From a virus, in IMG/VR virus record IMGVR_UViG_3300042466_001120, positions 1 to 64,000 of that record: a stretch of DNA of 64,000 bases, one strand, 5' to 3'. The notes beneath the pieces are model-generated. The model ran no database searches, was not told the origin of the DNA, and worked only from the letters and a program-made list of their open reading frames with translations. Shown piece by piece: positions 1 to 64,000 of this stretch; within the stretch, counting starts at the first letter, position 1, and each line of letters starts with the position of its first letter. The translations under genes and the position numbers were made by a program.

Positions 1-495
1 GCAGCACCAACAGAAGTTCCTGAACCAATTGATGTGGATAAAGATCCTGACGTTGAAGAAGTTGGTGGAGATGAAGATAAAGAAAAAGAAGGTGATGAAG
101 ACACTGAAGAAATTGATATAACGGATTTGGTTAGTGCTCAACAAGACATTAAATCAAAACAAGATGAAATAATGGACACGTTATTTTCAAGGTTAGATGA
201 TTTACAATCAAAACTTGAAAACATGGATCAAATTATTAACAAAATTGATTCATTAGAAACTAAGTTTGATAAGTATCGTGAAAAAACACCTGAAGAAAGG
301 TTAGAGTTAAGGTCTTTAGATTCTTATCCGTATAATCAAAAACTAACGGACTTTTTTGATGATAAAAAAATGGAGATGGATGCTGCAGGAAAAAACGAAT
401 ATATCCTAACATCCGATGAGGTTGAAAACTTTTCACCTGGTGAAATTAAAAAAACATTTAATAAATACGAAGAAGACGAAGAGGAAGGTATGTAA
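1..495 (+). CDS. acidic coiled-coil protein, C-terminal part (5' end outside window)
   Basis: The reading frame is open from base 1, so this is the last 164 codons of a gene that begins upstream; the GTG at 34 is an internal Val codon, not a convincing start. The visible part opens with a very acidic, Glu/Asp/Lys-rich stretch, continues as a heptad-like helix (roughly 45-95 of the visible part) and ends in another acidic tail. No catalytic motif is visible. It lies just upstream of the gp32-like gene and is followed by a strong terminator, so it closes a transcription unit. The function is not recognised. Acidic coiled-coil proteins are common among phage scaffold and core proteins, but that is only a guess. 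Confidence 0.85.
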   Translation, partial: AAPTEVPEPIDVDKDPDVEEVGGDEDKEKEGDEDTEEIDITDLVSAQQDIKSKQDEIMDTLFSRLDDLQSKLENMDQIINKIDSLETKFDKYREKTPEERLELRSLDSYPYNQKLTDFFDDKKMEMDAAGKNEYILTSDEVENFSPGEIKKTFNKYEEDEEEGM

Positions 496-528
496 AAAAT
501 ACTTCCGAAACAACCATTTTGGAAATGA

Positions 529-557
529 AGGGTTCGATTATTCGGACCCTTTTTTTA
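529..557 (+). terminator. rho-independent terminator
   Basis: A 9-bp stem (529-537 with 542-550, one G-U pair) has a 4-nt loop and is followed by a run of T. It separates the acidic protein gene from the promoter of the gp32-like gene. Confidence 0.9.
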
Positions 558-558
558 T

Positions 559-586
559 TTGACATTTTATAAAAATCACTTATAAT
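559..586 (+). promoter_or_regulatory. sigma70-consensus promoter of the gp32-like gene
   Basis: TTGACA (559-564) and TATAAT (581-586) are exact consensus boxes separated by 16 nt, directly after a terminator and about 40 nt before the ATG at 626. Its resemblance to a classical -35/-10 promoter rather than to the TATTTAT motif used elsewhere suggests early expression of the replication genes. Confidence 0.7.
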
Positions 587-625
587 TGTTATAGATAAAA
601 GAGTTAAAAATTAAAAAACAAATCT

Positions 626-1480
626 ATGGCAAATTCAATTGACGCGGTACTCGCACAGTACGAAAAGAACTCAACACCGAGTTCACAAAAACAAAGTATT
701 TCACAAGAAGACAGGTTGAAAAAATACTTTTCAGCAATTCTTCAAAAGAATGAAAAATCAGCACAACGAAGAGTTCGTATCCTACCTACAAAAGATGGTT
801 CATCTCCATTTGTGGAAGTTTGGTATCACGAAATTCAAGTTAACGGACAATGGGTAAAATTGTATGATCCTGAAAAAAACAACAACGAACGTTCACCACT
901 TACAGAAGTTTATAACGAATTAATGGCGACAGGTAAAAAAGAAGACAAAGATTTGGCATCACAATACCGTTCACGTTTATTTTATATCGTTAAAGTTATT
1001 GATCGTGACAACGAACAAGACGGAGTTAAATTTTGGAGATTTAAACACAACTACAAACAAGAAGGTGTGTTGGATAAAATCTTACCAATATGGAAAGCGA
1101 AAGGTGACCTTACAGATTCTGAAAAAGGACGTGACTTAATCATTGAACTCATCAAAGCAAAAACACCACAAGGAAAAGAATATACTGTAGTTCAAACTAT
1201 TATGTATGATGATCCTGCTCCGATACATACCGATAAAGGAATTATGGAAGGATGGATGACAGACGAACTTACTTGGAATGATGCTTACTCTAAAAAACCT
1301 GTTGAATATTTGGAAGCGGTTGCAGTTGGAGAAACGCCAATGTGGAGTTCTGAACTTAAAAAATATGTTTACGGTGAAGAAGCTGAGATCTCTCTTGGTG
1401 GTGGAACTGAAACAAAAGTAGAAAAACCAATCGTTGATCCACAAGCAAACGATGAAGTCGATGAAAACTTACCATTCTAA
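626..1480 (+). CDS. 32: single-stranded DNA-binding protein, T4 gp32-like
   Basis: 284 residues. It is predicted to coat ssDNA during replication and recombination and to recruit partners through its acidic C-terminus. An N-terminal basic/helical arm precedes a core starting with RRVRILPTKDG (48-58), which matches the opening of the gp32 OB-fold (VRILPSK in T4). The last residues are acidic and end in DENLPF, resembling the DDDIPF tip of bacterial SSB. The position directly before UvsX fits. The Cys residues of the gp32 zinc site are absent: the place where T4 has a CPVC motif reads RSPLTEV here, so this version is probably zinc-free. T4 gp32 is 301 residues, so the length fits. Confidence 0.88.
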   Translation: MANSIDAVLAQYEKNSTPSSQKQSISQEDRLKKYFSAILQKNEKSAQRRVRILPTKDGSSPFVEVWYHEIQVNGQWVKLYDPEKNNNERSPLTEVYNELMATGKKEDKDLASQYRSRLFYIVKVIDRDNEQDGVKFWRFKHNYKQEGVLDKILPIWKAKGDLTDSEKGRDLIIELIKAKTPQGKEYTVVQTIMYDDPAPIHTDKGIMEGWMTDELTWNDAYSKKPVEYLEAVAVGETPMWSSELKKYVYGEEAEISLGGGTETKVEKPIVDPQANDEVDENLPF

Positions 1481-1490
1481 TTTATAATAT

Positions 1491-1778
1491 ATGAGTAAAA
1501 TAACAGAAAAAATGTATGAAGCTCTGACCTTGAGATATAGGTCAGAGATGGCAGAATCCGAGGCGACTCTCCTAATTTATTTTAACAATCCTGTTGGTAT
1601 TGGTGAACATCCACAACACTTAGAGGAAATGGACCGGTTTGTTGATAAGATGGCAAACGCAAAGGGTAAACTTGAAATGTTGGAAACCATTTATAAGTAT
1701 AATGTTAAACGAGATGAAAAGTTTGAAGTAACGGAAGACATGCTAAAAATAATTAAAGAACAAGAAAATGGCAATTAA
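1491..1778 (+). CDS. small conserved-looking protein between gp32 and UvsX
   Basis: 95 residues, mainly helical and charged, without Cys pairs, signal peptide or membrane segment. It starts 10 nt after the gp32 stop and its last codons overlap the start of uvsX by 11 nt, so it is translated with the recombination genes. No family is recognised. The position suggests an accessory role in replication or recombination, which is inference from context only. Confidence 0.8.
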   Translation: MSKITEKMYEALTLRYRSEMAESEATLLIYFNNPVGIGEHPQHLEEMDRFVDKMANAKGKLEMLETIYKYNVKRDEKFEVTEDMLKIIKEQENGN

Positions 1779-2760
1779 GAAGAAAGTAATATCGTTAGAT
1801 AGTATTAAAGGTAAGTTTTCGACTAAAACAAAATATAAACCCGAAAGTTTTTATAACTGTGGAGATGCGTTTATGGAAGCGTGTGGATTACCTGGACCTG
1901 TGATGGGAGGGATCAATATGTTTTTAGGACACTCTAACACATCAAAAACAACGGCAATGATACTTGCGGCTGCGGACGCACAAAGAAGAGGTCACCTACC
2001 TGTTTTAATCATAACTGAGAAAAAATGGAGTTGGGAACATGCTATCGAATTGGGACTACAAGCAGAAAAAAATGAAGACGGTGAATATGACGGTATGTTT
2101 ATATTTAACGATTCATTTGATGTGATAGAACAAGCGACCGAATTTATTAACGACATATTGGATGCACAAGAAAATGGAGACATCCCTTATAATATTTTAT
2201 TTCTTTGGGATTCAATCGGATCCATTCCATGTCAGATGACATTTGATGGTAAAGGTGGTGGAATGCATAACGCGAAAGTATTAGCTGATAAAATTGGAAT
2301 GGGTATCCACTCAAGAATTTCTAAATCAAAAAAAGAAGATTACCCATACTATAATACTTTAGTGATATTAAATCAGCCTTGGGTCTTACTTCCTGATAAC
2401 CCATTTGGACAACCTGAGATTCAAGCAAAAGGTGGTACGGCAATATGGTTGGCGAGTAGTTTAGTGTTTCTTTTTGGTAATCAGAAAAAAGCAGGAATTA
2501 GTCACATAGACGCAACTAAAAACGGTAGAAAAGTATCGTTCGCTATTAGGACTAAGGTATCTATTTTAAAAAATCACGTTAATGGTATTGGTTATAAGGA
2601 TGGTAAGATCGTTGCGGTACCTCATGGATATATTTCCGACACAAAAGATGCGTTGGATAAATACAAAAAAGAATACTCAGATTATTGGGTTACAAAAATG
2701 GGAGACGCAAACTATTCTTTAGATGAGTCTGCAGGATATGATGATGAGACGGTAGATTAG
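1768..2760 (+). CDS. uvsX: UvsX-like RecA recombinase
   Basis: 330 residues. It is an ATP-dependent strand-exchange protein for recombination-dependent replication and repair. The P-loop GHSNTSKT spans residues 54-61 (T4 UvsX has GPSKSFKS) and a Walker B strand ILFLWDSIG has its Asp at 148. A Gln/Asn-rich loop (VILNQPW, then the EIQAKGGTAIW segment) corresponds to the DNA-binding L1/L2 region of RecA-type proteins, and the acidic C-terminus is like UvsX. It overlaps the preceding small gene and is followed closely by the 5' exonuclease gene, forming one replication/recombination operon. Confidence 0.93.
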   Translation: MAIKKKVISLDSIKGKFSTKTKYKPESFYNCGDAFMEACGLPGPVMGGINMFLGHSNTSKTTAMILAAADAQRRGHLPVLIITEKKWSWEHAIELGLQAEKNEDGEYDGMFIFNDSFDVIEQATEFINDILDAQENGDIPYNILFLWDSIGSIPCQMTFDGKGGGMHNAKVLADKIGMGIHSRISKSKKEDYPYYNTLVILNQPWVLLPDNPFGQPEIQAKGGTAIWLASSLVFLFGNQKKAGISHIDATKNGRKVSFAIRTKVSILKNHVNGIGYKDGKIVAVPHGYISDTKDALDKYKKEYSDYWVTKMGDANYSLDESAGYDDETVD

Positions 2761-2791
2761 AAAAAAAGTAGTATCAGTAAATAAAATACAA

Positions 2792-3799
2792 ATGATTAAA
2801 ACCCTATTAATTGACGGGAATAATTTATTAAAAATTGGGTTTCACGGAGTTAAAGGATATTTTAATGGTGTTGAACATGTGGGTGGTATTTGGCATTTCT
2901 TAAATACCACTCGCAGATTCATCGAAGAAGGTAATTTTGATAAAGTGATTGTTGCTTGGGACGGAGTAACAAGCACCTCACAAAGGAGGTTATTCTACCC
3001 CAACTATAAATTAAATAGAAAGGCACCAACGGATGAGAACTTAGAGTTGTCATTTAACAAACAAAAACTAAGAGTAAAACAATACTTAGAGGAAATGTTT
3101 GTTAGACAGATTGAGTTTGAAAATTCAGAAGCGGATGATTTAATTGCTTACTATTGTCAAATATCTAAAGGAGAACAAAAGACTATCTTTAGTGGTGATA
3201 GAGACCTAACACAACTTATCTCGGAAGATGTGACCATATACTCACCTAATACCAAAAAGTATTATAAGAATGGAGATAACATCAAACTACACGAAATTGA
3301 GATACCTCACTATAATGTAAAAACATTTAAGATAGTTTCTGGTGATAAATCAGATAATATTGATGGTATATATTACTTAGGTGAAAAAACTTTTGTGAAG
3401 TTATTTCCTGAGATACTTGAAAGAGAGGTTTCTTTTACCGATATTTTAACAAGAGGTGAAGAACTTCTAAAAGAACAAAAAGAAAATACAGTCCTAAAAA
3501 ATTTACTGACGGGTAAAACAAAGGGTGGTATATTTGGTGACGAGTTTTTTAAGGTCAATAAAATGATCGTGGATTTATCGGAACCGTTGATTAGTAAAGA
3601 AGGAAAAGAATTGGTTGAACTATATTACTCTGAGTCGTTGGATCCTGACGGAAGAGGGTATAAGAATCTAATTCGGATGATGATGGATGATGGATTATTT
3701 AAATACCTACCGAAAGGTGACGATCAGTGGGTATATTTTTTAAAACCATTTTTAAAGTTAACAAGAAAAGAAAAAACAAAATTCAAAACAAAAAAGTAA
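2792..3799 (+). CDS. rnh: RNase H / 5'-3' exonuclease (FEN family)
   Basis: 335 residues, close to T4 RNase H (305). It is predicted to remove RNA primers and flaps from lagging-strand fragments. Metal-binding acidic motifs appear in family order: LLIDGNN with D8, SEADD (E113, D115, D116), SGDRD (134-138) and SGDKSDN (183-189), the last opening the helix-hairpin region that holds dsDNA. The C-terminus is basic. It sits between UvsX and the helicase, as expected for a replisome cluster. Confidence 0.9.
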   Translation: MIKTLLIDGNNLLKIGFHGVKGYFNGVEHVGGIWHFLNTTRRFIEEGNFDKVIVAWDGVTSTSQRRLFYPNYKLNRKAPTDENLELSFNKQKLRVKQYLEEMFVRQIEFENSEADDLIAYYCQISKGEQKTIFSGDRDLTQLISEDVTIYSPNTKKYYKNGDNIKLHEIEIPHYNVKTFKIVSGDKSDNIDGIYYLGEKTFVKLFPEILEREVSFTDILTRGEELLKEQKENTVLKNLLTGKTKGGIFGDEFFKVNKMIVDLSEPLISKEGKELVELYYSESLDPDGRGYKNLIRMMMDDGLFKYLPKGDDQWVYFLKPFLKLTRKEKTKFKTKK

Positions 3800-3803
3800 A
3801 ATT

Positions 3804-4256
3804 ATGAAAGAGCAGAATGATGTAACAAAGGTTGAATTCCTAATGACACTTAATAATAATTTTGTGGTACAAAGGTTTTTTAATGTGAAAGGTTTTAACG
3901 AAAAGGCTAAAAATAGCGTTGAGTTAACCGATTATATTAAAGATTTATCTGACTACTTAAAAACAAAATTAAGAAACAAGTGTGTGGTTTATATGTTGGA
4001 AAACAGATACCAAATTGAGGAAGACCCAAGCATTTTAGAAACATCAAACACAGACGGACCTGAAACATTTAACATTATTTTAAAGGTAGGTAATGAGACA
4101 ATTTGTCATAGAATCATTGACGCGAAATTATACCCACCAAAGGTAAGATACACCCTGGATATACGTCCAGACATAAAAAACATTTTAAGAGAATTGACTG
4201 ACATTTTATCAGACAAAAATTTATCTTTTGAGATGATGAATTATTCGTTGGCGTAA
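3804..4256 (+). CDS. unknown protein between exonuclease and helicase genes
   Basis: 150 residues, mixed alpha/beta, with no recognisable catalytic motif, Cys pair or membrane segment. The start ATG lies 4 nt after the exonuclease stop, so translation is probably coupled. A TATTTAT promoter-like motif follows its stop. Being embedded in the replication operon suggests a replisome accessory role, but no family is recognised. Confidence 0.8.
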   Translation: MKEQNDVTKVEFLMTLNNNFVVQRFFNVKGFNEKAKNSVELTDYIKDLSDYLKTKLRNKCVVYMLENRYQIEEDPSILETSNTDGPETFNIILKVGNETICHRIIDAKLYPPKVRYTLDIRPDIKNILRELTDILSDKNLSFEMMNYSLA

Positions 4257-4259
4257 TAG

Positions 4260-4270
4260 TATTTATTAAA
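4260..4270 (+). promoter_or_regulatory. TATTTAT-class promoter candidate before the helicase gene
   Basis: TATTTATTAAA begins 35 nt before the helicase ATG. This is the longest spacing of the class and one of few examples before a replication gene. Confidence 0.35.
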
Positions 4271-4294
4271 ACACAGAACAAAAATCTATAAAAT

Positions 4295-5677
4295 ATGTCA
4301 GACAAAAAGAACTTCGGATACTTAGGAAATACTTTTCAAATACAACTTTTAAATAATATAGTAACATACAAAGATTTCGCTAATTCCATAATTGAAGTTA
4401 TTGACCCACACTATTTTGATAACCAATATTTTAGAATCATTTGTCAAATGATTAGAGAGTATTATACAAAATATGAACACACTCCGACATTTGATACTCT
4501 TGAACAACTAACAAAATCAGAAATTAGTTCACCTATGGCTCAAAAGAGCATTTTAGATACAATAGAACAGGTTAAGAACGTTGCTGACGAAGGATCTGTA
4601 TTTGTTCAAGAAAAGTCCTTAAAATTCTGTAAACAACAAGAGCTCCAAAAAGTAATGGTAAAAACTCAGTCAATCATTGATAAAGGTGATTTTGAGAGTT
4701 ACGATAAGTTAGAGGAAATGGTGAGAGGAGCACTACAAGTTGGTGAAGTAGATAAAGGAACTGCAGATGTGTTTTTTAACCTTGATGAGGTATTAAATGA
4801 TGATTACAGACACCCAATTCCTATTGGGGTCCCCGGTATAGATAATTTATTAAAAGGAGGATTAGCCAAAGGAGAAATTGGTGTTATTTTAGCCCCTACC
4901 GGAGTTGGTAAATCAACTTTCACAACCAAAATTGCAAACCACGCATTCAACTTAGGGTATAACGTCCTTCAGATATTTTTTGAAGACAACCCTAAAATCA
5001 TTCAAAGAAAACACATAACACTTTGGACTGGAATACACCCTGACGATTTAACTGAAAGAAGAGTAGAGGTAATGGAAAAAGTTAAACAAATTCAATCAAC
5101 AAGAAAAAATAAGTTGATTATGAAAAAGTTGTCTTCCGATACCGTAACTATGAATCAGATTAAAAATCAAGTTAGAAAAATGATTGCTGAAGGGACAAAA
5201 ATTGATATGGTAATTTTAGATTATATTGATTGTGTCGTACCAGACAAAAATTTGGGTGACGAATGGAAAAGTGAAGGTTCAGTTATGAGAGGATTTGAGG
5301 CGATGTGTCACGAATTAGACATCGCCGGATGGACAGCAACACAAGGGAATAGAAGCTCAATATCATCAGAGGTTGTAACAACAGATCAAATGGGTGGATC
5401 AATTAAAAAAGCACAAGTTGGTCACGTAATTATTACGGTGGCTAAGAGTCTACAACAAAAAGAGATGAATTTAGCAACCATCGCAATCACCAAATCAAGA
5501 ATTGGTAAAGATGGTGTTATCTTTGAAAACTGTAAATTTGATAACGGTATGTTAGAAATCGACACTGAACAAAGTGTTACGTTTCTTGGACACGAGGAAC
5601 AAAAAGAAGAAAGAAACCGTAGTCGAATCAAAGAACTTTTAGAAAAGAAAAAACAAAAAGAACAACAAGAATCTTAA
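4295..5677 (+). CDS. 41: replicative DNA helicase, gp41/DnaB-like
   Basis: 460 residues (T4 gp41 is 475). It is a hexameric 5'-3' helicase that unwinds DNA at the fork and partners the primase encoded near 42.2 kb. An N-terminal helical domain (1-160) precedes a RecA-fold motor with P-loop APTGVGKST around residues 200-208, the acidic FFEDNP strand that follows, a Walker B strand MVILDYIDCV, and an ATQGNRSS segment like the DnaB motif 3 and arginine-finger region. The C-terminus is a charged Lys/Glu/Gln helix. The gene follows UvsX and the exonuclease and precedes the ribonucleotide reductase. Confidence 0.92.
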   Translation: MSDKKNFGYLGNTFQIQLLNNIVTYKDFANSIIEVIDPHYFDNQYFRIICQMIREYYTKYEHTPTFDTLEQLTKSEISSPMAQKSILDTIEQVKNVADEGSVFVQEKSLKFCKQQELQKVMVKTQSIIDKGDFESYDKLEEMVRGALQVGEVDKGTADVFFNLDEVLNDDYRHPIPIGVPGIDNLLKGGLAKGEIGVILAPTGVGKSTFTTKIANHAFNLGYNVLQIFFEDNPKIIQRKHITLWTGIHPDDLTERRVEVMEKVKQIQSTRKNKLIMKKLSSDTVTMNQIKNQVRKMIAEGTKIDMVILDYIDCVVPDKNLGDEWKSEGSVMRGFEAMCHELDIAGWTATQGNRSSISSEVVTTDQMGGSIKKAQVGHVIITVAKSLQQKEMNLATIAITKSRIGKDGVIFENCKFDNGMLEIDTEQSVTFLGHEEQKEERNRSRIKELLEKKKQKEQQES

Positions 5678-5701
5678 AATAAATTATTAAATTAAATTAA
5701 A

Positions 5702-7561
5702 ATGGATATTTCGCAAAAAATATTAAGTGACATTACTGTCTTTATGAAATACGCTAAGTTTCAACCCGAAAAGAATCGGAGAGAGACTTGGGAAGAGTTG
5801 GTAACTCGTAACAAAGAGATGCACCAACGTAAGTACCCCCACATTAAAGATGAGATAGAGGAGGTATATAAAATGGTATACGACAAGAAAGTATTACCAT
5901 CAATGAGATCATTACAATTTGGAGGTAAACCAATTGAGATTTCACCAAACAGAGTTTACAACTGCGCATATATGCCAATTGACCACGTTGACTCATTCTC
6001 TGAAACAATGTTTTTACTTTTAGGTGGAACAGGTGTTGGATACTCAGTTCAAAAACATCACGTTGAAAAATTACCTGATGTTAAAAAACCAAATCCTGAT
6101 AGAACAAGAAGATACCTAATTGGTGATTCTATTGAAGGATGGGCAGATGCCATTAAAGTATTGATGGAATCATATTTAGGTTACAAATCGTCAACACCTG
6201 TATTTGACTTTTCAGATATCAGACAAAAAGGTGCGATGCTTGTAACATCAGGAGGAAAGGCACCAGGACCTCAACCATTAAAAGATTGTATTCACCACAT
6301 AACAAAAGTGTTGGATAACAAAAAAGATGGTGAAAAATTAACACCGATCGAAACTCACGATATTGTATGTCATATTGCAGATGCAGTACTTGCAGGTGGT
6401 ATTAGAAGAGCAGCACTTATCTCATTATTCTCGGCTGATGATGAAGAAATGATTTCTTGTAAATCAGGAAGTTGGTGGGAACAAAACGCACAAAGAGGTA
6501 GAGCAAATAACTCAGCAGTACTTCTTCGTCACAAAATTACAAAAGAATTCTTTATGGATTTATGGAAACGTATTGAGTTATCAGGAGCAGGAGAACCAGG
6601 AATCTACTTATCTAACGATAAAGATTGGGGAACTAATCCATGTTGTGAAATCGCACTACGACCTTTTCAATTCTGTAACTTATGTGAAGTAAATGCGTCT
6701 GATATTGAATCACAAGAGGACTTCGATAAAAGAGTTAGAGCGGCGGCGTTCATTGGAACATTACAAGCCGGATACACTGACTTTCATTACCTAAGAGATA
6801 TTTGGAAAAGAACGACTGAAAAAGATGCACTTATTGGTGTTGGGATGACAGGTATTGGTTCAGGGGTTGTTTTAGGGTATGATATGAAAAAAGCCGCTAA
6901 GGCGGTTAAAGAAGAAAACGAAAGAGTTGCAACACTTATTGGGATTAATAAATCAGCAAGAACGACAACTGTTAAGCCATCAGGTACCTCATCATTGGTA
7001 TTGGGGACATCATCAGGTATTCACGCTTGGCATAATGACTTCTATTTAAGAAGAATCCGTGTAGGTAAAAACGAATCAATCTATTCTTATTTAGCGATTA
7101 ATCACCCTGAGTTGATTGAAGATGAGTTTTTCCGTCCTCACGATACTGCAGTTATTGGTATACCACAAAAAGCACCCGAAGGAGCAATTATAAGACACGA
7201 GTCTGTATTCCAAATGTTAGAAAGAGTTAAAAAAGTATCTCAAGAATGGATTAAACCTGGACATAGAAACGGACAAAATTCTCACAACGTATCTGCAACC
7301 GTTTCAATTAAAGAAGATGAGTGGGACTTGGTAGGTGAATGGATGTGGAATAACAGAGATTTTTATAATGGACTTTCTGTATTACCATACAACGGAGGTT
7401 CGTATACCCAGGCCCCGTTTTCCGATTGTACAAAAGAAGAATACGAAAACTTAGTAAAAACATTAACTAATATTGATCTTACTAAAGTAATTGAGTTACA
7501 AGATAACACCGACCTACGAGGAGAATTGGCTTGTGCGAACGGATCTTGCGAGATAATTTAA
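5702..7561 (+). CDS. nrdJ: adenosylcobalamin-dependent (class II) ribonucleotide reductase
   Basis: 619 residues. It reduces ribonucleotides to deoxyribonucleotides using a B12-derived radical, supplying dNTPs for phage DNA. The active site NPCCE (312-316) carries the thiyl Cys314, with C325 exactly 11 residues later as in Lactobacillus-type RTPR, and C88 in VYNCAYMP is the partner redox Cys. The swivelling C-terminal pair C611/C616 lies in CANGSC. All expected catalytic residues are therefore present. A single-chain class II enzyme needs no second subunit and works with or without oxygen, but depends on host cobalamin. It is shorter than RTPR (739), so the allosteric part may be reduced. It is followed by a strong terminator. 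Confidence 0.93.
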   Translation: MDISQKILSDITVFMKYAKFQPEKNRRETWEELVTRNKEMHQRKYPHIKDEIEEVYKMVYDKKVLPSMRSLQFGGKPIEISPNRVYNCAYMPIDHVDSFSETMFLLLGGTGVGYSVQKHHVEKLPDVKKPNPDRTRRYLIGDSIEGWADAIKVLMESYLGYKSSTPVFDFSDIRQKGAMLVTSGGKAPGPQPLKDCIHHITKVLDNKKDGEKLTPIETHDIVCHIADAVLAGGIRRAALISLFSADDEEMISCKSGSWWEQNAQRGRANNSAVLLRHKITKEFFMDLWKRIELSGAGEPGIYLSNDKDWGTNPCCEIALRPFQFCNLCEVNASDIESQEDFDKRVRAAAFIGTLQAGYTDFHYLRDIWKRTTEKDALIGVGMTGIGSGVVLGYDMKKAAKAVKEENERVATLIGINKSARTTTVKPSGTSSLVLGTSSGIHAWHNDFYLRRIRVGKNESIYSYLAINHPELIEDEFFRPHDTAVIGIPQKAPEGAIIRHESVFQMLERVKKVSQEWIKPGHRNGQNSHNVSATVSIKEDEWDLVGEWMWNNRDFYNGLSVLPYNGGSYTQAPFSDCTKEEYENLVKTLTNIDLTKVIELQDNTDLRGELACANGSCEII

Positions 7562-7569
7562 CATTAGAA

Positions 7570-7607
7570 AAGTAAGGAATTTATTAAAAGTTCCTTACTT
7601 TTTTTAT
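7570..7607 (+). terminator. terminator of the reductase operon
   Basis: A perfect 10-bp stem (7570-7579 with 7591-7600) has an 11-nt loop and is followed by a T-run. It ends the operon that begins with gp32. Confidence 0.92.
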
Positions 7608-7616
7608 TTCACAATA

Positions 7617-7624
7617 TATTTATA
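7617..7624 (+). promoter_or_regulatory. TATTTAT-class promoter candidate before the HNH gene
   Basis: TATTTATATATAATAAC starts 32 nt before the HNH ATG, right after a terminator, so the endonuclease gene is an independent transcription unit. Confidence 0.45.
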
Positions 7625-7648
7625 TATAATAACAAATACTTGTGAAAT

Positions 7649-8260
7649 ATGAAAAAAATTGAAATGATTGGTAAAGTTTTTGGAAAACTTAAAGTAGTTG
7701 AAGAACTAAAAAAGAATAAAAATGGACACATAAGATATGGATGTGAATGTGAATGTGGTAATATAACAGAAGTTTTTGGGACTCACCTACGTAGCGGTAG
7801 TATAATTTCTTGTGGTTGTAAAAATAGAATAAATAAAGAGGGAGGTATTAATGGTGATTTATGGTATAACATAACTAATTATAAAACATCTAAAAGAGCA
7901 AACAGAAGAAATTTAGATTTTAATTTAACCAAAGAATATATTTATGACTTATTTAAAAAACAAAGTGGTAAATGTAATTTATCTGGAATTAATATCAAAT
8001 TACCTATTAGTTGGAATGATAAATCATATACTGCATCATTAGATAGAATAGATAGTAAAAATGGTTATGTTATTGGAAATGTACAATGGGTTCATAAACA
8101 CATAAATGTAATGAAAAATATTTTCAATCAAGATATGTTTATTTTTCTATGTAATCAAGTAACAAAAAATAACAAATTAGTTGATTTTGATATTAAAAAA
8201 ATTGATGAATTTAAATGGGGTTTAAATACAAAATATTATGAAAGCACAATGGGGAAATAA
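7649..8260 (+). CDS. free-standing HNH homing endonuclease
   Basis: 203 residues. The N-terminus has the phage GKVFGKLKVVEE strand followed by a Cys-rich ribbon (CECECGN ... CGCK), a module that often precedes HNH domains in phage homing endonucleases. The C-terminal half has the core LDRIDSKNGYVIGNVQWVH with its conserved Asp/Asn spacing, plus helix HINVMKN. It is predicted to nick or cut DNA at a phage target site and promote its own spread. It is bounded by its own promoter-like motif and hairpin terminators on both sides, so it is a removable cassette between the reductase and the DUF5522-like gene. Its AT-richness and Lys/Asn-rich composition exceed those of its neighbours. Confidence 0.88.
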   Translation: MKKIEMIGKVFGKLKVVEELKKNKNGHIRYGCECECGNITEVFGTHLRSGSIISCGCKNRINKEGGINGDLWYNITNYKTSKRANRRNLDFNLTKEYIYDLFKKQSGKCNLSGINIKLPISWNDKSYTASLDRIDSKNGYVIGNVQWVHKHINVMKNIFNQDMFIFLCNQVTKNNKLVDFDIKKIDEFKWGLNTKYYESTMGK

Positions 8261-8263
8261 TAT

Positions 8264-8297
8264 AACGCTAACATACCAAGTATTGTTGGCGTTTTAT
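8264..8297 (+). terminator. hairpin terminator after the HNH gene
   Basis: A 10-bp stem (8264-8273 with 8284-8293, one G-U pair) closes a 10-nt loop and is followed by a short T-rich tail. Confidence 0.7.
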
Positions 8298-8319
8298 AAT
8301 CAAAGAAAAACTAACTAAA

Positions 8320-8544
8320 ATGAATGTAGGAGCATCTAAAGATTGGATACAACAACAATACGTTAGAGAGTTTGGGCCAAAACTACAATCAAACGAGTAC
8401 TATTACGATAAAGAAGGTAGAATGGTTATGACTGAAGAATATCATACACGTAGAGGTAGTTGTTGTGGTAACGGATGTTTAAAATGTCCGTACGAACCCA
8501 TACACGAAAAAGGAAATAAAGTTTTACAAGAATCCCGACATTAA
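8320..8544 (+). CDS. DUF5522-like Cys-rich small protein
   Basis: 74 residues. The segment RGSCCGNGCLKCPYEP (about residues 47-62) matches the CCGxGCxxCPY signature of a small protein family widespread in Bacteroidetes (DUF5522). Four Cys in this order suggest a metal-binding or redox site. The function is not established. Its presence in a phage points to acquisition from a Bacteroidetes host. It lies downstream of the reductase, separated by the HNH insertion, and its stop codon lies inside its own terminator hairpin. Confidence 0.82.
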   Translation: MNVGASKDWIQQQYVREFGPKLQSNEYYYDKEGRMVMTEEYHTRRGSCCGNGCLKCPYEPIHEKGNKVLQESRH

Positions 8545-8560
8545 GTTGGGATTTTTTTTT
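8531..8560 (+). terminator. terminator overlapping the DUF5522-like stop codon
   Basis: A 9-bp stem (8531-8539 with 8545-8553 approximately, one G-U pair) and 5-nt loop containing the TAA stop are followed by nine T. Termination is thus built into the end of the coding sequence. Confidence 0.9.
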
Positions 8561-8566
8561 ACAGTA

Positions 8567-8574
8567 TATTTATA
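8567..8574 (+). promoter_or_regulatory. TATTTAT-class promoter of the hydrolase gene
   Basis: TATTTATATATAAA begins 22 nt before the ATG at 8589. The same 14-mer at the same 22-nt spacing precedes the 41701 gene, whose protein shares the N-terminal motif, implying co-expression. Confidence 0.6.
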
Positions 8575-8588
8575 TATAAAATATTATA

Positions 8589-9353
8589 ATGAGAAAAATT
8601 ATTAAACTCACAGAGGATGATTTAACAACAATTATTAAAAGAGTCTTAAAAGAAGGTCCTTTTGAAGAAATAGGGAGGTTAGGGTCTGAAGCCGCTAAGA
8701 AAATCGCTGACCAACTAACTAAAAGTGTACAACAAAAAAAAGACGGTCCAATTAATACCAGTAAATCAACATACGATAAAAGTACTGACGTAATCAATAA
8801 AGACTTACCTGAGTTTACAATAACAGCAAAAAAACCACAAACAGTAAGTGGAGGATCATATATATTAGACATGAATAACCCCAACTCAAAAGATATTACA
8901 GTAATATGGGGAGGGATGCCAAGTTCACAATACGGAGCTAAATTTATGAAAAAAGAAGGTAAGGGACTTTTTACTAATAAAAATGTTATATATAGTAATT
9001 ACGAAAATTCTCTTAGCACATTAAAAGGTATCCTTAAAAATAATGGTGTTAAAGATTTTAGAATTAAATCTGTTAGTGGATTCTCAAGAGGAGGAATCAA
9101 TGTGTGGGGAGAACTTAAAGGTGGATATGACTTTGTGGGGTTAATTGACCCATCAACACCAACACTATATAAAAGTTTACCTAACAACGCTAAAATGATA
9201 TCTAGATGGGAAAATTGGGGTTGTTGTCCGTCGTATAGAGCTTATCTTAAACAAATGGAAAAAAGCGGATTATCAAAAAGAATTGAAGCATCATATTATA
9301 ACCATTTAGAAATGCCAAAAATATTTTTTCAAAAATATTCTAGTTCAATGTAA
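8589..9353 (+). CDS. alpha/beta-hydrolase-like protein with putative virion-targeting N-terminus
   Basis: 254 residues. The N-terminal helix LTEDDLTTIIKRVLKE (residues 7-22) closely resembles the N-terminus of the protein at 41701. A linker follows, then a compact domain with strand ITVIWGGMP (103-111, a possible oxyanion-hole loop), nucleophile elbow GFSRGG with Ser166, GLIDPS with Asp187 and NHLEMP with His239, in the Ser-Asp-His order of alpha/beta hydrolases. It may therefore be an esterase or lipase. There is no secretion signal. Its own promoter motif and position just before the baseplate genes suggest late expression. Function and packaging are inference from motifs. Confidence 0.7.
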   Translation: MRKIIKLTEDDLTTIIKRVLKEGPFEEIGRLGSEAAKKIADQLTKSVQQKKDGPINTSKSTYDKSTDVINKDLPEFTITAKKPQTVSGGSYILDMNNPNSKDITVIWGGMPSSQYGAKFMKKEGKGLFTNKNVIYSNYENSLSTLKGILKNNGVKDFRIKSVSGFSRGGINVWGELKGGYDFVGLIDPSTPTLYKSLPNNAKMISRWENWGCCPSYRAYLKQMEKSGLSKRIEASYYNHLEMPKIFFQKYSSSM

Positions 9354-9380
9354 CTCTTTATTCAAAATTGACTTCCTCTA

Positions 9381-9388
9381 TATTTATT
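9381..9388 (+). promoter_or_regulatory. TATTTAT-class promoter of the baseplate operon
   Basis: TATTTATT begins exactly 12 nt before the ATG at 9393. If it is the -10 box, transcription would start on the start codon. Confidence 0.55.
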
Positions 9389-9392
9389 TTAT

Positions 9393-9857
9393 ATGGCAGA
9401 CGGAATTACTTATGGTATAAATTTTCCCTTTAGACAAAGTGAAAAAGGTTTTTATTTGTCTATTTCTGAAGAATCTTCAGAAGAGATAAGAAGTAACCTA
9501 TTACATTTAATATTAACAAAAAAAGGGACTAGATATTATTTACCTGATTTTGGTACAAGAATCTATGAATTTATTTTTGAACCATTAGATGGTGAGACGT
9601 TCGATAGTATTAGATCCGACATTGAGCAACAGGTTGCAAAATACATACCTAACCTAACTATAAATAATATCACCATTGAACCATATTTAGAAAGCGATGA
9701 GGCTCCCGGTGATTTAAATTATGAACTTTTAGGTCAGGCTAGTATATATAGAATACCCGGACAAAACACTGGTGAATACACCGCTAAACTTAAAATAGAC
9801 TACACTGACGAAGCTAAGGCTTTTGGAAGTCGAGAGTTCGTTATAATTAATTTATAA
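9393..9857 (+). CDS. 25: baseplate wedge protein, gp25-like
   Basis: 154 residues, of the gp25/GPW family that forms part of the sheath-nucleating inner baseplate in contractile tails. The segment after the start (INFPF, then EEIRSNLLHLILTKKGTRYYLPDFGTR split by family spacing) carries the conserved LxxILxTxxGxRxxxPxFG pattern around residues 32-56, and the C-terminal IDYT strand is typical. T4 gp25 is 132 residues, so the length fits. It is immediately followed (1 nt) by gp6, as in many myoviruses. Confidence 0.92.
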   Translation: MADGITYGINFPFRQSEKGFYLSISEESSEEIRSNLLHLILTKKGTRYYLPDFGTRIYEFIFEPLDGETFDSIRSDIEQQVAKYIPNLTINNITIEPYLESDEAPGDLNYELLGQASIYRIPGQNTGEYTAKLKIDYTDEAKAFGSREFVIINL

Positions 9858-9858
9858 A

Positions 9859-11700
9859 ATGGCAAATAATAGGATAAACTATACGGAGAGAGATTTTGAG
9901 GGGTTAAGACAAGACCTTATTAATTACACAAAACAGTATTATCCGGAACTGATACAGAATTTTAATGACGCATCAGTTTATTCTGTATTAATGGATTTAA
10001 ATGCGGCAATTGCTGACAACTTACATTTCCACATAGATAGGAGTATACAAGAAACTGTATTACAATATGCACAACAAAGATCATCGATTTATAATATAGC
10101 AAGAACATATGGTTTAAAAATCCCCGGATATAGACCATCGGTTGCTCTTGTTGACGTGTCAATCACGGTACCACCATTAGGGGATTCGGAAGATACAAGA
10201 TATTTAGGAATTTTAAGGGCAGGAGCACAAATCAATGGGGGAGGTACGACGTTTGAAACCGTATATGATATTGACTTCTCAACACAATACAACCAAGAAG
10301 GGTTTGTTAACAGAACTAAAATACCAACGTTTGATGCCAATAACAAAATCATAAATTATGTTATCACAAAAAGAGAAGTGGTTGTTAATGGATTTACTAA
10401 GGTGTTTAAAAAAGTTATTAACCCTGTAGATGCGGTTCCATTCTTTAACTTATTTTTACCTGAAAGGAATGTTTTAGGTGTTGCTACAGTAATACAAAAA
10501 GATGGAACATCATATCCTGGTACCCCCACGTTTCAAGATTTTTTAAATGCGACAGATAATAAGTGGTATGAGGTTGATGCCTTGGCTGAGGACACTATCT
10601 TCATTGAAGATCAAACAAAACCGGTGGATAATGCGGGTGTTAAGGTAGGTAGGTATTTAAAAACAGATCAAAGATTTATAACTGAATACACACCTGAAGG
10701 GTTTATGAAGGTACAGTTTGGTGGAGGAACGACAACACCAAACGAACAATTAAAAAACTTTACTAACACTGGAGTTCCATTAGATATAAACAACTATCAA
10801 AATAACATTGGATTGGGGTTAACTGTTAGACCTAACACTACAATATTTATACAGTATCGAGTTGGTGGAGGTTTAGCGACAAATGTGGGGGTTGGTGTTA
10901 TAAACCAAATTGGGTCTGTAGAATTGTCGGTTACAGGACCATCAGATTCAATAAATAGAAATGTTGTTCAGTCACTCACTTGTAATAATGTTACTGCAGC
11001 AATTGGAGGAGCAAACCCACCATCTACCGAAGAAGTTAGAAATATGGTTTCATTTAATTTTTCGTCACAAAAAAGGGCGGTAACAATAAACGATTATAAA
11101 TCTATTATTGATACAATGCCTGGTAGGTTTGGTGCACCAGCTAAAGTTTCTATAACAGAAAAGAATAATAAAATTAACGTACAAATACTATCTTACGACA
11201 CAATAGGTAAACTAACACAGGTTGTTTCAAACAACTTAAAAACAAATTTAGCAACCTACCTATCAAAATATAGAATGATAAACGACTACGTTGCTCTTGA
11301 CGTTGCTAAGGTTGTGGATTTGGAGTTTGAGATATTTGTTGTTTTAGATTCCTCACAGAATCAAGGACAGACAGTTACGCAAATAATTGATCAAGTATCA
11401 AACTATATGAATCCAAAAAATCGAGAACTTGGTCAAAATGTGAACGTATCGGACGTTAGACGATTAATCCAAAATAGTGCGGGGGTGATATCACTATCCG
11501 AACTTAAAGTTTATAACAAGGTTGGGGGACAATACTCATCGTCTCAAACGTCCCAAAGATTTATTGATACGGCAACCAAACAAATTGAATTAATAGACGA
11601 CACAGTATTTGCTGAGCCGGATCAAATATACCAAATAAGATTCGACAATAAAGACATTAAAGTAAGGGTTAAAAACCTTAAATCGGTAGACTTCTCATAA
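9859..11700 (+). CDS. 6: baseplate wedge protein, gp6-like
   Basis: 613 residues (T4 gp6 is 660). The N-terminal YTERDFEGLRQDLINYTK motif, followed by the DASVYSVLMDLNAAIADNLHFH helix region, is the hallmark of gp6/baseplate-J proteins that dimerise around the hub to form the wedge ring. The C-terminal half has the TINDYKSIIDTMPGRFGAPAK stretch and strands typical of gp6. It is directly downstream of gp25 and in the same operon. Confidence 0.9.
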   Translation: MANNRINYTERDFEGLRQDLINYTKQYYPELIQNFNDASVYSVLMDLNAAIADNLHFHIDRSIQETVLQYAQQRSSIYNIARTYGLKIPGYRPSVALVDVSITVPPLGDSEDTRYLGILRAGAQINGGGTTFETVYDIDFSTQYNQEGFVNRTKIPTFDANNKIINYVITKREVVVNGFTKVFKKVINPVDAVPFFNLFLPERNVLGVATVIQKDGTSYPGTPTFQDFLNATDNKWYEVDALAEDTIFIEDQTKPVDNAGVKVGRYLKTDQRFITEYTPEGFMKVQFGGGTTTPNEQLKNFTNTGVPLDINNYQNNIGLGLTVRPNTTIFIQYRVGGGLATNVGVGVINQIGSVELSVTGPSDSINRNVVQSLTCNNVTAAIGGANPPSTEEVRNMVSFNFSSQKRAVTINDYKSIIDTMPGRFGAPAKVSITEKNNKINVQILSYDTIGKLTQVVSNNLKTNLATYLSKYRMINDYVALDVAKVVDLEFEIFVVLDSSQNQGQTVTQIIDQVSNYMNPKNRELGQNVNVSDVRRLIQNSAGVISLSELKVYNKVGGQYSSSQTSQRFIDTATKQIELIDDTVFAEPDQIYQIRFDNKDIKVRVKNLKSVDFS

Positions 11701-11751
11701 GAATGTTTATTTTGTTTTTATCTAACCTACCTTTAAAAATACATACATAAC

Positions 11752-11759
11752 TATTTATT
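11752..11759 (+). promoter_or_regulatory. TATTTAT-class promoter candidate before the 1724-residue protein gene
   Basis: TATTTATT begins 21 nt before the ATG at 11773, in a 72-nt gap that otherwise shows nothing. Confidence 0.45.
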
Positions 11760-11772
11760 TTTAAAAGAAAAG

Positions 11773-14700
11773 ATGACCAAAAGCTATAGGTTAAGAACTG
11801 AAATTGGTACCGATAAAAATATCAGAATAAATATAAACCAAGACTTTGATTTTTTAGAGATACTTTCTTTAAAATTAAGACAGGGTGATGTTTATACTCG
11901 ATTTTGTGCAGACTACGGTGTAGTTGCCGGTAGAGTAATCGTTAATGGGGGTTACGGAGTACCAAACGCTAGCGTTTCTATTTTTATACCATTAGATCAG
12001 ATTGACGAAACCGATCCCGTTATTTCCTCATTATATCCATATAAAAAACCCGCAGATAAAAACGAGGACGGGTATAGGTATAATTTATTACCATACAAAC
12101 AAACATTCGGAGGACACACACCGACAGGGACATTTCCCGAAAAAGACGATGTATTAACTAGGTCTGAGGTTTTGGAGGTGTATGAAAAATACTATAAGTA
12201 CACAACAAAGACTAACGATAGTGGTGATTTTATGATTATTGGTGTACCTTTAGGTGTACAAACAATAGTTATGGATCTCGATTTATCCGATATGGGGTGT
12301 TTTTCGTTAAGACCAAAAGACTTAATACGGGTGGGTCTTGGTGCTGAAGAACAATTTAACGGTGAAAAATTTAAATCATCTGAGGATTTATCTTCACTAC
12401 CACAAATTGTGAATTTTGTAAGAAACATAGACGTAACACCATTTTGGGGTGAAGAAGATTTATGTAATATTGGAATAACAAGAACTGACTTTGACCTTAG
12501 AGATTTAGGTGTTGAAGTTAAACCACAAGCAATTTTTATGGGATCTTTGTTTTCAACATCTAACGAAGATTTTTTAAGAAGTAATTGTAAACCAAAAAAA
12601 GATGTTGGTAACCTTTGTAATTTAGAAACAGGACCAGGTAAAATATTATCAATAAGACAGACAATAGATTATGATAGTAGTGGACAACCAATATTAGAAC
12701 AACACAGTTTACCTAATGGTGGTAAAATTATAGATGAAGACGGTACATGGTTAGTGGAAGTGCCGATGAACCTTGATTACGTAACCACTAACGAGTTTGG
12801 TGAACAAGTAATATCTAACGACCCATCTGTCGGAATACCAACAAAAGGTAAATACAGATTTAGAGTACAGTACCAAAACGAAGATCCGGAAAATACAACT
12901 GTAGAAAGAGGTGATTATTTGGTACCAAACATTAGAGAGTATGGTTGGACTAACACCGGTAAATATGAAGATGTTGATACATCATTACAACTAAAATCTT
13001 ATGCGTTTAGTTTAGATTGGAACGACTATGCTGATCCACAAGCAGCGATTAATTGTGAAGATTACTTTTATGAGTTTAATTTTAATAAAGTTTATACTGT
13101 AGCAAATTTTATCGATAGATTTAAGTGGGGATATAATAGATCAAGACATTTAGGGATAAAAGAGATTGATAGTAAAGATTGTAATCAGATAAATAAATTA
13201 CCAGTTAATGACGGGGTAAGAAATTTTGATTCTATATTTTTCTTAATGATGTTTTTAATAACCATCGTTTCTTTATTAGTGCCGACTATTTTAACTATAT
13301 TACACGTATTAGCCCTTTTATATCCAATATTTAGAGTGATTATTAATTTATTTATATGGTTAATTAATACGTTTATTTATTCAATATGTATTGTGGTTGC
13401 AATACTATCCCCTCGATTAAGGAAAGATGACTGTAAAAAACAAAACATTAAACCATTATCAAAAACAAACCCATTTAAAAGAATCTCATTACCAATGATG
13501 TCTTATCCTGATTGTGAGTCTTGCCCATGTACCGAACAAGATCTTGATACGTCTAGTGATACTGAAAATGATATTTACACAATAACTGTTGGTAATTACA
13601 GTATTTTGTCGAATTTAACTAGTGTTGACACTTACTCAAAATTAAATACAAGTATAGATCCTGATAATGAAAATTTAAACATAGCATTTAGACAGTTCCT
13701 TTCTGGATATCAACCACAGGGAGACGCATTCGACCGATTAAATAAAGTACCTTTCGCTTCTCACGATTTTACACCAGGTTGGGGTAAAGCACCTTACGAT
13801 GTGTCGTTAGCTCAATCGATAAACATGGCAAACATGAGAGAGAGATATTTTCAGGGTGAAAACATAATTCAAACCACAGTATATAACACACCACCTAATA
13901 GTAATGTACCACAACCCTCAACACCATTTACTGATAATGTATTGGTTTTATTATGTGATTCTCAAACAATATCAAACATAAATCCGGGACAATTATTAAC
14001 ATTTAATAGTCTTGATAATATAAACGACCCAAATACAACCGGATTAACTAGTGGAAATCAATTTAATACAACTGCGATTACAGGATCCACACCATATAAT
14101 GCTAATAACTTGGTGAATAAACCCGTTACTTATATTAAACAAGATGGGACGGTGGACACCGTCAACTTAAAACTATTAATCACATCTGACGGTAAAGAAT
14201 ATAATTTTAAATCAGGAACAGAGTACTTTCAACTAATAACTGGTGGAACCGTATCACAAATGTCTGGGTTAACCGTGTCTTCAAATAGTGGACTACTTAG
14301 AAAGTATATTTTTAATAAAACTCAAAGATTAGAAGACTGGCCAACATTTGGAACTCAACAAACTTCTTATTTATTTGTAAAAGACCAAGTAGACGGTTTT
14401 AATGATTTGGAGGTTCTGATACTAGTCAAAGGTGTTGATCCCTATACCGATAAACAAAACATAAGATATGATTTATCAAAATTATTTGGTTATAGTAATT
14501 TTGGTTTAGGACCGGTAATTGAAGGTCAATACTACTTAAATATTCCAATCCAACCAAATACGGTAACAACACCGGTCGGAGCACCTTCATGGTGGAATGA
14601 TTTTAAAACTCCCGAATCGCACTTAGTTACTAACAATAGTAACGTGGCACTATACCACCAACCGTTTGGTTTTAATGTTGACCCTATTCAGTTTTCAAGT

Positions 14701-16947
14701 TTCACTAATAACTCACCATATTACTATAACTCAACAGATAAATCAACGTTAACACAAAAAGCGTTCTCAAATGACCTTCACGATTTATCATATTACACAC
14801 AAGGGTCTATTTATTCGCAAGTATTTCAGTTATCGAACTTAGCAGCAACGAATTATATGGGATTTCAATGGGGTCAGGGAGTATCAACTCTTGACCAATA
14901 TGTTTGGTATACTAACGGTGAGTCTTACAACAACTTACAAGATGCTATTGATCAAACAAATGGTACGTCTGGTGTTCCATTAACGTTATATAGACCTAAC
15001 CCATCTTTACCTGAAGGAGCAAAATTCTATACTGATCCAGCATTTTTAAATGTGTTTACTGTTGGTAATGATTTAATTAGAGTACAACTGATAGGGTCCA
15101 CAACCGTTTATGTTGTTTCAATTTTCTTTACGGGTCAAATAATAGGTAACCCATATAACATTAATAGTGGTATTAGTGCTCAATTACAAAACATAGACCA
15201 AGGCAGTATAGAAGGGGGTACGTTAATAGGTGTTAAATCGTATCAACAACCAGGAGTGTTTGACTCAAGGGTTTATTCATTTGCATACCACACAAACAAC
15301 ACTAACCCGAATATAACTATTACTAATAATAATAGATTGGTGTTTAGGTCTGATAGGTTACCTACATCAGATGTTACGGAAGTTTCGGGTAATACATCAT
15401 ATTCGTTACATTTTAATAATAATTTTGAAATGTATTTGGTTGATGATAGTGGTTCCGCAACCGCAATACCATCAAATGATTTTGAAGGAACCGATAACAC
15501 GTTTAACGCTCAAGATTTAACGGGAGATACTAGTAATGCGTATACAGATGCAATACTAAATACATTAACCTGTGAAGGTATGGTACCCATCACTTGTTAC
15601 TCAGGTAGTGGTAATAATTTTGGAGTTGAAACACCATGTACAGACCCACTTGATACCATTTCCTTACAAAACACTGGTAGTCGTGTTGTTGGTGGTTGTT
15701 ACTTTTTTGTTGATAAACCACTAATAGTTTCTATACCTAACGATATAAGGTACTTTAGAGAATGGAGATCTAGATTTAGAGTAACATATGCTGCATGTCG
15801 AGGTATCTTTTCACAGGTATTCCAAAATAATTGGTTGAACGGATCACTTTACATGTTTTCGTTTAAAAAACAAACCATCTATAATGTTGTTGGTGAACCA
15901 AAAAAATATAAATTCTGTGGAACGGTCGATAGTCTTTATAGGGAAGGCCAAGGGACTATGTTCTACGCTGAAGGGACATCCAACGGCATATTTTACAGGT
16001 CGACGCCGTACAATGGTAGTTCTTCGACGTTTGTTGGTCAGATACCTCAAAATAAACCTTTTATATTTGGGCCGGCACAAGAGGTACCATTCTCCGCAAA
16101 AAACGAAAGGAATTTATTTTTCCCCACAACAATTATGGATTTAGGGCCAAGAGATCTTTACACGAAAGAAATTTGTGCTAATCCAAGTTTTGAAGGATAT
16201 CTTATGAACGGATTACAAAGTACATCATATAACGATCAAGGAGATGTCTTACAATTGGCGATTATATCAAGATTCGTGAATAAAAACTTTTGGTTACAGG
16301 CGGTCGGTTTAGGCGATAAATCGGTAAATAGATTCTTCTCAAGAAGCGGCGATAGAATAGATGGGGACATTGCTCAAATGTTTAGTATAAATTCAGAATT
16401 TGGTGTTATACCTTTTGGTGATGAAGAATATGACGACACGGATTTATATGTTCAAGGTGGAGGATTAAATAGTTTGGTTGGTATCTTTTTCTCGTCCGAC
16501 ACTGTTAGTAGAAACATACTAACACCCGGAGTTCAAACATTTTCTTTAACACCACCATTATTAAATTATTTCGGTTATTCAAAAACACAAGAAGTACCGA
16601 TGTATAAATGGAGATCGGATAGTGTAACTACCGGACAACAAACAATCTTTGGTACGGATAATAATGAGTGGGATACTGACGTGACTAACAATAAATTCTA
16701 CTCACAAAAATACCAATCAATGAGTTTTCAATACGCACCAACAACGGATTACTTTAATGTGACACCAACAGGACAAAAGGGGTATATTTTTAATTCCGAT
16801 AACAACGGTAATAACGACCCTAACTGGACTGGTACTATTAATACCCCACAATCTTTTGTGGTTGGAGCACCATTCCATTTTTACTTTGGTTTAAATAAAG
16901 GTAAAACTGCACTTAATAAATTTATAACAAACTATATAGGTAATTAA
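11773..16947 (+). CDS. giant baseplate protein (gp7-like by position) with an internal hydrophobic segment
   Basis: 1724 residues. Gene order 25-6-this suggests the role of T4 gp7 (1032 residues), the outer wedge protein, but sequence similarity cannot be judged here. The N-terminus has a beta-sandwich-like insert (GRVIVNGGYGVPNASVSIFIP), then long mixed regions. Around residues 487-557 there is an almost uninterrupted hydrophobic stretch able to form two or three membrane helices (LMMFLITIVSLLVP ... FIYSICIVVAIL), followed by a basic, Cys-containing turn (CKKQ ... CESCPC). The rest is Asn/Thr/Tyr-rich beta structure typical of virion proteins. The hydrophobic segment is unexpected in a baseplate protein. 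Confidence 0.85.
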   Translation: MTKSYRLRTEIGTDKNIRININQDFDFLEILSLKLRQGDVYTRFCADYGVVAGRVIVNGGYGVPNASVSIFIPLDQIDETDPVISSLYPYKKPADKNEDGYRYNLLPYKQTFGGHTPTGTFPEKDDVLTRSEVLEVYEKYYKYTTKTNDSGDFMIIGVPLGVQTIVMDLDLSDMGCFSLRPKDLIRVGLGAEEQFNGEKFKSSEDLSSLPQIVNFVRNIDVTPFWGEEDLCNIGITRTDFDLRDLGVEVKPQAIFMGSLFSTSNEDFLRSNCKPKKDVGNLCNLETGPGKILSIRQTIDYDSSGQPILEQHSLPNGGKIIDEDGTWLVEVPMNLDYVTTNEFGEQVISNDPSVGIPTKGKYRFRVQYQNEDPENTTVERGDYLVPNIREYGWTNTGKYEDVDTSLQLKSYAFSLDWNDYADPQAAINCEDYFYEFNFNKVYTVANFIDRFKWGYNRSRHLGIKEIDSKDCNQINKLPVNDGVRNFDSIFFLMMFLITIVSLLVPTILTILHVLALLYPIFRVIINLFIWLINTFIYSICIVVAILSPRLRKDDCKKQNIKPLSKTNPFKRISLPMMSYPDCESCPCTEQDLDTSSDTENDIYTITVGNYSILSNLTSVDTYSKLNTSIDPDNENLNIAFRQFLSGYQPQGDAFDRLNKVPFASHDFTPGWGKAPYDVSLAQSINMANMRERYFQGENIIQTTVYNTPPNSNVPQPSTPFTDNVLVLLCDSQTISNINPGQLLTFNSLDNINDPNTTGLTSGNQFNTTAITGSTPYNANNLVNKPVTYIKQDGTVDTVNLKLLITSDGKEYNFKSGTEYFQLITGGTVSQMSGLTVSSNSGLLRKYIFNKTQRLEDWPTFGTQQTSYLFVKDQVDGFNDLEVLILVKGVDPYTDKQNIRYDLSKLFGYSNFGLGPVIEGQYYLNIPIQPNTVTTPVGAPSWWNDFKTPESHLVTNNSNVALYHQPFGFNVDPIQFSSFTNNSPYYYNSTDKSTLTQKAFSNDLHDLSYYTQGSIYSQVFQLSNLAATNYMGFQWGQGVSTLDQYVWYTNGESYNNLQDAIDQTNGTSGVPLTLYRPNPSLPEGAKFYTDPAFLNVFTVGNDLIRVQLIGSTTVYVVSIFFTGQIIGNPYNINSGISAQLQNIDQGSIEGGTLIGVKSYQQPGVFDSRVYSFAYHTNNTNPNITITNNNRLVFRSDRLPTSDVTEVSGNTSYSLHFNNNFEMYLVDDSGSATAIPSNDFEGTDNTFNAQDLTGDTSNAYTDAILNTLTCEGMVPITCYSGSGNNFGVETPCTDPLDTISLQNTGSRVVGGCYFFVDKPLIVSIPNDIRYFREWRSRFRVTYAACRGIFSQVFQNNWLNGSLYMFSFKKQTIYNVVGEPKKYKFCGTVDSLYREGQGTMFYAEGTSNGIFYRSTPYNGSSSTFVGQIPQNKPFIFGPAQEVPFSAKNERNLFFPTTIMDLGPRDLYTKEICANPSFEGYLMNGLQSTSYNDQGDVLQLAIISRFVNKNFWLQAVGLGDKSVNRFFSRSGDRIDGDIAQMFSINSEFGVIPFGDEEYDDTDLYVQGGGLNSLVGIFFSSDTVSRNILTPGVQTFSLTPPLLNYFGYSKTQEVPMYKWRSDSVTTGQQTIFGTDNNEWDTDVTNNKFYSQKYQSMSFQYAPTTDYFNVTPTGQKGYIFNSDNNGNNDPNWTGTINTPQSFVVGAPFHFYFGLNKGKTALNKFITNYIGN

Positions 16948-16948
16948 A

Positions 16949-18691
16949 ATGTCTAGAGACGATGAAAAAAGAATAGTTTTAGGATCTAAAAGATATGCGT
17001 CTAGTACGGATAAACCGGTATGGATCCAATTACCACTTGCCGGTGAAAGAAGAACTATGGTTGAGGGGGAACGAAATGTTTTTATTAACCAAGCAACTCA
17101 GTTTAATGATGAAAGACAAAGTAGTGGTAAATTTAGATTATCAGGGAAACTTGTTAATTTATTTCAAAATCAGTTAAGTGGTTCTACACAATACGCACCA
17201 TATAAAAATTTCCTATATTATACTAACGGTATTAGTAATGCGATTTCTAATGTGTCAAACCCTAATGCCCCTTGGGAAGGGTATCCACAATTTTATGAGT
17301 TTACGTTTTTTAGAGAACAAGGAATACCTGGTCACGTACCGTTTGTTGCTAAAAGTGCATCTTCATATAATTGGATGGTTTATGTTTCCTATCCGTTTAG
17401 TAGTGATACCACACAAAAAATGTCGTGGACAAGTGAAAAGTTTAATATAACTAATGCAAACTTTTCGGTATCCGACGGGATCCCTTTTGTTATGGAATCA
17501 GGGACACTCAATGGAAAACAATTAATTTATTTTTATTGCGGAACCAATCATAATTTAAATATCGGTGACTTTTTAGAGATAAAGTTACCACAACAACCTT
17601 TAGGTATTGACGGTAAAAAAGTATTTCAAGTCTTTTCGATTGGTGACGGTAGTTATGGATCTGAAAGATATGTATTCACAATATTCAATCAAAAGTTTAA
17701 CTCAAACCAAATACAAACCGGTACTTACGGTAATTTTAAAAGAATTTTAACTAATACGAATAGTGCCGAAACCAAATCAAGATACTACATAAGATTACAT
17801 AAGACATTAACTGAGACTAAAGATTTGGATATATTTAAATCTGGATTCGATAGGAATGCGTTCAGAACACAATCTAAAATTGAATATTCGGCAATTACAC
17901 CAAACAACGTTCAAAGAGTGTCTTTTAAAGACGACAATCAAAACTATTCCTTTTCTTTTTCCAAAGATGTGGTGATTGATGGTTTATTAGATAACAATGG
18001 AAAACCATTGACAAGTTTATATTTAACTGCAGTCCAAAGAGGGTATATGGGATACTTCAACCCACCAACACTAACCGCAGATGGTACGCCGACAGCGATA
18101 GATATTGGATGGGAATTTAACTTTTTAAAGAATAGTGTTGATACTTGGTGGGATCATTCGGGCACCGTAAATAAAGACAACATACCACTTACCAGTTATA
18201 ACTACAATTCGTTAAATTTTTATTATAACGAATTATTACCTTTAGGATCTACATTGAAGGGTGATTTTTGTGAGTATAACGATTTTGAACAACAAGAATA
18301 TGTTTTATCACCCATAACACACAAATACTCTTTTAACCCATCTTTATTGTGGGACAGTTCACCTGTAACATATCCAAGTGGATATTTTTATAAACCTCAC
18401 CATGAAATCACAATAAGAGTTTTTAGTGGGGATATTGAAACGGGTAAAAAAGGTGAAGTGGATAACGTACCAAGTTACTCTTGGTTTTCAGAAATAGAAC
18501 AAACATTCTTTTGGCGTGATATATATACATATGGGTTTATTGATGGTGACGGTAGGGGGGTAAACTACCCGTTTTTGAATGGGGCTCATTACCCGTTTTC
18601 AAACATACTATTTAACCAATACCCACAAAAACGAGATATGTTTGTTCAAACAAACCAAATAAACACAATACAAACTGACGATTGTGAGTAA
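16949..18691 (+). CDS. baseplate/tail structural protein, unknown family
   Basis: 580 residues, rich in aromatic residues, Asn and Ser, with no membrane segment. It starts 1 nt after the previous stop. The order 25-6-giant-this would place it where T4 has gp8, but no gp8 motif is recognised. The C-terminus overlaps the next gene by 8 nt. It is probably part of the wedge or its periphery; that assignment is positional only. Confidence 0.82.
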   Translation: MSRDDEKRIVLGSKRYASSTDKPVWIQLPLAGERRTMVEGERNVFINQATQFNDERQSSGKFRLSGKLVNLFQNQLSGSTQYAPYKNFLYYTNGISNAISNVSNPNAPWEGYPQFYEFTFFREQGIPGHVPFVAKSASSYNWMVYVSYPFSSDTTQKMSWTSEKFNITNANFSVSDGIPFVMESGTLNGKQLIYFYCGTNHNLNIGDFLEIKLPQQPLGIDGKKVFQVFSIGDGSYGSERYVFTIFNQKFNSNQIQTGTYGNFKRILTNTNSAETKSRYYIRLHKTLTETKDLDIFKSGFDRNAFRTQSKIEYSAITPNNVQRVSFKDDNQNYSFSFSKDVVIDGLLDNNGKPLTSLYLTAVQRGYMGYFNPPTLTADGTPTAIDIGWEFNFLKNSVDTWWDHSGTVNKDNIPLTSYNYNSLNFYYNELLPLGSTLKGDFCEYNDFEQQEYVLSPITHKYSFNPSLLWDSSPVTYPSGYFYKPHHEITIRVFSGDIETGKKGEVDNVPSYSWFSEIEQTFFWRDIYTYGFIDGDGRGVNYPFLNGAHYPFSNILFNQYPQKRDMFVQTNQINTIQTDDCE

Positions 18692-19535
18692 TTATAGATT
18701 TTCATTTAACGCGGACGATAAAAGTATTAATATACCAATCCAAATCAATTTTGATATGGAGGGTAGAGATGATGCTATCGACATCTTACAAAATCAGATC
18801 AAAGAAGAGGTGTTAAACCCGATTAGTGATTTTGAACTAACAAGATTTAGTCATGCCACTTGGGATGTAGATACCACAAAAACAGAAATAAATTATAAAT
18901 TTAATTTTTACAACTCACAAGGACAAACCGATTTTTTAAATAACCCACCAAACATAAACCAATGGTTGGATGATTACCAAAATGCTGGATTCTTAGATGA
19001 AGAAATATATTATTTTGCAAATTCATTTAAGAAAAGTTTTTTTAAGTTGGATTTTTATGATAGGAACACGACCGAAAATCAAAAAATATTGTTTTCTGTT
19101 GTTTTACCAACACAACAAGGGTTAAAAGAACCGGGAATATTATTTGCAAACCCTAACTTACAAGTGTTAGTTAAAAAACCATTAATGGTTTTAGATTCTA
19201 TTGGTGCAGATAAAGAGGGGTTCTTTCTTTATTGGTTAAAAAACCAAACGTATTTATCACAAACCGAAATGTATATGAGTTGTAAATTTTACAACGCAAA
19301 AAAAGGACAGTTTGTTAGAATGATGAATACACCACAAAGTAATTTTGTTGGTCCAAATGTGTACGATTTTAATAAAAGTCAATATTTTTACTATAAAGTC
19401 TTTATAGATTACACTAATTACGAATATAGTGTTTATAGGGAAGTCCCTTCAGGTCAATCAAACTTTATTTATGTTAGAGTTGGTGAAGGACAAACAACAC
19501 CAATAAACTGGTATGAATATGTTAACCCACTATGA
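18684..19535 (+). CDS. tail/baseplate structural protein starting at GTG
   Basis: 283 residues. The best start is GTG at 18684, overlapping the end of the previous gene; no ATG lies near. The protein is acidic and aromatic-rich (FKKSFFKLDFYDRN, YFYYKVFIDYTNYEYSVY), with beta structure and no recognised domain. It ends in an ATGA overlap with the next gene, so the 16949-20620 genes form a translationally coupled set of baseplate components. Confidence 0.82.
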   Translation: MSNYRFSFNADDKSINIPIQINFDMEGRDDAIDILQNQIKEEVLNPISDFELTRFSHATWDVDTTKTEINYKFNFYNSQGQTDFLNNPPNINQWLDDYQNAGFLDEEIYYFANSFKKSFFKLDFYDRNTTENQKILFSVVLPTQQGLKEPGILFANPNLQVLVKKPLMVLDSIGADKEGFFLYWLKNQTYLSQTEMYMSCKFYNAKKGQFVRMMNTPQSNFVGPNVYDFNKSQYFYYKVFIDYTNYEYSVYREVPSGQSNFIYVRVGEGQTTPINWYEYVNPL

Positions 19536-20620
19536 TAGAGAATAAAATATATTATAGAATCTCACCTGAAGTATTAAAGGATGATATTTTTTCTGAAAGT
19601 TATTCAGGAGATAGTGGACTGAATAATTTTGGTCTATATAGTGGTATGTCTTACGTTTTAAGTGGGGGTACAGGTGGTACGTCACTACTTAGTGGTCTGA
19701 CCATACCAATCTTCCTTACACAAACTTATAATGATGTTGGATTTTATTCTGAGTTTGACGGATTAATGGAACAAAAAGATGTAATAACCAATTTCCTTTA
19801 TTCGGGATACAACCAATTTAATTTATACCAAGTACAGTTATATAACACATCTGAAAAGTTTACAAAAACATTTTTAAACTTCTCAACATATAATATTGAT
19901 TGGGGTGATGGGTCACCTGCGGATCCAATGATATCTGATAGTATTAACCACACATATAATGTTAGTGGTACTTATACCATCACTATGTCGGGATCTAACT
20001 CGTTTGGCCTAACTATCATACAAAAACCAATCACAATACCACTATCAGGGGTAACAATAGATAATCCAAACGGTACAGTTACCTACACACCACAAGGAGG
20101 TAGTTGGCCGACAAATACAATAACATTGGACACAATATTCCAAGGTGATAGTAATAACCAAGTATCGGGACAAACTTCAGATAATTTTACAACGATCCCG
20201 TTTATTCTTTCGGGATATACAAAATCTAAATTAAACGAACTTAGAAGATATGGTACCCAATCATATACGGTTGGTTATCAGTTTTTTAAAAATAACGACA
20301 TTTTAGGTCAAATAGACTTGATCACTAGTGATTACACGGCATACACAATTAATAATATAAGTTATTTTGACTTTCCTGACGGTAAAACATTCTTTATTTT
20401 AAATTCTTCCGGTATAACTGACAATATGATTGTTGCTTCAGCGATTACAAAAAATGAATATTTGTTAGATTTTGTTATGAGTCCTGAAATACAGGCCGAT
20501 GTTTTCATCGAAAGAGGTAAATATTCCGCTTTTGAGTCGTTAGAAAGGTTAGGTGAAATTGATAATACGGGAGATATGGTTAGGTATGGTTACGGTTTTT
20601 TCAAGATTAATACTACATAA
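19532..20620 (+). CDS. tail/baseplate protein with a PKD-like domain
   Basis: 362 residues, starting in an ATGA overlap with the preceding gene. Around residues 120-160 there is a PKD-type fold: IDWGDGSPADP, then HTYNVSGTYTITMS and a following Asn/Ser/Phe/Gly strand. PKD domains are Ig-like spacers in cell-surface proteins and often occur in Bacteroidetes adhesins. The flanking parts are Gly/Ser/Thr-rich beta structure. This is likely an exposed baseplate or fibre-connecting protein. Confidence 0.8.
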   Translation: MIENKIYYRISPEVLKDDIFSESYSGDSGLNNFGLYSGMSYVLSGGTGGTSLLSGLTIPIFLTQTYNDVGFYSEFDGLMEQKDVITNFLYSGYNQFNLYQVQLYNTSEKFTKTFLNFSTYNIDWGDGSPADPMISDSINHTYNVSGTYTITMSGSNSFGLTIIQKPITIPLSGVTIDNPNGTVTYTPQGGSWPTNTITLDTIFQGDSNNQVSGQTSDNFTTIPFILSGYTKSKLNELRRYGTQSYTVGYQFFKNNDILGQIDLITSDYTAYTINNISYFDFPDGKTFFILNSSGITDNMIVASAITKNEYLLDFVMSPEIQADVFIERGKYSAFESLERLGEIDNTGDMVRYGYGFFKINTT

Positions 20621-20635
20621 AAAATGAAGATAAAC

Positions 20636-20643
20636 TATTTATA
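20636..20643 (+). promoter_or_regulatory. TATTTAT-class promoter candidate
   Basis: TATTTATAAATAAA begins 18 nt before the ATG at 20654 and partly mirrors itself (it contains both TATTTAT and ATAAATA). Confidence 0.45.
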
Positions 20644-20653
20644 AATAAAAAAA

Positions 20654-21562
20654 ATGGCATTAGGAACATACGGAACAGTAAGACCGGCAGACGTATCACC
20701 TGAAGATGTTGATATAATTTTACATTATACCGAATCTAGGGATGTGACAACCAACTTCACATTAAAAAAGTTAAACGCAAGAACAATTTTAACACCTTAC
20801 TTTAATAATACAGATACCGGAGGAAATGATGGTGTTGAGATTTTAGGTGGGTTATATAATTTAAAATTACCCGCATCCGAATTTAATAAAATTGGAATTT
20901 ACACACTTTATATTAGACCTGCAGAAGTTAGGACAGTTATTACTGATTGTGGGGTTTTATCGTCTTTACCAAATGTTAAAGGTATAGTAATAGATTTAAA
21001 CAACGTACCAAATTTATATAGGAATAAATTTACTAATCAAGGGTTGGTTGGGTATAGAATTGAATATTTAAACTCCGATGGTAGTAAAATACAAAATTTC
21101 TATAGAATAGTGACCTCATCGTTTTATTGTGAACCTGTCTTGAGTGATCAAACAAATAGCACACAAAAAACAATAAGATATAGGTATGTTGACGGAGGAA
21201 GCGATTTAATTTTTTGTACACTATCACCATCAACCGCACCAACAAACAAACCAACTGCAACACCATATATTGGACAACCAAATCAAAATATTATAGTAAC
21301 TAACACATTTTTTAATCCGTTAACTATCGATATACAAATGGCTGAACATGATTTAGATACTATAGCGATAGCCCTTTACGGGAATCAAACTAAGAGTATT
21401 GAAGATGGTATTTACACGTTATACGATAGTGCTGGTAACATATATAAACAATACAACTTGTTTGAGATTAGAGATAACTTTAATGAATTACTTTATGAAG
21501 TTAGACAAGATAGGGGATCTAACGTAGATTTTAGTAAGAATTTTACAAATATTATTAGTTAA
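20654..21562 (+). CDS. tail structural protein, unknown family
   Basis: 302 residues. The N-terminus (GTYGTVRPADVSPEDVDIILHY) and overall beta-rich composition suit a baseplate or tail-tip protein. A Thr/Pro-rich short linker (about residues 195-210) separates two halves. It ends with a 1-nt overlap with the following 991-residue gene. No enzymatic motif is visible. The role is inferred from position in the baseplate operon. Confidence 0.8.
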   Translation: MALGTYGTVRPADVSPEDVDIILHYTESRDVTTNFTLKKLNARTILTPYFNNTDTGGNDGVEILGGLYNLKLPASEFNKIGIYTLYIRPAEVRTVITDCGVLSSLPNVKGIVIDLNNVPNLYRNKFTNQGLVGYRIEYLNSDGSKIQNFYRIVTSSFYCEPVLSDQTNSTQKTIRYRYVDGGSDLIFCTLSPSTAPTNKPTATPYIGQPNQNIIVTNTFFNPLTIDIQMAEHDLDTIAIALYGNQTKSIEDGIYTLYDSAGNIYKQYNLFEIRDNFNELLYEVRQDRGSNVDFSKNFTNIIS

Positions 21563-24537
21563 TGGCAAAAACAAAATACTTTTACCCTCCTGCCCCATCC
21601 GTTGGGTCACAAACGTTTTCGGACAACATAGTTGGTTTACAATTAGTTGCGGGTGGAGGTCTAACGCAAGGTAATTTTGAGTTTACTTCGGCGATATATG
21701 AAAAGGTAAATCGAAAGTTTGATACTGGCGTTTTTTCAGAGCCATTTACTTTAGAGAATTTAAATATTGAAAATATTGAAGAGACTAAAAAAATTATTGA
21801 AAAAAACTTTAAGGTTTACCCTAATTTTGATATCTCACAAATAACAAGTTTTTCACTATATGGGTCACTACAGAAACGGTTATTAGCATCTATCACTAAG
21901 GTTATTAACTTTTTCCCTGCAGCCATTGAGATATATAGTAACCAATCATCAGGTATCGGAACCTATCCAACAGCAACCAACATTGTTTATGATAGTGTTG
22001 ATGATGAGACTACTTTCGATATTAACGTCTTTTTATTTAACAACCCATTTGGTATTGACTATTCGACAAACGCCAAAAGAAATTTAGAAACAAGACCTTT
22101 AGCGGTATCTAAATATAGAAATATAACGGATAACTTTACGAGTTATTCTCTTTATTTTAAAACCTTAGATGTAGAATATAATTTACTTGATTTGGTACCA
22201 ACAACGTCTTTGACTGGTGGTACGGTTAATGTTACGGTTAAGGGTGATCCGTTTAATAATAAAACATCTACAATTACACAATCAAACGAAACGTTAATAA
22301 TAAAACCAAATAACTTAGTTACTGAACAAATTTTTTCAGATAGTTTTGATGAGGTCGAGGACTTTTTACTTAATAGAAAAAGTATACCCCTTTATACCTC
22401 AACCTTTAAATATCCCGATTATGATGGTGACGGCAATTATGTTATGTACAACGAAAAGGTGACTTGGAAATTGGATGTTTATTGGAATTTAGATATCACT
22501 TCGCCAAATTTTGACAACTACCTAACTAAAGTACAAAAAATTGCAGAAGCGTTAGACCTTTATAAAACCAATTTGATTAGTCGGTTTTTAATTACTGGTT
22601 CGTTTATCGAGTTTGATACTGCAGATCAAAAAATTGAAAAGGTACTTCAAATATATGGTAGAAGTTTTGATGAGGTTAAAAAATTTATCGACGCGTTGGC
22701 TAATATGAACTCAGTTAACTATGTTGTGGGGAACGACATACCGTCGCAACTATTGGTTAATTTGGCTCAAACTTTAGGGATCAGTACCAATATTTCACCA
22801 ATAACTAATGAAAACTTTTTAACGTCGGTATTTAATCCAAACGCCACACAAACATATCCGGGACAATCAAAACCGGACACACCAACCGAACTTAATTATC
22901 AATATTATAGAAATTTAATATTGAATGCGTCTTATATGTTTAAGTCTAAAGGTACGAGAAAATCGATAGAATATATCTTGAGATTTATTGGTGCTCCTGA
23001 TGCTTTGATTGAACTAAATGAAATTGTTTATTTGGCCGACTCTAAGATAAACATAAATAGATTTTACGAACTTTATGATAACGTGTCTGGAGGTACTTAC
23101 TTAAACGTATCACCAACATTAGACCCAACCAACACTTTTAGTGTTTTAGGAACAACATACACGGGGTATACAACGTCTGCTAGTATAGAATTAACAACTT
23201 CTACGTTAGCTGATTATCCGGTTGACCCTTATGGTTATCCAAAACCACCAACAAACAACGACAGTTATTATTACCAACTTGGAAGTGGATGGTTTGAACA
23301 GACACCTGAACATAGATCTGATGAGGTTGCTGATTTAGCAAATTCTTCATTTGATCCAGCAAACCCGTATTTAATATCATCCTTAAAACCGTTCACTTAT
23401 GGTCAAGAATATTTAGATAAGTATAGAAACTTTCCATCTATGGGTACTTTTGGTTTTGAAATAACAAAGACAATTGACAACCAAAAATCGTGGGAGATAA
23501 ATACAGAAACAAGAAAAAATAATAGTGACTTCAATGGTGTTGATTATACGACGGAAAGTGATAATTTGGTTTTAAATACTAAAATGGTTGAGGTTTATTT
23601 GAACATGGGTCAAGGTATCACTTACGATGTATGGGATATGTCAGCACAATACGATTACCCTATACCTAATACGGGGTTAACCGCACCATACCCATCGCCA
23701 GGATTAATAGATTGGACATTCATAAATCCAAAACCAAAAGAGAAATCGTTTTTTGAGTTTGCTCAAAGTTTTTATAATAATTTTATTAATGTAAGAAATC
23801 GGTGGACAATATCTGACGGTAAAACCGGAGGATATCCAACACTACAATCTGTTTTTTGGAATTATTTACAATCTGAAGAAACGGTTGGAATACCATCTAA
23901 TAAATTCACCTATCAAAAAATGATAGATTTTACGTTAGGGTTAGGTGATTATTGGCAAAGACTTTTAGAGCAAGTTGTTCCAGCAACAACAATATGGATG
24001 ACAGGGCAAAAAATGGATAACTCGGCATTTCATAGACAAAAAATAGTTTGGAGAAGACAAAGGGGTTGTATATTTATTCCTGTTAGTTGTATTCCTTGTG
24101 CATATAACGGTCAGTTATTTACATATGATTGTATTGATCAAACATTAACTTGTTCTTTAACTAATCTAAGTAACCCATTATTTCCAAGTCAAGTACTGAG
24201 CGATAGTGTGAATAACCTAATAGCGTCTAGTGGGTATACACAAACACAGTGTGACGAAACTAGTGTTGTTAGTACTTGGTATATCGATTGTCGTTTAGAT
24301 AGTGACATATTAATACAAGGTTCGTTCTTTACAGGGTATGGAGATCAGACACCAACAACAACTCAAATTTTAACGGCGATTGAAACTGAATTAGATACTT
24401 TATACAGTTTTGGTTTAAATTATTATTTGGCGGGTAATAATTTAATAGTGAGTAACACTACTTGCTACGATAACTTTACTAATAAAACTTTCCACATAAA
24501 TATCGGTGTGGATATAGATATAAATTGTACGAACTAA
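21562..24537 (+). CDS. large tail/baseplate protein with a tail-protein-I-like segment
   Basis: 991 residues. Around residues 450-490 the segment YMFKSKGTRKSIEYILRFIG, followed by ALIELNEIVYLAD, resembles the KGTxxSIxxLLxxxG pattern seen in P2 gpI-type tail proteins that link baseplate and fibres. A second conserved-looking block lies near 800-840 (LGDYWQRLLEQVVPATTIW, a Trp/Gln motif, then CIFIPVSCIPC). The C-terminal 150 residues are Cys/Thr-rich like the adhesins downstream. It probably connects the baseplate to the host-recognition module that starts with the next gene. Confidence 0.8.
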   Translation: MAKTKYFYPPAPSVGSQTFSDNIVGLQLVAGGGLTQGNFEFTSAIYEKVNRKFDTGVFSEPFTLENLNIENIEETKKIIEKNFKVYPNFDISQITSFSLYGSLQKRLLASITKVINFFPAAIEIYSNQSSGIGTYPTATNIVYDSVDDETTFDINVFLFNNPFGIDYSTNAKRNLETRPLAVSKYRNITDNFTSYSLYFKTLDVEYNLLDLVPTTSLTGGTVNVTVKGDPFNNKTSTITQSNETLIIKPNNLVTEQIFSDSFDEVEDFLLNRKSIPLYTSTFKYPDYDGDGNYVMYNEKVTWKLDVYWNLDITSPNFDNYLTKVQKIAEALDLYKTNLISRFLITGSFIEFDTADQKIEKVLQIYGRSFDEVKKFIDALANMNSVNYVVGNDIPSQLLVNLAQTLGISTNISPITNENFLTSVFNPNATQTYPGQSKPDTPTELNYQYYRNLILNASYMFKSKGTRKSIEYILRFIGAPDALIELNEIVYLADSKININRFYELYDNVSGGTYLNVSPTLDPTNTFSVLGTTYTGYTTSASIELTTSTLADYPVDPYGYPKPPTNNDSYYYQLGSGWFEQTPEHRSDEVADLANSSFDPANPYLISSLKPFTYGQEYLDKYRNFPSMGTFGFEITKTIDNQKSWEINTETRKNNSDFNGVDYTTESDNLVLNTKMVEVYLNMGQGITYDVWDMSAQYDYPIPNTGLTAPYPSPGLIDWTFINPKPKEKSFFEFAQSFYNNFINVRNRWTISDGKTGGYPTLQSVFWNYLQSEETVGIPSNKFTYQKMIDFTLGLGDYWQRLLEQVVPATTIWMTGQKMDNSAFHRQKIVWRRQRGCIFIPVSCIPCAYNGQLFTYDCIDQTLTCSLTNLSNPLFPSQVLSDSVNNLIASSGYTQTQCDETSVVSTWYIDCRLDSDILIQGSFFTGYGDQTPTTTQILTAIETELDTLYSFGLNYYLAGNNLIVSNTTCYDNFTNKTFHINIGVDIDINCTN

Positions 24538-24546
24538 TTATAGATT

Positions 24547-27500
24547 ATGGCATGTGTTTCAGGATTAACAAATGGGGTATATAGTTATGTAGATTGTTGT
24601 GGTAATTTACAGGCGGGAGTTTCATTAGGTGTGGGTATTTGTATTGATGATACGTACTCTGGTAGTGCGTCTGGCGTTTACATTGCGACAGGACAAACCT
24701 GTACACAAAATTGTAATACAGGAATTTTAACATACACTTTCACCGTAACAGGTGTTTGTGATTCTTCTTCGGGTACCACAGTAATTACACCGTTTGGTGG
24801 TGTTTTACCATATACGATAGATAATATCATACCAGGGACTATAAGTGCTCAGACCAGTAACGGGCCTTTCACTTATACAGGTTTAACGGGGGGTACTTAT
24901 GTTTTTAGACTTAACGATTTTTTAGGGTTACAAAACAACGAGGCGTTTATAAACGTATTTGTTTCTGAATGTTTTATTGCTAATATAACAGATACAACAA
25001 CAACATGTGGGTTGGATAATGGATTTGTATCTGTTAGTGCAACATCAACCAATAGTCCATATAATATTATTCTTTATAAAGACGATGTGTTATATGATGT
25101 CCAACAAACAATAACATTACCTTACATTTTTCCTAGTTTAGGTGCCGGTGAGTACTATGCGACTGTGTTTGATTACGGAGCGGTAAGTGCAAATACACCG
25201 AACATTTTAATATATAGTTCAACAAGTGTTAACTTTGGTTTATGGAAAGTGAACACATCGACATGTGTGATCAACACGGGTAAACTCGCCGTAACAGGAT
25301 TAACAGGAACCGGACCATTCACGTACTTATGGAGTAACGGAGATACAACACAATTAGTTACGGGATTAACTCAAGGAACATATAGTTGTACAGTAACCGA
25401 TAGTATTGGTTGCTCAACCACAGTTTCAGAAACCATAGGACAAGCATTACCTTTAGGAATATTAGGGACAAGTAGTGTTAGTCCGAGTTGTTTTGCGTCT
25501 GATGGTAGTTTAACATATACTGTTTCAGGTGGAACCGCACCGTTTTTCTATTCTGCTAATACGGGACAAGTTGGGTACACTTTATCTGACACGTTTACAT
25601 TGACTAATTTAGGAAGTGGTAATTACAACGTATTAATACGAGATGCTAATTTTTGTGAAATAAACGTTTCAGGATCACTCAACACTCAAAATGGGTTTTC
25701 ATTATCTAGTTTAAACATAACCAACTCAATATGTAGTCAAAACAATGGTGAGATATCGGTTTCAATAAACGGAACGGGTAGTCAAGATTACCTTTATGTG
25801 TTAAGTGCACAGACAGGAGGAACCGTCTATAGTTATTTTGGTACTAACCAAACATTCCAACAAGCGGGGTTAACTAATGGTATTTATGATTTAATTATTT
25901 CGGGGACGGGATCACCTTGTGCTTATACCACAACCGCAACAATAAACTCACAACAAAAATTCACAATAACGGCAACCACTTCAGGATCTACTTGTGGACA
26001 ACCGAACGGTGAAGTCACGGTGACGGTGGGTACGGGATATACTGGATTTATTACTTACGTATTGGAAAACCTCGATACACCATTAGTTAATGATAGTGTA
26101 GTACCATCAACATCATCAAGTGCTGAAACATTCACAAGTTTAATACCAGGAAATTATAGAATAAATGTTATAGATATTCAAGGATGTGTTGTTAGTGAGG
26201 ACTTCTCAATCACGACAACCAACTTTGTTAGTTTTGCGATAAACCCCGTTAATTGTCTTCTTGGTGTTCCGGGATATGCAACCGCATCGATATATCAAGG
26301 AGAACCACCATTCATGTATTTATGGTCTGACGGGCAAACAGGAACGACGGCAACAGGATTAACCGCAGGTACTTATAGTTTGGTTGTTACTGATAGTAAT
26401 ACTTGTTCTGACACCAATTATTTTAATATAACGTGTGTTGGTAATAGTATAGAAGGTTACGAACTTTACAACCTTTGTTCGAATAACTTTAATACCACAT
26501 CGGGAAATCGTCGAGGAATTTCCGAGATGTTCTTTGAAGGGTTTATGGATGCAACATCAGGATATACTGGGTGTACGATAGACAATGCTGATTTAACCTG
26601 TACAATAACGATAAACGGTAGTGCTTTTACACAGACGTTTGCAAATATCACAAACATTGATGATATTCCTTCAGACGACTTATGGGTACAATCGATAGAA
26701 TACTTACTATCATCAACAAGTGCCGTTGGTAGTTATACTATCAACCAATTGAATAACACAATACATATTGAATCTAATTGTAGTGGAGACCAAGACCCTA
26801 TTGGTAATTCTGAATTTAAGTTAGAATTAACCATAGATTATGACTCTACTTGTGCGGGAAGCGCAACAACAACACCTATCGTTGTGTGTTGTGCACCAAC
26901 TATTGTTGACGTAAACGACCTTGGAAGTGGACTTTACGGGATATACTTCAATTTAAATTGTGGTTCATGTACTTTAACATCAATACAATACTCAACAGAC
27001 AGTGGATCAACATGGAGTACTAGTAATACGTCAAGTTGTAGTACATATAGAACAATAGCAACAACGGCAACAACGACAGGAACAACATATTTTAGAATGA
27101 CCAAAAATTGTGGATCAACTATTAGTAACGACTCAAACTCATACATTTACACAACACCAACACCTACCCCTACTCCAACACCTACCCCTACTCCAACACC
27201 AACACCTACCCCAACACCTGGATTTAGGGCGACTGTGGATACTAGAATTGTTTATGGTTCATTATATGATCCATATACTGGTTTGTTTTTACCGGCATCA
27301 ACCGGAAATAATGTTATAAGATTACCATTTAATGTTATCGGACAAACTAATATCACAAACGGAACTATTTATTGGGGGGATGGGACAACCTCAACACTAT
27401 CTTACGCTAACAGAACCCATACATATACAACCGGCCCAGGAATATATCAGATTACTATTACAGTGAATTCTGGAGGAGCCTTTAATGGTATAGGAGCTAA

Positions 27501-27963
27501 CCCAATTGCTAATGATAGATTAAAATTTTTATCAATAGATGAGTGGGGAGATTTACAATTTGATGGGGGTTATACAAATTCTTTCTTTGGATTCCACAAC
27601 CTATCATTGTCAGCAACAACAGATAGTCCACAACTTTATGATGGCACTCCTGATGATTCATTAGCTTTGTTATTTGAGAACACATTTACAGGATTTACAA
27701 ATATTAATAATATTGGATCTTGGAATGTTAGGGATATTACCAACATGGGGGCATTTTTAGCTAATGGAGGTGTTTACGTATCGGGGTTAAACAGTACAAA
27801 TTATGATAGTTTATTAAACGGATGGGCATCATATGGGTCATCTTTACAAAATGGTGTTATTTGTGACTTTGGTTCTTCTAAATATGGACTATCGGCAGCA
27901 GCATCAAGAACGTACCTAACAGGTACCAAAGGTTGGCTAATAAACGATGGTGGTCCTGTATAA
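24547..27963 (+). CDS. tail adhesin with SprB-type repeats, Pro-Thr linker and BspA-like C-terminus
   Basis: 1138 residues. Repeated modules of the form GTGPFTYLWSNG(D/Q)T, then TGLTxGTYSxxVTDSxGC, occur at about residues 245-300 and 590-640, with weaker copies between. These are SprB-type repeats, known from the flavobacterial gliding adhesin SprB and related surface proteins. A (PT)n linker (about 870-891) leads to a PKD-like unit (IYWGDGTTS ... HTYTTGPGIYQITI) and a C-terminal region with IGSWNVRDITNMGAFL and GWLINDGG, resembling BspA/DUF285 repeats. It is probably an exposed receptor-binding protein built from host-type adhesin modules. Confidence 0.85.
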   Translation: MACVSGLTNGVYSYVDCCGNLQAGVSLGVGICIDDTYSGSASGVYIATGQTCTQNCNTGILTYTFTVTGVCDSSSGTTVITPFGGVLPYTIDNIIPGTISAQTSNGPFTYTGLTGGTYVFRLNDFLGLQNNEAFINVFVSECFIANITDTTTTCGLDNGFVSVSATSTNSPYNIILYKDDVLYDVQQTITLPYIFPSLGAGEYYATVFDYGAVSANTPNILIYSSTSVNFGLWKVNTSTCVINTGKLAVTGLTGTGPFTYLWSNGDTTQLVTGLTQGTYSCTVTDSIGCSTTVSETIGQALPLGILGTSSVSPSCFASDGSLTYTVSGGTAPFFYSANTGQVGYTLSDTFTLTNLGSGNYNVLIRDANFCEINVSGSLNTQNGFSLSSLNITNSICSQNNGEISVSINGTGSQDYLYVLSAQTGGTVYSYFGTNQTFQQAGLTNGIYDLIISGTGSPCAYTTTATINSQQKFTITATTSGSTCGQPNGEVTVTVGTGYTGFITYVLENLDTPLVNDSVVPSTSSSAETFTSLIPGNYRINVIDIQGCVVSEDFSITTTNFVSFAINPVNCLLGVPGYATASIYQGEPPFMYLWSDGQTGTTATGLTAGTYSLVVTDSNTCSDTNYFNITCVGNSIEGYELYNLCSNNFNTTSGNRRGISEMFFEGFMDATSGYTGCTIDNADLTCTITINGSAFTQTFANITNIDDIPSDDLWVQSIEYLLSSTSAVGSYTINQLNNTIHIESNCSGDQDPIGNSEFKLELTIDYDSTCAGSATTTPIVVCCAPTIVDVNDLGSGLYGIYFNLNCGSCTLTSIQYSTDSGSTWSTSNTSSCSTYRTIATTATTTGTTYFRMTKNCGSTISNDSNSYIYTTPTPTPTPTPTPTPTPTPTPTPGFRATVDTRIVYGSLYDPYTGLFLPASTGNNVIRLPFNVIGQTNITNGTIYWGDGTTSTLSYANRTHTYTTGPGIYQITITVNSGGAFNGIGANPIANDRLKFLSIDEWGDLQFDGGYTNSFFGFHNLSLSATTDSPQLYDGTPDDSLALLFENTFTGFTNINNIGSWNVRDITNMGAFLANGGVYVSGLNSTNYDSLLNGWASYGSSLQNGVICDFGSSKYGLSAAASRTYLTGTKGWLINDGGPV
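27154..27219 (+). repeat. Pro-Thr linker tract
   Basis: About 22 alternating Thr and Pro codons. Codons vary (CCA, CCT, CCC with ACA, ACT, ACC), so the amino-acid pattern appears selected rather than generated only by recent slippage. Confidence 0.9.
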
Positions 27964-28250
27964 TGGCATATTCAATAGACATAACAGGCGTTTCAGGTGG
28001 TACCGCACCGATTAGTTTCTACGCTTGTGACGAATATGGGAACAATTGTTCATTTTTAGGGATTGCTCCTGGTGTTTATATATTACCGGCATTATTACAA
28101 ACGGCAACAACCATTATGATAAAATCTATTGATAGTGGCGGGTGTACGTTCTTTAAAATAATATCTTGTGACGTTGAGACTTTCTTAATTTTAACAGAAC
28201 TTGGAGATTCTTTAACCACAGAAGATGGTGACACTTTAGTTTTTGAATAA
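27963..28250 (+). CDS. small tail-associated protein, paralog 1 of 3
   Basis: 95 residues from the ATG at 27963, whose first base is the last base of the previous stop (TAATG); an upstream TTG at 27933 is possible but unlikely. The fold signature is ITGVSGGTAPISFYACD, a central Gly/Val/Tyr turn, then IKSIDSGGCTFF and an acidic beta tail ending in DGDTLVFE. The proteins at 28266 and 36373 share this layout (Ile-Thr strand, Gly turn, paired Cys, an I(K/R)I(I/D)D-type strand ending in GC or NC, acidic/aromatic tail). Function unknown; likely a small tail or fibre accessory. Confidence 0.82.
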   Translation: MAYSIDITGVSGGTAPISFYACDEYGNNCSFLGIAPGVYILPALLQTATTIMIKSIDSGGCTFFKIISCDVETFLILTELGDSLTTEDGDTLVFE

Positions 28251-28254
28251 AAAG

Positions 28255-28262
28255 TATTTATC
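28255..28262 (+). promoter_or_regulatory. TATTTAT-class promoter candidate
   Basis: TATTTATC begins 11 nt before the ATG at 28266, leaving essentially no leader. Confidence 0.5.
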
Positions 28263-28265
28263 TAT

Positions 28266-28553
28266 ATGATAGTTAATATAACAGGAGACACAGGAGGGTT
28301 AGAACCATACGACATTTTTTTATGTGATCCAACAAATACGGGTTGTTTCTACGTTTCAGGATTAACAAACATACCTGCAACGGTTGTTATTAATACGGAA
28401 AGTTATTTTCCAAACGAAAATTACCTTTATTTAAGAATTATTGATACAAATGGATGTGTTTACTCGACAGTTATTGATTGTGCGGGTCAAAAGGCGTTCC
28501 AAAATGATATATACTTTAATTTTATGGACGGGTTTGGTTATATTTTCCAATAA
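28266..28553 (+). CDS. small tail-associated protein, paralog 2 of 3
   Basis: 95 residues. It has the same plan as its upstream neighbour: N-terminal ITGDTGGLEPYDIFLCD, central GLTNIPATVVI, then RIIDTNGCVYSTVIDC and a C-terminal aromatic tail (FNFMDGFGYIF). Cys positions are conserved between paralogs. It has its own TATTTAT motif and sits directly before the long fibre gene. No enzymatic motif is present. Confidence 0.82.
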   Translation: MIVNITGDTGGLEPYDIFLCDPTNTGCFYVSGLTNIPATVVINTESYFPNENYLYLRIIDTNGCVYSTVIDCAGQKAFQNDIYFNFMDGFGYIFQ

Positions 28554-28557
28554 ATAA

Positions 28558-28565
28558 TATTTATT
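28558..28565 (+). promoter_or_regulatory. TATTTAT-class promoter of the long fibre gene
   Basis: TATTTATTAAATAAAC begins 17 nt before the ATG at 28575. Confidence 0.5.
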
Positions 28566-28574
28566 AAATAAACT

Positions 28575-31500
28575 ATGCCAACATATCAATTATTAACAGA
28601 CAGGTCTTTAGCCCAATCATCGGCAATAACGCCGACGACACTCATACATATTGTTTATACTGGTGACCCATCTCAAAATATTGCGGGATCATCATATAAG
28701 GCCGAACTTGGACAACTTGCCGGATTATTTAGTGGTACGTCAGATACTTTTGTTACAGGAGGAACCTATTCTGCTGGTACAATAACATTTATAAACAGTA
28801 GCGGCGGAACTTTTGATGTAACCGGATTAACTACAGGTGACACAACGACAATTACAGGAGCAACTAGTGTTGGTACGGGTGTTACAATATTTGATAGTGT
28901 AATTGATAGGGATATAAAAATAAATTCTATCACGGGAGACACTTTAGAAAAGATAACTACCACATTATTTTCTAACACTATTGAGGTCGGAATTAATGAA
29001 CAAAATTTAGATTTGTGGTCTTTAGTTGTACAAGGTAATCGATTAATAAGTGGAGGTGTCTCGTATGTTAGTGGATTAACTTTCGAAACGAGTGCTTTGG
29101 AATACATTATTGGTGGTACAATATACGACATACCACTACCAACCACACTTGTTTTGAGTAGTGGTGATCCTGTTTTTAATAGAATCGATGTTATTGTTGC
29201 TGATGTGAGTGGAAATACTTCGGTAGTGGGGGGTACTCCGTCCGCAAATCCAGAAAAACCTGATATTGACGAAGAAACTCAAGTTGAAGTGACGTTTGTA
29301 TCAATACCTGCAAATGGTACGACACCAGATATAGATTTATTATTATTATATAACGAAAATGTGGGGCCACCAACTGAATGGTCATTTGGTGCAGTTGGTT
29401 TACAACCAACAAGAATAAGTGGATCATCAACTGACCAAACATATAGTGGTTTAACAGCTATTAGAGTTAGTGGGGTTACCGGAACATTTACTACGTCGTT
29501 CAGATTGACAGGATCAACAACGGTAGACACAAACCAATTCGCAACATTACAGTTTGCGATAAGAAATTTATCAGCAAACACAACATCAAGTCAAATACGG
29601 TTGGGTTTTAGAACCACTGGAAACACACAGAACGGTAATTATGTTTATATGAATGCTGCTGGTTCTTCGGGGTATGTTCAATATAGTAGTACGAATACGT
29701 CCTCTTGGCAGTTAATATCAATACCTTTATGGAGATTTTACTTAACTAACACAAACGTTCAAGTTTTAGATGTTTCATTTAATAGTCCGAACGCTAGGTA
29801 CTATTTTGATATGATACAATTAGTTGAGGGATTAGCCTCGTCTCCACCTACTAACGCATGGACAACAATTAAAGGTGATGGATCGACGACGATTATCGCC
29901 CCTAACCCTAACGCCACTTTAACTATATCAGGTGGTACAAACATCGGTTCTTTTATATCTGGAGCCTCAACAGTTGTTTTAAACTTGGACAATAATATTA
30001 ATTTAAATGGTGTTACAGCGTCAACAATATCCGCAACCACATATCAAAATTTACCTTCAAGTACCTTTACTGGTGGAACTGTAAGTGGCACAACTAACTT
30101 TACAAATGGGTTAAGTGCAAACACAATATCAGCAACAACATATCAGAATTTACCAACAGATATTAGAGTTACAGGTGGAACATACTCCGCCGGAACTATC
30201 TCATTCACTAACAACACCGGTGGGACTTTTAATGTAACCGGATTAACCACAGGATCAACATCAACCGTAAGTGGTAATTTTTTACCATTAAGTGGTGGGA
30301 CAGTAACAGGAGGAACCATTTTCCAAAGCGGATTAACCGCAACAACAATATCCGCAACAACATATTTAAACTTACCATTAGACATAAGAGTGACTGGTGG
30401 AACGTATTCTGCAGGTACAACAACATTTACTAACAACACGGGAGGCACATTTAACGTAACGGGTTTTACTACCGGATCAACATCATCAGTAAGTGGGGAG
30501 TATTTACCTTTAAGTGGTGGGACCGTAAGTGGAGCAACAAACTTCACAAATGGGTTAACTGCAAACACAATGTCCGCTAGTACTTTATTTGTAAATGGAG
30601 TAAAAATTACCGGAGATACATATGTTACAGGACTAACATTCAATACATTAAATTATAATTTAACGTTAGGAAGAAACGATGGTGTTACATTTACTGATAA
30701 TTTAGGTGTTTTAGCTTCAGATAATACAATAACAGGAGGAACGTATAACTCATTAACAGGTGTCGGTACGTTTACTAATAACACTGGAGGAACATTTGAT
30801 GTTTCAGGGTTTTTAGTTGGATACACAGATGTTGAAGTTACGGGATCAACATACAACAATAACACCTTTACGTTTACAAATTCAACGGGAGGTACTTTTG
30901 ATGTATTATTCAATACTGTCACAGGATTAACGTCAACAGGATTGGTTTCATCTAATACTATATCTGCAACAACATATTTAAACTTACCATTAGACATAAG
31001 GGTGACTGGTGGAACGTATTCTGCAGGTACAACAACATTTACGAACAACACAGGAGGAACTTTTAACGTAACAGGATTCACTACAGGTACTACCTCATCA
31101 GTAAGTGGGGATTATTTACCTTTAAGTGGGGGGACTGTAAGTGGGTCAACAACCTTCACTAACGGGTTAACGGCAAATACAATAAGTGCTACAACATATT
31201 TAAACATATCCGTACCAACACTGAACCAAGTTCTAATTGAAGGTAATCAAACTTTAGGTGAAGATATCGTTTTAAATGATATGGATAGTATTATCAATAC
31301 CGGTAATACTATCGGAATACAATTTAAAACCGGTGCGACGATGTACCAATATGCTACGGATAATATAGATAAAACAACTGAAATAAGTTTAGATAAAGAA
31401 TTTATAACATTAAACGCTACAAATAATGATGATGGATATTATGCTACAATTCAACTTGATGTAAGTAATAACGTGATGTTTGAAATTGTTGGAGACCCCG

Positions 31501-33449
31501 CTTTAAATAATTTTAGTAGAACGACAAGACAACTTGGTGTTATAAATGATTATGTTGGTAATTCAACAAATACAGACTATTCAAGTGTAAATCAAAAGGA
31601 TGATCAAATATCTAGTATAATCGTTTCAGGTAGTAGTGAAGTAACTAAATGGAAATTAAACAATAATCAAATATCAGGTTCAACAACAAATGGTGTAAAT
31701 ACAACCCTTATTTCTTTAACCCCTAATAATTTTAGAGTAGAAACGGATAATAATCAAAATATATTTTTTGTTGATGGTACAAATAACAGGGTAGGTATAT
31801 CTACAAACACACCGACAGAAAAATTAACAGTTAGTGGTAATACAAATATTACAGGAACATTAAACATTGGTACAATTGGGGCTGGAACACCTTTAATTAA
31901 TTTAGGGTTGGATTCTAGTGGGAATGTCGTTACAGGTACAACAGGTGGAGGAACTTTTACCGGAGGAACAGTTAATGGGGCGACAAATTTTACAAATGGA
32001 TTAACCGCGAATACAATTTCTGCTACCACATATCAAAACCTACCATTAGATATCCGTATAACAGGAGCAACATATTCTAACAACACTTTCACACATAGAA
32101 ATAACACCGGAGGAACGTACACCGTTTTATTTAACACGGTTACGGGTTTGACGGTAAACGGTCAGTTATCTGTTACAGGTAATACTTCTTTACGAGGGTT
32201 AACTGCAACAACAATATCCGCTACAACATACCAAAATCTACCAACGGATATTCGTATAACAGGTGCTACTTATTCTAACAACACTTTTACACATAGAAAT
32301 AATACAGGTGGCACATACACGGTTTTATTTAATACGGTTACAGGGTTAACAATTAATGGTAATTTAACAGTTACTGGTAGTACTAATCTAAAAACATTAA
32401 CGGCAACAACGACAACAATTAATGGTAACTTAACTGTTACTGGTAGTACTTTTAATTTTGACGGAACTACCTTAGACCTGAAAAAAAATAGTACAAACCC
32501 AAATCTAATTATAAGTGACACGGGCAATACTTTAAACGACCCGTATATTAGGTTTGTTGCTACATCCGCAGGAACACCAACATATTCGATGGGTGTTGAT
32601 AAATCGGCGTCAAACTCATTTAATGTGTCATATAGAACAGACACATCAGCATCACCAAGTAATACGGGTTTATATTTACAATTCACAACAGGGTTTACTC
32701 TTAACTTACCTACCATTAGTAATAGCCCTACCCTTGCTTTAGGTCTTAGTGGAATGACATTTATTATTGCTAGTAATGCGGCACAACTTAAAATATTCGA
32801 TGGGTCGAGTCGAAATAGAAATATAGAGTTTACTCAATATGCGACATATGGTACTTGGCTTGCTAACAATGGTGGATCTGCTGGTAGTCAACACTTTATT
32901 TTAAATAATGTGACTTCAGGTGAGACATTATTTGGTGGATTACAAAAATCAGATGAAGTATCCATTTTTCACAGTGGTAGAACGGAAGTAGACGGTGGAT
33001 TTGGAGTTTTAGTTAGAGGTAATTTAAAGGTAACCGGTACTACAAGTGTTGGTACTGTTATTGGCACGGGAGCGGCATTAAGTAGAGATGCAACAACCGG
33101 TATTTTGGCTGTGGTAGTATCAGATGAAAGATTAAAACAAAACGTTGAGCAAATACCAAATGCATTAAATATAGTTAATAATTTACGTGGAGTTTACTAT
33201 AATTGGAAAGATAATGAAGACTTCCAATCAGGTGATAGTTCAAGACAATTTGGTTTTATTGCACAAGAAGTGGAAACTTATTTACCTGAGGCGGTAATCT
33301 TAAGCGGTAGTAAAGATTATAAAACTGTTAAGTATTCTGAAATAACTTCAGTTTTAGTTGAAGCTATTAAAGAACAACAACAAATGATAGAAGATCTAAA
33401 AGTGGAAATTACAAATTTAAAACTAAGGGTTACTAATTTAGAATCTTAA
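28575..33449 (+). CDS. long tail fibre with repeats and a C-terminal S74 intramolecular chaperone
   Basis: 1624 residues. Residues 1-50 hold an anchor-like module (ITPTTLIHIVYTGDPSQN) shared with the 36677 protein. The middle consists of many Thr/Gly/Asn repeats (ISATTYxNLP, DIRVTGGTYSAGT, FTNNTGGTFNVTG, YLPLSGGTVSG) that suggest a trimeric beta-structured shaft. The C-terminal 109 residues begin with SDERLKQN at Ser1516 and contain FGFIAQEV and a terminal coiled coil. This is the peptidase S74 chaperone, which trimerises the fibre and then cleaves itself off just before that Ser. The mature fibre should thus end near residue 1515. It is the probable main receptor-binding fibre. Confidence 0.92.
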   Translation: MPTYQLLTDRSLAQSSAITPTTLIHIVYTGDPSQNIAGSSYKAELGQLAGLFSGTSDTFVTGGTYSAGTITFINSSGGTFDVTGLTTGDTTTITGATSVGTGVTIFDSVIDRDIKINSITGDTLEKITTTLFSNTIEVGINEQNLDLWSLVVQGNRLISGGVSYVSGLTFETSALEYIIGGTIYDIPLPTTLVLSSGDPVFNRIDVIVADVSGNTSVVGGTPSANPEKPDIDEETQVEVTFVSIPANGTTPDIDLLLLYNENVGPPTEWSFGAVGLQPTRISGSSTDQTYSGLTAIRVSGVTGTFTTSFRLTGSTTVDTNQFATLQFAIRNLSANTTSSQIRLGFRTTGNTQNGNYVYMNAAGSSGYVQYSSTNTSSWQLISIPLWRFYLTNTNVQVLDVSFNSPNARYYFDMIQLVEGLASSPPTNAWTTIKGDGSTTIIAPNPNATLTISGGTNIGSFISGASTVVLNLDNNINLNGVTASTISATTYQNLPSSTFTGGTVSGTTNFTNGLSANTISATTYQNLPTDIRVTGGTYSAGTISFTNNTGGTFNVTGLTTGSTSTVSGNFLPLSGGTVTGGTIFQSGLTATTISATTYLNLPLDIRVTGGTYSAGTTTFTNNTGGTFNVTGFTTGSTSSVSGEYLPLSGGTVSGATNFTNGLTANTMSASTLFVNGVKITGDTYVTGLTFNTLNYNLTLGRNDGVTFTDNLGVLASDNTITGGTYNSLTGVGTFTNNTGGTFDVSGFLVGYTDVEVTGSTYNNNTFTFTNSTGGTFDVLFNTVTGLTSTGLVSSNTISATTYLNLPLDIRVTGGTYSAGTTTFTNNTGGTFNVTGFTTGTTSSVSGDYLPLSGGTVSGSTTFTNGLTANTISATTYLNISVPTLNQVLIEGNQTLGEDIVLNDMDSIINTGNTIGIQFKTGATMYQYATDNIDKTTEISLDKEFITLNATNNDDGYYATIQLDVSNNVMFEIVGDPALNNFSRTTRQLGVINDYVGNSTNTDYSSVNQKDDQISSIIVSGSSEVTKWKLNNNQISGSTTNGVNTTLISLTPNNFRVETDNNQNIFFVDGTNNRVGISTNTPTEKLTVSGNTNITGTLNIGTIGAGTPLINLGLDSSGNVVTGTTGGGTFTGGTVNGATNFTNGLTANTISATTYQNLPLDIRITGATYSNNTFTHRNNTGGTYTVLFNTVTGLTVNGQLSVTGNTSLRGLTATTISATTYQNLPTDIRITGATYSNNTFTHRNNTGGTYTVLFNTVTGLTINGNLTVTGSTNLKTLTATTTTINGNLTVTGSTFNFDGTTLDLKKNSTNPNLIISDTGNTLNDPYIRFVATSAGTPTYSMGVDKSASNSFNVSYRTDTSASPSNTGLYLQFTTGFTLNLPTISNSPTLALGLSGMTFIIASNAAQLKIFDGSSRNRNIEFTQYATYGTWLANNGGSAGSQHFILNNVTSGETLFGGLQKSDEVSIFHSGRTEVDGGFGVLVRGNLKVTGTTSVGTVIGTGAALSRDATTGILAVVVSDERLKQNVEQIPNALNIVNNLRGVYYNWKDNEDFQSGDSSRQFGFIAQEVETYLPEAVILSGSKDYKTVKYSEITSVLVEAIKEQQQMIEDLKVEITNLKLRVTNLES
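30000..32440 (+). repeat. degenerate in-frame repeats of the fibre shaft
   Basis: Units encoding ISATTY(Q/L)NLP-(L/T)DIR(V/I)TG(G/A)TY recur near 30120, 30345, 30955, 32010 and 32215, often followed by NNTGGTFNV or NNTGGTYTV and LPLSGGTV segments. DNA identity between neighbouring units is high (for example about 30360-30480 versus 30965-31080). The array could expand or contract by recombination and change fibre length. Confidence 0.85.
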
Positions 33450-33473
33450 ATTTTGTTTACAAAAGACCATAAG

Positions 33474-33489
33474 AGACTATTTTTAGTCT
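33474..33489 (+). promoter_or_regulatory. 6-bp hairpin abutting the glycosyltransferase start codon
   Basis: AGACTA (33474-33479), a T4 loop and TAGTCT (33484-33489) form a perfect stem that ends immediately before the ATG at 33490. It could limit read-through or ribosome access, reducing enzyme level relative to the fibre. No TATTTAT motif precedes this gene. Confidence 0.4.
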
Positions 33490-34689
33490 ATGAAAATTTT
33501 TGTACAAATAGCGTCATACAGAGATCCCGAACTATTACCAACCATTAGAGATTGTATTAATAAAGCAAAATACCCCGAAAATATAACATTTGGAATTTGT
33601 TGGCAACATGATGATACCGAATCAATGGAGGAATTTGCAAATGACCCAAGATTTAAAATATTAGATTACCATTGGAGTTGGAGTAAAGGTCTTTGTTGGG
33701 CTCGTAGTGAAATTCAAAAACTATGGGATGGTGAAGAATACACTATGCAATTAGATTCACATATGCGTTTTGAAAAACAATGGGATGTAGAATTGATTGA
33801 AATGATGAATATGGTTGACTCAGAAAAACCAATAATTTCTTCATACCCTGGTATGTATAGACCAAGTGATAATCAATTACTAAATGTTGAACCATATAAA
33901 ATGGTTGCGAATAATTTCACACCAAGCGGAACTATAATGTTTTTTCCAACCCCAATCGAGAATTGGCAAGATTTAAAAAAACCGATTAGGTCTAGATTTG
34001 TTGCGGGTGGTTATTTTTTTACAATAGGAAAACACTGTGAAGAATATAAGTATGATCCTAATTTATACTTTGCTGGCGATGAGATTAGTTTAGCAATTAG
34101 ATCATACACTTTAGGTTATGATTTTTTTCACCCACATAAAACAATTATTTGGCACGAATATACAAGAGAGGGTAAAACAAAACATTGGACCGATTTTAAT
34201 GAAGATAACAAAAAATCTGGTGTTGTTGAAAAACAATGGTCAGAAATGGACAACGAGGCAAAAAAAAGACTCAGACATATGTTACAAGAAGAGGATAACA
34301 ATATTGATTTAGGTGAATATGGTTTAGGAAGTGTAAGAACACATAAAGAGTATGAAGATTATGCTGGAATAAACTTTAAATATAAAAAACTACACCCGAA
34401 AACATTAAAAGGTATTGAGCCCCCCATTAATGATTACAGCGAGTGGTACCTAAAAGACGAAAAAGAATATGAATATGAATTTGACATTCCATACACGGAA
34501 GACTTTAAATTCATTTACATCGCTATTGAAAATGAAAATGGTGACGTGTTATATAGAAAAGATTTATTAGAATACCAAGAAAAATTAAAAATACAATTTA
34601 AAACCTTAGAGATACCATACAAATGGGTTTATTGGGTTTACAATAATACAGATAATTGGATAAATAGAAAAGATTTCATAATCAATTGA
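33490..34689 (+). CDS. GT60-like glycosyltransferase (Skp1 GlcNAc-transferase family)
   Basis: 399 residues, no signal peptide or membrane anchor, so cytoplasmic. The N-terminus IFVQIASYRDPELLPTIRDC and the block ENITFGICWQHDD match the GT60 (GlcNAc) family, known for Skp1 polypeptide GlcNAc-transferase. The DxD-like metal/nucleotide-sugar site is QLDSHMRF (87-94), and a later acidic motif is FAGDEISLAIR. The C-terminal 120 residues form a separate beta domain. It is predicted to transfer a sugar from a nucleotide-sugar to a protein hydroxyl. It lies between two genes whose products carry long Pro-Thr linkers, which are plausible acceptors. Family assignment is fairly firm; donor and acceptor are inference. 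Confidence 0.85.
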   Translation: MKIFVQIASYRDPELLPTIRDCINKAKYPENITFGICWQHDDTESMEEFANDPRFKILDYHWSWSKGLCWARSEIQKLWDGEEYTMQLDSHMRFEKQWDVELIEMMNMVDSEKPIISSYPGMYRPSDNQLLNVEPYKMVANNFTPSGTIMFFPTPIENWQDLKKPIRSRFVAGGYFFTIGKHCEEYKYDPNLYFAGDEISLAIRSYTLGYDFFHPHKTIIWHEYTREGKTKHWTDFNEDNKKSGVVEKQWSEMDNEAKKRLRHMLQEEDNNIDLGEYGLGSVRTHKEYEDYAGINFKYKKLHPKTLKGIEPPINDYSEWYLKDEKEYEYEFDIPYTEDFKFIYIAIENENGDVLYRKDLLEYQEKLKIQFKTLEIPYKWVYWVYNNTDNWINRKDFIIN

Positions 34690-34719
34690 TAAAAACAATT
34701 AATAAAATGAAATTCCTGT

Positions 34720-34727
34720 TATTTATA
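34720..34727 (+). promoter_or_regulatory. TATTTAT-class promoter candidate before the Pro-Thr adhesin
   Basis: TATTTATATAAAAAAC begins 27 nt before the ATG at 34747. Confidence 0.45.
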
Positions 34728-34746
34728 TAAAAAACTTAAAAATTGA

Positions 34747-36357
34747 ATGGCTGACATAATATTAAGTAGTTGTTGTTACAATCAAATATCATATAGTGCA
34801 ACGAGTTGGCTTGGGTTACAAACTTTAGGTACTGTTTTTAATGTGACCGGAGATACGGTTATAGTTGAAGGGTGCTATACTGTTGTTACCGCAACAACAC
34901 CAACAATAGTAACAACATCGTTAGTTGGTACCGCAACTGTGGTTACAGGGTGTACCGATCCGTCATGTTATTCGTGTTGTGACGACACTATATGTATCGA
35001 ACTATTGGGTAGTACGTATTCGGCAATAACCGGAACATACCAAATTGACGGTAGTTATAATGGTCATATATATTTTACAGGAGGAACAAATCCTGGATAC
35101 GTTTATTTTGACACAACAAAATGGTGCTTAAGTTCATCTTTAGGTGGTGTTTGTGAGTTTTACGGATCAAGCCCAACGACAAGTGAATGTCCTGATTTTG
35201 CTCCAAGCATTCAATCTTCAGGTATTTGTCCAACTCCGACACCCACACCAACAGACCCTTGTTCTATTTTAGATTTTGATATTTTATTGGAGTGTGATAT
35301 ACCAACCCCAACTCCGACCCCTACGCCAACTCCAACACCTACACCTACACCCACACCAACCCCTACGGTTGACCCTTGTTCTGGGTTTAGTGCTAATTTA
35401 TCATACAGTGAGGTTACACCGACCCCTACACCAACTCCGACTCCTACACCAACACCGACACCGACAGGAATACCTGTTACGGGAGAAAGTGTTACATTTG
35501 TTGTTGATCAGGGTTATTTTGTTTGTCCTACCGTTAAGAAATTAGTCGACTGTCAGACGACCGATATATATTACGTATCTGACAATTTATTATTTAGTGG
35601 ATCACAAATAACCACAGGAACGACGTTTGTTGTTACGTTAAGTGATTTTAATTCTGACCAAATACAGTGTGTTACATACACCGAAAATGTTGGAGGATCA
35701 CCAAATAGGGTTGTGGTTGAAATAATAGAGTTGATATCAGGTTGTACTGGATGTAATTTACCGACACCAACCCCTACACCAACACCAACCCCTACACCAA
35801 CACCAACGGCAACCCCCACACCAACATCATATCCAGTCAACACTTCTTTTGTGTTCACGTCGTGTACAAACAATAGTATGATAATACAAGTAGCATACCC
35901 ACCATCAAATGTGGTGGTTGACGATATACTAAAAACTACTGGTGGAACTTGTTATCGATATATTGGTAATTTTGTTGGTTATGCACCACCAAGTGGATTT
36001 ATAATTGCAAACACAAATATATTTACATCATCAGCACAGACGGTTTACGATTCTTGTGTTGAGTGTAATACGCCTGTAATAACAGGAACCACATATAAAA
36101 CGTGGGAAGCTAAAGGGGAATATTCTGTTTCTTGCCCTGTCTGTCAATTAACTAACTTCGGGGCAGCAATCACATTCTACACTTCATCTGCCAACACAAT
36201 AATGCAAACGGGAGTTTATATTTATAAAGATATTAATTTAACAAAACCAGTAACTATTGATTATGTACAATACGGAACTAAAATCTATAGGGTAGATACA
36301 TATGGTATGGTAACAGAATATTGTACATTAAACGGAAATTGTAAAAAAATAACATAA
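34747..36357 (+). CDS. Cys-rich tail adhesin with four Pro-Thr linkers
   Basis: 536 residues arranged as Cys-containing beta domains joined by (PT)n linkers at about residues 162-170, 186-207, 224-240 and 339-360. The N-terminal domain has several Cys pairs ([16 protein letters not shown]) and a Gly/Tyr/Thr beta domain. The C-terminal domain contains SCVECN and CPVCQ pairs. The layout is that of beads on proline-rich rods, as in surface adhesins and modular glycoside hydrolases. There is no S74 chaperone or signal peptide. Placed right after the glycosyltransferase, it is the best candidate acceptor for glycosylation. Role inferred as tail adhesin. Confidence 0.8.
35230..35826 (+). repeat. 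four Pro-Thr tracts in one gene
   Basis: In-frame tracts lie at about 35230-35253, 35302-35367, 35416-35466 and 35761-35826, the last interrupted by one Ala codon. All four Pro and all four Thr codons are used, so the tracts are not simple identical-unit expansions. Confidence 0.9.
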
Positions 36358-36359
36358 AA

Positions 36360-36367
36360 TATTTATT
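36360..36367 (+). promoter_or_regulatory. TATTTAT-class promoter candidate
   Basis: TATTTATTAAATT begins 13 nt before the ATG at 36373. Confidence 0.5.
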
Positions 36368-36372
36368 AAATT

Positions 36373-36657
36373 ATGTCATATCAGATAACAATAAACTCAA
36401 TAACTAGCGGAACGTCACCATACGATGTATGGATATGTAATAGTTGTTCAGGTACATGTGTTTATGTTGCAACAACAAATACGGTACCATACACCTTTAC
36501 GTTACCCACAGTATACGAAACATATCCAACATATGTTGTAAAAATTATTGATAATAATAATTGTGTTTTTTGTGAGGTTGCATCGACAACATATAAACAA
36601 TTTGAAGACGGGGAATATTTTGAATTCCAAGACGGAGAAGAATACCAATTTGAATAA
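36373..36657 (+). CDS. small tail-associated protein, paralog 3 of 3
   Basis: 94 residues. It resembles the proteins at 27963 and 28266: N-terminal Ile/Thr strand, SGTSPYDVWICN, central CVYVATTNTVPYTF, then KIIDNNNCVFCEV and an acidic/aromatic tail (FEDGEYFEFQDGEEYQFE). As with paralog 2, it precedes a gene encoding the shared fibre-anchor module, so the small gene and the anchor gene recur as a pair. Function unknown. Confidence 0.82.
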   Translation: MSYQITINSITSGTSPYDVWICNSCSGTCVYVATTNTVPYTFTLPTVYETYPTYVVKIIDNNNCVFCEVASTTYKQFEDGEYFEFQDGEEYQFE

Positions 36658-36665
36658 TATTTAAA
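36658..36665 (+). promoter_or_regulatory. variant TATTTAAA promoter candidate
   Basis: TATTTAAA, one base off the recurrent motif, begins 19 nt before the ATG at 36677. Confidence 0.3.
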
Positions 36666-36676
36666 AAAATATAAAA

Positions 36677-37198
36677 ATGGCAAGATTAACAGATAAAACA
36701 TTCGCCCAATCAACGGCAATTACACCAACAACCCTTATACATATTGTGTATACGGGAGATCCGTCACAGAATCCGGCTGGATCATCATATAAAGTAGAGT
36801 TAAATCAAATTGCACCAACTATTGGTGGATATCAATATTATAGTGAAATTACGGTATCTGATTCTGAAATTCTCACTTTAAATAGTTTACCCGTTAATAT
36901 CCTACCAGCACCAGGATCTAATAAATATTATGATTTTAAGGTATATTTTGAATATGTGTACGGAACATCAAGTTACTCAGCAAATCCAATTTTTCTTATT
37001 GATAATGCATCAAATACTGTTACCAAACAGTTCGACATACAGGGAACGGCAGATGTGATAATGGTGAGTTCTATGGATATATTGAATTATATGCCAGTTA
37101 ACTCTAATTTACGATTGGCCGATCTTGTATCTAACCCAACTGCAGGTGATGGAACTATGAAAATAAAAATATACTATAATATAGTTGATTTTGGATAA
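36677..37198 (+). CDS. short fibre-type protein sharing the anchor module of the long fibre
   Basis: 173 residues. Residues 1-50 (FAQSTAITPTTLIHIVYTGD, then a PSQN/GSSYK segment) are nearly the same as the N-terminus of the 1624-residue fibre, and the DNA is also similar. The rest is a compact beta domain (YYDFKVYFEYVYGTSSYS and later strands) resembling small tail-tip or collar domains. The natural reading is a short fibre or head-on fibre tip attached to the same virion site as the long fibre. Confidence 0.82.
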   Translation: MARLTDKTFAQSTAITPTTLIHIVYTGDPSQNPAGSSYKVELNQIAPTIGGYQYYSEITVSDSEILTLNSLPVNILPAPGSNKYYDFKVYFEYVYGTSSYSANPIFLIDNASNTVTKQFDIQGTADVIMVSSMDILNYMPVNSNLRLADLVSNPTAGDGTMKIKIYYNIVDFG

Positions 37199-37201
37199 AA
37201 T

Positions 37202-38836
37202 ATGGCAGATTTAAGTGGAAATAGTTGTAATATAATAACACTCTTACCTTTAGGTATAGATTGTGATACCATAAATGCGTCAACACCTGACTCATCAAAT
37301 GGTTATATGGCCATTTTAATAACAGGTGGGACACCACCTTATAATGTATCTTGGAGTAACGGAGCACAAGGTACTTACATAACCAATTTAATTCCTGGTA
37401 ATTACACGGCAACAGTTGTTGATTATTATGGTGATTTTAGTGCGACAACAACATGTGAGGTCGGATATGAAAGTTTTTATTTAGAAAAATTTGAAAAATG
37501 TGTATTAATATCCGCAGTAACACCACAATACATATATTATATCGCATCCACACCATCATTGTTTACCCCTAATAAAGTGTACAAATTAACAACACAAACG
37601 GGATGTTGGACAAGTTTAGGTTTGGAGTTAAATACGGGTCAAACGTATAGTAATTCAGTTGCCGTTAAATCTTCAGGACCATATAACTCATGTTTTGCTT
37701 GTATCGCAAATATACCTGCACCACAACCATATTCCGGACCACTTTGTTTAACAAGATACATACAACCGACAGCCAGTCTGACGACGTTCTATAGTGGTGA
37801 TACTATAAATAATTACCCTTCTTGGACAAGTAGTACACAAACAATCTATTACGATAACACAAATACAAGATGGACTGTTAGTGGTTGGACAACACCTAAC
37901 GTACCATACTTACAAAATCCTAATATACCACCTGTTGGGTCTTGGACACTACCAGGGTCATTCATATCTAACGTTATTGTTGCTACGGGAGTTTGTACGA
38001 CATCACCTTTACAGATAACAGTTCAAACACAAAATCCGGCATGTTCAACAAGTTTAGGATCGGCAACTATTAATGTAGTTGGAGGAACACCACCTTACAT
38101 ATATTCGTTAGACAATATTAATTTCACATCAACTAACCTTTTAACGGGTCTGGCTGCAGGACCAAAAACTGTGTATGTTAAAGATTCTTCACCATTACAA
38201 AATGTAGGGAATCAAGGGTTTTCAATAATCCCAGTTCAAAATTACACGAACTATCAGATAAATGTTAACTTTACCACTCCAGGACTACAATCAACCACCA
38301 CAACGAATCAAACCGCCAATTCCACCACATTATCACAAGACACTAATTTCAATATAAGTCTAACACCAAACACCCCGTTTAATCAACCTTCAACAGTTAA
38401 GTTTGATTTAATTTTTAATGTTGCTACTACCGCATATACAAATTCCACGGACGCTCCGATAATTGCAAACACGATAAATGCGAGTGGAAGTGTTGGATCA
38501 ACTTTACCTGGCGGTATATCATCAATACCTGTTACACAAACAGTAAGTAGACCGTTGTGTATTGCCGGTGACATAATTACAACAACATATACGATCTCAT
38601 ACTTAAATTGTTTATTGACGGACACAACATCAAATATTACAGGAACGATAAACCAATATATAAGTGAAATATGCGCAACTAGTAATTTTTGTATATTAAA
38701 GGCGTATTCCGATGTTACATTAACCGTTAAAAAAATATCATTAACCCCGTTAAATTGTCAGGGTATTGATTCGACAATAATTAATAGAACCGCAAGTGCG
38801 GTAAAATTTGGACCAATTTGTCCGTTACTTTCTTAA
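37202..38836 (+). CDS. tail adhesin with SprB-like repeats
   Basis: 544 residues, starting 3 nt after the previous stop. Residues about 35-85 (ITGGTPPYNVSWSNGAQGTY, then NLIPGNYTATVVD) and about 285-335 (VVGGTPPYIYSLDNINF, then LLTGLAAGPKTVYVKD) are SprB-type repeats. The region between is Cys- and aromatic-rich; the C-terminal 200 residues are Thr/Asn-rich beta structure with several Cys. It has no linker tracts or chaperone. Probably another exposed tail protein; the specific role is unknown. Confidence 0.8.
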   Translation: MADLSGNSCNIITLLPLGIDCDTINASTPDSSNGYMAILITGGTPPYNVSWSNGAQGTYITNLIPGNYTATVVDYYGDFSATTTCEVGYESFYLEKFEKCVLISAVTPQYIYYIASTPSLFTPNKVYKLTTQTGCWTSLGLELNTGQTYSNSVAVKSSGPYNSCFACIANIPAPQPYSGPLCLTRYIQPTASLTTFYSGDTINNYPSWTSSTQTIYYDNTNTRWTVSGWTTPNVPYLQNPNIPPVGSWTLPGSFISNVIVATGVCTTSPLQITVQTQNPACSTSLGSATINVVGGTPPYIYSLDNINFTSTNLLTGLAAGPKTVYVKDSSPLQNVGNQGFSIIPVQNYTNYQINVNFTTPGLQSTTTTNQTANSTTLSQDTNFNISLTPNTPFNQPSTVKFDLIFNVATTAYTNSTDAPIIANTINASGSVGSTLPGGISSIPVTQTVSRPLCIAGDIITTTYTISYLNCLLTDTTSNITGTINQYISEICATSNFCILKAYSDVTLTVKKISLTPLNCQGIDSTIINRTASAVKFGPICPLLS

Positions 38837-38844
38837 ACCATGAA

Positions 38845-38852
38845 TATTTATA
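38845..38852 (+). promoter_or_regulatory. TATTTAT-class promoter candidate
   Basis: TATTTATAAAATATG starts 12 nt before the ATG at 38857. Confidence 0.5.
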
Positions 38853-38856
38853 AAAT

Positions 38857-41049
38857 ATGTCTTACATAATTAAAAATACCTCAGCACTCATTAATACACA
38901 ATTAACCGATGCTGCAAGAAAAAGGTTATCGCAAGGTAAATTCGATATCGCGTATTTCCAAGTTGGAGATAGTGAGGTTTGTTATAACTGTGTTAATGGA
39001 ATGAATTTGGTTGAGTCCAACGTTCTAAGTCCTCAGTATAACTCTCAAAATACGGCACCGATTCCTGACAGAAATAGAATGAACATCAAATATCCACTTT
39101 TTGTGGACTCAACATCTGGTAGTACTTTTGGTATTCCGTATGATGATTCTTATATTGATGATGTTTTTAATAGTGCGGCACCAAGGGGATTCTTTACTGG
39201 TAGTACGGTATTCACTTCTTCGGCATACACTTTAAATCCTAACTTTATAATTGATAATACGACCTTATCATCAGGAACTACAATAACGCTGTCTTCATCT
39301 TCTGTTAATTTAACCGTATCTGGTACCGTAAGTGAGGGTGACTTTATCACTATATTTACAAACGGAAACATATCACCAATATCAGGTAACTCACCTATGT
39401 TTACCTATAAGATAGTTGGAATAACCGGAGACACCTCAACAGCAACGACGGTAACAATACAAGTCGATAGGCAGGTGCCTGATTTTAGTAATATGGGTAT
39501 TACGGGTAATTCGTCTTGTTTATTTTATCCGCAAAAAATGACGGATTTATACGATACGTTCACACCACAACCATATTGGGCAACTGACGTGTTTAATTTT
39601 GAAACAAATTGTGACGTATCACAACGTAACGTGGCGATATGGAATATGAATTCACCTTGGACCGAATCACCGGCTGGTGTTTTTAACAACTTAAATCAAG
39701 ATTATAACTTATATGAGTCAACAGGGTATACAGGATCTAAAGAGTATTTTGGATATAACCTAAATGGTGGTCAAACTGATACCGACTCAACATATTATTA
39801 CAACTCACTATCCGATAAGATTACTGTTAATCCTATTGATCAAAAAGCGATTGGAATCGTACACTACACAAATCAGGCGATAGATAATTTTTATGGTGAA
39901 AAATTTGCCTTTCAAGAATACGATCCGACAAATCCCGGAAATACAGGACAAGCAAGAAACTTCAAAATCAACCTTCCTTGGTTGATGTGGCACAAAAATC
40001 AAAATGCGACCATAGGTGAGGAGTTCTATGTTGACCCATCAGGATTTACTTCATTAAACCTTTTTGAACCACATTATATGGAATCAACTAGGGATTTAAA
40101 CTTTAACGCACCTGGTCTTAGATATTACCATTTGTGGGATACACATGCAAACACTAACGGAATTCCAAATAGAGTAGGTAAGGTATATCCTGACCAAAAA
40201 ATGGTTATATTTGATGATGATGAGATTGTTGCAACACTAAACAACAAATCTAATAGGTCGTGGACTTTACCGGCACCACAATTAGGTCTGATTTTACCAA
40301 ACACCTTATGTGGTGGTGATGGTGGAACAACCGGATTATTATCGGGTAATAGTGAAAGTCTTTTCGTTACTTATAGATTTAACAATAGTGCCTTTACCAA
40401 TTCGTTACATTGTAATTACTACTCAAGAATAAGTGGTTACGATCAAACAATGGTACAAGGATCTACAGACGTATTAGTTAGGTTTGGAAACGAATTTCCA
40501 TTTTTAAGTCCTCAAGTGGGGACCTCACTAAGTGGGTTTAGTGCAAATAACATAAAAATATTAGCACAAAAGGTTAGTAGTGGAACAACAAGACCTAACC
40601 CTATTGCATGGAAAGAAATAGATATTTCCTCACAATTATCGGCAACGACAGTTGGTGGGTATTTAACGTCAACAGGATTAACTGCAACCACAATACAATT
40701 AACTGAGACAATGTATAATTCTGCGCCTACATATAGATTGGACAATTACATTAATTTACCATCATTAAATCAAACAGGAACTACGTTTAATTTTGGTGGA
40801 GAGTTTTATTTTTATGGAACGATACAAACAGACATTCAAGCAACAATATACGTTATGAACTATCTTTGTAATTTAGGACAAACACAGTTCTTCGACTCAT
40901 CGAACCCTACTTGGAGTAAAACTAAGACGCCACACGTCACGGAAGTTGCTCTTTACAACGCGGATAAAGAACTTATGGTTATTTCTAAGATACAATCACC
41001 CGAAAAAAGACAGGGAATACAACAGTATCCTATTAAATTAGATTTTTAA
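38857..41049 (+). CDS. tail fibre/baseplate-attachment protein
   Basis: 730 residues. The N-terminus (INTQLTDAARKRLSQGKFDI, then AYFQVGDSEV) follows the pattern of phage tail-fibre N-terminal domains that read ITxxGxxxLxxG..I.xxxIGDG. Near the C-terminus HVTEVALYNADKELMVISKI matches the ITEVGLFDxxGxLLxxxKI strand of the same fibre families. Between them is a long beta-rich body. This suggests a fibre or fibre-adaptor protein closing the host-recognition operon. No chaperone or catalytic motif is visible. Confidence 0.8.
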   Translation: MSYIIKNTSALINTQLTDAARKRLSQGKFDIAYFQVGDSEVCYNCVNGMNLVESNVLSPQYNSQNTAPIPDRNRMNIKYPLFVDSTSGSTFGIPYDDSYIDDVFNSAAPRGFFTGSTVFTSSAYTLNPNFIIDNTTLSSGTTITLSSSSVNLTVSGTVSEGDFITIFTNGNISPISGNSPMFTYKIVGITGDTSTATTVTIQVDRQVPDFSNMGITGNSSCLFYPQKMTDLYDTFTPQPYWATDVFNFETNCDVSQRNVAIWNMNSPWTESPAGVFNNLNQDYNLYESTGYTGSKEYFGYNLNGGQTDTDSTYYYNSLSDKITVNPIDQKAIGIVHYTNQAIDNFYGEKFAFQEYDPTNPGNTGQARNFKINLPWLMWHKNQNATIGEEFYVDPSGFTSLNLFEPHYMESTRDLNFNAPGLRYYHLWDTHANTNGIPNRVGKVYPDQKMVIFDDDEIVATLNNKSNRSWTLPAPQLGLILPNTLCGGDGGTTGLLSGNSESLFVTYRFNNSAFTNSLHCNYYSRISGYDQTMVQGSTDVLVRFGNEFPFLSPQVGTSLSGFSANNIKILAQKVSSGTTRPNPIAWKEIDISSQLSATTVGGYLTSTGLTATTIQLTETMYNSAPTYRLDNYINLPSLNQTGTTFNFGGEFYFYGTIQTDIQATIYVMNYLCNLGQTQFFDSSNPTWSKTKTPHVTEVALYNADKELMVISKIQSPEKRQGIQQYPIKLDF

Positions 41050-41054
41050 TTTTT

Positions 41055-41660
41055 ATGGCAAACAAAACTGATTTTAAAAACTCACCAAAGGTGTTAGGGT
41101 TAGATATTTCAACAAAAACTATAGGTTGGTGCCTATTTGATATTCAAACACGAGAATTGTTAGAACTAACACATTTCTCACCCGTTATCAAACCAAAAGT
41201 TGAGGATAAAATACAAGAATTATTGATGAAAGTGACCATGTTTGAAGAAAAATTGGTTAATTATAAAAATCTTGGAATAACTAGTGTTATAATAGAAGAA
41301 CCATTATTAAACTCAAACAATGTTTGGACAGTAGGTACTTTATTACGGTATAACTCAATGATTACGAAGTCAATTTACGACACTTTAGGTATCGTACCAT
41401 CATACATATCAACATACAACTCAAGAAAATATGCTTGGCCTGATTTAGTTATGCCAAACGATAAAGGTAAACACGTATTGTTTGGTGGACTACCAAAAGA
41501 CATAGATAAAAAAGATTTAATTTGGAGGAAAGTTTCAGATAAAGAACCACAAATAACTTGGTTATATACACGGAACAATACACTTAAAAAAGAGTGTTAT
41601 GATATGTCCGATTCATATACTTGTGTTCTTGGTTATATGAATCAAGAAAAGATTTGGTAA
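41055..41660 (+). CDS. RuvC-like Holliday-junction resolvase
   Basis: 201 residues. The RNase H-fold signature begins VLGLDISTKTIGWCLFD with Asp17, continues with SVIIEEPLL (Glu81/82) and ends in a helix with DMSDSYTCVLGYM (Asp near 183-186), giving the D-E-D acidic set of RuvC-type nucleases. It is predicted to resolve recombination junctions before packaging, taking the place of T4 endonuclease VII (gp49), which is unrelated. It follows the fibre genes by 5 nt, but functionally belongs with the recombination block after it. Confidence 0.82.
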   Translation: MANKTDFKNSPKVLGLDISTKTIGWCLFDIQTRELLELTHFSPVIKPKVEDKIQELLMKVTMFEEKLVNYKNLGITSVIIEEPLLNSNNVWTVGTLLRYNSMITKSIYDTLGIVPSYISTYNSRKYAWPDLVMPNDKGKHVLFGGLPKDIDKKDLIWRKVSDKEPQITWLYTRNNTLKKECYDMSDSYTCVLGYMNQEKIW

Positions 41661-41678
41661 CTTTTTTTAATTAGGTGA

Positions 41679-41692
41679 TATTTATATATAAA
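41679..41692 (+). promoter_or_regulatory. TATTTAT-class promoter of the 41701 gene
   Basis: TATTTATATATAAA starts 22 nt before the ATG, identical in 14-mer and spacing to the site at 8567. Confidence 0.6.
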
Positions 41693-41700
41693 TTAAAAAT

Positions 41701-42144
41701 ATGAAAAGACTTGTAAGATTATCCGAATCGGATTTAGCGAGAATAGTTAAAAGAGTTATTAAAGAGTCTAAAATCGAAACACAAGCCGAAGGTATTTTCG
41801 ATTACTTCAGTAAAGGAAATGAAGATGATGAAGTTGGTAATGAATTACTATCTGCTATTAAAAATGGTGAAGCGGAAAACATTGAAGAACTAAAACCTAC
41901 TGGTGATTATGCTAAATTTATTGGGTTTAAATTTGATATTGATGACCATAAATTTATTGTGAAAAATATACTTAACCATTTTGATTTTATTAATGAATAT
42001 TTTTTATCTATTGATGGACAAGAATTAAAGGTAAGTAAAGGTACAATAAAAAAAATAATCAGAGAATTAGAACCAATTACGGGTAAATACAAATCTGATG
42101 TAAAATCGTCAATCATATCATCATTTAAAGGACGAAAAATATAA
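41701..42144 (+). CDS. unknown protein with putative virion-targeting N-terminus
   Basis: 147 residues. The N-terminus LSESDLARIVKRVIKE (residues 7-22) closely matches that of the hydrolase-like protein at 8589, both ending in KE. The rest is acidic in the middle and basic at the C-terminus (KSDVKSSIISSFKGRK), without a recognised fold. The shared leader, matching promoter and stand-alone transcription unit (own promoter and terminator) suggest co-expression and possibly the same destination, for example inside the capsid. That is inference. Confidence 0.82.
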   Translation: MKRLVRLSESDLARIVKRVIKESKIETQAEGIFDYFSKGNEDDEVGNELLSAIKNGEAENIEELKPTGDYAKFIGFKFDIDDHKFIVKNILNHFDFINEYFLSIDGQELKVSKGTIKKIIRELEPITGKYKSDVKSSIISSFKGRKI

Positions 42145-42170
42145 AATAAATTCTATATTAGATCAATATA

Positions 42171-42197
42171 AACCCACCCCATAAAGGTGGGTTTTTT
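42171..42197 (+). terminator. rho-independent terminator
   Basis: A perfect 8-bp GC-containing stem (42171-42178 with 42186-42193) with a 7-nt loop is followed by six T. A GTG at 42187 in frame with the primase lies inside the stem and is therefore an unlikely start. Confidence 0.93.
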
Positions 42198-42202
42198 ATT
42201 GT

Positions 42203-42231
42203 TTGACAAAACCGATTCATATACTTATCTT
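42203..42231 (+). promoter_or_regulatory. promoter of the primase operon
   Basis: TTGACA (42203-42208) and TATCTT (42226-42231) are spaced by 17 nt. The -10 box starts 12 nt before the ATG at 42238, predicting a transcript that begins at the start codon. Confidence 0.6.
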
Positions 42232-42237
42232 ATGTTT

Positions 42238-43158
42238 ATGGATGATGAATCACTTTTGATAGATTTAATAATGACGATGTTTGGTGAACCAAAAAGCATC
42301 AACGAATATTCAGGACAAATATCCGTTGATTGTCCGGTTTGTTCGTATGATATTAAAGCGTTATCAAAAACTGACGGAAAGGGTAATCTTGAAATAAATT
42401 ACCAAAACCACGTTTATAAATGTTGGGCATGTTCAGAAACTCACGACACTCACGGACACTTAGGTAAGTTAATTGATAAATACGGATCAAAAAAAGACAA
42501 AAAAACCTACAAGTTAATCAGACCAGATAAGTTTGAAAAGAAAGAAAAGGTATTTAAAGAGTTAGAACTACCAAAAGAGTATAAGAAGTTTGAAGAAATC
42601 CACCCCCTACATATACCAAGAAAAGAAGCTTTTAACTACCTCAAAAAACGAGGAATAACACAAGAAATAATAGATAAATACCAAATCGGAATTTGTATTG
42701 AAGGAGAATACTCCGGAAGAATAATAGTCCCATCGTTTAATAAAAAAGGTGATCTAAACTTCTTCGTTTCTAGATCTTGGGATCCCAAATCAAGACTTAA
42801 ATATAAAAACCCCGAAGCTGCGAAGGACTTTTTGATTTTTAATGAAAGTTTGGTTGATTTTAAAAAAGACATCTATATTGTTGAAGGTGTTTTTGACTCA
42901 TTCTTTTTGGATAACTCAATAGCATTACTTGGAAAGTACATCAACGACAATATGTGGGAAAAACTATATACCAAAGCAAAAAAAGATATTATTATCTGTT
43001 TGGATGGTGATGCTTATGATGACGCAAAAAAACTATACGATAAACTAAACGGAGGTGCTCTCTACAATAGAATAAAACTTGTCAAACTACCAAAAGATAA
43101 AGATGTTTGTGATTTAAGAGGTGATATTACTCCGTATTATATACAAGAAAAAAAATGA
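42238..43158 (+). CDS. 61: DNA primase, gp61/DnaG-like
   Basis: 306 residues from ATG 42238; ATG 42232 is also possible, but 42238 matches the promoter spacing. The N-terminus has a zinc-binding CPVC ... CWAC pair (around residues 33-70) for template recognition. The catalytic Toprim domain has IYIVEGVFDSFF (Glu) and IIICLDGDAYDDA (DxD), the metal sites for primer synthesis. It is expected to work with the gp41-like helicase. The last bases overlap the next gene (ATGA). Confidence 0.9.
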   Translation: MDDESLLIDLIMTMFGEPKSINEYSGQISVDCPVCSYDIKALSKTDGKGNLEINYQNHVYKCWACSETHDTHGHLGKLIDKYGSKKDKKTYKLIRPDKFEKKEKVFKELELPKEYKKFEEIHPLHIPRKEAFNYLKKRGITQEIIDKYQIGICIEGEYSGRIIVPSFNKKGDLNFFVSRSWDPKSRLKYKNPEAAKDFLIFNESLVDFKKDIYIVEGVFDSFFLDNSIALLGKYINDNMWEKLYTKAKKDIIICLDGDAYDDAKKLYDKLNGGALYNRIKLVKLPKDKDVCDLRGDITPYYIQEKK

Positions 43159-44030
43159 ATTTAAAAGAAATAGCAAAAGTTGCGGAAGATATAAGGAATG
43201 TCTTATCAATAAGACGAAATGAGTTAAATTTATCTTTTGAAGAAGAAGGTCACGAATATACTATGATGGATGTTGATGGAAAAATTAAAAAAGATTTTCC
43301 ATCGGTTTCAAAAGTAATGAAATTATTTTATGATGAATTTCCTACTGAGGAGGCGGCAAGAGCAAAGGCGAAGGGAGATCCTTATGTGATGCAAACATTA
43401 CTAGCTGAATGGGAAGAGATGGGTAAGATATCCACAAATATGGGTAGCCGGGTTCACTACGAATTAGAGATTGAAACCTTAAAAAGGTGTGGACTTAATA
43501 AAGAGGTAAGGCAACCGATATATGAGTGCGATATGGAAATGATTATGAAAGGTGATCGTATGATTAGGGCTGGATATAATTTTTTAAAACTAATGGAAGA
43601 AAGGGGTGCGGTGTTAATTGATACGGAAATAGTATTAGGAGACCCCGAACTGGGTTATGTTGGTCAGGGAGATACTTGTTGGTTAATTATGAATAAAAGT
43701 AAAACCGGATATGGATTTATTATTACTGACTATAAATCAAACAAAAAGAAAAATATGGAAACCAATAACTACACAAAACCAATGAGAGAACCATTCAAAC
43801 ACTTACCAAACAACGCTCTTGGACACTATAACACACAGTTACCATTATATGGTAAATTATTATTAAAAATGTTAAGAGGTACAAAGTACGAAAACTTACC
43901 GCTTTTAGGTTGTATTATTGTCCACCTTACAGACGAACAAGAATTTATAGAATACCGAGTATCAAAAGAAGATATTGACACAATATTGAAAATGGACATA
44001 AAACCAAAGTTGACAACATTAAAAAAATAA
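43155..44030 (+). CDS. PD-(D/E)XK nuclease (RecB/Cas4-like fold)
   Basis: 291 residues, start overlapping the primase stop. The nuclease core shows GYVGQGDTCW with Asp173 and ITDYKSNKKK with Asp192-Tyr-Lys194, then a helix with HYNTQLPLYGKLL (the QxxxY motif of RecB-family nucleases). An upstream helix MGSRVHYELE may supply the motif I acidic residue. It is predicted to be a DNA exonuclease acting with the recombination or replication machinery of this operon. The substrate is unknown. Confidence 0.83.
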   Translation: MNLKEIAKVAEDIRNVLSIRRNELNLSFEEEGHEYTMMDVDGKIKKDFPSVSKVMKLFYDEFPTEEAARAKAKGDPYVMQTLLAEWEEMGKISTNMGSRVHYELEIETLKRCGLNKEVRQPIYECDMEMIMKGDRMIRAGYNFLKLMEERGAVLIDTEIVLGDPELGYVGQGDTCWLIMNKSKTGYGFIITDYKSNKKKNMETNNYTKPMREPFKHLPNNALGHYNTQLPLYGKLLLKMLRGTKYENLPLLGCIIVHLTDEQEFIEYRVSKEDIDTILKMDIKPKLTTLKK

Positions 44031-44043
44031 ATTATATTAAACT

Positions 44044-44133
44044 ATGGAAAGTACAATAACACCTATATGGTACACCAACACAAGTTGGGACAATACAACA
44101 ATTAAAATAAACATAAATTATATTATAAAATAA
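44044..44133 (+). CDS. possible 29-residue leader peptide gene
   Basis: An open frame of 29 codons starts at ATG 44044, and its TAA overlaps the next ATG at 44133 (TAATG), the same arrangement used elsewhere here for coupled genes. The product would be polar at the start and Ile/Asn/Lys-rich at the end, with no motif. It could be a real microprotein, a translational-coupling leader, or chance. Confidence 0.35.
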   Translation: MESTITPIWYTNTSWDNTTIKININYIIK

Positions 44134-44345
44134 TGGACGAAATAATCAAACCAAAAATCAATCTAAAAGATCAACCAACCGTTGAGTGTGAGAAATGTAA
44201 ATCAATTTACTTTAAAGAAGTAACGATTTTGAAAAAAGTACCAAAGTTATTGACTGGTAGTCACGAAGATACGATAGTACCCTTCCCAACTTATATGTGT
44301 AATGATTGTGGTAATATAAACGAAGACTTTAAATTATTTGATTAA
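44133..44345 (+). CDS. small zinc-ribbon protein
   Basis: 70 residues with two Cys pairs, CEKCKS (around 19-22) and CNDCGN (around 56-59), a classic zinc ribbon spacing. Such small zinc-ribbon proteins are common in T4-like phages; the role is not known. It lies in the primase-nuclease-gp47 operon, starting in a TAATG overlap. Confidence 0.82.
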   Translation: MDEIIKPKINLKDQPTVECEKCKSIYFKEVTILKKVPKLLTGSHEDTIVPFPTYMCNDCGNINEDFKLFD

Positions 44346-44346
44346 T

Positions 44347-44571
44347 ATGGGAAAAAAATTAGTATGGTTTGAATCTTACACAACAATTTGTAAGTATTCT
44401 GCCGAGTTAACAGATGAAGAAGCGAAACTGTTTGAAGAAGATGAAGACAAGTTTTATGAAGAAGTTGATTTCAGAGGAGATCAAGAATTGGAGTGGGATA
44501 AAATTGAAAATGAGGATGAATACGATTTTAGTATAGAGGAGGATTTTAGTATTGAGGGGGGTTTACTATGA
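44347..44571 (+). CDS. acidic small protein
   Basis: 74 residues from ATG 44347; a TTG at 44338 is a less likely start. The N-terminus forms strands (KKLVWFESYTTIC), followed by a very acidic C-terminus with a repeated DFSIE pair (FSIEEDFSIEGG). Acidic character could indicate DNA mimicry or binding to a basic partner, but nothing specific is recognised. It ends in an ATGA overlap with the next gene. Confidence 0.75.
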   Translation: MGKKLVWFESYTTICKYSAELTDEEAKLFEEDEDKFYEEVDFRGDQELEWDKIENEDEYDFSIEEDFSIEGGLL

Positions 44572-44801
44572 CACACAAAGAATTTTATATTTGGTTGGAG
44601 GGGTTTATGACTAATAGATCTTGGGTAACATTTAAAGAAACGGATGTTGAAAGTATTAAAGAAAAAATGAATGAAGTTAAAGATGTTGATCCATTTTTTC
44701 CTAATCCAAGAACGACAGTTCCTTCACCATTTAATCCGGTTATTATGCCGTTAAAAAATAATGATGACCCACATAAACCACCTTTTGATATTACTTGTTA
44801 A
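44568..44801 (+). CDS. small unknown protein upstream of gp47
   Basis: 77 residues. The N-terminus HKEFYIWLEGFM resembles a short motif found in many small T4-like phage proteins; the C-terminus is Pro-rich (PNPRTTVPSPFNPVIMPL). No catalytic residues or membrane segments. Translation is coupled to the preceding acidic protein. Confidence 0.78.
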   Translation: MTHKEFYIWLEGFMTNRSWVTFKETDVESIKEKMNEVKDVDPFFPNPRTTVPSPFNPVIMPLKNNDDPHKPPFDITC

Positions 44802-44817
44802 ACAAAATAAAAATTAA

Positions 44818-45597
44818 ATGATAAAAAAACTAGTACATTTTTCGGATCTTCACGTAAAATTATTTAAAGATCACGACCAATACAGAAAGATATTGGAGAA
44901 CGCGATCGACCAATGGAGAGAATTAGAACCTGATAGAATTGTTTTTACTGGTGATTTAGTTCACTCTAAAAATCAAATGACACCTGAACTTATTGAGTTT
45001 GTTGCTTGGATATTAACTGAATGTGTAAATATTGCAAAAACAATCATTATACCTGGTAATCACGACTTTCTCACCGGTAATATTGAAAGATTGGACGCAT
45101 TAACACCTATCATTAATTCGTTAAATGACCGAAACATTCATTATTACAGGGATCGTGGTGTTTATGAAGACGATAATATTAGTTGGTGTGTGTATTCTCA
45201 ATATCAAGGAAATATCCCCCCCGACATTACCGAGGCGAAAGGAAAAAGAATTGGTTTATTTCACGGACCAATACAAGGGATGAAAACAGATTTAGGTTTT
45301 GACTTTGGAGAAGAAGCATATGACATTGAAAAATTTAATGGACTTGAAGTCGTTTTATGTGGGGATATCCACAAAAGACAAGAATTTAAGTTCAAAACGG
45401 GGAAGGGTCATATGGTAGGATCAACAATCCAAAACAACCTTGGTGAAAGTATTACAAAACATGGGTATGGTATTTATGATGTTGAAACAAAGGAATATAA
45501 TTATGTTGATTTATTCAACCCAAAACCGTTCTTAAAATTTTCAATAAAATCTTTTGAGGATATTGAAAACGGAACTGAAAAATTATTAAATATTTAA
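44818..45597 (+). CDS. 47: recombination nuclease subunit gp47 (Mre11/SbcD-like)
   Basis: 259 residues, shorter than T4 gp47 (339). Calcineurin-like phosphoesterase motifs appear in order: FSDLHVK (D10, H12), GDLVH (from about residue 45), GNHD (about 80), a later LFHGP and GDIHKRQ. These bind two metals for nuclease action on dsDNA ends. It pairs with gp46, whose gene follows after a homing-cassette insertion and three small genes. Its final 13 codons (DIENGTE, then KLLNI and stop) are repeated in recoded form after the cassette, showing that the cassette landed at this 3' end without destroying the gene. Confidence 0.9.
   Translation: MIKKLVHFSDLHVKLFKDHDQYRKILENAIDQWRELEPDRIVFTGDLVHSKNQMTPELIEFVAWILTECVNIAKTIIIPGNHDFLTGNIERLDALTPIINSLNDRNIHYYRDRGVYEDDNISWCVYSQYQGNIPPDITEAKGKRIGLFHGPIQGMKTDLGFDFGEEAYDIEKFNGLEVVLCGDIHKRQEFKFKTGKGHMVGSTIQNNLGESITKHGYGIYDVETKEYNYVDLFNPKPFLKFSIKSFEDIENGTEKLLNI
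45559..45597 (+). repeat. 39-bp duplication, copy A (end of gene 47)
   Basis: Copy A encodes D-I-E-N-G-T-E-K-L-L-N-I-stop. It matches copy B (46401-46439) at about 31 of 39 bases. Differences include synonymous AAC/AAT and ACT/ACC changes, one of which removes the ATG present in copy B. Confidence 0.85.
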
Positions 45598-45630
45598 TTG
45601 ATATTATTCACACTTTTTAATTTATTAGGA

Positions 45631-45638
45631 TATTTATA
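45631..45638 (+). promoter_or_regulatory. TATTTAT-class promoter inside the homing cassette
   Basis: TATTTATATTATATG begins 12 nt before the ATG at 45643. Confidence 0.5.
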
Positions 45639-45642
45639 TTAT

Positions 45643-45804
45643 ATGGGAAGATTAAAAATAAAAGATGACGATAAAAAAACTAAAGTATCTGTCGCACTTG
45701 AACCGGAATTACTAAAATTTTATCGGTCATTACATATTAATTTATCTTCTTTGGTTAATAAATTACTTAAAGATTATAAAGATGAAAAATACAAAAATTT
45801 GTAA
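45643..45804 (+). CDS. ribbon-helix-helix DNA-binding protein
   Basis: 53 residues from ATG 45643 (an upstream TTG at 45598 directly after the gp47 stop is unlikely). The core KVSVALEPELLKFYRSLH, followed by NLSSLVNKLLKDY, is the beta-helix-helix pattern of Arc/CopG-type repressors. It overlaps the start of the HNH gene by 23 nt and has its own promoter motif, so it may regulate the cassette by binding that promoter. Alternatively it may assist targeting of the endonuclease. Confidence 0.72.
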   Translation: MGRLKIKDDDKKTKVSVALEPELLKFYRSLHINLSSLVNKLLKDYKDEKYKNL

Positions 45805-46408
45805 TGTTTGTGGAAATCAAAAAATGTTAAATGAATTTCATTTAAGACCCGATTCAAAAGACGGTTTAAGAAATGAATGTAAAAGTTGTACTAGAAATCG
45901 GGTTAACAATTACCGAAAGATAAATAAAGAAAAAACCAATAATTGGAATAAATCAACTTATCACAGAAACATTGAAAAACACAAAGAAACTAAAAAAAAA
46001 TATAGAGATAAAACCAAAGAAGAACAAAAAAAACGAGCTAAAAAATATAGAGAAAATAATAAAGAAAAAATAAACAATTACTCTAAAAATAGAAAAAAAT
46101 ACGACATTGAATTTAAAATAAGATGTAATGTTAGGAGTAGGGTGAAAAATTTTTTAAAAAGTAAAAATATAAAAAATAATAATACAACTTTTAAAATTGT
46201 TGGATGTGAACCATCAAAATTGAAAGAACATCTTGAAAAACAATTTAAGGATGGGATGAGTTGGGAAAATTACGGATTGAACGGGTGGCATATTGACCAT
46301 ATAATACCATTAATAAGTGGTATTACCGAAAATGAAATATATCAATTATGTCATTTTACAAACTTACAACCTTTATGGTGGTATGAAAATTTAGAAAAAA
46401 GATATTGA
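45782..46408 (+). CDS. HNH homing endonuclease with zinc-finger N-terminus
   Basis: 208 residues. The N-terminus has a CNVCGN ... CKSC zinc finger (about residues 7-38), then a long, extremely Lys/Asn-rich helical spacer (about 40-110), and a C-terminal HNH domain with WHIDHIIPL, then CHFTNLQPLWWYEN. It should cut a target at the gene 47 end. The stop codon uses the first bases of duplication copy B. Unlike the HNH protein at 7649 it has a different N-terminal module, so the two cassettes arrived independently. Confidence 0.88.
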   Translation: MKNTKICNVCGNQKMLNEFHLRPDSKDGLRNECKSCTRNRVNNYRKINKEKTNNWNKSTYHRNIEKHKETKKKYRDKTKEEQKKRAKKYRENNKEKINNYSKNRKKYDIEFKIRCNVRSRVKNFLKSKNIKNNNTTFKIVGCEPSKLKEHLEKQFKDGMSWENYGLNGWHIDHIIPLISGITENEIYQLCHFTNLQPLWWYENLEKRY

Positions 46409-46439
46409 AAATGGAACCGAAGTACTCAGAAATATTTAA
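46401..46439 (+). repeat. 39-bp duplication, copy B (start of the 46411 gene)
   Basis: Read in the gene 47 frame it encodes D-I-E-N-G-T-E-V-L-R-N-I-stop, a vestigial gp47 end. Read in another frame it holds the ATG (46411) and first codons of the downstream gene. It is probably the ancestral overlap between the two genes. Confidence 0.85.
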
Positions 46440-46986
46440 TAAAACCATTTTAAAATCGGTATCTGAATATTGTAAACTAAACAGTGTTGAAGATGTTGAT
46501 GGGTTTATTAAAAAATGTTTTGACACCGGATTTAATATTCAGAAATACGGACTTTTAGGAAAAACGGGTATTGTTGGTGAAAAACAGGTAGAAATTGAGG
46601 TAATCCGTGAAATACGGGTGGAAGTACCGGTTGAAGTGATTAAAGAAGTTGAAAAAATTGTCACAAAAATAGAATATATTAGTGACAAAACAGGTGAAAA
46701 CGAACTGTTAAGTAAAATTGAACAGTTGGAAGACGAAATGTCTAAAAAGGATAAAGAATTAGACGAAGTTAGACGTAATTTAGACGTAAACTTAGACATT
46801 ACCGTAACAAATGATAAGGTAAAAATGTTACAAACAACCATTCAAAACCTTACTTCGGAGGTTAGAGAATTAAAAAAGAAAAACGAAGAATTAGAAAAAC
46901 AATTGTTAGACATACCAAAACAACTTGGCGATATTCCCGCCAAGTTCCACGGTAGTTCTAACCTAAACGATGATTTATACAAATAA
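46411..46986 (+). CDS. coiled-coil protein between gp47 and gp46
   Basis: 191 residues from ATG 46411; a TTG at 46405 is possible. The N-terminal 45 residues are globular helical. A Val/Glu/Lys-rich strand follows (VEIEVIREIRVEVPVEVIKE), then a coiled coil (about 90-165), and the C-terminus is short and polar. It formerly overlapped the end of gene 47, suggesting co-translation with the recombination nuclease. Function unknown. Confidence 0.8.
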   Translation: MEPKYSEIFNKTILKSVSEYCKLNSVEDVDGFIKKCFDTGFNIQKYGLLGKTGIVGEKQVEIEVIREIRVEVPVEVIKEVEKIVTKIEYISDKTGENELLSKIEQLEDEMSKKDKELDEVRRNLDVNLDITVTNDKVKMLQTTIQNLTSEVRELKKKNEELEKQLLDIPKQLGDIPAKFHGSSNLNDDLYK

Positions 46987-46987
46987 T

Positions 46988-47338
46988 ATGAACTTAGTAA
47001 TTTGGGCAATGGTTGCCTACGGAATGACAAACATTTTGGTCTACGGATCAATTTTTAACGGATTTAGACAATCCATTCACAATTGGGGTAACGACCCATT
47101 ATCCCCCTTCAACTTCTTAGGTAAGTTCTTATCAGGACTAATCTCTTGTGTTTTATGTACTGGAACGTGGATTGGTTTTTTCCTATCATTAACTTATTTC
47201 TCACCAAATGTTGATATTATTGGACTTAACAAATTTTTATCAGTATTCTTTGATGGTATGTTATCTGCCGGTTTAGTATGGGCGATAAATGCGGTGATAG
47301 AATGGTTTGAAGAAAATAGACCGAGTAATAATAAATAA
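46988..47338 (+). CDS. inner-membrane protein, DUF1360-like
   Basis: 116 residues from ATG 46988, 1 nt after the previous stop. Three hydrophobic segments (about 3-20, 44-64 and 85-105) predict a membrane protein. The centre FLSGLISCVLCTGTWIGFFL, with its CxxCTGTWxG motif, resembles small DUF1360-type phage and bacterial membrane proteins. The role is unknown. It sits inside the recombination block. Confidence 0.82.
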   Translation: MNLVIWAMVAYGMTNILVYGSIFNGFRQSIHNWGNDPLSPFNFLGKFLSGLISCVLCTGTWIGFFLSLTYFSPNVDIIGLNKFLSVFFDGMLSAGLVWAINAVIEWFEENRPSNNK

Positions 47339-47352
47339 AACAAAACAAAAAA

Positions 47353-47607
47353 ATGGGAAAAGCAGCAAAGGCTCATAGAGCGAAAGTGGCGAAAAGAAAC
47401 GTCAATGTTAAAGTACAAGAAAAGAGAATGCAAAAAGTTTGGCAAGAGGCTTTTGAAGAACAAATGAATGTTATGAAAGAGAAATTTGCAGCAATGTCGG
47501 GCGATACGATGTCAGGATTAACAGGATTATTTGGAGATGAGCAAGAAGAAACAATACAGGAAGAATCCGAACCAGCAGAACCTATTTCAGGAGATCAAAC
47601 CGTTTAA
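47353..47607 (+). CDS. small basic-to-acidic protein upstream of gp46
   Basis: 84 residues. The basic N-terminus (KAAKAHRAKVAKRN) is followed by a helical Met/Gln-rich middle and an acidic tail (QEETIQEESEPAEPISGD). The asymmetry could allow DNA binding plus partner binding. No family is recognised. It ends 10 nt before the likely gp46 start. Confidence 0.75.
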   Translation: MGKAAKAHRAKVAKRNVNVKVQEKRMQKVWQEAFEEQMNVMKEKFAAMSGDTMSGLTGLFGDEQEETIQEESEPAEPISGDQTV

Positions 47608-47617
47608 TTATACAACA

Positions 47618-49951
47618 ATGACAAAAGAAATAGACTTTTCAAAGTTTGAAAACCCCAACATCCAAGTTGTGTGGGAAGATTACAATGAAAATTTTACTCA
47701 AGACAGGATCAAAAGTGTTAAACACTATTTTCAAAAAAAATATAACACAACTAATGTAAACGTCATAACAAAGGCTAAAGTTCAGAAAGAAGACGGAGAA
47801 CAAACGGTAGATGTGTCTGTAAATATTATGGACACAAACTACCAAGTAGAACTACTTAAACAGTTTCTAACAAGTAAAAATTACGACAAACACTTGGATG
47901 AGATTTTGAATCATAATAAAATGGTTGAAAATAAAATGCAAGAAACTGAAACGGATAGTGCGGTGTTTAAAAAGTGGTATATTAAAAATATTGAGTTTTC
48001 AAACTTCCTTTCATATGGAGAGAACCAAGTCGTTGATTTTGAAAAAAGTAATGGACTAACGGTTATTGAGTCTAATCCACCAAACTTCGGTGGTAAAACT
48101 GTATTGTCAGTGGATCTATTATTGTTTTTATTCTTTAACGAAACAACAAAAACAACAAAAGCGGAAGAGATATTTAACCGGTTTACAGATAAAGATAAAG
48201 TGACTGTTAAGGGTGAAATCATCATCGACGGTGAGGAATACATCATCGTAAGAAACATTGAAAGAAAGTTATCCAAAAAAGGTGAATGGAACGTTAAAAC
48301 GGAATTGGACTTCTTTAAAAAAATGGCTGATGGAACCTTACAAAACTTTACCGGAGAACAAAGAAGAGAAACGGAAAAATTCATTAAAGATTCGATCGGA
48401 ACAAAAGAAGACTTCTTAATGACAATCCTTACAACGGCAACGAACCTTGAAGAATTAATAGACTCCAAACCAACGGCAAGAGGTCAGGTACTTTCGCGTT
48501 TTATGGGTCTTGATTTTTTAAGAAGAAAAGAGGACGCAGCAAAGTCAATCTATTCTGATTTTTCAAAATCAATGTTATCAAACATCTATAACACAGAACA
48601 GTTAAAAACGGATAACGAAAATAACGAAACAAAAATCACCGAATTGAGAGATAATCTCAAAACGTACAAAGATGATCTTAAAACCATCGAAGAAAACATC
48701 GTAAAGGGTAAGGACTATCGAGACGATATGTTAAGAAAAAAACATACCGACATTGATGTTGAAATAAGTAGATTAAACCCAAGTCAAGTTAGACAAGAAA
48801 TTGAAAATCACGAGTACCAGGTTGAACAAACAAAAACGAAACTTAATGAACTTAACGTCGTTGAACCAAAAGAGTACTACAAAGAGGATGAGCACGATAA
48901 GGTAAAAGAAGAATATAATGTTGCGTTTAAAGAGAAAGTTCAGTTGGATACAAAAATCTCTGAGATTGAGAAATTAAGATCTTCTGTTAAAGACGGGATC
49001 AAATGTGAGCACTGCGGAATTGACTTGATGAATGCTAGTATTACACAACAAAAAATATCTGAACTTGATGGTTATATTAGTCAAAAAGGGGAAAAAGAGG
49101 GGTTAATGACTGTTTTAACAAGCAAAGAAAAAAGATTTGTTGATATTAAAAGACAATTTGATGAGTATGAGAAAAACAAACTAATCAAAGAAAAACACGA
49201 AGCAACAATTGAGAACTATCAGTTGAAAATAGGTGGACTTCAGACAAAACTTACAGAATATGATAAGATGTTGGATAAAATCAAGGCTAACGAACATATC
49301 GATACGATGTTGATCAAAGCGAATATGAGGTTGGAAGATTTGGATAGACAAAAAACTCAAAAACAAAATCAGATTAATAATGATGAGTATTCAATTAAAA
49401 CGTTAGAAGAAAAAATCAAAACAAACCTGAATAACATTATTAAAATTGCTGAAGAACAAGAAAAAGAAAAAATATATAAGATTTTCTTGGAAGCATACGG
49501 TAAAAACGGAATCTCAAAGATCATTATGAAAACAATGATTCCACTTATTAATTCGGAACTTCAAAGATTGATGGAGGAGAGTGCGTATTTCAAACTACAA
49601 ATACAAATCAACGATAAAAATGAGGTTGAGTTTAATATGATTGATAACGGAACGGGTATTGAAAAACTTATGGCTTCGGGATCAGGGTATGAAAGAACAA
49701 TAGCGTCATTGGCATTAAGATCGGTATTAAGTAAGATATGTAGTTTGCCAAAACCAAATATTGTAGTTTTTGATGAAATATTTGGTAAGATCTCAAATGA
49801 TAATTTGGAGATGGTGCATAGTTTCTTTGTTGCCATTAAAGACTTCTTTCCTACCATTTTACTTATCAGTCATAACCCGATAGTGAATAATTGGGGGGAT
49901 AACACAATAAAAATCGTAAAAGAGGACAATATTTCAAAAGTTTTTCAGTAA
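47618..49951 (+). CDS. 46: recombination nuclease subunit gp46 (Rad50/SbcC-like)
   Basis: 777 residues from ATG 47618; earlier in-frame codons overlap the preceding gene and are less likely. This is an SMC-like ATPase that works with gp47 to resect DNA ends. The P-loop variant NPPNFGGKT lies around residues 146-154. Two coiled-coil arms flank a zinc-hook motif CEHC (about 463-466). The C-terminal ATPase half has the signature region ASGSGYERTIASLALR and Walker B IVVFDEIFG. The first about 120 residues before the ATPase are extra compared with T4 gp46 (560 residues). Confidence 0.92.
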   Translation: MTKEIDFSKFENPNIQVVWEDYNENFTQDRIKSVKHYFQKKYNTTNVNVITKAKVQKEDGEQTVDVSVNIMDTNYQVELLKQFLTSKNYDKHLDEILNHNKMVENKMQETETDSAVFKKWYIKNIEFSNFLSYGENQVVDFEKSNGLTVIESNPPNFGGKTVLSVDLLLFLFFNETTKTTKAEEIFNRFTDKDKVTVKGEIIIDGEEYIIVRNIERKLSKKGEWNVKTELDFFKKMADGTLQNFTGEQRRETEKFIKDSIGTKEDFLMTILTTATNLEELIDSKPTARGQVLSRFMGLDFLRRKEDAAKSIYSDFSKSMLSNIYNTEQLKTDNENNETKITELRDNLKTYKDDLKTIEENIVKGKDYRDDMLRKKHTDIDVEISRLNPSQVRQEIENHEYQVEQTKTKLNELNVVEPKEYYKEDEHDKVKEEYNVAFKEKVQLDTKISEIEKLRSSVKDGIKCEHCGIDLMNASITQQKISELDGYISQKGEKEGLMTVLTSKEKRFVDIKRQFDEYEKNKLIKEKHEATIENYQLKIGGLQTKLTEYDKMLDKIKANEHIDTMLIKANMRLEDLDRQKTQKQNQINNDEYSIKTLEEKIKTNLNNIIKIAEEQEKEKIYKIFLEAYGKNGISKIIMKTMIPLINSELQRLMEESAYFKLQIQINDKNEVEFNMIDNGTGIEKLMASGSGYERTIASLALRSVLSKICSLPKPNIVVFDEIFGKISNDNLEMVHSFFVAIKDFFPTILLISHNPIVNNWGDNTIKIVKEDNISKVFQ

Positions 49952-49978
49952 AAGTGAAACCAATTTGAATTTTATACG

Positions 49979-49986
49979 TATCTTTG
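49979..49986 (+). promoter_or_regulatory. Bacteroidetes-type -7 box (TATCTTTG)
   Basis: TATCTTTG fits TAnnTTTG and begins 12 nt before the ATG at 49991. No good TTTG -33 element is present at the expected distance. Confidence 0.5.
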
Positions 49987-49990
49987 TAAT

Positions 49991-50524
49991 ATGAGAACAA
50001 AAGAAGAGTGGGAAAACAGATATCAGTGCGTTAAAAGACTTATGTCTGTTATGGATACACTTTCTGAAGATTTTGAAGGTAACGATAGAATTTTAGAAAC
50101 ATGTGCAACCATGTTAAGAAATCCCGTTATATTTGATAATAATGTTAAGGTAGTCAAAACAAGGCTACCTTATTCTATTGAAAATATGAATCAAGAAACT
50201 GAGGACCATTTAATTGGTATTAGTAACATTGTATTATACATATACAAAAGAAAGTTACATAATAAGTGGAATAATGTTGAAGACTTTAAAAAAACATTAA
50301 AGGCGTTGAATGTATTATTACCGATAGAAAAAAGTTTGAATAATAGTAAAGTTTTTAAACACCAGTGGAGTTTTAGTTATGATGATATTGAATCATGTAT
50401 TATGTGGGACAAAAAATTGGAGTCCGTAGGTATAACAGAATTGATATGTGACGAAACAAATGAAAAGGTTTCTGTAACAAAAATTAGAGAGACTTGGTAT
50501 AAAGAAAACGAAGAATATTTATAA
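49991..50524 (+). CDS. unknown helical protein
   Basis: 177 residues, helical, charged, without Cys clusters, signal or membrane segments. It opens the transcription unit that continues into the methyltransferase genes and has a host-type promoter, so early expression is likely. No family is recognised. Being next to a DNA-modification enzyme suggests a role in DNA modification or anti-defence, which is weak positional inference. Confidence 0.78.
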   Translation: MRTKEEWENRYQCVKRLMSVMDTLSEDFEGNDRILETCATMLRNPVIFDNNVKVVKTRLPYSIENMNQETEDHLIGISNIVLYIYKRKLHNKWNNVEDFKKTLKALNVLLPIEKSLNNSKVFKHQWSFSYDDIESCIMWDKKLESVGITELICDETNEKVSVTKIRETWYKENEEYL

Positions 50525-50536
50525 AAAATAATTAGA

Positions 50537-52027
50537 ATGAAAAAATTAACACTAACAGGACAAACGTTAAATCAATTGTACAAATCTGTAGTTGAAAAAG
50601 ACGTTGAAAACAGTTATAGACAATTTTTATCTACAAGAATTTCAGATATGGTTTTTACGTCTCCATATTTGTGTGATGGTTTTGGTGTTTCAGAAAAGTA
50701 TAAAATAAGAATACTTTGTGAATTTAAAAAAGACGCCGATTTTAGGAAAAAAATAGACAGAGTACAGGCACTATGTCAAGTTGTTGGTTACATAAAAAAA
50801 TTCACAATAGATGCTATAAAAATACCTAATGTTGTTTTAATTGGTGATAGAAATGAATGGTTTGTTTTACACGTCAATGAAATATTTAATTACTTAAACT
50901 TAGATATTGATTGGAAAATTGCACCATCAGACGCTTACAAAAATCAAGTTTTGTTTAATGCTTTAATGGAAGACGATAAAATTAATCCATTTGTTTTTGA
51001 TGTTACTGAAATAGATCAAGTGGTTGATAAAATAAAAGACTTAGCAAAAAACGTTACAAGATTAATACCTATTACTCCACAAAATATTACTGAAGTATTT
51101 TTGTATTTTGAAAAAAACGTCTTAGGAAAAAATAAACTTACAACAAATGAACTTGCTAATTTATTTGTTCAGATTTTAATTAATCCTGACGATAATTACT
51201 TACATCCGGTTAAAAAAAGGAAGACTATTGTCACAAAATCGTTTAATGAAGTTCCGGTAAAAACAAGGGACTCGTTTAGTTCGTTTTTTAGTCACTTCGC
51301 TAATGAGTATAGTCCTACACAAAAAGAAGGTCTTACTGCGGTTGTTGACAGATTAATACAAGACGTTACAAGACGTAAACAAGGTGAATTTTTTACACCG
51401 ACAATATGGGTAGATAAAGCACACGAATATATAGCATCTGTTTATGGTGACGATTGGAAAGAAAAATATGTAGTTTGGGATCCAGCTTGGGGTACCGGTA
51501 ATCTTACTCGTGATTATAAATTTAAGGAGTTATATGTATCGACATTAAATTATTCTGACATTCAGACTGCGGACCAAATGAGTTATAATATGGGAGCAAC
51601 AAAGTTTCAATATGATTTTTTGAATGATGATTATGATTTCTTGCCAAAGGGTTTGAGGGGGGCTATTGAGAGTGGAAAAGAGATTATTGCGTTGATGAAT
51701 CCACCATATAAATTTTCGGGTAATGGTACGGGTAAAGGAGGGGTATTTGAATTACAAAATGTGACCCAAAAAGAAATGAAAGATAAAAATTTTGGAAAAT
51801 CAGCAAATCAAATGTATCTCCAATTTTTATATAGGTTAAGTAATATGGGTAAAATACATTTATTATTTTTTTCAAATCCCACATTTTTAACTGGTTCAGG
51901 GTATTCTGTGTTTCGGGGGTTTTTTTTAAATAAATACGAATTTAAAAAAGGATTTATGATGAATGCTAAAGAATTTGAAGGAACTAAAGAATGGGGTTTA
52001 ACTTTTTCAATTTTTAATAAAAAATAA
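50537..52027 (+). CDS. type IIG-like adenine DNA methyltransferase, N-terminal part
   Basis: 496 residues. Near the N-terminus, CDGFG (Asp47) and ILCEFKK (Glu62-Phe-Lys64) form a possible PD-(D/E)XK nuclease site, as in type IIG restriction-modification proteins. After a helical linker come RRKQGEFFTP, the SAM-binding motif I DPAWGTGNLT (from Asp315) and catalytic motif IV NPPY (388-391), typical of N6-adenine methyltransferases. The frame stops at an A6 run, and the next gene looks like the missing C-terminal part. It may methylate phage DNA against restriction, with or without cleavage activity. Confidence 0.85.
   Translation: MKKLTLTGQTLNQLYKSVVEKDVENSYRQFLSTRISDMVFTSPYLCDGFGVSEKYKIRILCEFKKDADFRKKIDRVQALCQVVGYIKKFTIDAIKIPNVVLIGDRNEWFVLHVNEIFNYLNLDIDWKIAPSDAYKNQVLFNALMEDDKINPFVFDVTEIDQVVDKIKDLAKNVTRLIPITPQNITEVFLYFEKNVLGKNKLTTNELANLFVQILINPDDNYLHPVKKRKTIVTKSFNEVPVKTRDSFSSFFSHFANEYSPTQKEGLTAVVDRLIQDVTRRKQGEFFTPTIWVDKAHEYIASVYGDDWKEKYVVWDPAWGTGNLTRDYKFKELYVSTLNYSDIQTADQMSYNMGATKFQYDFLNDDYDFLPKGLRGAIESGKEIIALMNPPYKFSGNGTGKGGVFELQNVTQKEMKDKNFGKSANQMYLQFLYRLSNMGKIHLLFFSNPTFLTGSGYSVFRGFFLNKYEFKKGFMMNAKEFEGTKEWGLTFSIFNKK
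52019..52024 (+). other. A6 run at the split of the methyltransferase gene
   Basis: Six consecutive A end the first frame at TAA (52025-52027). With five A the sequence would read through N-N-M-I-N into the next gene, giving one protein of about 763 residues. This may be a phase-variable tract, a slippage site, a real mutation or a sequencing error. Confidence 0.7.
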
Positions 52028-52028
52028 T

Positions 52029-52832
52029 ATGATAAATTTTGATATCTTGAAATCAAACGATAAGTTTGAAATTGAAAATTTAGGGGTAATTACATTATAC
52101 GATACGGATAATCTAAATCCATTATCCGGATTTATTAAAAACACAAATTCTACAGAATTTTTTAAAATGAGTTTTGATAGTAATAATGTTTATAATAGTG
52201 GTCAAGGGGTCTATTTATTTAATACTATAGATAAAAATAACAAACGCAAAGTTAAAGTTGGTGGGGACAATTTTGGTGACGCTATGGTTGGATTTACTGC
52301 TAGAAAATTAATACCATTTACGTGGGTTAATGAATATTCTGAATATTTAAAACCTAACGTTGAAAATAAACAGTATGCGAATTTCAAAAATAATTCTGTT
52401 ATTTATAGTCTTTTTAATTCTCAAAATTTGTTACAACCTAAAAACGAATTCTTTTGGATGTCAAAAGAAAAAATGATGGAAATGGCAAATAACATTAACT
52501 ACACCGAATTATACAACGACGCAAGAACCGATAATAACAGGTACGTACATAACCTACTATTCGGTGAAGAAAACATTTATGAACAACTATCACCTGATGC
52601 TAAACTTGTATTGGATAAGGCTACAGAATTAACCATAAGGTCAATGACGATGAGAAGTCACTTCGCTGACAACCACAATCACCTTAATAGTTGGGATGCT
52701 GGTTACGCACAACTTAAATTGGTATGGAAAGAATATTTTCCAAATGAGTTTAAAGAATTTAGACAACTTTATAAGAACTTGGAAGACAGAATGAGACCTT
52801 TAGTAAATGAACTTGGATTTTTATTAAAATAA
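52029..52832 (+). CDS. methyltransferase C-terminal/target-recognition part
   Basis: 267 residues, beginning 1 nt after the previous stop in another frame. There is no methyltransferase motif of its own. The composition (beta-rich first 130 residues, then a helical end with DAGYAQLKLVWKEYF, followed by KNLEDRMRPLVNELGFL) suits the target-recognition and C-terminal regions of large type IIG-like methyltransferases. It could be translated separately and assemble with the N-terminal part, or be restored by slippage at the A6 tract. Confidence 0.75.
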   Translation: MINFDILKSNDKFEIENLGVITLYDTDNLNPLSGFIKNTNSTEFFKMSFDSNNVYNSGQGVYLFNTIDKNNKRKVKVGGDNFGDAMVGFTARKLIPFTWVNEYSEYLKPNVENKQYANFKNNSVIYSLFNSQNLLQPKNEFFWMSKEKMMEMANNINYTELYNDARTDNNRYVHNLLFGEENIYEQLSPDAKLVLDKATELTIRSMTMRSHFADNHNHLNSWDAGYAQLKLVWKEYFPNEFKEFRQLYKNLEDRMRPLVNELGFLLK

Positions 52833-52859
52833 TATGTACGGAATAACAAAAAAAATACT

Positions 52860-52867
52860 TATATTTG
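52860..52867 (+). promoter_or_regulatory. Bacteroidetes-type -7 box (TATATTTG)
   Basis: TATATTTG lies 31 nt before ATG 52891 and downstream of a weaker in-frame ATG (52834). This supports 52891 as the start. No clear -33 element. Confidence 0.45.
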
Positions 52868-52890
52868 TAAAACAATTTAAAAACATATTT

Positions 52891-53475
52891 ATGGCTAGAC
52901 AGAGAAAAGTAACAAAACCCCAAGATAAGAGGTATATGTTATTTTTATATGGTGATTTTAGTGATGGTGATGAGTTAACAAACGAGATCAGCATGCAGTT
53001 TGTACCAGCAGTATCTTCTGAATTTTTAAAATTCACTTATGGTGAGTTTGGTGTTGTATTACACTTTAGAACTAAAGAACCGTTTGAGGACCTTAAAGAC
53101 TATGTTGATATGGTGTTTAACGATATTACCGAACAATATTTCTTGGTTGAAGTATCGGGAGATGTTGATATTAAAATGCCAAGAAAACTTAAAAAAGACT
53201 TTTTAAATATAGACGGAGACATAAAGAAAGAAGAACCAAAAACAGGAGGGATAAAAGTAGATGAAGTAAGAGACGATAGAAACCGAGACATTAAGAATAT
53301 GTCGTTTGATATATTCTTACCAATGTTTGACCCCACCTCACCCTTTAATAAGGTACAAGAAGAGGTATTACCAACAGTGGATGAAATTTTAGAGAAGATA
53401 ACAGAGACAGGAATTGAATCATTAACAGAGAAAGAAAGAGAAATATTAGACAATTATGGAAAAAACAAAAAGTGA
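52891..53475 (+). CDS. unknown protein upstream of the sigma factor
   Basis: 194 residues from ATG 52891, chosen because a host-type promoter box lies between it and the earlier ATG. The N-terminal part is alpha/beta, the middle is charged, and the C-terminus holds VDEILEKITETGIESLTEKE, a motif (DxILxKIxxxGxxSLTxxE) also found at the ends of some bacterial membrane and regulatory proteins. It overlaps the sigma gene by 20 nt, so the two are co-expressed. It might regulate the sigma factor; that is inference. Confidence 0.78.
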   Translation: MARQRKVTKPQDKRYMLFLYGDFSDGDELTNEISMQFVPAVSSEFLKFTYGEFGVVLHFRTKEPFEDLKDYVDMVFNDITEQYFLVEVSGDVDIKMPRKLKKDFLNIDGDIKKEEPKTGGIKVDEVRDDRNRDIKNMSFDIFLPMFDPTSPFNKVQEEVLPTVDEILEKITETGIESLTEKEREILDNYGKNKK

Positions 53476-54271
53476 GAACGTTAAATCGTCAAACCCTTTG
53501 AATCAAGATGAGATTCAGATTTATTTAAAAGACATTAGAAAACTAAAGGTTATGACACCTGATCGTGAGAAAGTCTTGGCACAAAAAATTGCGTCAGAGG
53601 ACTGTACCGAACGAGAGAAAGAACAAATCCAAAAGGAGATGTTGGAAGGAAACCTTCGTTTTGTTATCACGGTGGCAAAACAATACCAAAATCAAGGGGT
53701 TGATTTATCGGACTTAATTGCTGAAGGTAACTTTGGTCTTATGAAAGCAATTAAAAACTTTGATTGGAGTAAAAATAACCGATTCATATCATATGCTGTA
53801 TGGTGGATTAAACAATCCATTTTGCAATCCCTTAATGAGCATTCAAGAACAATTCGTCTTCCGGTTAATGTTGTTCAGGATATGCAAAGAGAAAAGAAAG
53901 AGAATGAAAAGACAAATAAAGAATTGTCTGACAAATTCGCAACCCTACCAAAAATGATTGATCTTGATATGCACATCAACGAAGATGGGGACACCTTGAT
54001 TGATATCATCAAAAATGAAAACGTGGAATCACCTGACGCTATATTCTCAACAAAAGATCTTTTAAAGGATAAGATGATGAATATTATGGGTGTTTTGGAT
54101 GAAAGAGAAAGAGTGATCGTTGAAGATTATTATGGAATTACCGGAACACCAAGAACATTGGAAGATATTGGATCTGACTTTTCTTTAACAAAAGAACGTG
54201 TAAGACAAATTAAAGAGAAAGCTCTTCGTAAGTTAAGAAACGAATGTTCGGATTTATTTGAATATTTATGA
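53456..54271 (+). CDS. RpoD-like sigma-70 family factor
   Basis: 271 residues, about the size of the short primary sigma of Bacteroidetes. Region 1.2 (DEIQIYLKDIRKL) and region 2 with LRFVITVAKQYQNQG, LIAEGNFGLMKAI and the -10-recognition helix NRFISYAVWWIKQSILQSL are strongly conserved, including the WW pair. Region 3 is short. Region 4.2 is a helix-turn-helix (RTLEDIGSDFSLTKERVRQI) for -35 contact. It should bind host RNA polymerase and redirect it. T4 uses the divergent gp55; this phage instead carries a host-like sigma, the likely reader of the TATTTAT sites. Confidence 0.92.
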   Translation: MEKTKSENVKSSNPLNQDEIQIYLKDIRKLKVMTPDREKVLAQKIASEDCTEREKEQIQKEMLEGNLRFVITVAKQYQNQGVDLSDLIAEGNFGLMKAIKNFDWSKNNRFISYAVWWIKQSILQSLNEHSRTIRLPVNVVQDMQREKKENEKTNKELSDKFATLPKMIDLDMHINEDGDTLIDIIKNENVESPDAIFSTKDLLKDKMMNIMGVLDERERVIVEDYYGITGTPRTLEDIGSDFSLTKERVRQIKEKALRKLRNECSDLFEYL

Positions 54272-54278
54272 TAAAAAA

Positions 54279-54310
54279 TTTGGCGGATTGGAATAAACAC
54301 CATATATTTG
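54279..54310 (+). promoter_or_regulatory. Bacteroidetes consensus promoter of the structured RNA
   Basis: TTTG (54279-54282), 20 nt, then TATATTTG (54303-54310), the same geometry as the promoter at 63456. The predicted transcription start is near 54315. Confidence 0.65.
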
Positions 54311-54314
54311 TATA

Positions 54315-54454
54315 ACAAACAAAAAGGGTTAAAATTCACCGATTAATTATAGGTGATGGGTTAAGTAGAAGTGATTTAGGAAGAAACGAGCCTAAGTCGA
54401 TAGGAAGATGGAAGACGATTCAGATACTAATATTCTATCCTACTTAATCAACCC
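54315..54454 (+). ncRNA. candidate structured non-coding RNA with a three-way junction
   Basis: No plausible plus-strand reading frame. P1: GGGTT+AAGTAG (54358-54368) pairs with CTACTT (54440-54445) and AACCC (54450-54454) around a 4-nt bulge. P2: 8-bp stem GATTTAGG (54373-54380) with CCTAAGTC (54391-54398) and a 10-nt loop. P3: GATAG (54399-54403) with CTATC (54435-54439), contiguous with both P1 and P2. A 5' hairpin (54336-54340 with 54352-54356) precedes it. A second GGGTTAA at 54326 could compete for the P1 3' strand. The 3' end overlaps the last codons of the reverse-strand gene. It is not a tRNA. Function unknown. Confidence 0.6.
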
Positions 54455-54821
54455 AAATTGTTAGTTGTGGTCTCCCAGAAGTTTCTTTATAGTAAGCCGA
54501 CTTAACAATCAATAAAAAATTATACGGATCCTCTTCCTTTAATACTACAGGAACAAATAAACCTGTTGATCTACTTCTTATAATAATATCCTCATTATCA
54601 GAAACCTCATTTAAAATTATCTTACCAGTTAATTCATCAATTGCTAATTCAATAAGAGCTTTTATTGTTTTACTTTCAATACCCCTTTCTTTTTGCCTAC
54701 CTTCAGCATGACTACGATTATCAACTTTAACATCATATGTAATAAAAATTTGAGAACGTAGTTGGGCAATTCTTTTCTCAAGTAATAAATGTTTTCTAAT
54801 TGACTCTCTGAGTAGTGACAT
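54444..54821 (-). CDS. small protein of DUF4258-like appearance
   Basis: 125 residues. The N-terminus (MSLLRESIRKHLLLEKRIAQ) is an amphipathic helix reminiscent of the other short N-terminal helices in this genome. The core has SHAEGRQKERGIESKTIKAL, similar to the H-x-x-x-R-x-x-ERGI pattern of DUF4258-type proteins, then strands ending in LLIVKSAYY and PQLTIWV. Toxin-like RNases share this general shape, but no catalytic set can be named. It is the only reverse gene in this part, and its 3' end lies in the structured RNA region. Confidence 0.75.
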   Translation of the reverse strand: MSLLRESIRKHLLLEKRIAQLRSQIFITYDVKVDNRSHAEGRQKERGIESKTIKALIELAIDELTGKIILNEVSDNEDIIIRSRSTGLFVPVVLKEEDPYNFLLIVKSAYYKETSGRPQLTIWVD

Positions 54822-54843
54822 ATTGATTAATCTTTATTATAAG

Positions 54844-54851
54844 TATTTATT
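54844..54851 (+). promoter_or_regulatory. TATTTAT-class promoter candidate
   Basis: TATTTATTAATTATAG begins 25 nt before the ATG at 54869. Confidence 0.45.
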
Positions 54852-54868
54852 AATTATAGTTTAATAAT

Positions 54869-56062
54869 ATGAAAGAGAAATTTTTACCTTGGTTTTTATT
54901 ATTTTGTGCTTTAGGGTTGTCAGGGACTGCAGCCTATTATAGTGTTGTCGGACTATCAATAGTGTTTGTTGGTGTGGCATTACCCGTTATTATTATGGGA
55001 ACGTTCCTTGAGATATCAAAGATTGCAATTGCAACATACCTACACGATAAGTGGAAAGAAACGTATGGTGTGTTAAAGATTTATTTAACCATTGCCCTTG
55101 TTACATTATCACTAATAACTTCACTTGGTATATATGGGCTTTTAAGTACTGGATTTCAGGGAAACATTGCAAAACTAGAAATCAATGAGAAACAAGTTAA
55201 AAATGTTGAGGTCAAAAAGAAACGTTTTGAGGAGATAAAGACCGAATTAACGAAAGAAAAAACCACACTTGATGGTGATATTACAAAATTAAGAGATGGT
55301 CTCTCTAATAACACCACAACACAGTCTGTTGATCGTAAGACAGGTCAATTAATCACAAAGGAAAATAATAACAATAGAAAATCATTTGAGTTACAACTAA
55401 CCCAAGCACAAATAAGAAGAGACACTATAACTAAAAGAATAGATAATATGAATGATAGTATAACTAAACTAGATGTTGATATTTTAAATATGGAGTCAGA
55501 AGAAATATCAGGAAGTGAGTTAGGTGCTTTAAAATATGTTAGCGAATTACTTGATTGGGACGTTAAACGAACCGCAAATCTTTTTATTTTAATTCTGATA
55601 TTTGTGTTTGATCCATTGGCAATCACATTAGTTATTGCAACAAACCAAGCGTTTAAAGGAAAAAGAAAAGACAAAAATTCAGAGAGGGACAACAATGTCC
55701 CTAACAAAGAAGAGACCATACATGATACAATACATGATACCATACATGATACCATACATGATGAGGTTGAAGTAACCGCACAAGATAGTAACCAAGTAAG
55801 TGACCAAGTACCGACCAGGTATCGACCAAGTACCGACCAAGTAAAAAGGGTATGGGAAAAGGTTAAAAAATTAAAAGAAGAAGGAAAACAAACGAAGGAT
55901 TACACTCCACAAGAAATGGAGGATTACTTTGAAAGGGAGGATCTGATTGATTTACAAAAAATAGAAGAAAAACCAATAGAAGAACCTAAAGTTCAAGTTG
56001 AACCTAAACGACTTTCATATTTAAATAGAGATGGTGGATCTTTCAGAATCAATAGAATTTAA
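54869..56062 (+). CDS. membrane protein with coiled coil and repeat-rich cytoplasmic tail
   Basis: 397 residues. Three hydrophobic helices (about 7-25, 31-50 and 70-95) are followed by a long coiled coil (about 100-215), another membrane segment (LFILILIFVFDPLAITLVIA, about 238-257) and a charged tail with four IHDT-type repeats and DQV(S/P) repeats. Topology suggests a membrane-anchored stalk. Similar membrane/coiled-coil proteins occur in other T4-like phages, but the function is unknown. The end overlaps the next gene by 32 nt. Confidence 0.8.
   Translation: MKEKFLPWFLLFCALGLSGTAAYYSVVGLSIVFVGVALPVIIMGTFLEISKIAIATYLHDKWKETYGVLKIYLTIALVTLSLITSLGIYGLLSTGFQGNIAKLEINEKQVKNVEVKKKRFEEIKTELTKEKTTLDGDITKLRDGLSNNTTTQSVDRKTGQLITKENNNNRKSFELQLTQAQIRRDTITKRIDNMNDSITKLDVDILNMESEEISGSELGALKYVSELLDWDVKRTANLFILILIFVFDPLAITLVIATNQAFKGKRKDKNSERDNNVPNKEETIHDTIHDTIHDTIHDEVEVTAQDSNQVSDQVPTRYRPSTDQVKRVWEKVKKLKEEGKQTKDYTPQEMEDYFEREDLIDLQKIEEKPIEEPKVQVEPKRLSYLNRDGGSFRINRI
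55715..55846 (+). repeat. short tandem repeats in the membrane protein tail
   Basis: Four 12-bp units (ACC/ACA-ATA-CAT-GAT, 55715-55762) encode T-I-H-D repeats; further on, GACCAAGTA-type units recur up to 55846. Both are in frame, so copy-number change would keep the gene open. Confidence 0.88.
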
Positions 56063-56627
56063 ATCAGAAGGGATATCTGAAAAAAAAACACAAATAATAC
56101 TTTCCGAAACTAAACGGTCAGCTAAAAATTACATAAACTCTTTAAAATATAGGTATAACAGTAAAAACCCTTATATACCAAACTATGTAATTGATAAAGA
56201 AGGTGAAATATATAAGATTTTAGACGATAAAAAGTATTCAAAATACATGGATAGTGAGGTAGTTAATAAACGGGCCGTTATTGTTGTTTTAGAAAATTAC
56301 GGTTGGTTATTAAAAAATGCACTTGAAAACACATATGTAAATTATGTTGGTGATATTTATAAAAAAGACATATTTAAAAAAAAGTGGAGAGACCACGATT
56401 ATTGGGATAAATACGAAGAAAAACAAATAAACGTGTTATCCGAACTTTTAAGTGACATATGTAATAAAATGAATATTGAAAAGGAATGTATTGGAACTAA
56501 TGTTAGATATAATGAAGTCACAAACTTTAAGGGAATTGTTTCCAAAAGTAACTATGATTTCATCTATAAAGACTTAAATCCATCGTTTAACTTTGAATTA
56601 TTAACAAAACTTTTAAAAAATGAGTAA
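56031..56627 (+). CDS. degenerate amidase-like (PGRP/amidase_2 fold) protein
   Basis: 198 residues. The block IPNYVIDKEGEIYKILDDKKY, followed by RAVIVVLENYG, and the C-terminal YKDLNPSFNFELL match the skeleton of zinc N-acetylmuramoyl-L-alanine amidases (strand, YxIDxxGxIYxLL, IxIxLxN, DPG-xFxW). However the three zinc ligands appear lost: the first His strand reads IILSET, the second site KYSKYMDS, and the third VSKSN. It is therefore probably a non-catalytic peptidoglycan-binding protein rather than an active endolysin. It lies just before the spanin-like genes. The fold call is tentative. Confidence 0.65.
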   Translation: MVDLSESIEFKSEGISEKKTQIILSETKRSAKNYINSLKYRYNSKNPYIPNYVIDKEGEIYKILDDKKYSKYMDSEVVNKRAVIVVLENYGWLLKNALENTYVNYVGDIYKKDIFKKKWRDHDYWDKYEEKQINVLSELLSDICNKMNIEKECIGTNVRYNEVTNFKGIVSKSNYDFIYKDLNPSFNFELLTKLLKNE

Positions 56628-57186
56628 TCAGTACGAAGAAATTAAAAACCTATTAAAGAAAACGAGACTTCTTAAAGAACAAGCCGAGAGAATAAACATG
56701 GCTAAAAGTATCGAAAATAATATATCTGACGATGAACAAGAATATGAAACCGCTGACGGTGAAAATGAGGTTGAAGATGTTGTTAAAAAAGATAAAAGCA
56801 AATCTTATAGAATTTCGGGAGGACTTTTAACTTTACACGGTAAAGAAAAAAAGGACATAGAACTTACAAGTGACGAAAAAACAGCATACCAAGAAACTAT
56901 GGATGAGTTTGTTTCTGAAGTTTCTGATTTGTCTGACTTTGGTGTTCTAAACATGTATCCAAATGAAGTACAATGGAGTGGTAAGGTAATTGATTTTGAT
57001 TTGGAGTTCTTCTTTTCTATCGGAGAAGAGAATGGTGTTTACATCAACGGAGATATGATAAAATTAGATGAGAAACTAACAGAACTGGTATCCAAATTAA
57101 CAAGTTACTATGAAAAGTTTAAATCCAAATGGGCTAAAGTAATCGTCGGAAGAAAGAAAACTCAATTTAAAAAAGAAGAAGAATGA
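56620..57186 (+). CDS. conserved-looking phage protein, unknown
   Basis: 188 residues. An N-terminal helix (YEEIKNLLKKTRLLKEQ) and acidic linker lead to a compact domain from about residue 65 (YRISGGLLTLHGKEKKDIEL, then DFVSEVSDLSDFGVLNMYP and FDLEFFFSIGEENGVYING) and a basic C-terminus. Similar proteins seem common among marine T4-like phages, which I recall only in general terms. Its stop overlaps the next start (ATGA). Function unknown; a structural role is possible. Confidence 0.8.
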   Translation: MSNQYEEIKNLLKKTRLLKEQAERINMAKSIENNISDDEQEYETADGENEVEDVVKKDKSKSYRISGGLLTLHGKEKKDIELTSDEKTAYQETMDEFVSEVSDLSDFGVLNMYPNEVQWSGKVIDFDLEFFFSIGEENGVYINGDMIKLDEKLTELVSKLTSYYEKFKSKWAKVIVGRKKTQFKKEEE

Positions 57187-57536
57187 AAAACTTTGTAAAA
57201 AAATATTTTAAAGAAATTTTATTGGTAATTATGGTAATCGCCTTAATTTTTCTTTTAATTAACATTTTCACACCAAAACCAGAAATGTCTGAGTTGGATA
57301 AATATAAGTTAGATCAGTTAAATAAAGACATTCATTTAATTATTGAAAATCAAAAAAAATTAGATAAACAAATTGAAAGTTATAAAAAGGAACTATCACA
57401 CATAGACTCAACGATTGCCAAAGTACAAAATCAAAAAACAATAATAAAAGAATATTATAAAGAAAAAGGTGAAAAAATTTCAGGTATGAAACCATCTGAG
57501 ATTGATAGTCTTTTTCATAAACGATATAACTATTAA
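57183..57536 (+). CDS. membrane-anchored coiled-coil protein, i-spanin-like
   Basis: 117 residues. A short basic N-terminus, one transmembrane helix (about 12-30, EILLVIMVIALIFLLINIF) and a periplasmic coiled coil (about 40-95) match the plan of inner-membrane spanins (Rz). Gene pairing with a signal-peptide protein directly after it supports a lysis role in disrupting the outer membrane. No sequence motif proves this. Confidence 0.72.
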   Translation: MKNFVKKYFKEILLVIMVIALIFLLINIFTPKPEMSELDKYKLDQLNKDIHLIIENQKKLDKQIESYKKELSHIDSTIAKVQNQKTIIKEYYKEKGEKISGMKPSEIDSLFHKRYNY

Positions 57537-57537
57537 A

Positions 57538-57945
57538 ATGAAAAAAATATTAATTATCCTTTTGTTTTTACCTATGATGGTATTATCACAAAAAGTAAAA
57601 ACAGACACCACCGTTATTTGTATACCTTACAAGGCAGCTAAACAAATGGCTTTAGACCTTAACCGTTTAGACTCTTTAACTGCCGTACATAATTTAACAG
57701 TAACCGAATTATCACAGACACAAAACAAAGTTACTTTTCAAGATAAGATTATTTCCATTATGGAGCAAAAAGAAAATAACTATGAATTACAAATAGAAAA
57801 AGAAAAAGAAAAATTTGTAATAGTTGAGGGGCAAAATGAAGATTTAAGAAACCAAGTTAAAAAACTAAAAACAAAAAATAGTTTTATTGAAATTATAGGA
57901 GGAGCGTTGCTTACGACATTAACAATATTCTCAATTCTTAAATAA
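57538..57945 (+). CDS. signal-peptide/coiled-coil protein, spanin partner candidate
   Basis: 135 residues from ATG 57538, 1 nt after the previous stop. A signal peptide (KKILIILLFLPMMVLSQ, cleavage likely near 17) is followed by a short Cys-containing segment (VICIPYKAAKQMALDL), a coiled coil and a C-terminal hydrophobic helix (about 115-134). The block around CIPYKAAKQMALDLNRLDS resembles proteins in other Bacteroidetes phages and prophages. There is no lipobox Cys at the cleavage site, so it is not a classical o-spanin lipoprotein. A role in lysis with the preceding gene is inference. Confidence 0.7.
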   Translation: MKKILIILLFLPMMVLSQKVKTDTTVICIPYKAAKQMALDLNRLDSLTAVHNLTVTELSQTQNKVTFQDKIISIMEQKENNYELQIEKEKEKFVIVEGQNEDLRNQVKKLKTKNSFIEIIGGALLTTLTIFSILK

Positions 57946-58193
57946 TGGCACTAACACCCTCAGAAAAAAAAGAACTGGAAGCGATGGTGAGAAAAGAAAT
58001 AAAAGACTTTCTTGGAGAACCAACAGTAAAAAAATTTGAAAGTTCTTTAGTAAAAAAAATTGGTAAGGAATTAAAAAGTGGTGAATTAAGACCCGATTTT
58101 AATGAAATATTTACAAATATGATGGCCGAGTTTTATTACACTATGTGGACTAGAAAGAATACTTGGCAGAGTAGTTTAAAAAATAAAAAATAA
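57945..58193 (+). CDS. small helical protein, unknown
   Basis: 82 residues, overlapping both neighbours by 1 nt. Helical and charged (TPSEKKELEAMVRKEIKDFL, then VKKFESSLVKKIGKEL), ending with FYYTMWTRKNTWQSSLKN, an aromatic/basic segment. No known domain. Strict coupling to flanking genes suggests it is made in the same amount as its neighbours. Confidence 0.8.
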   Translation: MALTPSEKKELEAMVRKEIKDFLGEPTVKKFESSLVKKIGKELKSGELRPDFNEIFTNMMAEFYYTMWTRKNTWQSSLKNKK

Positions 58194-58708
58194 TGAATAA
58201 GTTAATAGACGATTTAATTAAAGAAGCATTAAAAAAACTTAATGATGAACCTAAAGAAGCAACAGGAACGGGTTCTGCTGGTGGGTTTAATGGTCCTGCG
58301 TTTAGTATGTGGTCAGAAGATGATGAGGCAAAGTTGGAATATAAAAAAGGTGAACCTGTTGAGGGTGAATTTACTGAAGCCACAGGATCGGGATCTGTTG
58401 GTGCTTACGACGCACCTGGATTTGAAGACGTAAACATGAGAGGAAACAATCCTGTTGGTCGTGGAAGGTCGTTTAAAAAAACACAAATACCTGGCGGAGG
58501 ATTTGTTAAAATACAAGATAAGTGTGGTAAATATAACAATAAACCTTGGTGTAGCCAAGGTAATAGTAAAGACAAGCCGGTAAAACTAACCAAAATCGCT
58601 AAAGAGTCACCACTAAATGAGGCGATCAACAACGTATCAATGAGGACTGGATTAAGTGTTGAACGAATAAAAAATATAATAATGAATACAATTAATAGCG
58701 ATTTATAA
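58193..58708 (+). CDS. unknown protein with duplicated EATGxGSxG motif
   Basis: 171 residues. The N-terminal helix (LIDDLIKEALKKL) is followed by two copies of an EATG(T/S)GS(A/V)G(G/A)(F/Y) motif, at about residues 22-31 and 62-71, each followed by a Gly/Pro/Phe segment. A middle section holds three Cys (DKCGKYNNKPWCSQG) and the C-terminus is a helical domain (INNVSMRTGLSVERIKNIIM). The duplicated motif may be a processing or binding site. Function unknown. Confidence 0.8.
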   Translation: MNKLIDDLIKEALKKLNDEPKEATGTGSAGGFNGPAFSMWSEDDEAKLEYKKGEPVEGEFTEATGSGSVGAYDAPGFEDVNMRGNNPVGRGRSFKKTQIPGGGFVKIQDKCGKYNNKPWCSQGNSKDKPVKLTKIAKESPLNEAINNVSMRTGLSVERIKNIIMNTINSDL

Positions 58709-58717
58709 GTAAGGCGA

Positions 58718-58725
58718 TATTTATT
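58718..58725 (+). promoter_or_regulatory. TATTTAT-class promoter candidate
   Basis: TATTTATTCTATATG begins 12 nt before the ATG at 58730. Confidence 0.5.
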
Positions 58726-58729
58726 CTAT

Positions 58730-59926
58730 ATGGAAAGTAATGCGATTAATATTATAAATAAAATTGTTTCTGAGGAAATAAAAAATAGGGTTTATTCATT
58801 AAAAAATAAAATTTTTGAAAACAAAAATATGAAAAAAGGTATGTGTGAAGAATGTGGTTCTGGAAAAATGTACGAAGGTATGTGTTCAGAATGTGGTTAT
58901 TCTGAAAGTGAAGTTAAAGAAAATACAGAAAAAGGTATGTGTGAAGAATGTGGTTCTGGAAAAATGTACGAAGGTATGTGTTCAGAATGCGGTTATTCTG
59001 AGGGGGAAGTTAAAGAAGGTAAAAGCCTATCTAAAGGACAAAAATATATTGCAAGACAGGCAAAACCATACGACAAAATAGACGGTGAAGATTTTAAAAA
59101 GTTAAGATCAAATAAATCAGAAGTAAAAGAAAGACTTTACGGAAGACAAAGTAGGATTGATGCTAATAAAAATAATAAAATAGATTCTGAAGATTTTAAA
59201 ATATTAAGAAGAAAAAGAACGGATGAGAGTGTTACGTATAAATTGGTTTTAGATGAGTCAACAAACGAGGTATTCTATTTTAAAGAAAATGAAGTTATAA
59301 ATATTATTGAAAATATAGTTTTAGAAGAAAAGAAAAAGAAAACATCTAAAATACCAAATATAACCAAAGACTCACAAAACAAATCTAAAAAAGAAAATGA
59401 CGATTATCTTGAAAGTGTTGTTAAAAAAATGAAAGATTATTTAAAGGCAGGATCTAAAGGTAATTATGAAACAAACCCTAAACACTTCCCTAAAGGTAAC
59501 GGTGAGTTAGATAAAATGGAAAAGATGGCTTATATGCCGTCAAATTCTGTTGAGGAATATATTGATAATTTTACCGCAGCTGGTTTAGAGAACTTAGATT
59601 ACGATGAGATCCACCCTAATGAAGATTGGGTTAATGATTTGTTAGTTGGATCATCAAGAACAGGTAATAACCCTGAATGGGGTAATGCGGTAGAGACACC
59701 AGCAAACACAAAAAGAAATAAAATAAGAAAGGATAATTTACTTGCTAAACTAAAAAGAAAGGCATATAATAAATCACCACAACCTGTTGTTAATGATAAT
59801 ACAGGTAATCAAACGGATAATGCGTCTAAAATCATGATGAAATTAGAGTCTAAGGAAGAAAAATTGGTTTTAGAAGATATCAAAAAGATAAAAAACCTAC
59901 TTTCATACGGTAAAAAAACACAATAA
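58730..59926 (+). CDS. zinc-ribbon and EF-hand-like repeat protein
   Basis: 398 residues. After an N-terminal helix (INIINKIVSEEIKNRVYSL) come two near-identical 32-residue zinc-ribbon units (CEECGSG ... CSECGYSE), from residue 36 and residue 68. Then two EF-hand/dockerin-like segments occur: KPYDKIDGEDFKKLR and, with a fuller calcium loop, IDANKNNKIDSEDFKILRRK. The C-terminal half is charged and low complexity with an Asn/Asp-rich block (PNEDWVNDLLVGSSRTGNN). It has its own TATTTAT promoter and a strong downstream hairpin. It may be a virion core or scaffold-like protein; this is uncertain. Confidence 0.8.
   Translation: MESNAINIINKIVSEEIKNRVYSLKNKIFENKNMKKGMCEECGSGKMYEGMCSECGYSESEVKENTEKGMCEECGSGKMYEGMCSECGYSEGEVKEGKSLSKGQKYIARQAKPYDKIDGEDFKKLRSNKSEVKERLYGRQSRIDANKNNKIDSEDFKILRRKRTDESVTYKLVLDESTNEVFYFKENEVINIIENIVLEEKKKKTSKIPNITKDSQNKSKKENDDYLESVVKKMKDYLKAGSKGNYETNPKHFPKGNGELDKMEKMAYMPSNSVEEYIDNFTAAGLENLDYDEIHPNEDWVNDLLVGSSRTGNNPEWGNAVETPANTKRNKIRKDNLLAKLKRKAYNKSPQPVVNDNTGNQTDNASKIMMKLESKEEKLVLEDIKKIKNLLSYGKKTQ
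58835..59026 (+). repeat. 96-bp tandem duplication encoding zinc ribbons
   Basis: Two units with a 96-bp period are almost identical over the first 75 bp and diverge at the end, indicating a recent in-frame duplication. Confidence 0.93.
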
Positions 59927-59943
59927 GTCTTTTGTTTTAAAAA

Positions 59944-59997
59944 GGTCCGTATTATTATTGTTACATGATGATTGATAATAATATGGGTCGTTTTTTT
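59944..59997 (+). terminator. 15-bp hairpin plus T7 spanning the next start codons
   Basis: 59944-59958 pairs with 59975-59989 (a few G-U), with a 16-nt loop containing ATG 59965, followed by seven T at 59991-59997. It looks like a terminator or attenuator that also hides or exposes the start of the 59965 gene. Confidence 0.75.
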
Positions 59998-60453
59998 GAT
60001 TGGTTAGCAAAACCAATGGATCAAGAAGATGTAACCTCTTGGTATTTAGCCAATAATATAATTCCTGAACTTACAGAACTATTCAGGGATTTTTGTATAT
60101 CTTTTTTAAGTTTAATTAAAGACACATATTTAGGGGATGATTTTGAAAATACGGACACTAAAGTCGGAATGACTGAAAAACAAAAGAAAGAACACTTAAC
60201 ATGGTGTATTAATAAAACCCTTGAAAATTTTAAAAAAGAGAACATCTATTTTATCTTTAGTGGTGATGATATAACCTTTTTTGAGGGGTTCTTTTTTGAG
60301 GTCTGTTACAACCAAAACGATCAAAAACTTAAATTAGCTATGGATGATTTTTTTGTAAATCTTTTTGATAGACATCAGAAAAAAACAAAATCAGACATTG
60401 AAATATTCACAGAAATATATAAAATATTAGAAAGATCGTTGAAAGTTTATTAA
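59965..60453 (+). CDS. conserved-looking phage protein, unknown
   Basis: 162 residues from 59965; ATG 59968 and 59983 are alternatives. The start at 59983 gives MGRFFDWLAKPM and would avoid beginning inside the hairpin loop. The protein is helical and aromatic (FRDFCISFLSLIKDTYLG, FFEGFFFEVCYNQ). No catalytic motif is recognised. It is a soluble cytoplasmic protein by composition. Expression may be controlled by the hairpin at its 5' end. Confidence 0.8.
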   Translation: MMIDNNMGRFFDWLAKPMDQEDVTSWYLANNIIPELTELFRDFCISFLSLIKDTYLGDDFENTDTKVGMTEKQKKEHLTWCINKTLENFKKENIYFIFSGDDITFFEGFFFEVCYNQNDQKLKLAMDDFFVNLFDRHQKKTKSDIEIFTEIYKILERSLKVY

Positions 60454-60462
60454 ATATCTTTA

Positions 60463-60486
60463 CTATTTGCTAATAGATTTTATTAT
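60463..60486 (+). terminator. weak hairpin terminator candidate
   Basis: CTATT (60463-60467), a 4-nt loop and AATAG (60472-60476) are followed by a T-rich tail. The 5-bp AT stem is weak, so this is tentative. Confidence 0.35.
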
Positions 60487-60518
60487 TTTTTAAAAATAAA
60501 CATTATATAACACAAAAA

Positions 60519-60698
60519 ATGGAAACATTAGAACAAATTAAAACCTTAGTAGAAACGTTGTCAGCAGAAACCACAAAATTTTATACTAAAGGTAATCATT
60601 CTGCCGGCACAAGAGCTAGAAAAAGTGCTCAAGAATTAAAAGAACTTATGCAAGTTTTAAGAAAAGAAATTTTAGCACACAATAAAGAAGAAAAGTAA
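60519..60698 (+). CDS. histone H1-like (Hc1-type) DNA-binding protein
   Basis: 59 residues. The centre KGNHSAGTRARKSAQELKEL matches the KGNKAAGTRARKAxxEI motif of small histone H1-like proteins encoded by many Bacteroidetes. The protein is a pair of helices with a basic patch, expected to bind DNA non-specifically. It may help compact phage or host DNA. The next gene starts 1 nt after its stop, so both are co-translated. Confidence 0.88.
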   Translation: METLEQIKTLVETLSAETTKFYTKGNHSAGTRARKSAQELKELMQVLRKEILAHNKEEK

Positions 60699-60699
60699 T

Positions 60700-60888
60700 A
60701 TGGAATTATTATTCAGAGCATCAACATTTGTACTTGTATTCTCAACATTTGTCGTTTTAAAGTATATGGTTAACTTTTTAATGGCTATATTCTCAAACCC
60801 ACCAAAACCAATAGAGTATACAGAAAGACAATTAGTTGTTGTGGGGTCTTTTCTGTCGTACATTATAACATACTTAATATTTTTTTAA
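60700..60888 (+). CDS. small two-helix membrane protein
   Basis: 62 residues. Two hydrophobic helices (about 8-30 and 43-61) flank a polar loop with NPPKPIEYTERQ. Two-helix small membrane proteins are typical of class II holins, so it is a candidate holin, but there is no adjacent endolysin gene and no diagnostic motif. Other roles, such as membrane modification, are equally possible. Confidence 0.75.
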   Translation: MELLFRASTFVLVFSTFVVLKYMVNFLMAIFSNPPKPIEYTERQLVVVGSFLSYIITYLIFF

Positions 60889-60892
60889 AATT

Positions 60893-61321
60893 ATGATTTT
60901 TAGCCAATTTATATCAAGAGCAACCAAGTATCTCAAATCAGTTAGAGTACTTAAAAATTTTATTAGTTTTGACATGATTTTTCCTAAAACATGGATGACA
61001 CTAAAAAAATATCCAGAGGGTATTGAAGTTATACAGACAGAAACAGAAAATGGTAATACTATTACGTCTTTTGTTTGTGAAAATAATAAAACACTAATAG
61101 ACATTATTGAGCAAACATTCGAGACTTACGTTAAAACAAATATTGAAAGAGAAGAAAAAGAAAAATTATTTAAAACAAAAGTAAGAGAATTACAAACAAT
61201 TTTTGAAAAAGAAAAATTAGAGAGTTTAAAAAGTCTTAAATTTGACATAGAAGAGTTGACCAAAATTTTGCAAGATAATGAGCCAGAAGAAATCAATGCC
61301 GGAGATACAGAAACTAATTAA
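60893..61321 (+). CDS. unknown helical protein
   Basis: 142 residues. A basic N-terminus (RATKYLKSVRVLKNF), a short beta segment with KTWMTLKKYPEGIEVIQ, and a long C-terminal charged helix (about 85-130). No motif or membrane segment. It lies in a run of small overlapping genes; its C-terminus overlaps the next gene by 44 nt in another frame. Confidence 0.78.
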   Translation: MIFSQFISRATKYLKSVRVLKNFISFDMIFPKTWMTLKKYPEGIEVIQTETENGNTITSFVCENNKTLIDIIEQTFETYVKTNIEREEKEKLFKTKVRELQTIFEKEKLESLKSLKFDIEELTKILQDNEPEEINAGDTETN

Positions 61322-61490
61322 TGTATTAAGAGAGGACATAGAAGAAAATAAAACATCCTTAGAAAAAGATAAAAAAAAGTTTTCAGATGAACTTATTAAG
61401 TTCAAAAAAGAAAATATTAAAAATACAATACACAAAGAGGAGAAATACACTTTATGGCAAAGAATATTGAGAACTTTAGGGATGAATTAG
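61278..61490 (+). CDS. small coiled-coil protein
   Basis: 70 residues starting at ATG 61278 within the end of the previous gene; a second Met at residue 7 gives a shorter overlap. It is almost entirely a charged coiled coil (LREDIEENKTSLEKDKKKF), ending in LWQRILRTLGMN, a possible amphipathic anchor. Its end overlaps the next gene by 37 nt. Function unknown. Confidence 0.68.
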   Translation: MSQKKSMPEIQKLINVLREDIEENKTSLEKDKKKFSDELIKFKKENIKNTIHKEEKYTLWQRILRTLGMN

Positions 61491-61672
61491 TCAAGTTCGC
61501 AAATATTGTTGAAATACTTGAAAGTACGTTCATAGGTGAAGACTCCACAGAAATAATCACATATTTAGAAGATCATGTTTTTGATAGAGTATCGAGAGAA
61601 CTAAAAACTGACCAAAAAAATAAATGCGTTATATCTATAGGTAGTGTAAATTTTACCTTTTTGAAAAGGTAG
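61454..61672 (+). CDS. small unknown protein
   Basis: 72 residues, helical N-terminus (IENFRDELVKFANIVEILE) and a short beta end (CVISIGSVNFTFLK). It overlaps the preceding gene at its start and the convergent reverse-strand gene at its end by 20 nt. No family is recognised. Confidence 0.72.
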   Translation: MAKNIENFRDELVKFANIVEILESTFIGEDSTEIITYLEDHVFDRVSRELKTDQKNKCVISIGSVNFTFLKR

Positions 61673-62297
61673 TTTTTAATCTATACAACCTTTTTTTATC
61701 AAACCCCTTTTCCGTTAAGACATCATATATCCACTTCCTTTGTGTTGTGGATATGTCTTTTACAAACATACCATCAACCCTATTATTATTGAAAAAATAG
61801 TATTGAGCACACTCTAAAAACCTAACCGACTCTGATTTATCCTTCAATGAGAAAACACTTAAATCCGAATCCTTCTGAACACAGATTTTATTATTCAACG
61901 TGAATATATTCTTCAATTCGTTACTTCCACAGTAGTTCTTTATAAACTGATTAAAGGTTATTTTTTTTTGAGTTTGCCAATCAAATATCCTCTCCTCTTG
62001 TTTATAATTTTTTAAATCTAAAAAAACGTAATCAGTGTTTTCAATGGTTGCTGGCACATTCCTACCAAAAACATCTTTTATAAAAATACTTTTTTGTATG
62101 TTAGTTGTGTTAGTGAGTAAACCTAACGTATAGGTCGTTTCCTCGGCGTTTTCTATTAGTTTATCAAAAATAATATTTTCTTGATCCTTAATTAATTGAT
62201 TAAATTTCTCTAATGCTCGTTTTTCTATAGAATAACGTTTGATAATTTTTCTTTTTTTTTTATTCTTAAACAGAACGATAATATAGTTACTACTCAT
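61653..62297 (-). CDS. unknown reverse-strand protein divergent from dnaJ
   Basis: 214 residues. The N-terminus is basic and beta/helical (SNYIIVLFKNKKKRKIIKRY). Later segments include SIFIKDVFGRNVPATIENTD, CVQKDSDLSVFSLKD and a basic C-terminus. No catalytic motif is recognised. Its start codon shares bases with the dnaJ start codon on the other strand, so the two genes diverge with no spacer, and its 3' end overlaps the convergent 61454 gene. It may be linked in regulation to dnaJ. Confidence 0.8.
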   Translation of the reverse strand: MSSNYIIVLFKNKKKRKIIKRYSIEKRALEKFNQLIKDQENIIFDKLIENAEETTYTLGLLTNTTNIQKSIFIKDVFGRNVPATIENTDYVFLDLKNYKQEERIFDWQTQKKITFNQFIKNYCGSNELKNIFTLNNKICVQKDSDLSVFSLKDKSESVRFLECAQYYFFNNNRVDGMFVKDISTTQRKWIYDVLTEKGFDKKRLYRLKTTFSKR

Positions 62298-63291
62298 GAA
62301 AAATTATTATGAAATTTTAGGTGTTGACGAAACGGCAACACAAGACGATATAAAAAAGGCATATAGACAATTAAGTAAACAATATCACCCAGATGTAAAC
62401 CCTGAAGGTGAAGAGCGATTTAAAGAAATTAGTGTTGCTTATGAAAACATCGGAGAAGAGAATAAAAGGGCTCACTACGATAATGTTAGAAAAAATCCCT
62501 TTAATGGAATGGGTGGTGGTAATAACTTTGATTTTGATTCTATTTTTGAACAAATGATGGGTGGTAGATCCAATCACAGACCTAAAGCTCCTGATAAAGT
62601 ATTAAGTTTTGATATTAGTCCTGTTGATTCCTATTTTGGATCAAAAAAAGAGATTAGATTACAAAATAACGTTGCTTGTGAGCCGTGTAATGGTAATGGT
62701 GGAGATAAAAAAATATGTGATACATGTAGAGGGAATGGGTTTGTGATACAAACGTTCGGCACCAATATGTTTAGACAACAAGTCCAAGTACAATGCCCTA
62801 CATGTAACGGTCAGGGGTCAATATTAATCACTCCTTGTAGAATTTGTAGAGGGTTAGGTGTTGAACCTAAACTTGAAGCTTTCATGGTAAACTTACCACA
62901 AAATACGGATAATGGTCATTTTATGAGATTAAGAGGTAAGGGAGATTACTACCCTAATATAAAACAAAGAGGTGACCTCATAATTAAGGTTAACGTCGTA
63001 AACGATAATGACTTTGAAAAAATGGGAGACGATTTGGTACACAAAGTAAGATTATCACCGATGGATTTAATTTTAAATGAGAAACTCCAAATTAACCATC
63101 CAGATGGTGCGATATCGATTAATATACCGGATAAAATAGATACTGACATACCGCTAAGAATACCTAATAAGGGGTATATGTCTGAAAACGGTAGAGGACA
63201 CTTCTACATAAAAATGTCAGTAGTAAAAGATAAGTCCCTTAATGATGAAGTTAAGAAAAAGATAAAATTAGCGTTAGACCATACCAACTAA
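62296..63291 (+). CDS. dnaJ: DnaJ (Hsp40) co-chaperone
   Basis: 331 residues. The J domain (1-65) has the HPD motif at 31-33, which stimulates the DnaK ATPase. A Gly/Phe-rich linker (68-90) and four CxxCxGxG zinc motifs (about 128-188: CEPCNGNG, CDTCRGNG, CPTCNGQG, CRICRGLG) lead to the two beta-barrel client domains. All type I DnaJ parts are present in slightly shortened form. It probably recruits host DnaK for phage replication or virion assembly. A full-length zinc DnaJ is unusual in a phage; it was probably acquired from a bacterial host. Confidence 0.93.
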   Translation: MKNYYEILGVDETATQDDIKKAYRQLSKQYHPDVNPEGEERFKEISVAYENIGEENKRAHYDNVRKNPFNGMGGGNNFDFDSIFEQMMGGRSNHRPKAPDKVLSFDISPVDSYFGSKKEIRLQNNVACEPCNGNGGDKKICDTCRGNGFVIQTFGTNMFRQQVQVQCPTCNGQGSILITPCRICRGLGVEPKLEAFMVNLPQNTDNGHFMRLRGKGDYYPNIKQRGDLIIKVNVVNDNDFEKMGDDLVHKVRLSPMDLILNEKLQINHPDGAISINIPDKIDTDIPLRIPNKGYMSENGRGHFYIKMSVVKDKSLNDEVKKKIKLALDHTN

Positions 63292-63432
63292 ATCCTGTAT
63301 AATTTTGTAGGTGCCGTATATGGCACTAGCAAAAATATACATTGAAAATATGATTAATCCTACCTGCGATTTATTTAATCCTTTTTTACATGTGTTACAT
63401 CTTGTAACTTCTGTTGCCTTTTTTGTTTCCAT
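63274..63432 (-). CDS. tiny zinc-finger membrane protein
   Basis: 52 residues on the reverse strand, overlapping the end of dnaJ by 18 nt. The N-terminus has CNTCKKG (one Cys pair), followed by KSQVGLIIFSMYIFASAIYG, a single hydrophobic helix, and a short polar end (TYKIIQDLVGMV). The Cys pair next to a membrane helix suggests a small membrane-bound metal or partner site. Short length leaves some doubt, but codons and layout look genuine. A TATTTATT motif lies upstream on the same strand. Confidence 0.68.
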   Translation of the reverse strand: METKKATEVTRCNTCKKGLNKSQVGLIIFSMYIFASAIYGTYKIIQDLVGMV

Positions 63433-63455
63433 AGTTATATTTTAATTATAAATCA

Positions 63456-63487
63456 TTTGAAAATAAATATTTAAAAAACTATATTTG
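63456..63487 (+). promoter_or_regulatory. Bacteroidetes consensus promoter of the terminal methyltransferase
   Basis: TTTG (63456-63459), 20 nt, TATATTTG (63480-63487). The -7 box begins 12 nt before ATG 63492. Confidence 0.65.
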
Positions 63488-63491
63488 TGTT

Positions 63492-64000
63492 ATGTTAAGT
63501 TATATCGGAGGAAAAAGTAAGATAGGAAAGTGGATAGTCCCTTTCTATGATAAAAATATGGAAACATATGTTGAAACATTTGGAGGTATGTTTTGGTGTT
63601 TTTATAATATGGACTTGAAAGAGTACCCCAACCTAAAGAAAGTTGTTTACAACGACTTTAATCCACTAAATTACAACCTATTTAAGTGTATTCAAAACCC
63701 AACGGAGTTATTACAGGCAATTAATGCAATACCATGCCAACAATTTGGTGAGGTACCAACCCCACCATTATATAAAGAACAATTTATCAGGTTCCAAGCT
63801 GAAATATTTGCTGAAGGTTTCAGCGTAGAACCTGGTGATTACGAAGTTGCTGCCAAATACGTATATATCCTAACTCAAGTATTCAGTGGATCAAAACCTG
63901 AGACAAGTTCTTTTATTGACCTTAAAGGTAAATACAAATCAAAGTATTTGACGTTTAGAGATAAACTATCAAAACCTGATTGGGTTGAACATTTTTTAAG
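63492..64000 (+). CDS. D12-class adenine DNA methyltransferase, N-terminal part (runs off window)
   Basis: 169 codons are visible and the frame is open at the window end. The N-terminus SYIGGKSKIGKWIVPFYDKN is the SAM-binding motif I of Dam-type (D12 class) N6-adenine methyltransferases (YxGGKxxL), followed by YVETFGGMFWCFYNM (FxGGG-like) and VVYNDFNP (YNDxN). The catalytic DPPY lies beyond the window or is not yet reached. It should methylate adenines in phage DNA, probably to evade restriction, complementing the type IIG-like enzyme at 50.5 kb. Early expression is suggested by its host-type promoter. Confidence 0.87.
   Translation, partial: MLSYIGGKSKIGKWIVPFYDKNMETYVETFGGMFWCFYNMDLKEYPNLKKVVYNDFNPLNYNLFKCIQNPTELLQAINAIPCQQFGEVPTPPLYKEQFIRFQAEIFAEGFSVEPGDYEVAAKYVYILTQVFSGSKPETSSFIDLKGKYKSKYLTFRDKLSKPDWVEHFL

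Follow-up and report, generated by a model that had tools for sequence, protein, structure and literature searches.

A GT60-type glycosyltransferase gene beside Pro-Thr-linked tail proteins in a virus genome: possible O-glycosylation of a phage tail

Introduction

The polypeptide alpha-GlcNAc-transferases of CAZy family GT60, represented by Skp1 GnT1 of Dictyostelium and TcOGNT1 of Trypanosoma cruzi, have the Pfam family PF11397 and a DxH motif in common and act on polypeptide substrates. The acceptor of the Skp1 enzyme is hydroxyproline (PMC8724618). A preliminary description of the locus studied here took this to be the habit of characterised GT60 enzymes in general, which is true of Skp1 but incomplete because the T. 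cruzi enzyme produces GlcNAc-alpha1-O-Thr on mucins (PMC9472816). Thr is therefore a natural acceptor, and a prolyl hydroxylase is not required. GT60 and GT27 are closely placed families, in which DxH replaces DxD and which have polypeptide Ser/Thr O-glycosylation in common (PMC7185993). The GT27 enzymes, polypeptide GalNAc-transferases, carry out mucin-type chemistry on Pro/Thr-rich segments. All characterised GT60 enzymes that we found in the literature are from protists, and we found no open papers on GT60 or PF11397 together with phage.

Few cases of glycosylation are known among the structural proteins of phages. In mycobacteriophages, glycosyltransferases have been linked to glycans of the capsid and tail tube (Freeman et al. 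2023, as described in PMC12619734). In that description, the glycans lie on the C-termini of capsid and tail tube subunits and not on Pro-Thr linkers, and we liken the system to ours only by the link between glycosyltransferase gene and virion. The best cultivated match of the enzyme described below is ORF334 of the Xanthomonas jumbo phage XacN1 (35.8% identity over 98%). Proteomics of XacN1 detected at least two glycoproteins, which the authors suggest are made by phage glycosyltransferases; the main text does not give the identities of the glycosylated proteins and draws no link from ORF334 to Pro-Thr tracts (PMC5852040). Such tracts do occur in XacN1: ORF325, which encodes 3313 aa and immediately follows two baseplate wedge genes, contains them. 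Enzyme and tracts are thus both present in XacN1, as in our phage, but there the enzyme gene lies ~9 kb from the PT gene, beside a carbamoyltransferase gene, whereas here the two genes adjoin.

The DNA analysed (the window) comprises 64 kb, starting at the first position of a virus record of 109 kb. From its letters, the preliminary description had noticed a GT60/Skp1-type glycosyltransferase between fiber genes, with four (PT)n tracts in the next gene and another in an adhesin encoded upstream, and had proposed that the phage glycosylates its own tail linkers. The observation is confirmed in every element; the interpretation is partly supported, by comparative sequence evidence that we set out here.

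Results

Identity and predicted fold of the enzyme

The ORF at 33490-34689 encodes a protein of 399 aa that contains both motifs quoted in the preliminary description, IASYRDPELLPTIRDC and QLDSHMRF. It matches the Pfam family PF11397, "Glycosyltransferase (GlcNAc)," with a score of 226.6 bits (E 7.9e-67), the curated cutoff being 21, and PHROG 24687, a glycosyltransferase (E 6e-98). The features assigned to it are as follows.

33490..34689, + strand: predicted GT60-type glycosyltransferase, 399 aa (PF11397, AF2 pLDDT 87.8, PDB fold matches)
within 33490..34689, + strand: predicted GT-A catalytic part, residues ~1-300, and C-terminal beta domain, residues ~325-397
33754..33762, + strand: DSH metal-binding motif (DxH), residues 89-91, invariant in 30 homologues
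34153..34155, + strand: His222, candidate C-His of the GT-A core, invariant in 30 homologues

Across the 30 homologues, Asp89-Ser90-His91 and His222 are kept together with Glu198 and a WAR motif. The AlphaFold model (mean pLDDT 87.8) has a GT-A fold with an added C-terminal beta domain of ~75 residues. The preliminary description had suggested a structure-based search against GT60; the PDB matches listed by Foldseek, 50 of 50, were GT27 polypeptide GalNAc-transferases, with E values down to 5.7e-12 and a TM-score of ~0.5 over the whole chain. Sequence identity in these alignments is only 11-16%, and a PDB sequence search with the enzyme gave no match, so that the structural link comes from the predicted model only. 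A PF11397 score above the cutoff, DxH in place of DxD with a conserved metal-binding His (here the candidate His222), and a GT27-like GT-A fold are features of GT60 members that this protein has. Judged from sequence and model, 33490-34689 encodes a GT60-type enzyme whose predicted catalytic residues are kept. It differs from characterised GT60 enzymes, known as it is from sequence, in being phage-encoded, in adjoining tail genes, and in carrying the extra beta domain.

The tail module and its Pro-Thr tracts

The enzyme gene is flanked upstream by an S74 tail-fiber gene (28575-33449) and downstream by the ORF at 34747-36357. Tracts of (PT)3 or longer number four in that ORF and one in the ORF at 24547-27963. 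The relevant features of the module are these.

24547..27963, + strand: 1138-aa SprB-repeat adhesin (PF13573), second candidate acceptor
27157-27219, + strand: (PT)10 tract of this adhesin, residues 871-891
28575..33449, + strand: 1624-aa tail fiber with C-terminal S74 intramolecular chaperone domain (PF13884 E 7e-18; PHROG tail fiber), without a PT tract
34747..36357, + strand: 536-aa tail-module protein in which Pro-Thr tracts join beta-rich domains; the likeliest candidate acceptor
35230..35253, + strand: (PT)4 tract, residues 162-169 of the 536-aa protein
35302..35367, + strand: (PT)11 tract, residues 186-207, the most conserved tract
35419..35466, + strand: (PT)8 tract, residues 225-240
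35761..35808, + strand: (PT)8 tract, residues 339-354
38857..41049, + strand: conserved 730-aa tail-module protein

A further SprB-repeat protein is encoded at 37202, downstream of the enzyme. Proteins of ~95 aa of the ITGVTSGxSPYDIYLC type, encoded at 27933-28250, 28266-28553, and 36373-36657, belong to a large family found in tail modules of this kind (95 members in our first locus set), and some relatives have PT tracts of their own. A 100-aa antisense ORF with Val-Gly repeats (35571-35873, - strand) is a by-product of a PT tract and not a gene. The AF2 model of the 536-aa protein is weak (pLDDT 69), with residues 166-260 and 340-359 disordered, and a fold search with it returned mostly unnamed phage proteins at low TM-scores; for these reasons, we call it only a tail-module protein.

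Searched with a strict DNA pattern for (PT)5, the window gives 21 matches, and 100 dinucleotide shuffles give none. We rejected the idea that the tracts are simple DNA microsatellites, because synonymous codons are mixed, silent sites are saturated, and the protein is kept. Within the tracts of 34747-36357, Pro is encoded by CCA (14), CCT (8), CCG (7), and CCC (2), and Thr by ACA (17), ACC (6), ACT (5), and ACG (3). Among 19 homologues of the 536-aa protein, mean pairwise amino acid identity is 0.88 and 0.80 in two tracts against 0.51 elsewhere, and silent differences at Pro/Thr codons in the same set are 0.62 in tracts and 0.55 elsewhere. The tracts are under protein-level selection, with silent sites saturated. 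In 179 distinct tracts, slots between two Pro are filled by Thr or Ser 94% of the time, and slots between two Thr are filled by Pro 81% of the time. The better keeping of the Thr/Ser slots fits Thr/Ser acceptors, and conservation as protein with the hydroxyl residues best kept is a feature of mucin-type acceptors.

The same comparison bears on whether the acceptor in the tracts is instead hydroxyproline, the residue used by Skp1 GnT1, supplied by a hydroxylase that comes from the host or has escaped detection. Each tract offers many prolines, and there is precedent in the Skp1 enzyme (PMC8724618). But Pro slots are kept less well than Thr/Ser slots, the T. cruzi enzyme uses Thr directly (PMC9472816), and a search of the 109-kb record, which may be incomplete, for 2OG-oxygenases of PF13640, the only such family searched, found none. 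We regard this route as highly improbable.

Co-occurrence of enzyme and tracts across viruses

Among viral loci collected with the enzyme as seed, 34 of 40 have an ORF with (PT)5 or longer, compared with 0 of 71 control viral loci of at least 8 kb picked by a Pro-Asp/Glu repeat. Because the 40 loci are related by descent, the 730-aa tail protein was used as a second, independent seed. In the resulting panel of 82 viral loci, 81 contain (P[T/S])3+ tracts and 68 of the 82 records contain GT60, counts that overstate independence since the loci share ancestry. The one tract-less locus (L447) is truncated by the end of its contig and starts within a P/S/T-rich protein. In several records (L417, L451-L455, L457-L463, L470, and L477), GT60 lies elsewhere in the record; L062, at one point a candidate for a GT60-free phage, was rejected as such because GT60 is found further along its record. 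The coupling that the preliminary description had proposed to check in related phages is therefore borne out, and a glycosyltransferase gene linked to virion protein genes is a feature of virion glycosylation.

We also approached the association from the tracts. GT60 is present in 9 of 38 records picked for a coding (PT)n tract and in 0 of 43 Pro-Asp/Glu records (each at least 20 kb; Fisher 6e-4), although the control contigs differ from the PT-picked ones in environment and base composition. In the other 29 PT-picked contigs, many of them fragments, no GT60 was seen. GT2 is likewise commoner in the PT-picked records (11/38 versus 2/43), and so part of the association of GT60 with PT tracts may be a property of the type of virus and not of the tract.

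The pairing recurs in other backgrounds, namely L022, L033 (with GT32 and sulfotransferase genes), L037/L038 (a glycosyltransferase cluster flanked on both sides by PT proteins), XacN1, RAS14, L322, L324, and L326. A tail-like protein with a KKNATLPxLK start adjoins the GT60 cassette in L323 (6636), L324 (1584), and L326 (5474), and has PT tracts in L324.

The slot upstream of the PT protein

GT60 is the only gene that the window has in the slot directly before the PT protein. In some relatives, the slot contains GT60 and one further gene, for a 265-aa protein without assignment or for one of the HtrL/YibB type. Other relatives have longer cassettes, which include genes of DUF3431, GT34, methyltransferase, sulfotransferase-like, or UDP-galactopyranose mutase type. 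In five closely related phages, four of them panel records and one found by another route, the slot has instead a gene of GT29, a sialyltransferase family, on the opposite strand (L050:2083-2673, L051:5200-5787, L412, L423, and L424). Four GT29 records were checked for GT60 and none was found; PT tracts are still present in them. In L466 and L467, the slot has GT9 and GT1 genes, and again the PT protein persists. This exchange of enzyme families beside a constant PT protein is the strongest sign that the slot does glycosylation, which we take, from gene content, as its probable function.

Several cassettes are of interest in their own right. In L033 (11251-12440), L332, and L448, genes of GT32 or GT25 type and of sulfotransferase type come after GT60, which suggests that sulfated glycans may be made there. 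L039 (9992-14449) has two GT60 genes in tandem, then a GDP-mannose dehydratase-like gene and an FkbM methyltransferase gene. In L474 (959-1939) and L475 (4237-5214), a 325-aa gene with an HDADI motif precedes the PT protein and may encode a glycosyltransferase; its identification as an extensin-type transferase was not upheld, there being no Pfam match and only PHROG 4417, of unknown function, and it is a lead only.

Bacterial homologues

Of the best 80 genomic matches to the enzyme in bacteria, 31 are encoded within type VI secretion clusters that include TssG and TssA (among loci L352, L363, L367, and L371-L407), a setting for GT60 of which we found no description in the literature. In 30 of these 31 clusters, the enzyme is beside a homologue of a protein of L373 that has a fimbrial domain (Pfam check on L373 only). 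The GT60-linked VgrG ends in a long repeat tail, always of Pro with Thr or Ser, in ten of ten genomes of the Burkholderia group (L372, L375, L377, L379, L382, L385, L397, L401, L403, and L406), and the repeat units vary (PT, PPPTE, PPPSEE, PPSET, PPQTEE, PEPSDEQ, and EEPAASD). Such a tail is absent from the available sequence of 21 other VgrGs from these genomes, of which 11 are complete and 10 truncated by the end of the locus; the VgrG of L478 was counted among these others, the linked copy of its genome being the VgrG in L406 (G128:C45).

These tails help to decide whether the enzyme could glycosylate a virion or tail protein outside the PT tracts, the tracts being structural linkers that travel along. 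Such a target would accommodate the 29 of 38 PT-tract contigs without a visible GT60, as well as the conservation of several other tail-module proteins beside the enzyme. However, the VgrG tails track GT60 within genomes despite their differing units, the viral pairing recurs in unrelated tail modules with only the enzyme and P/T-rich proteins in common, and within the tracts it is the Thr/Ser slots that are kept better. A target outside the tracts therefore seems unlikely to us.

GT60 is also found in contractile-injection clusters (L354, L358, and L362, with a CIS_TMP match in L354), and in L354 and L358 the 1200-aa protein adjoining it is P/T-rich. Most other bacterial GT60 loci have no P/T-rich neighbor, so that a link to such tracts is not a property of the entire GT60 family. 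As for the persistence of homologues without a Pro/Thr-rich tail protein, which the preliminary description had held to count against it, the answer is divided: phage homologues almost always have such a protein nearby, but most bacterial ones have no (PT)n neighbor, and many of the latter sit in other contractile machines.

Two minor alternatives also have to be weighed against these contexts. First, the substrate could be a polysaccharide of the host surface, modified, for instance, as a means of blocking superinfection, and the gene would then sit in the tail module as part of a host-range cassette. Serotype-converting phage glycosyltransferases are known (mentioned in PMC12619734), and GT25, GT9, UDP-galactopyranose mutase, and sulfotransferase genes occur in related cassettes. 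But family and fold indicate polypeptide transferases, the slot stays beside the PT protein through enzyme swaps, and the type VI and contractile-injection settings better fit a substrate that is a protein of the machine, so that we think serotype conversion very unlikely. Second, many phage glycosyltransferases glycosylate DNA bases (PMC12619734), and this one could do the same. Its late tail-module position beside PT proteins, its polypeptide-transferase family and fold, and its homologues in type VI secretion clusters all speak against DNA glucosylation, to which we give almost no credence.

Discussion

The explanation that we consider likely, from comparison of sequences, is that a soluble enzyme of the GT60/GT27 kind attaches O-glycans to Thr, and also to Ser, within Pro-Thr tracts of tail proteins that the phage itself encodes. 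We infer catalysis, the donor, Thr as the acceptor, and the mechanical role, as follows. The product of the gene would be a soluble polypeptide O-glycosyltransferase of mucin type with a GT-A fold. It would act late in infection, taking a nucleotide sugar (most likely UDP-GlcNAc or a different UDP-HexNAc) from the cytoplasm of the host and adding the sugar to Thr (and Ser) in PT tracts, chiefly those of the 536-aa neighbor and also that of the 24547 adhesin. Action in the host cytoplasm before assembly would suit both a soluble GT-A enzyme and tail proteins that fold in the cytoplasm. In related phages, the first sugar would probably be extended or capped by further enzymes from the same slot.

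In mucins, dense short glycans on Pro-Thr repeats favor extended, stiff, and protease-resistant stalks. It is because of these properties that we suggest a mechanical role for the tracts, which, when densely glycosylated, would be stiff, extended, and resistant to proteases, and would hold the tail domains apart.

A broader reading, to which we give an even chance, is that contractile tail machines in general, whether of phages, of type VI secretion, or of extracellular contractile injection, employ GT60 as an accessory. A dedicated mucin-type transferase would then O-glycosylate low-complexity Pro/Thr/Ser tracts on tail-tip or fiber proteins, VgrG tails included, and so provide phages and bacteria with a mucin-like stalk chemistry.

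If these ideas are true, mucin-like O-glycosylation of tail stalks would be widespread in aquatic phages. The glycan cassettes would be swappable, from GT60 alone to GT60 with HtrL/YibB-type, GT34, GT25, sulfotransferase, methyltransferase, or UDP-galactopyranose mutase genes, and in some phages GT29 would take the place of GT60. Further, certain VgrG spikes of Burkholderia-group type VI secretion systems would be glycoproteins. The idea is directly testable in XacN1, a phage in cultivation.
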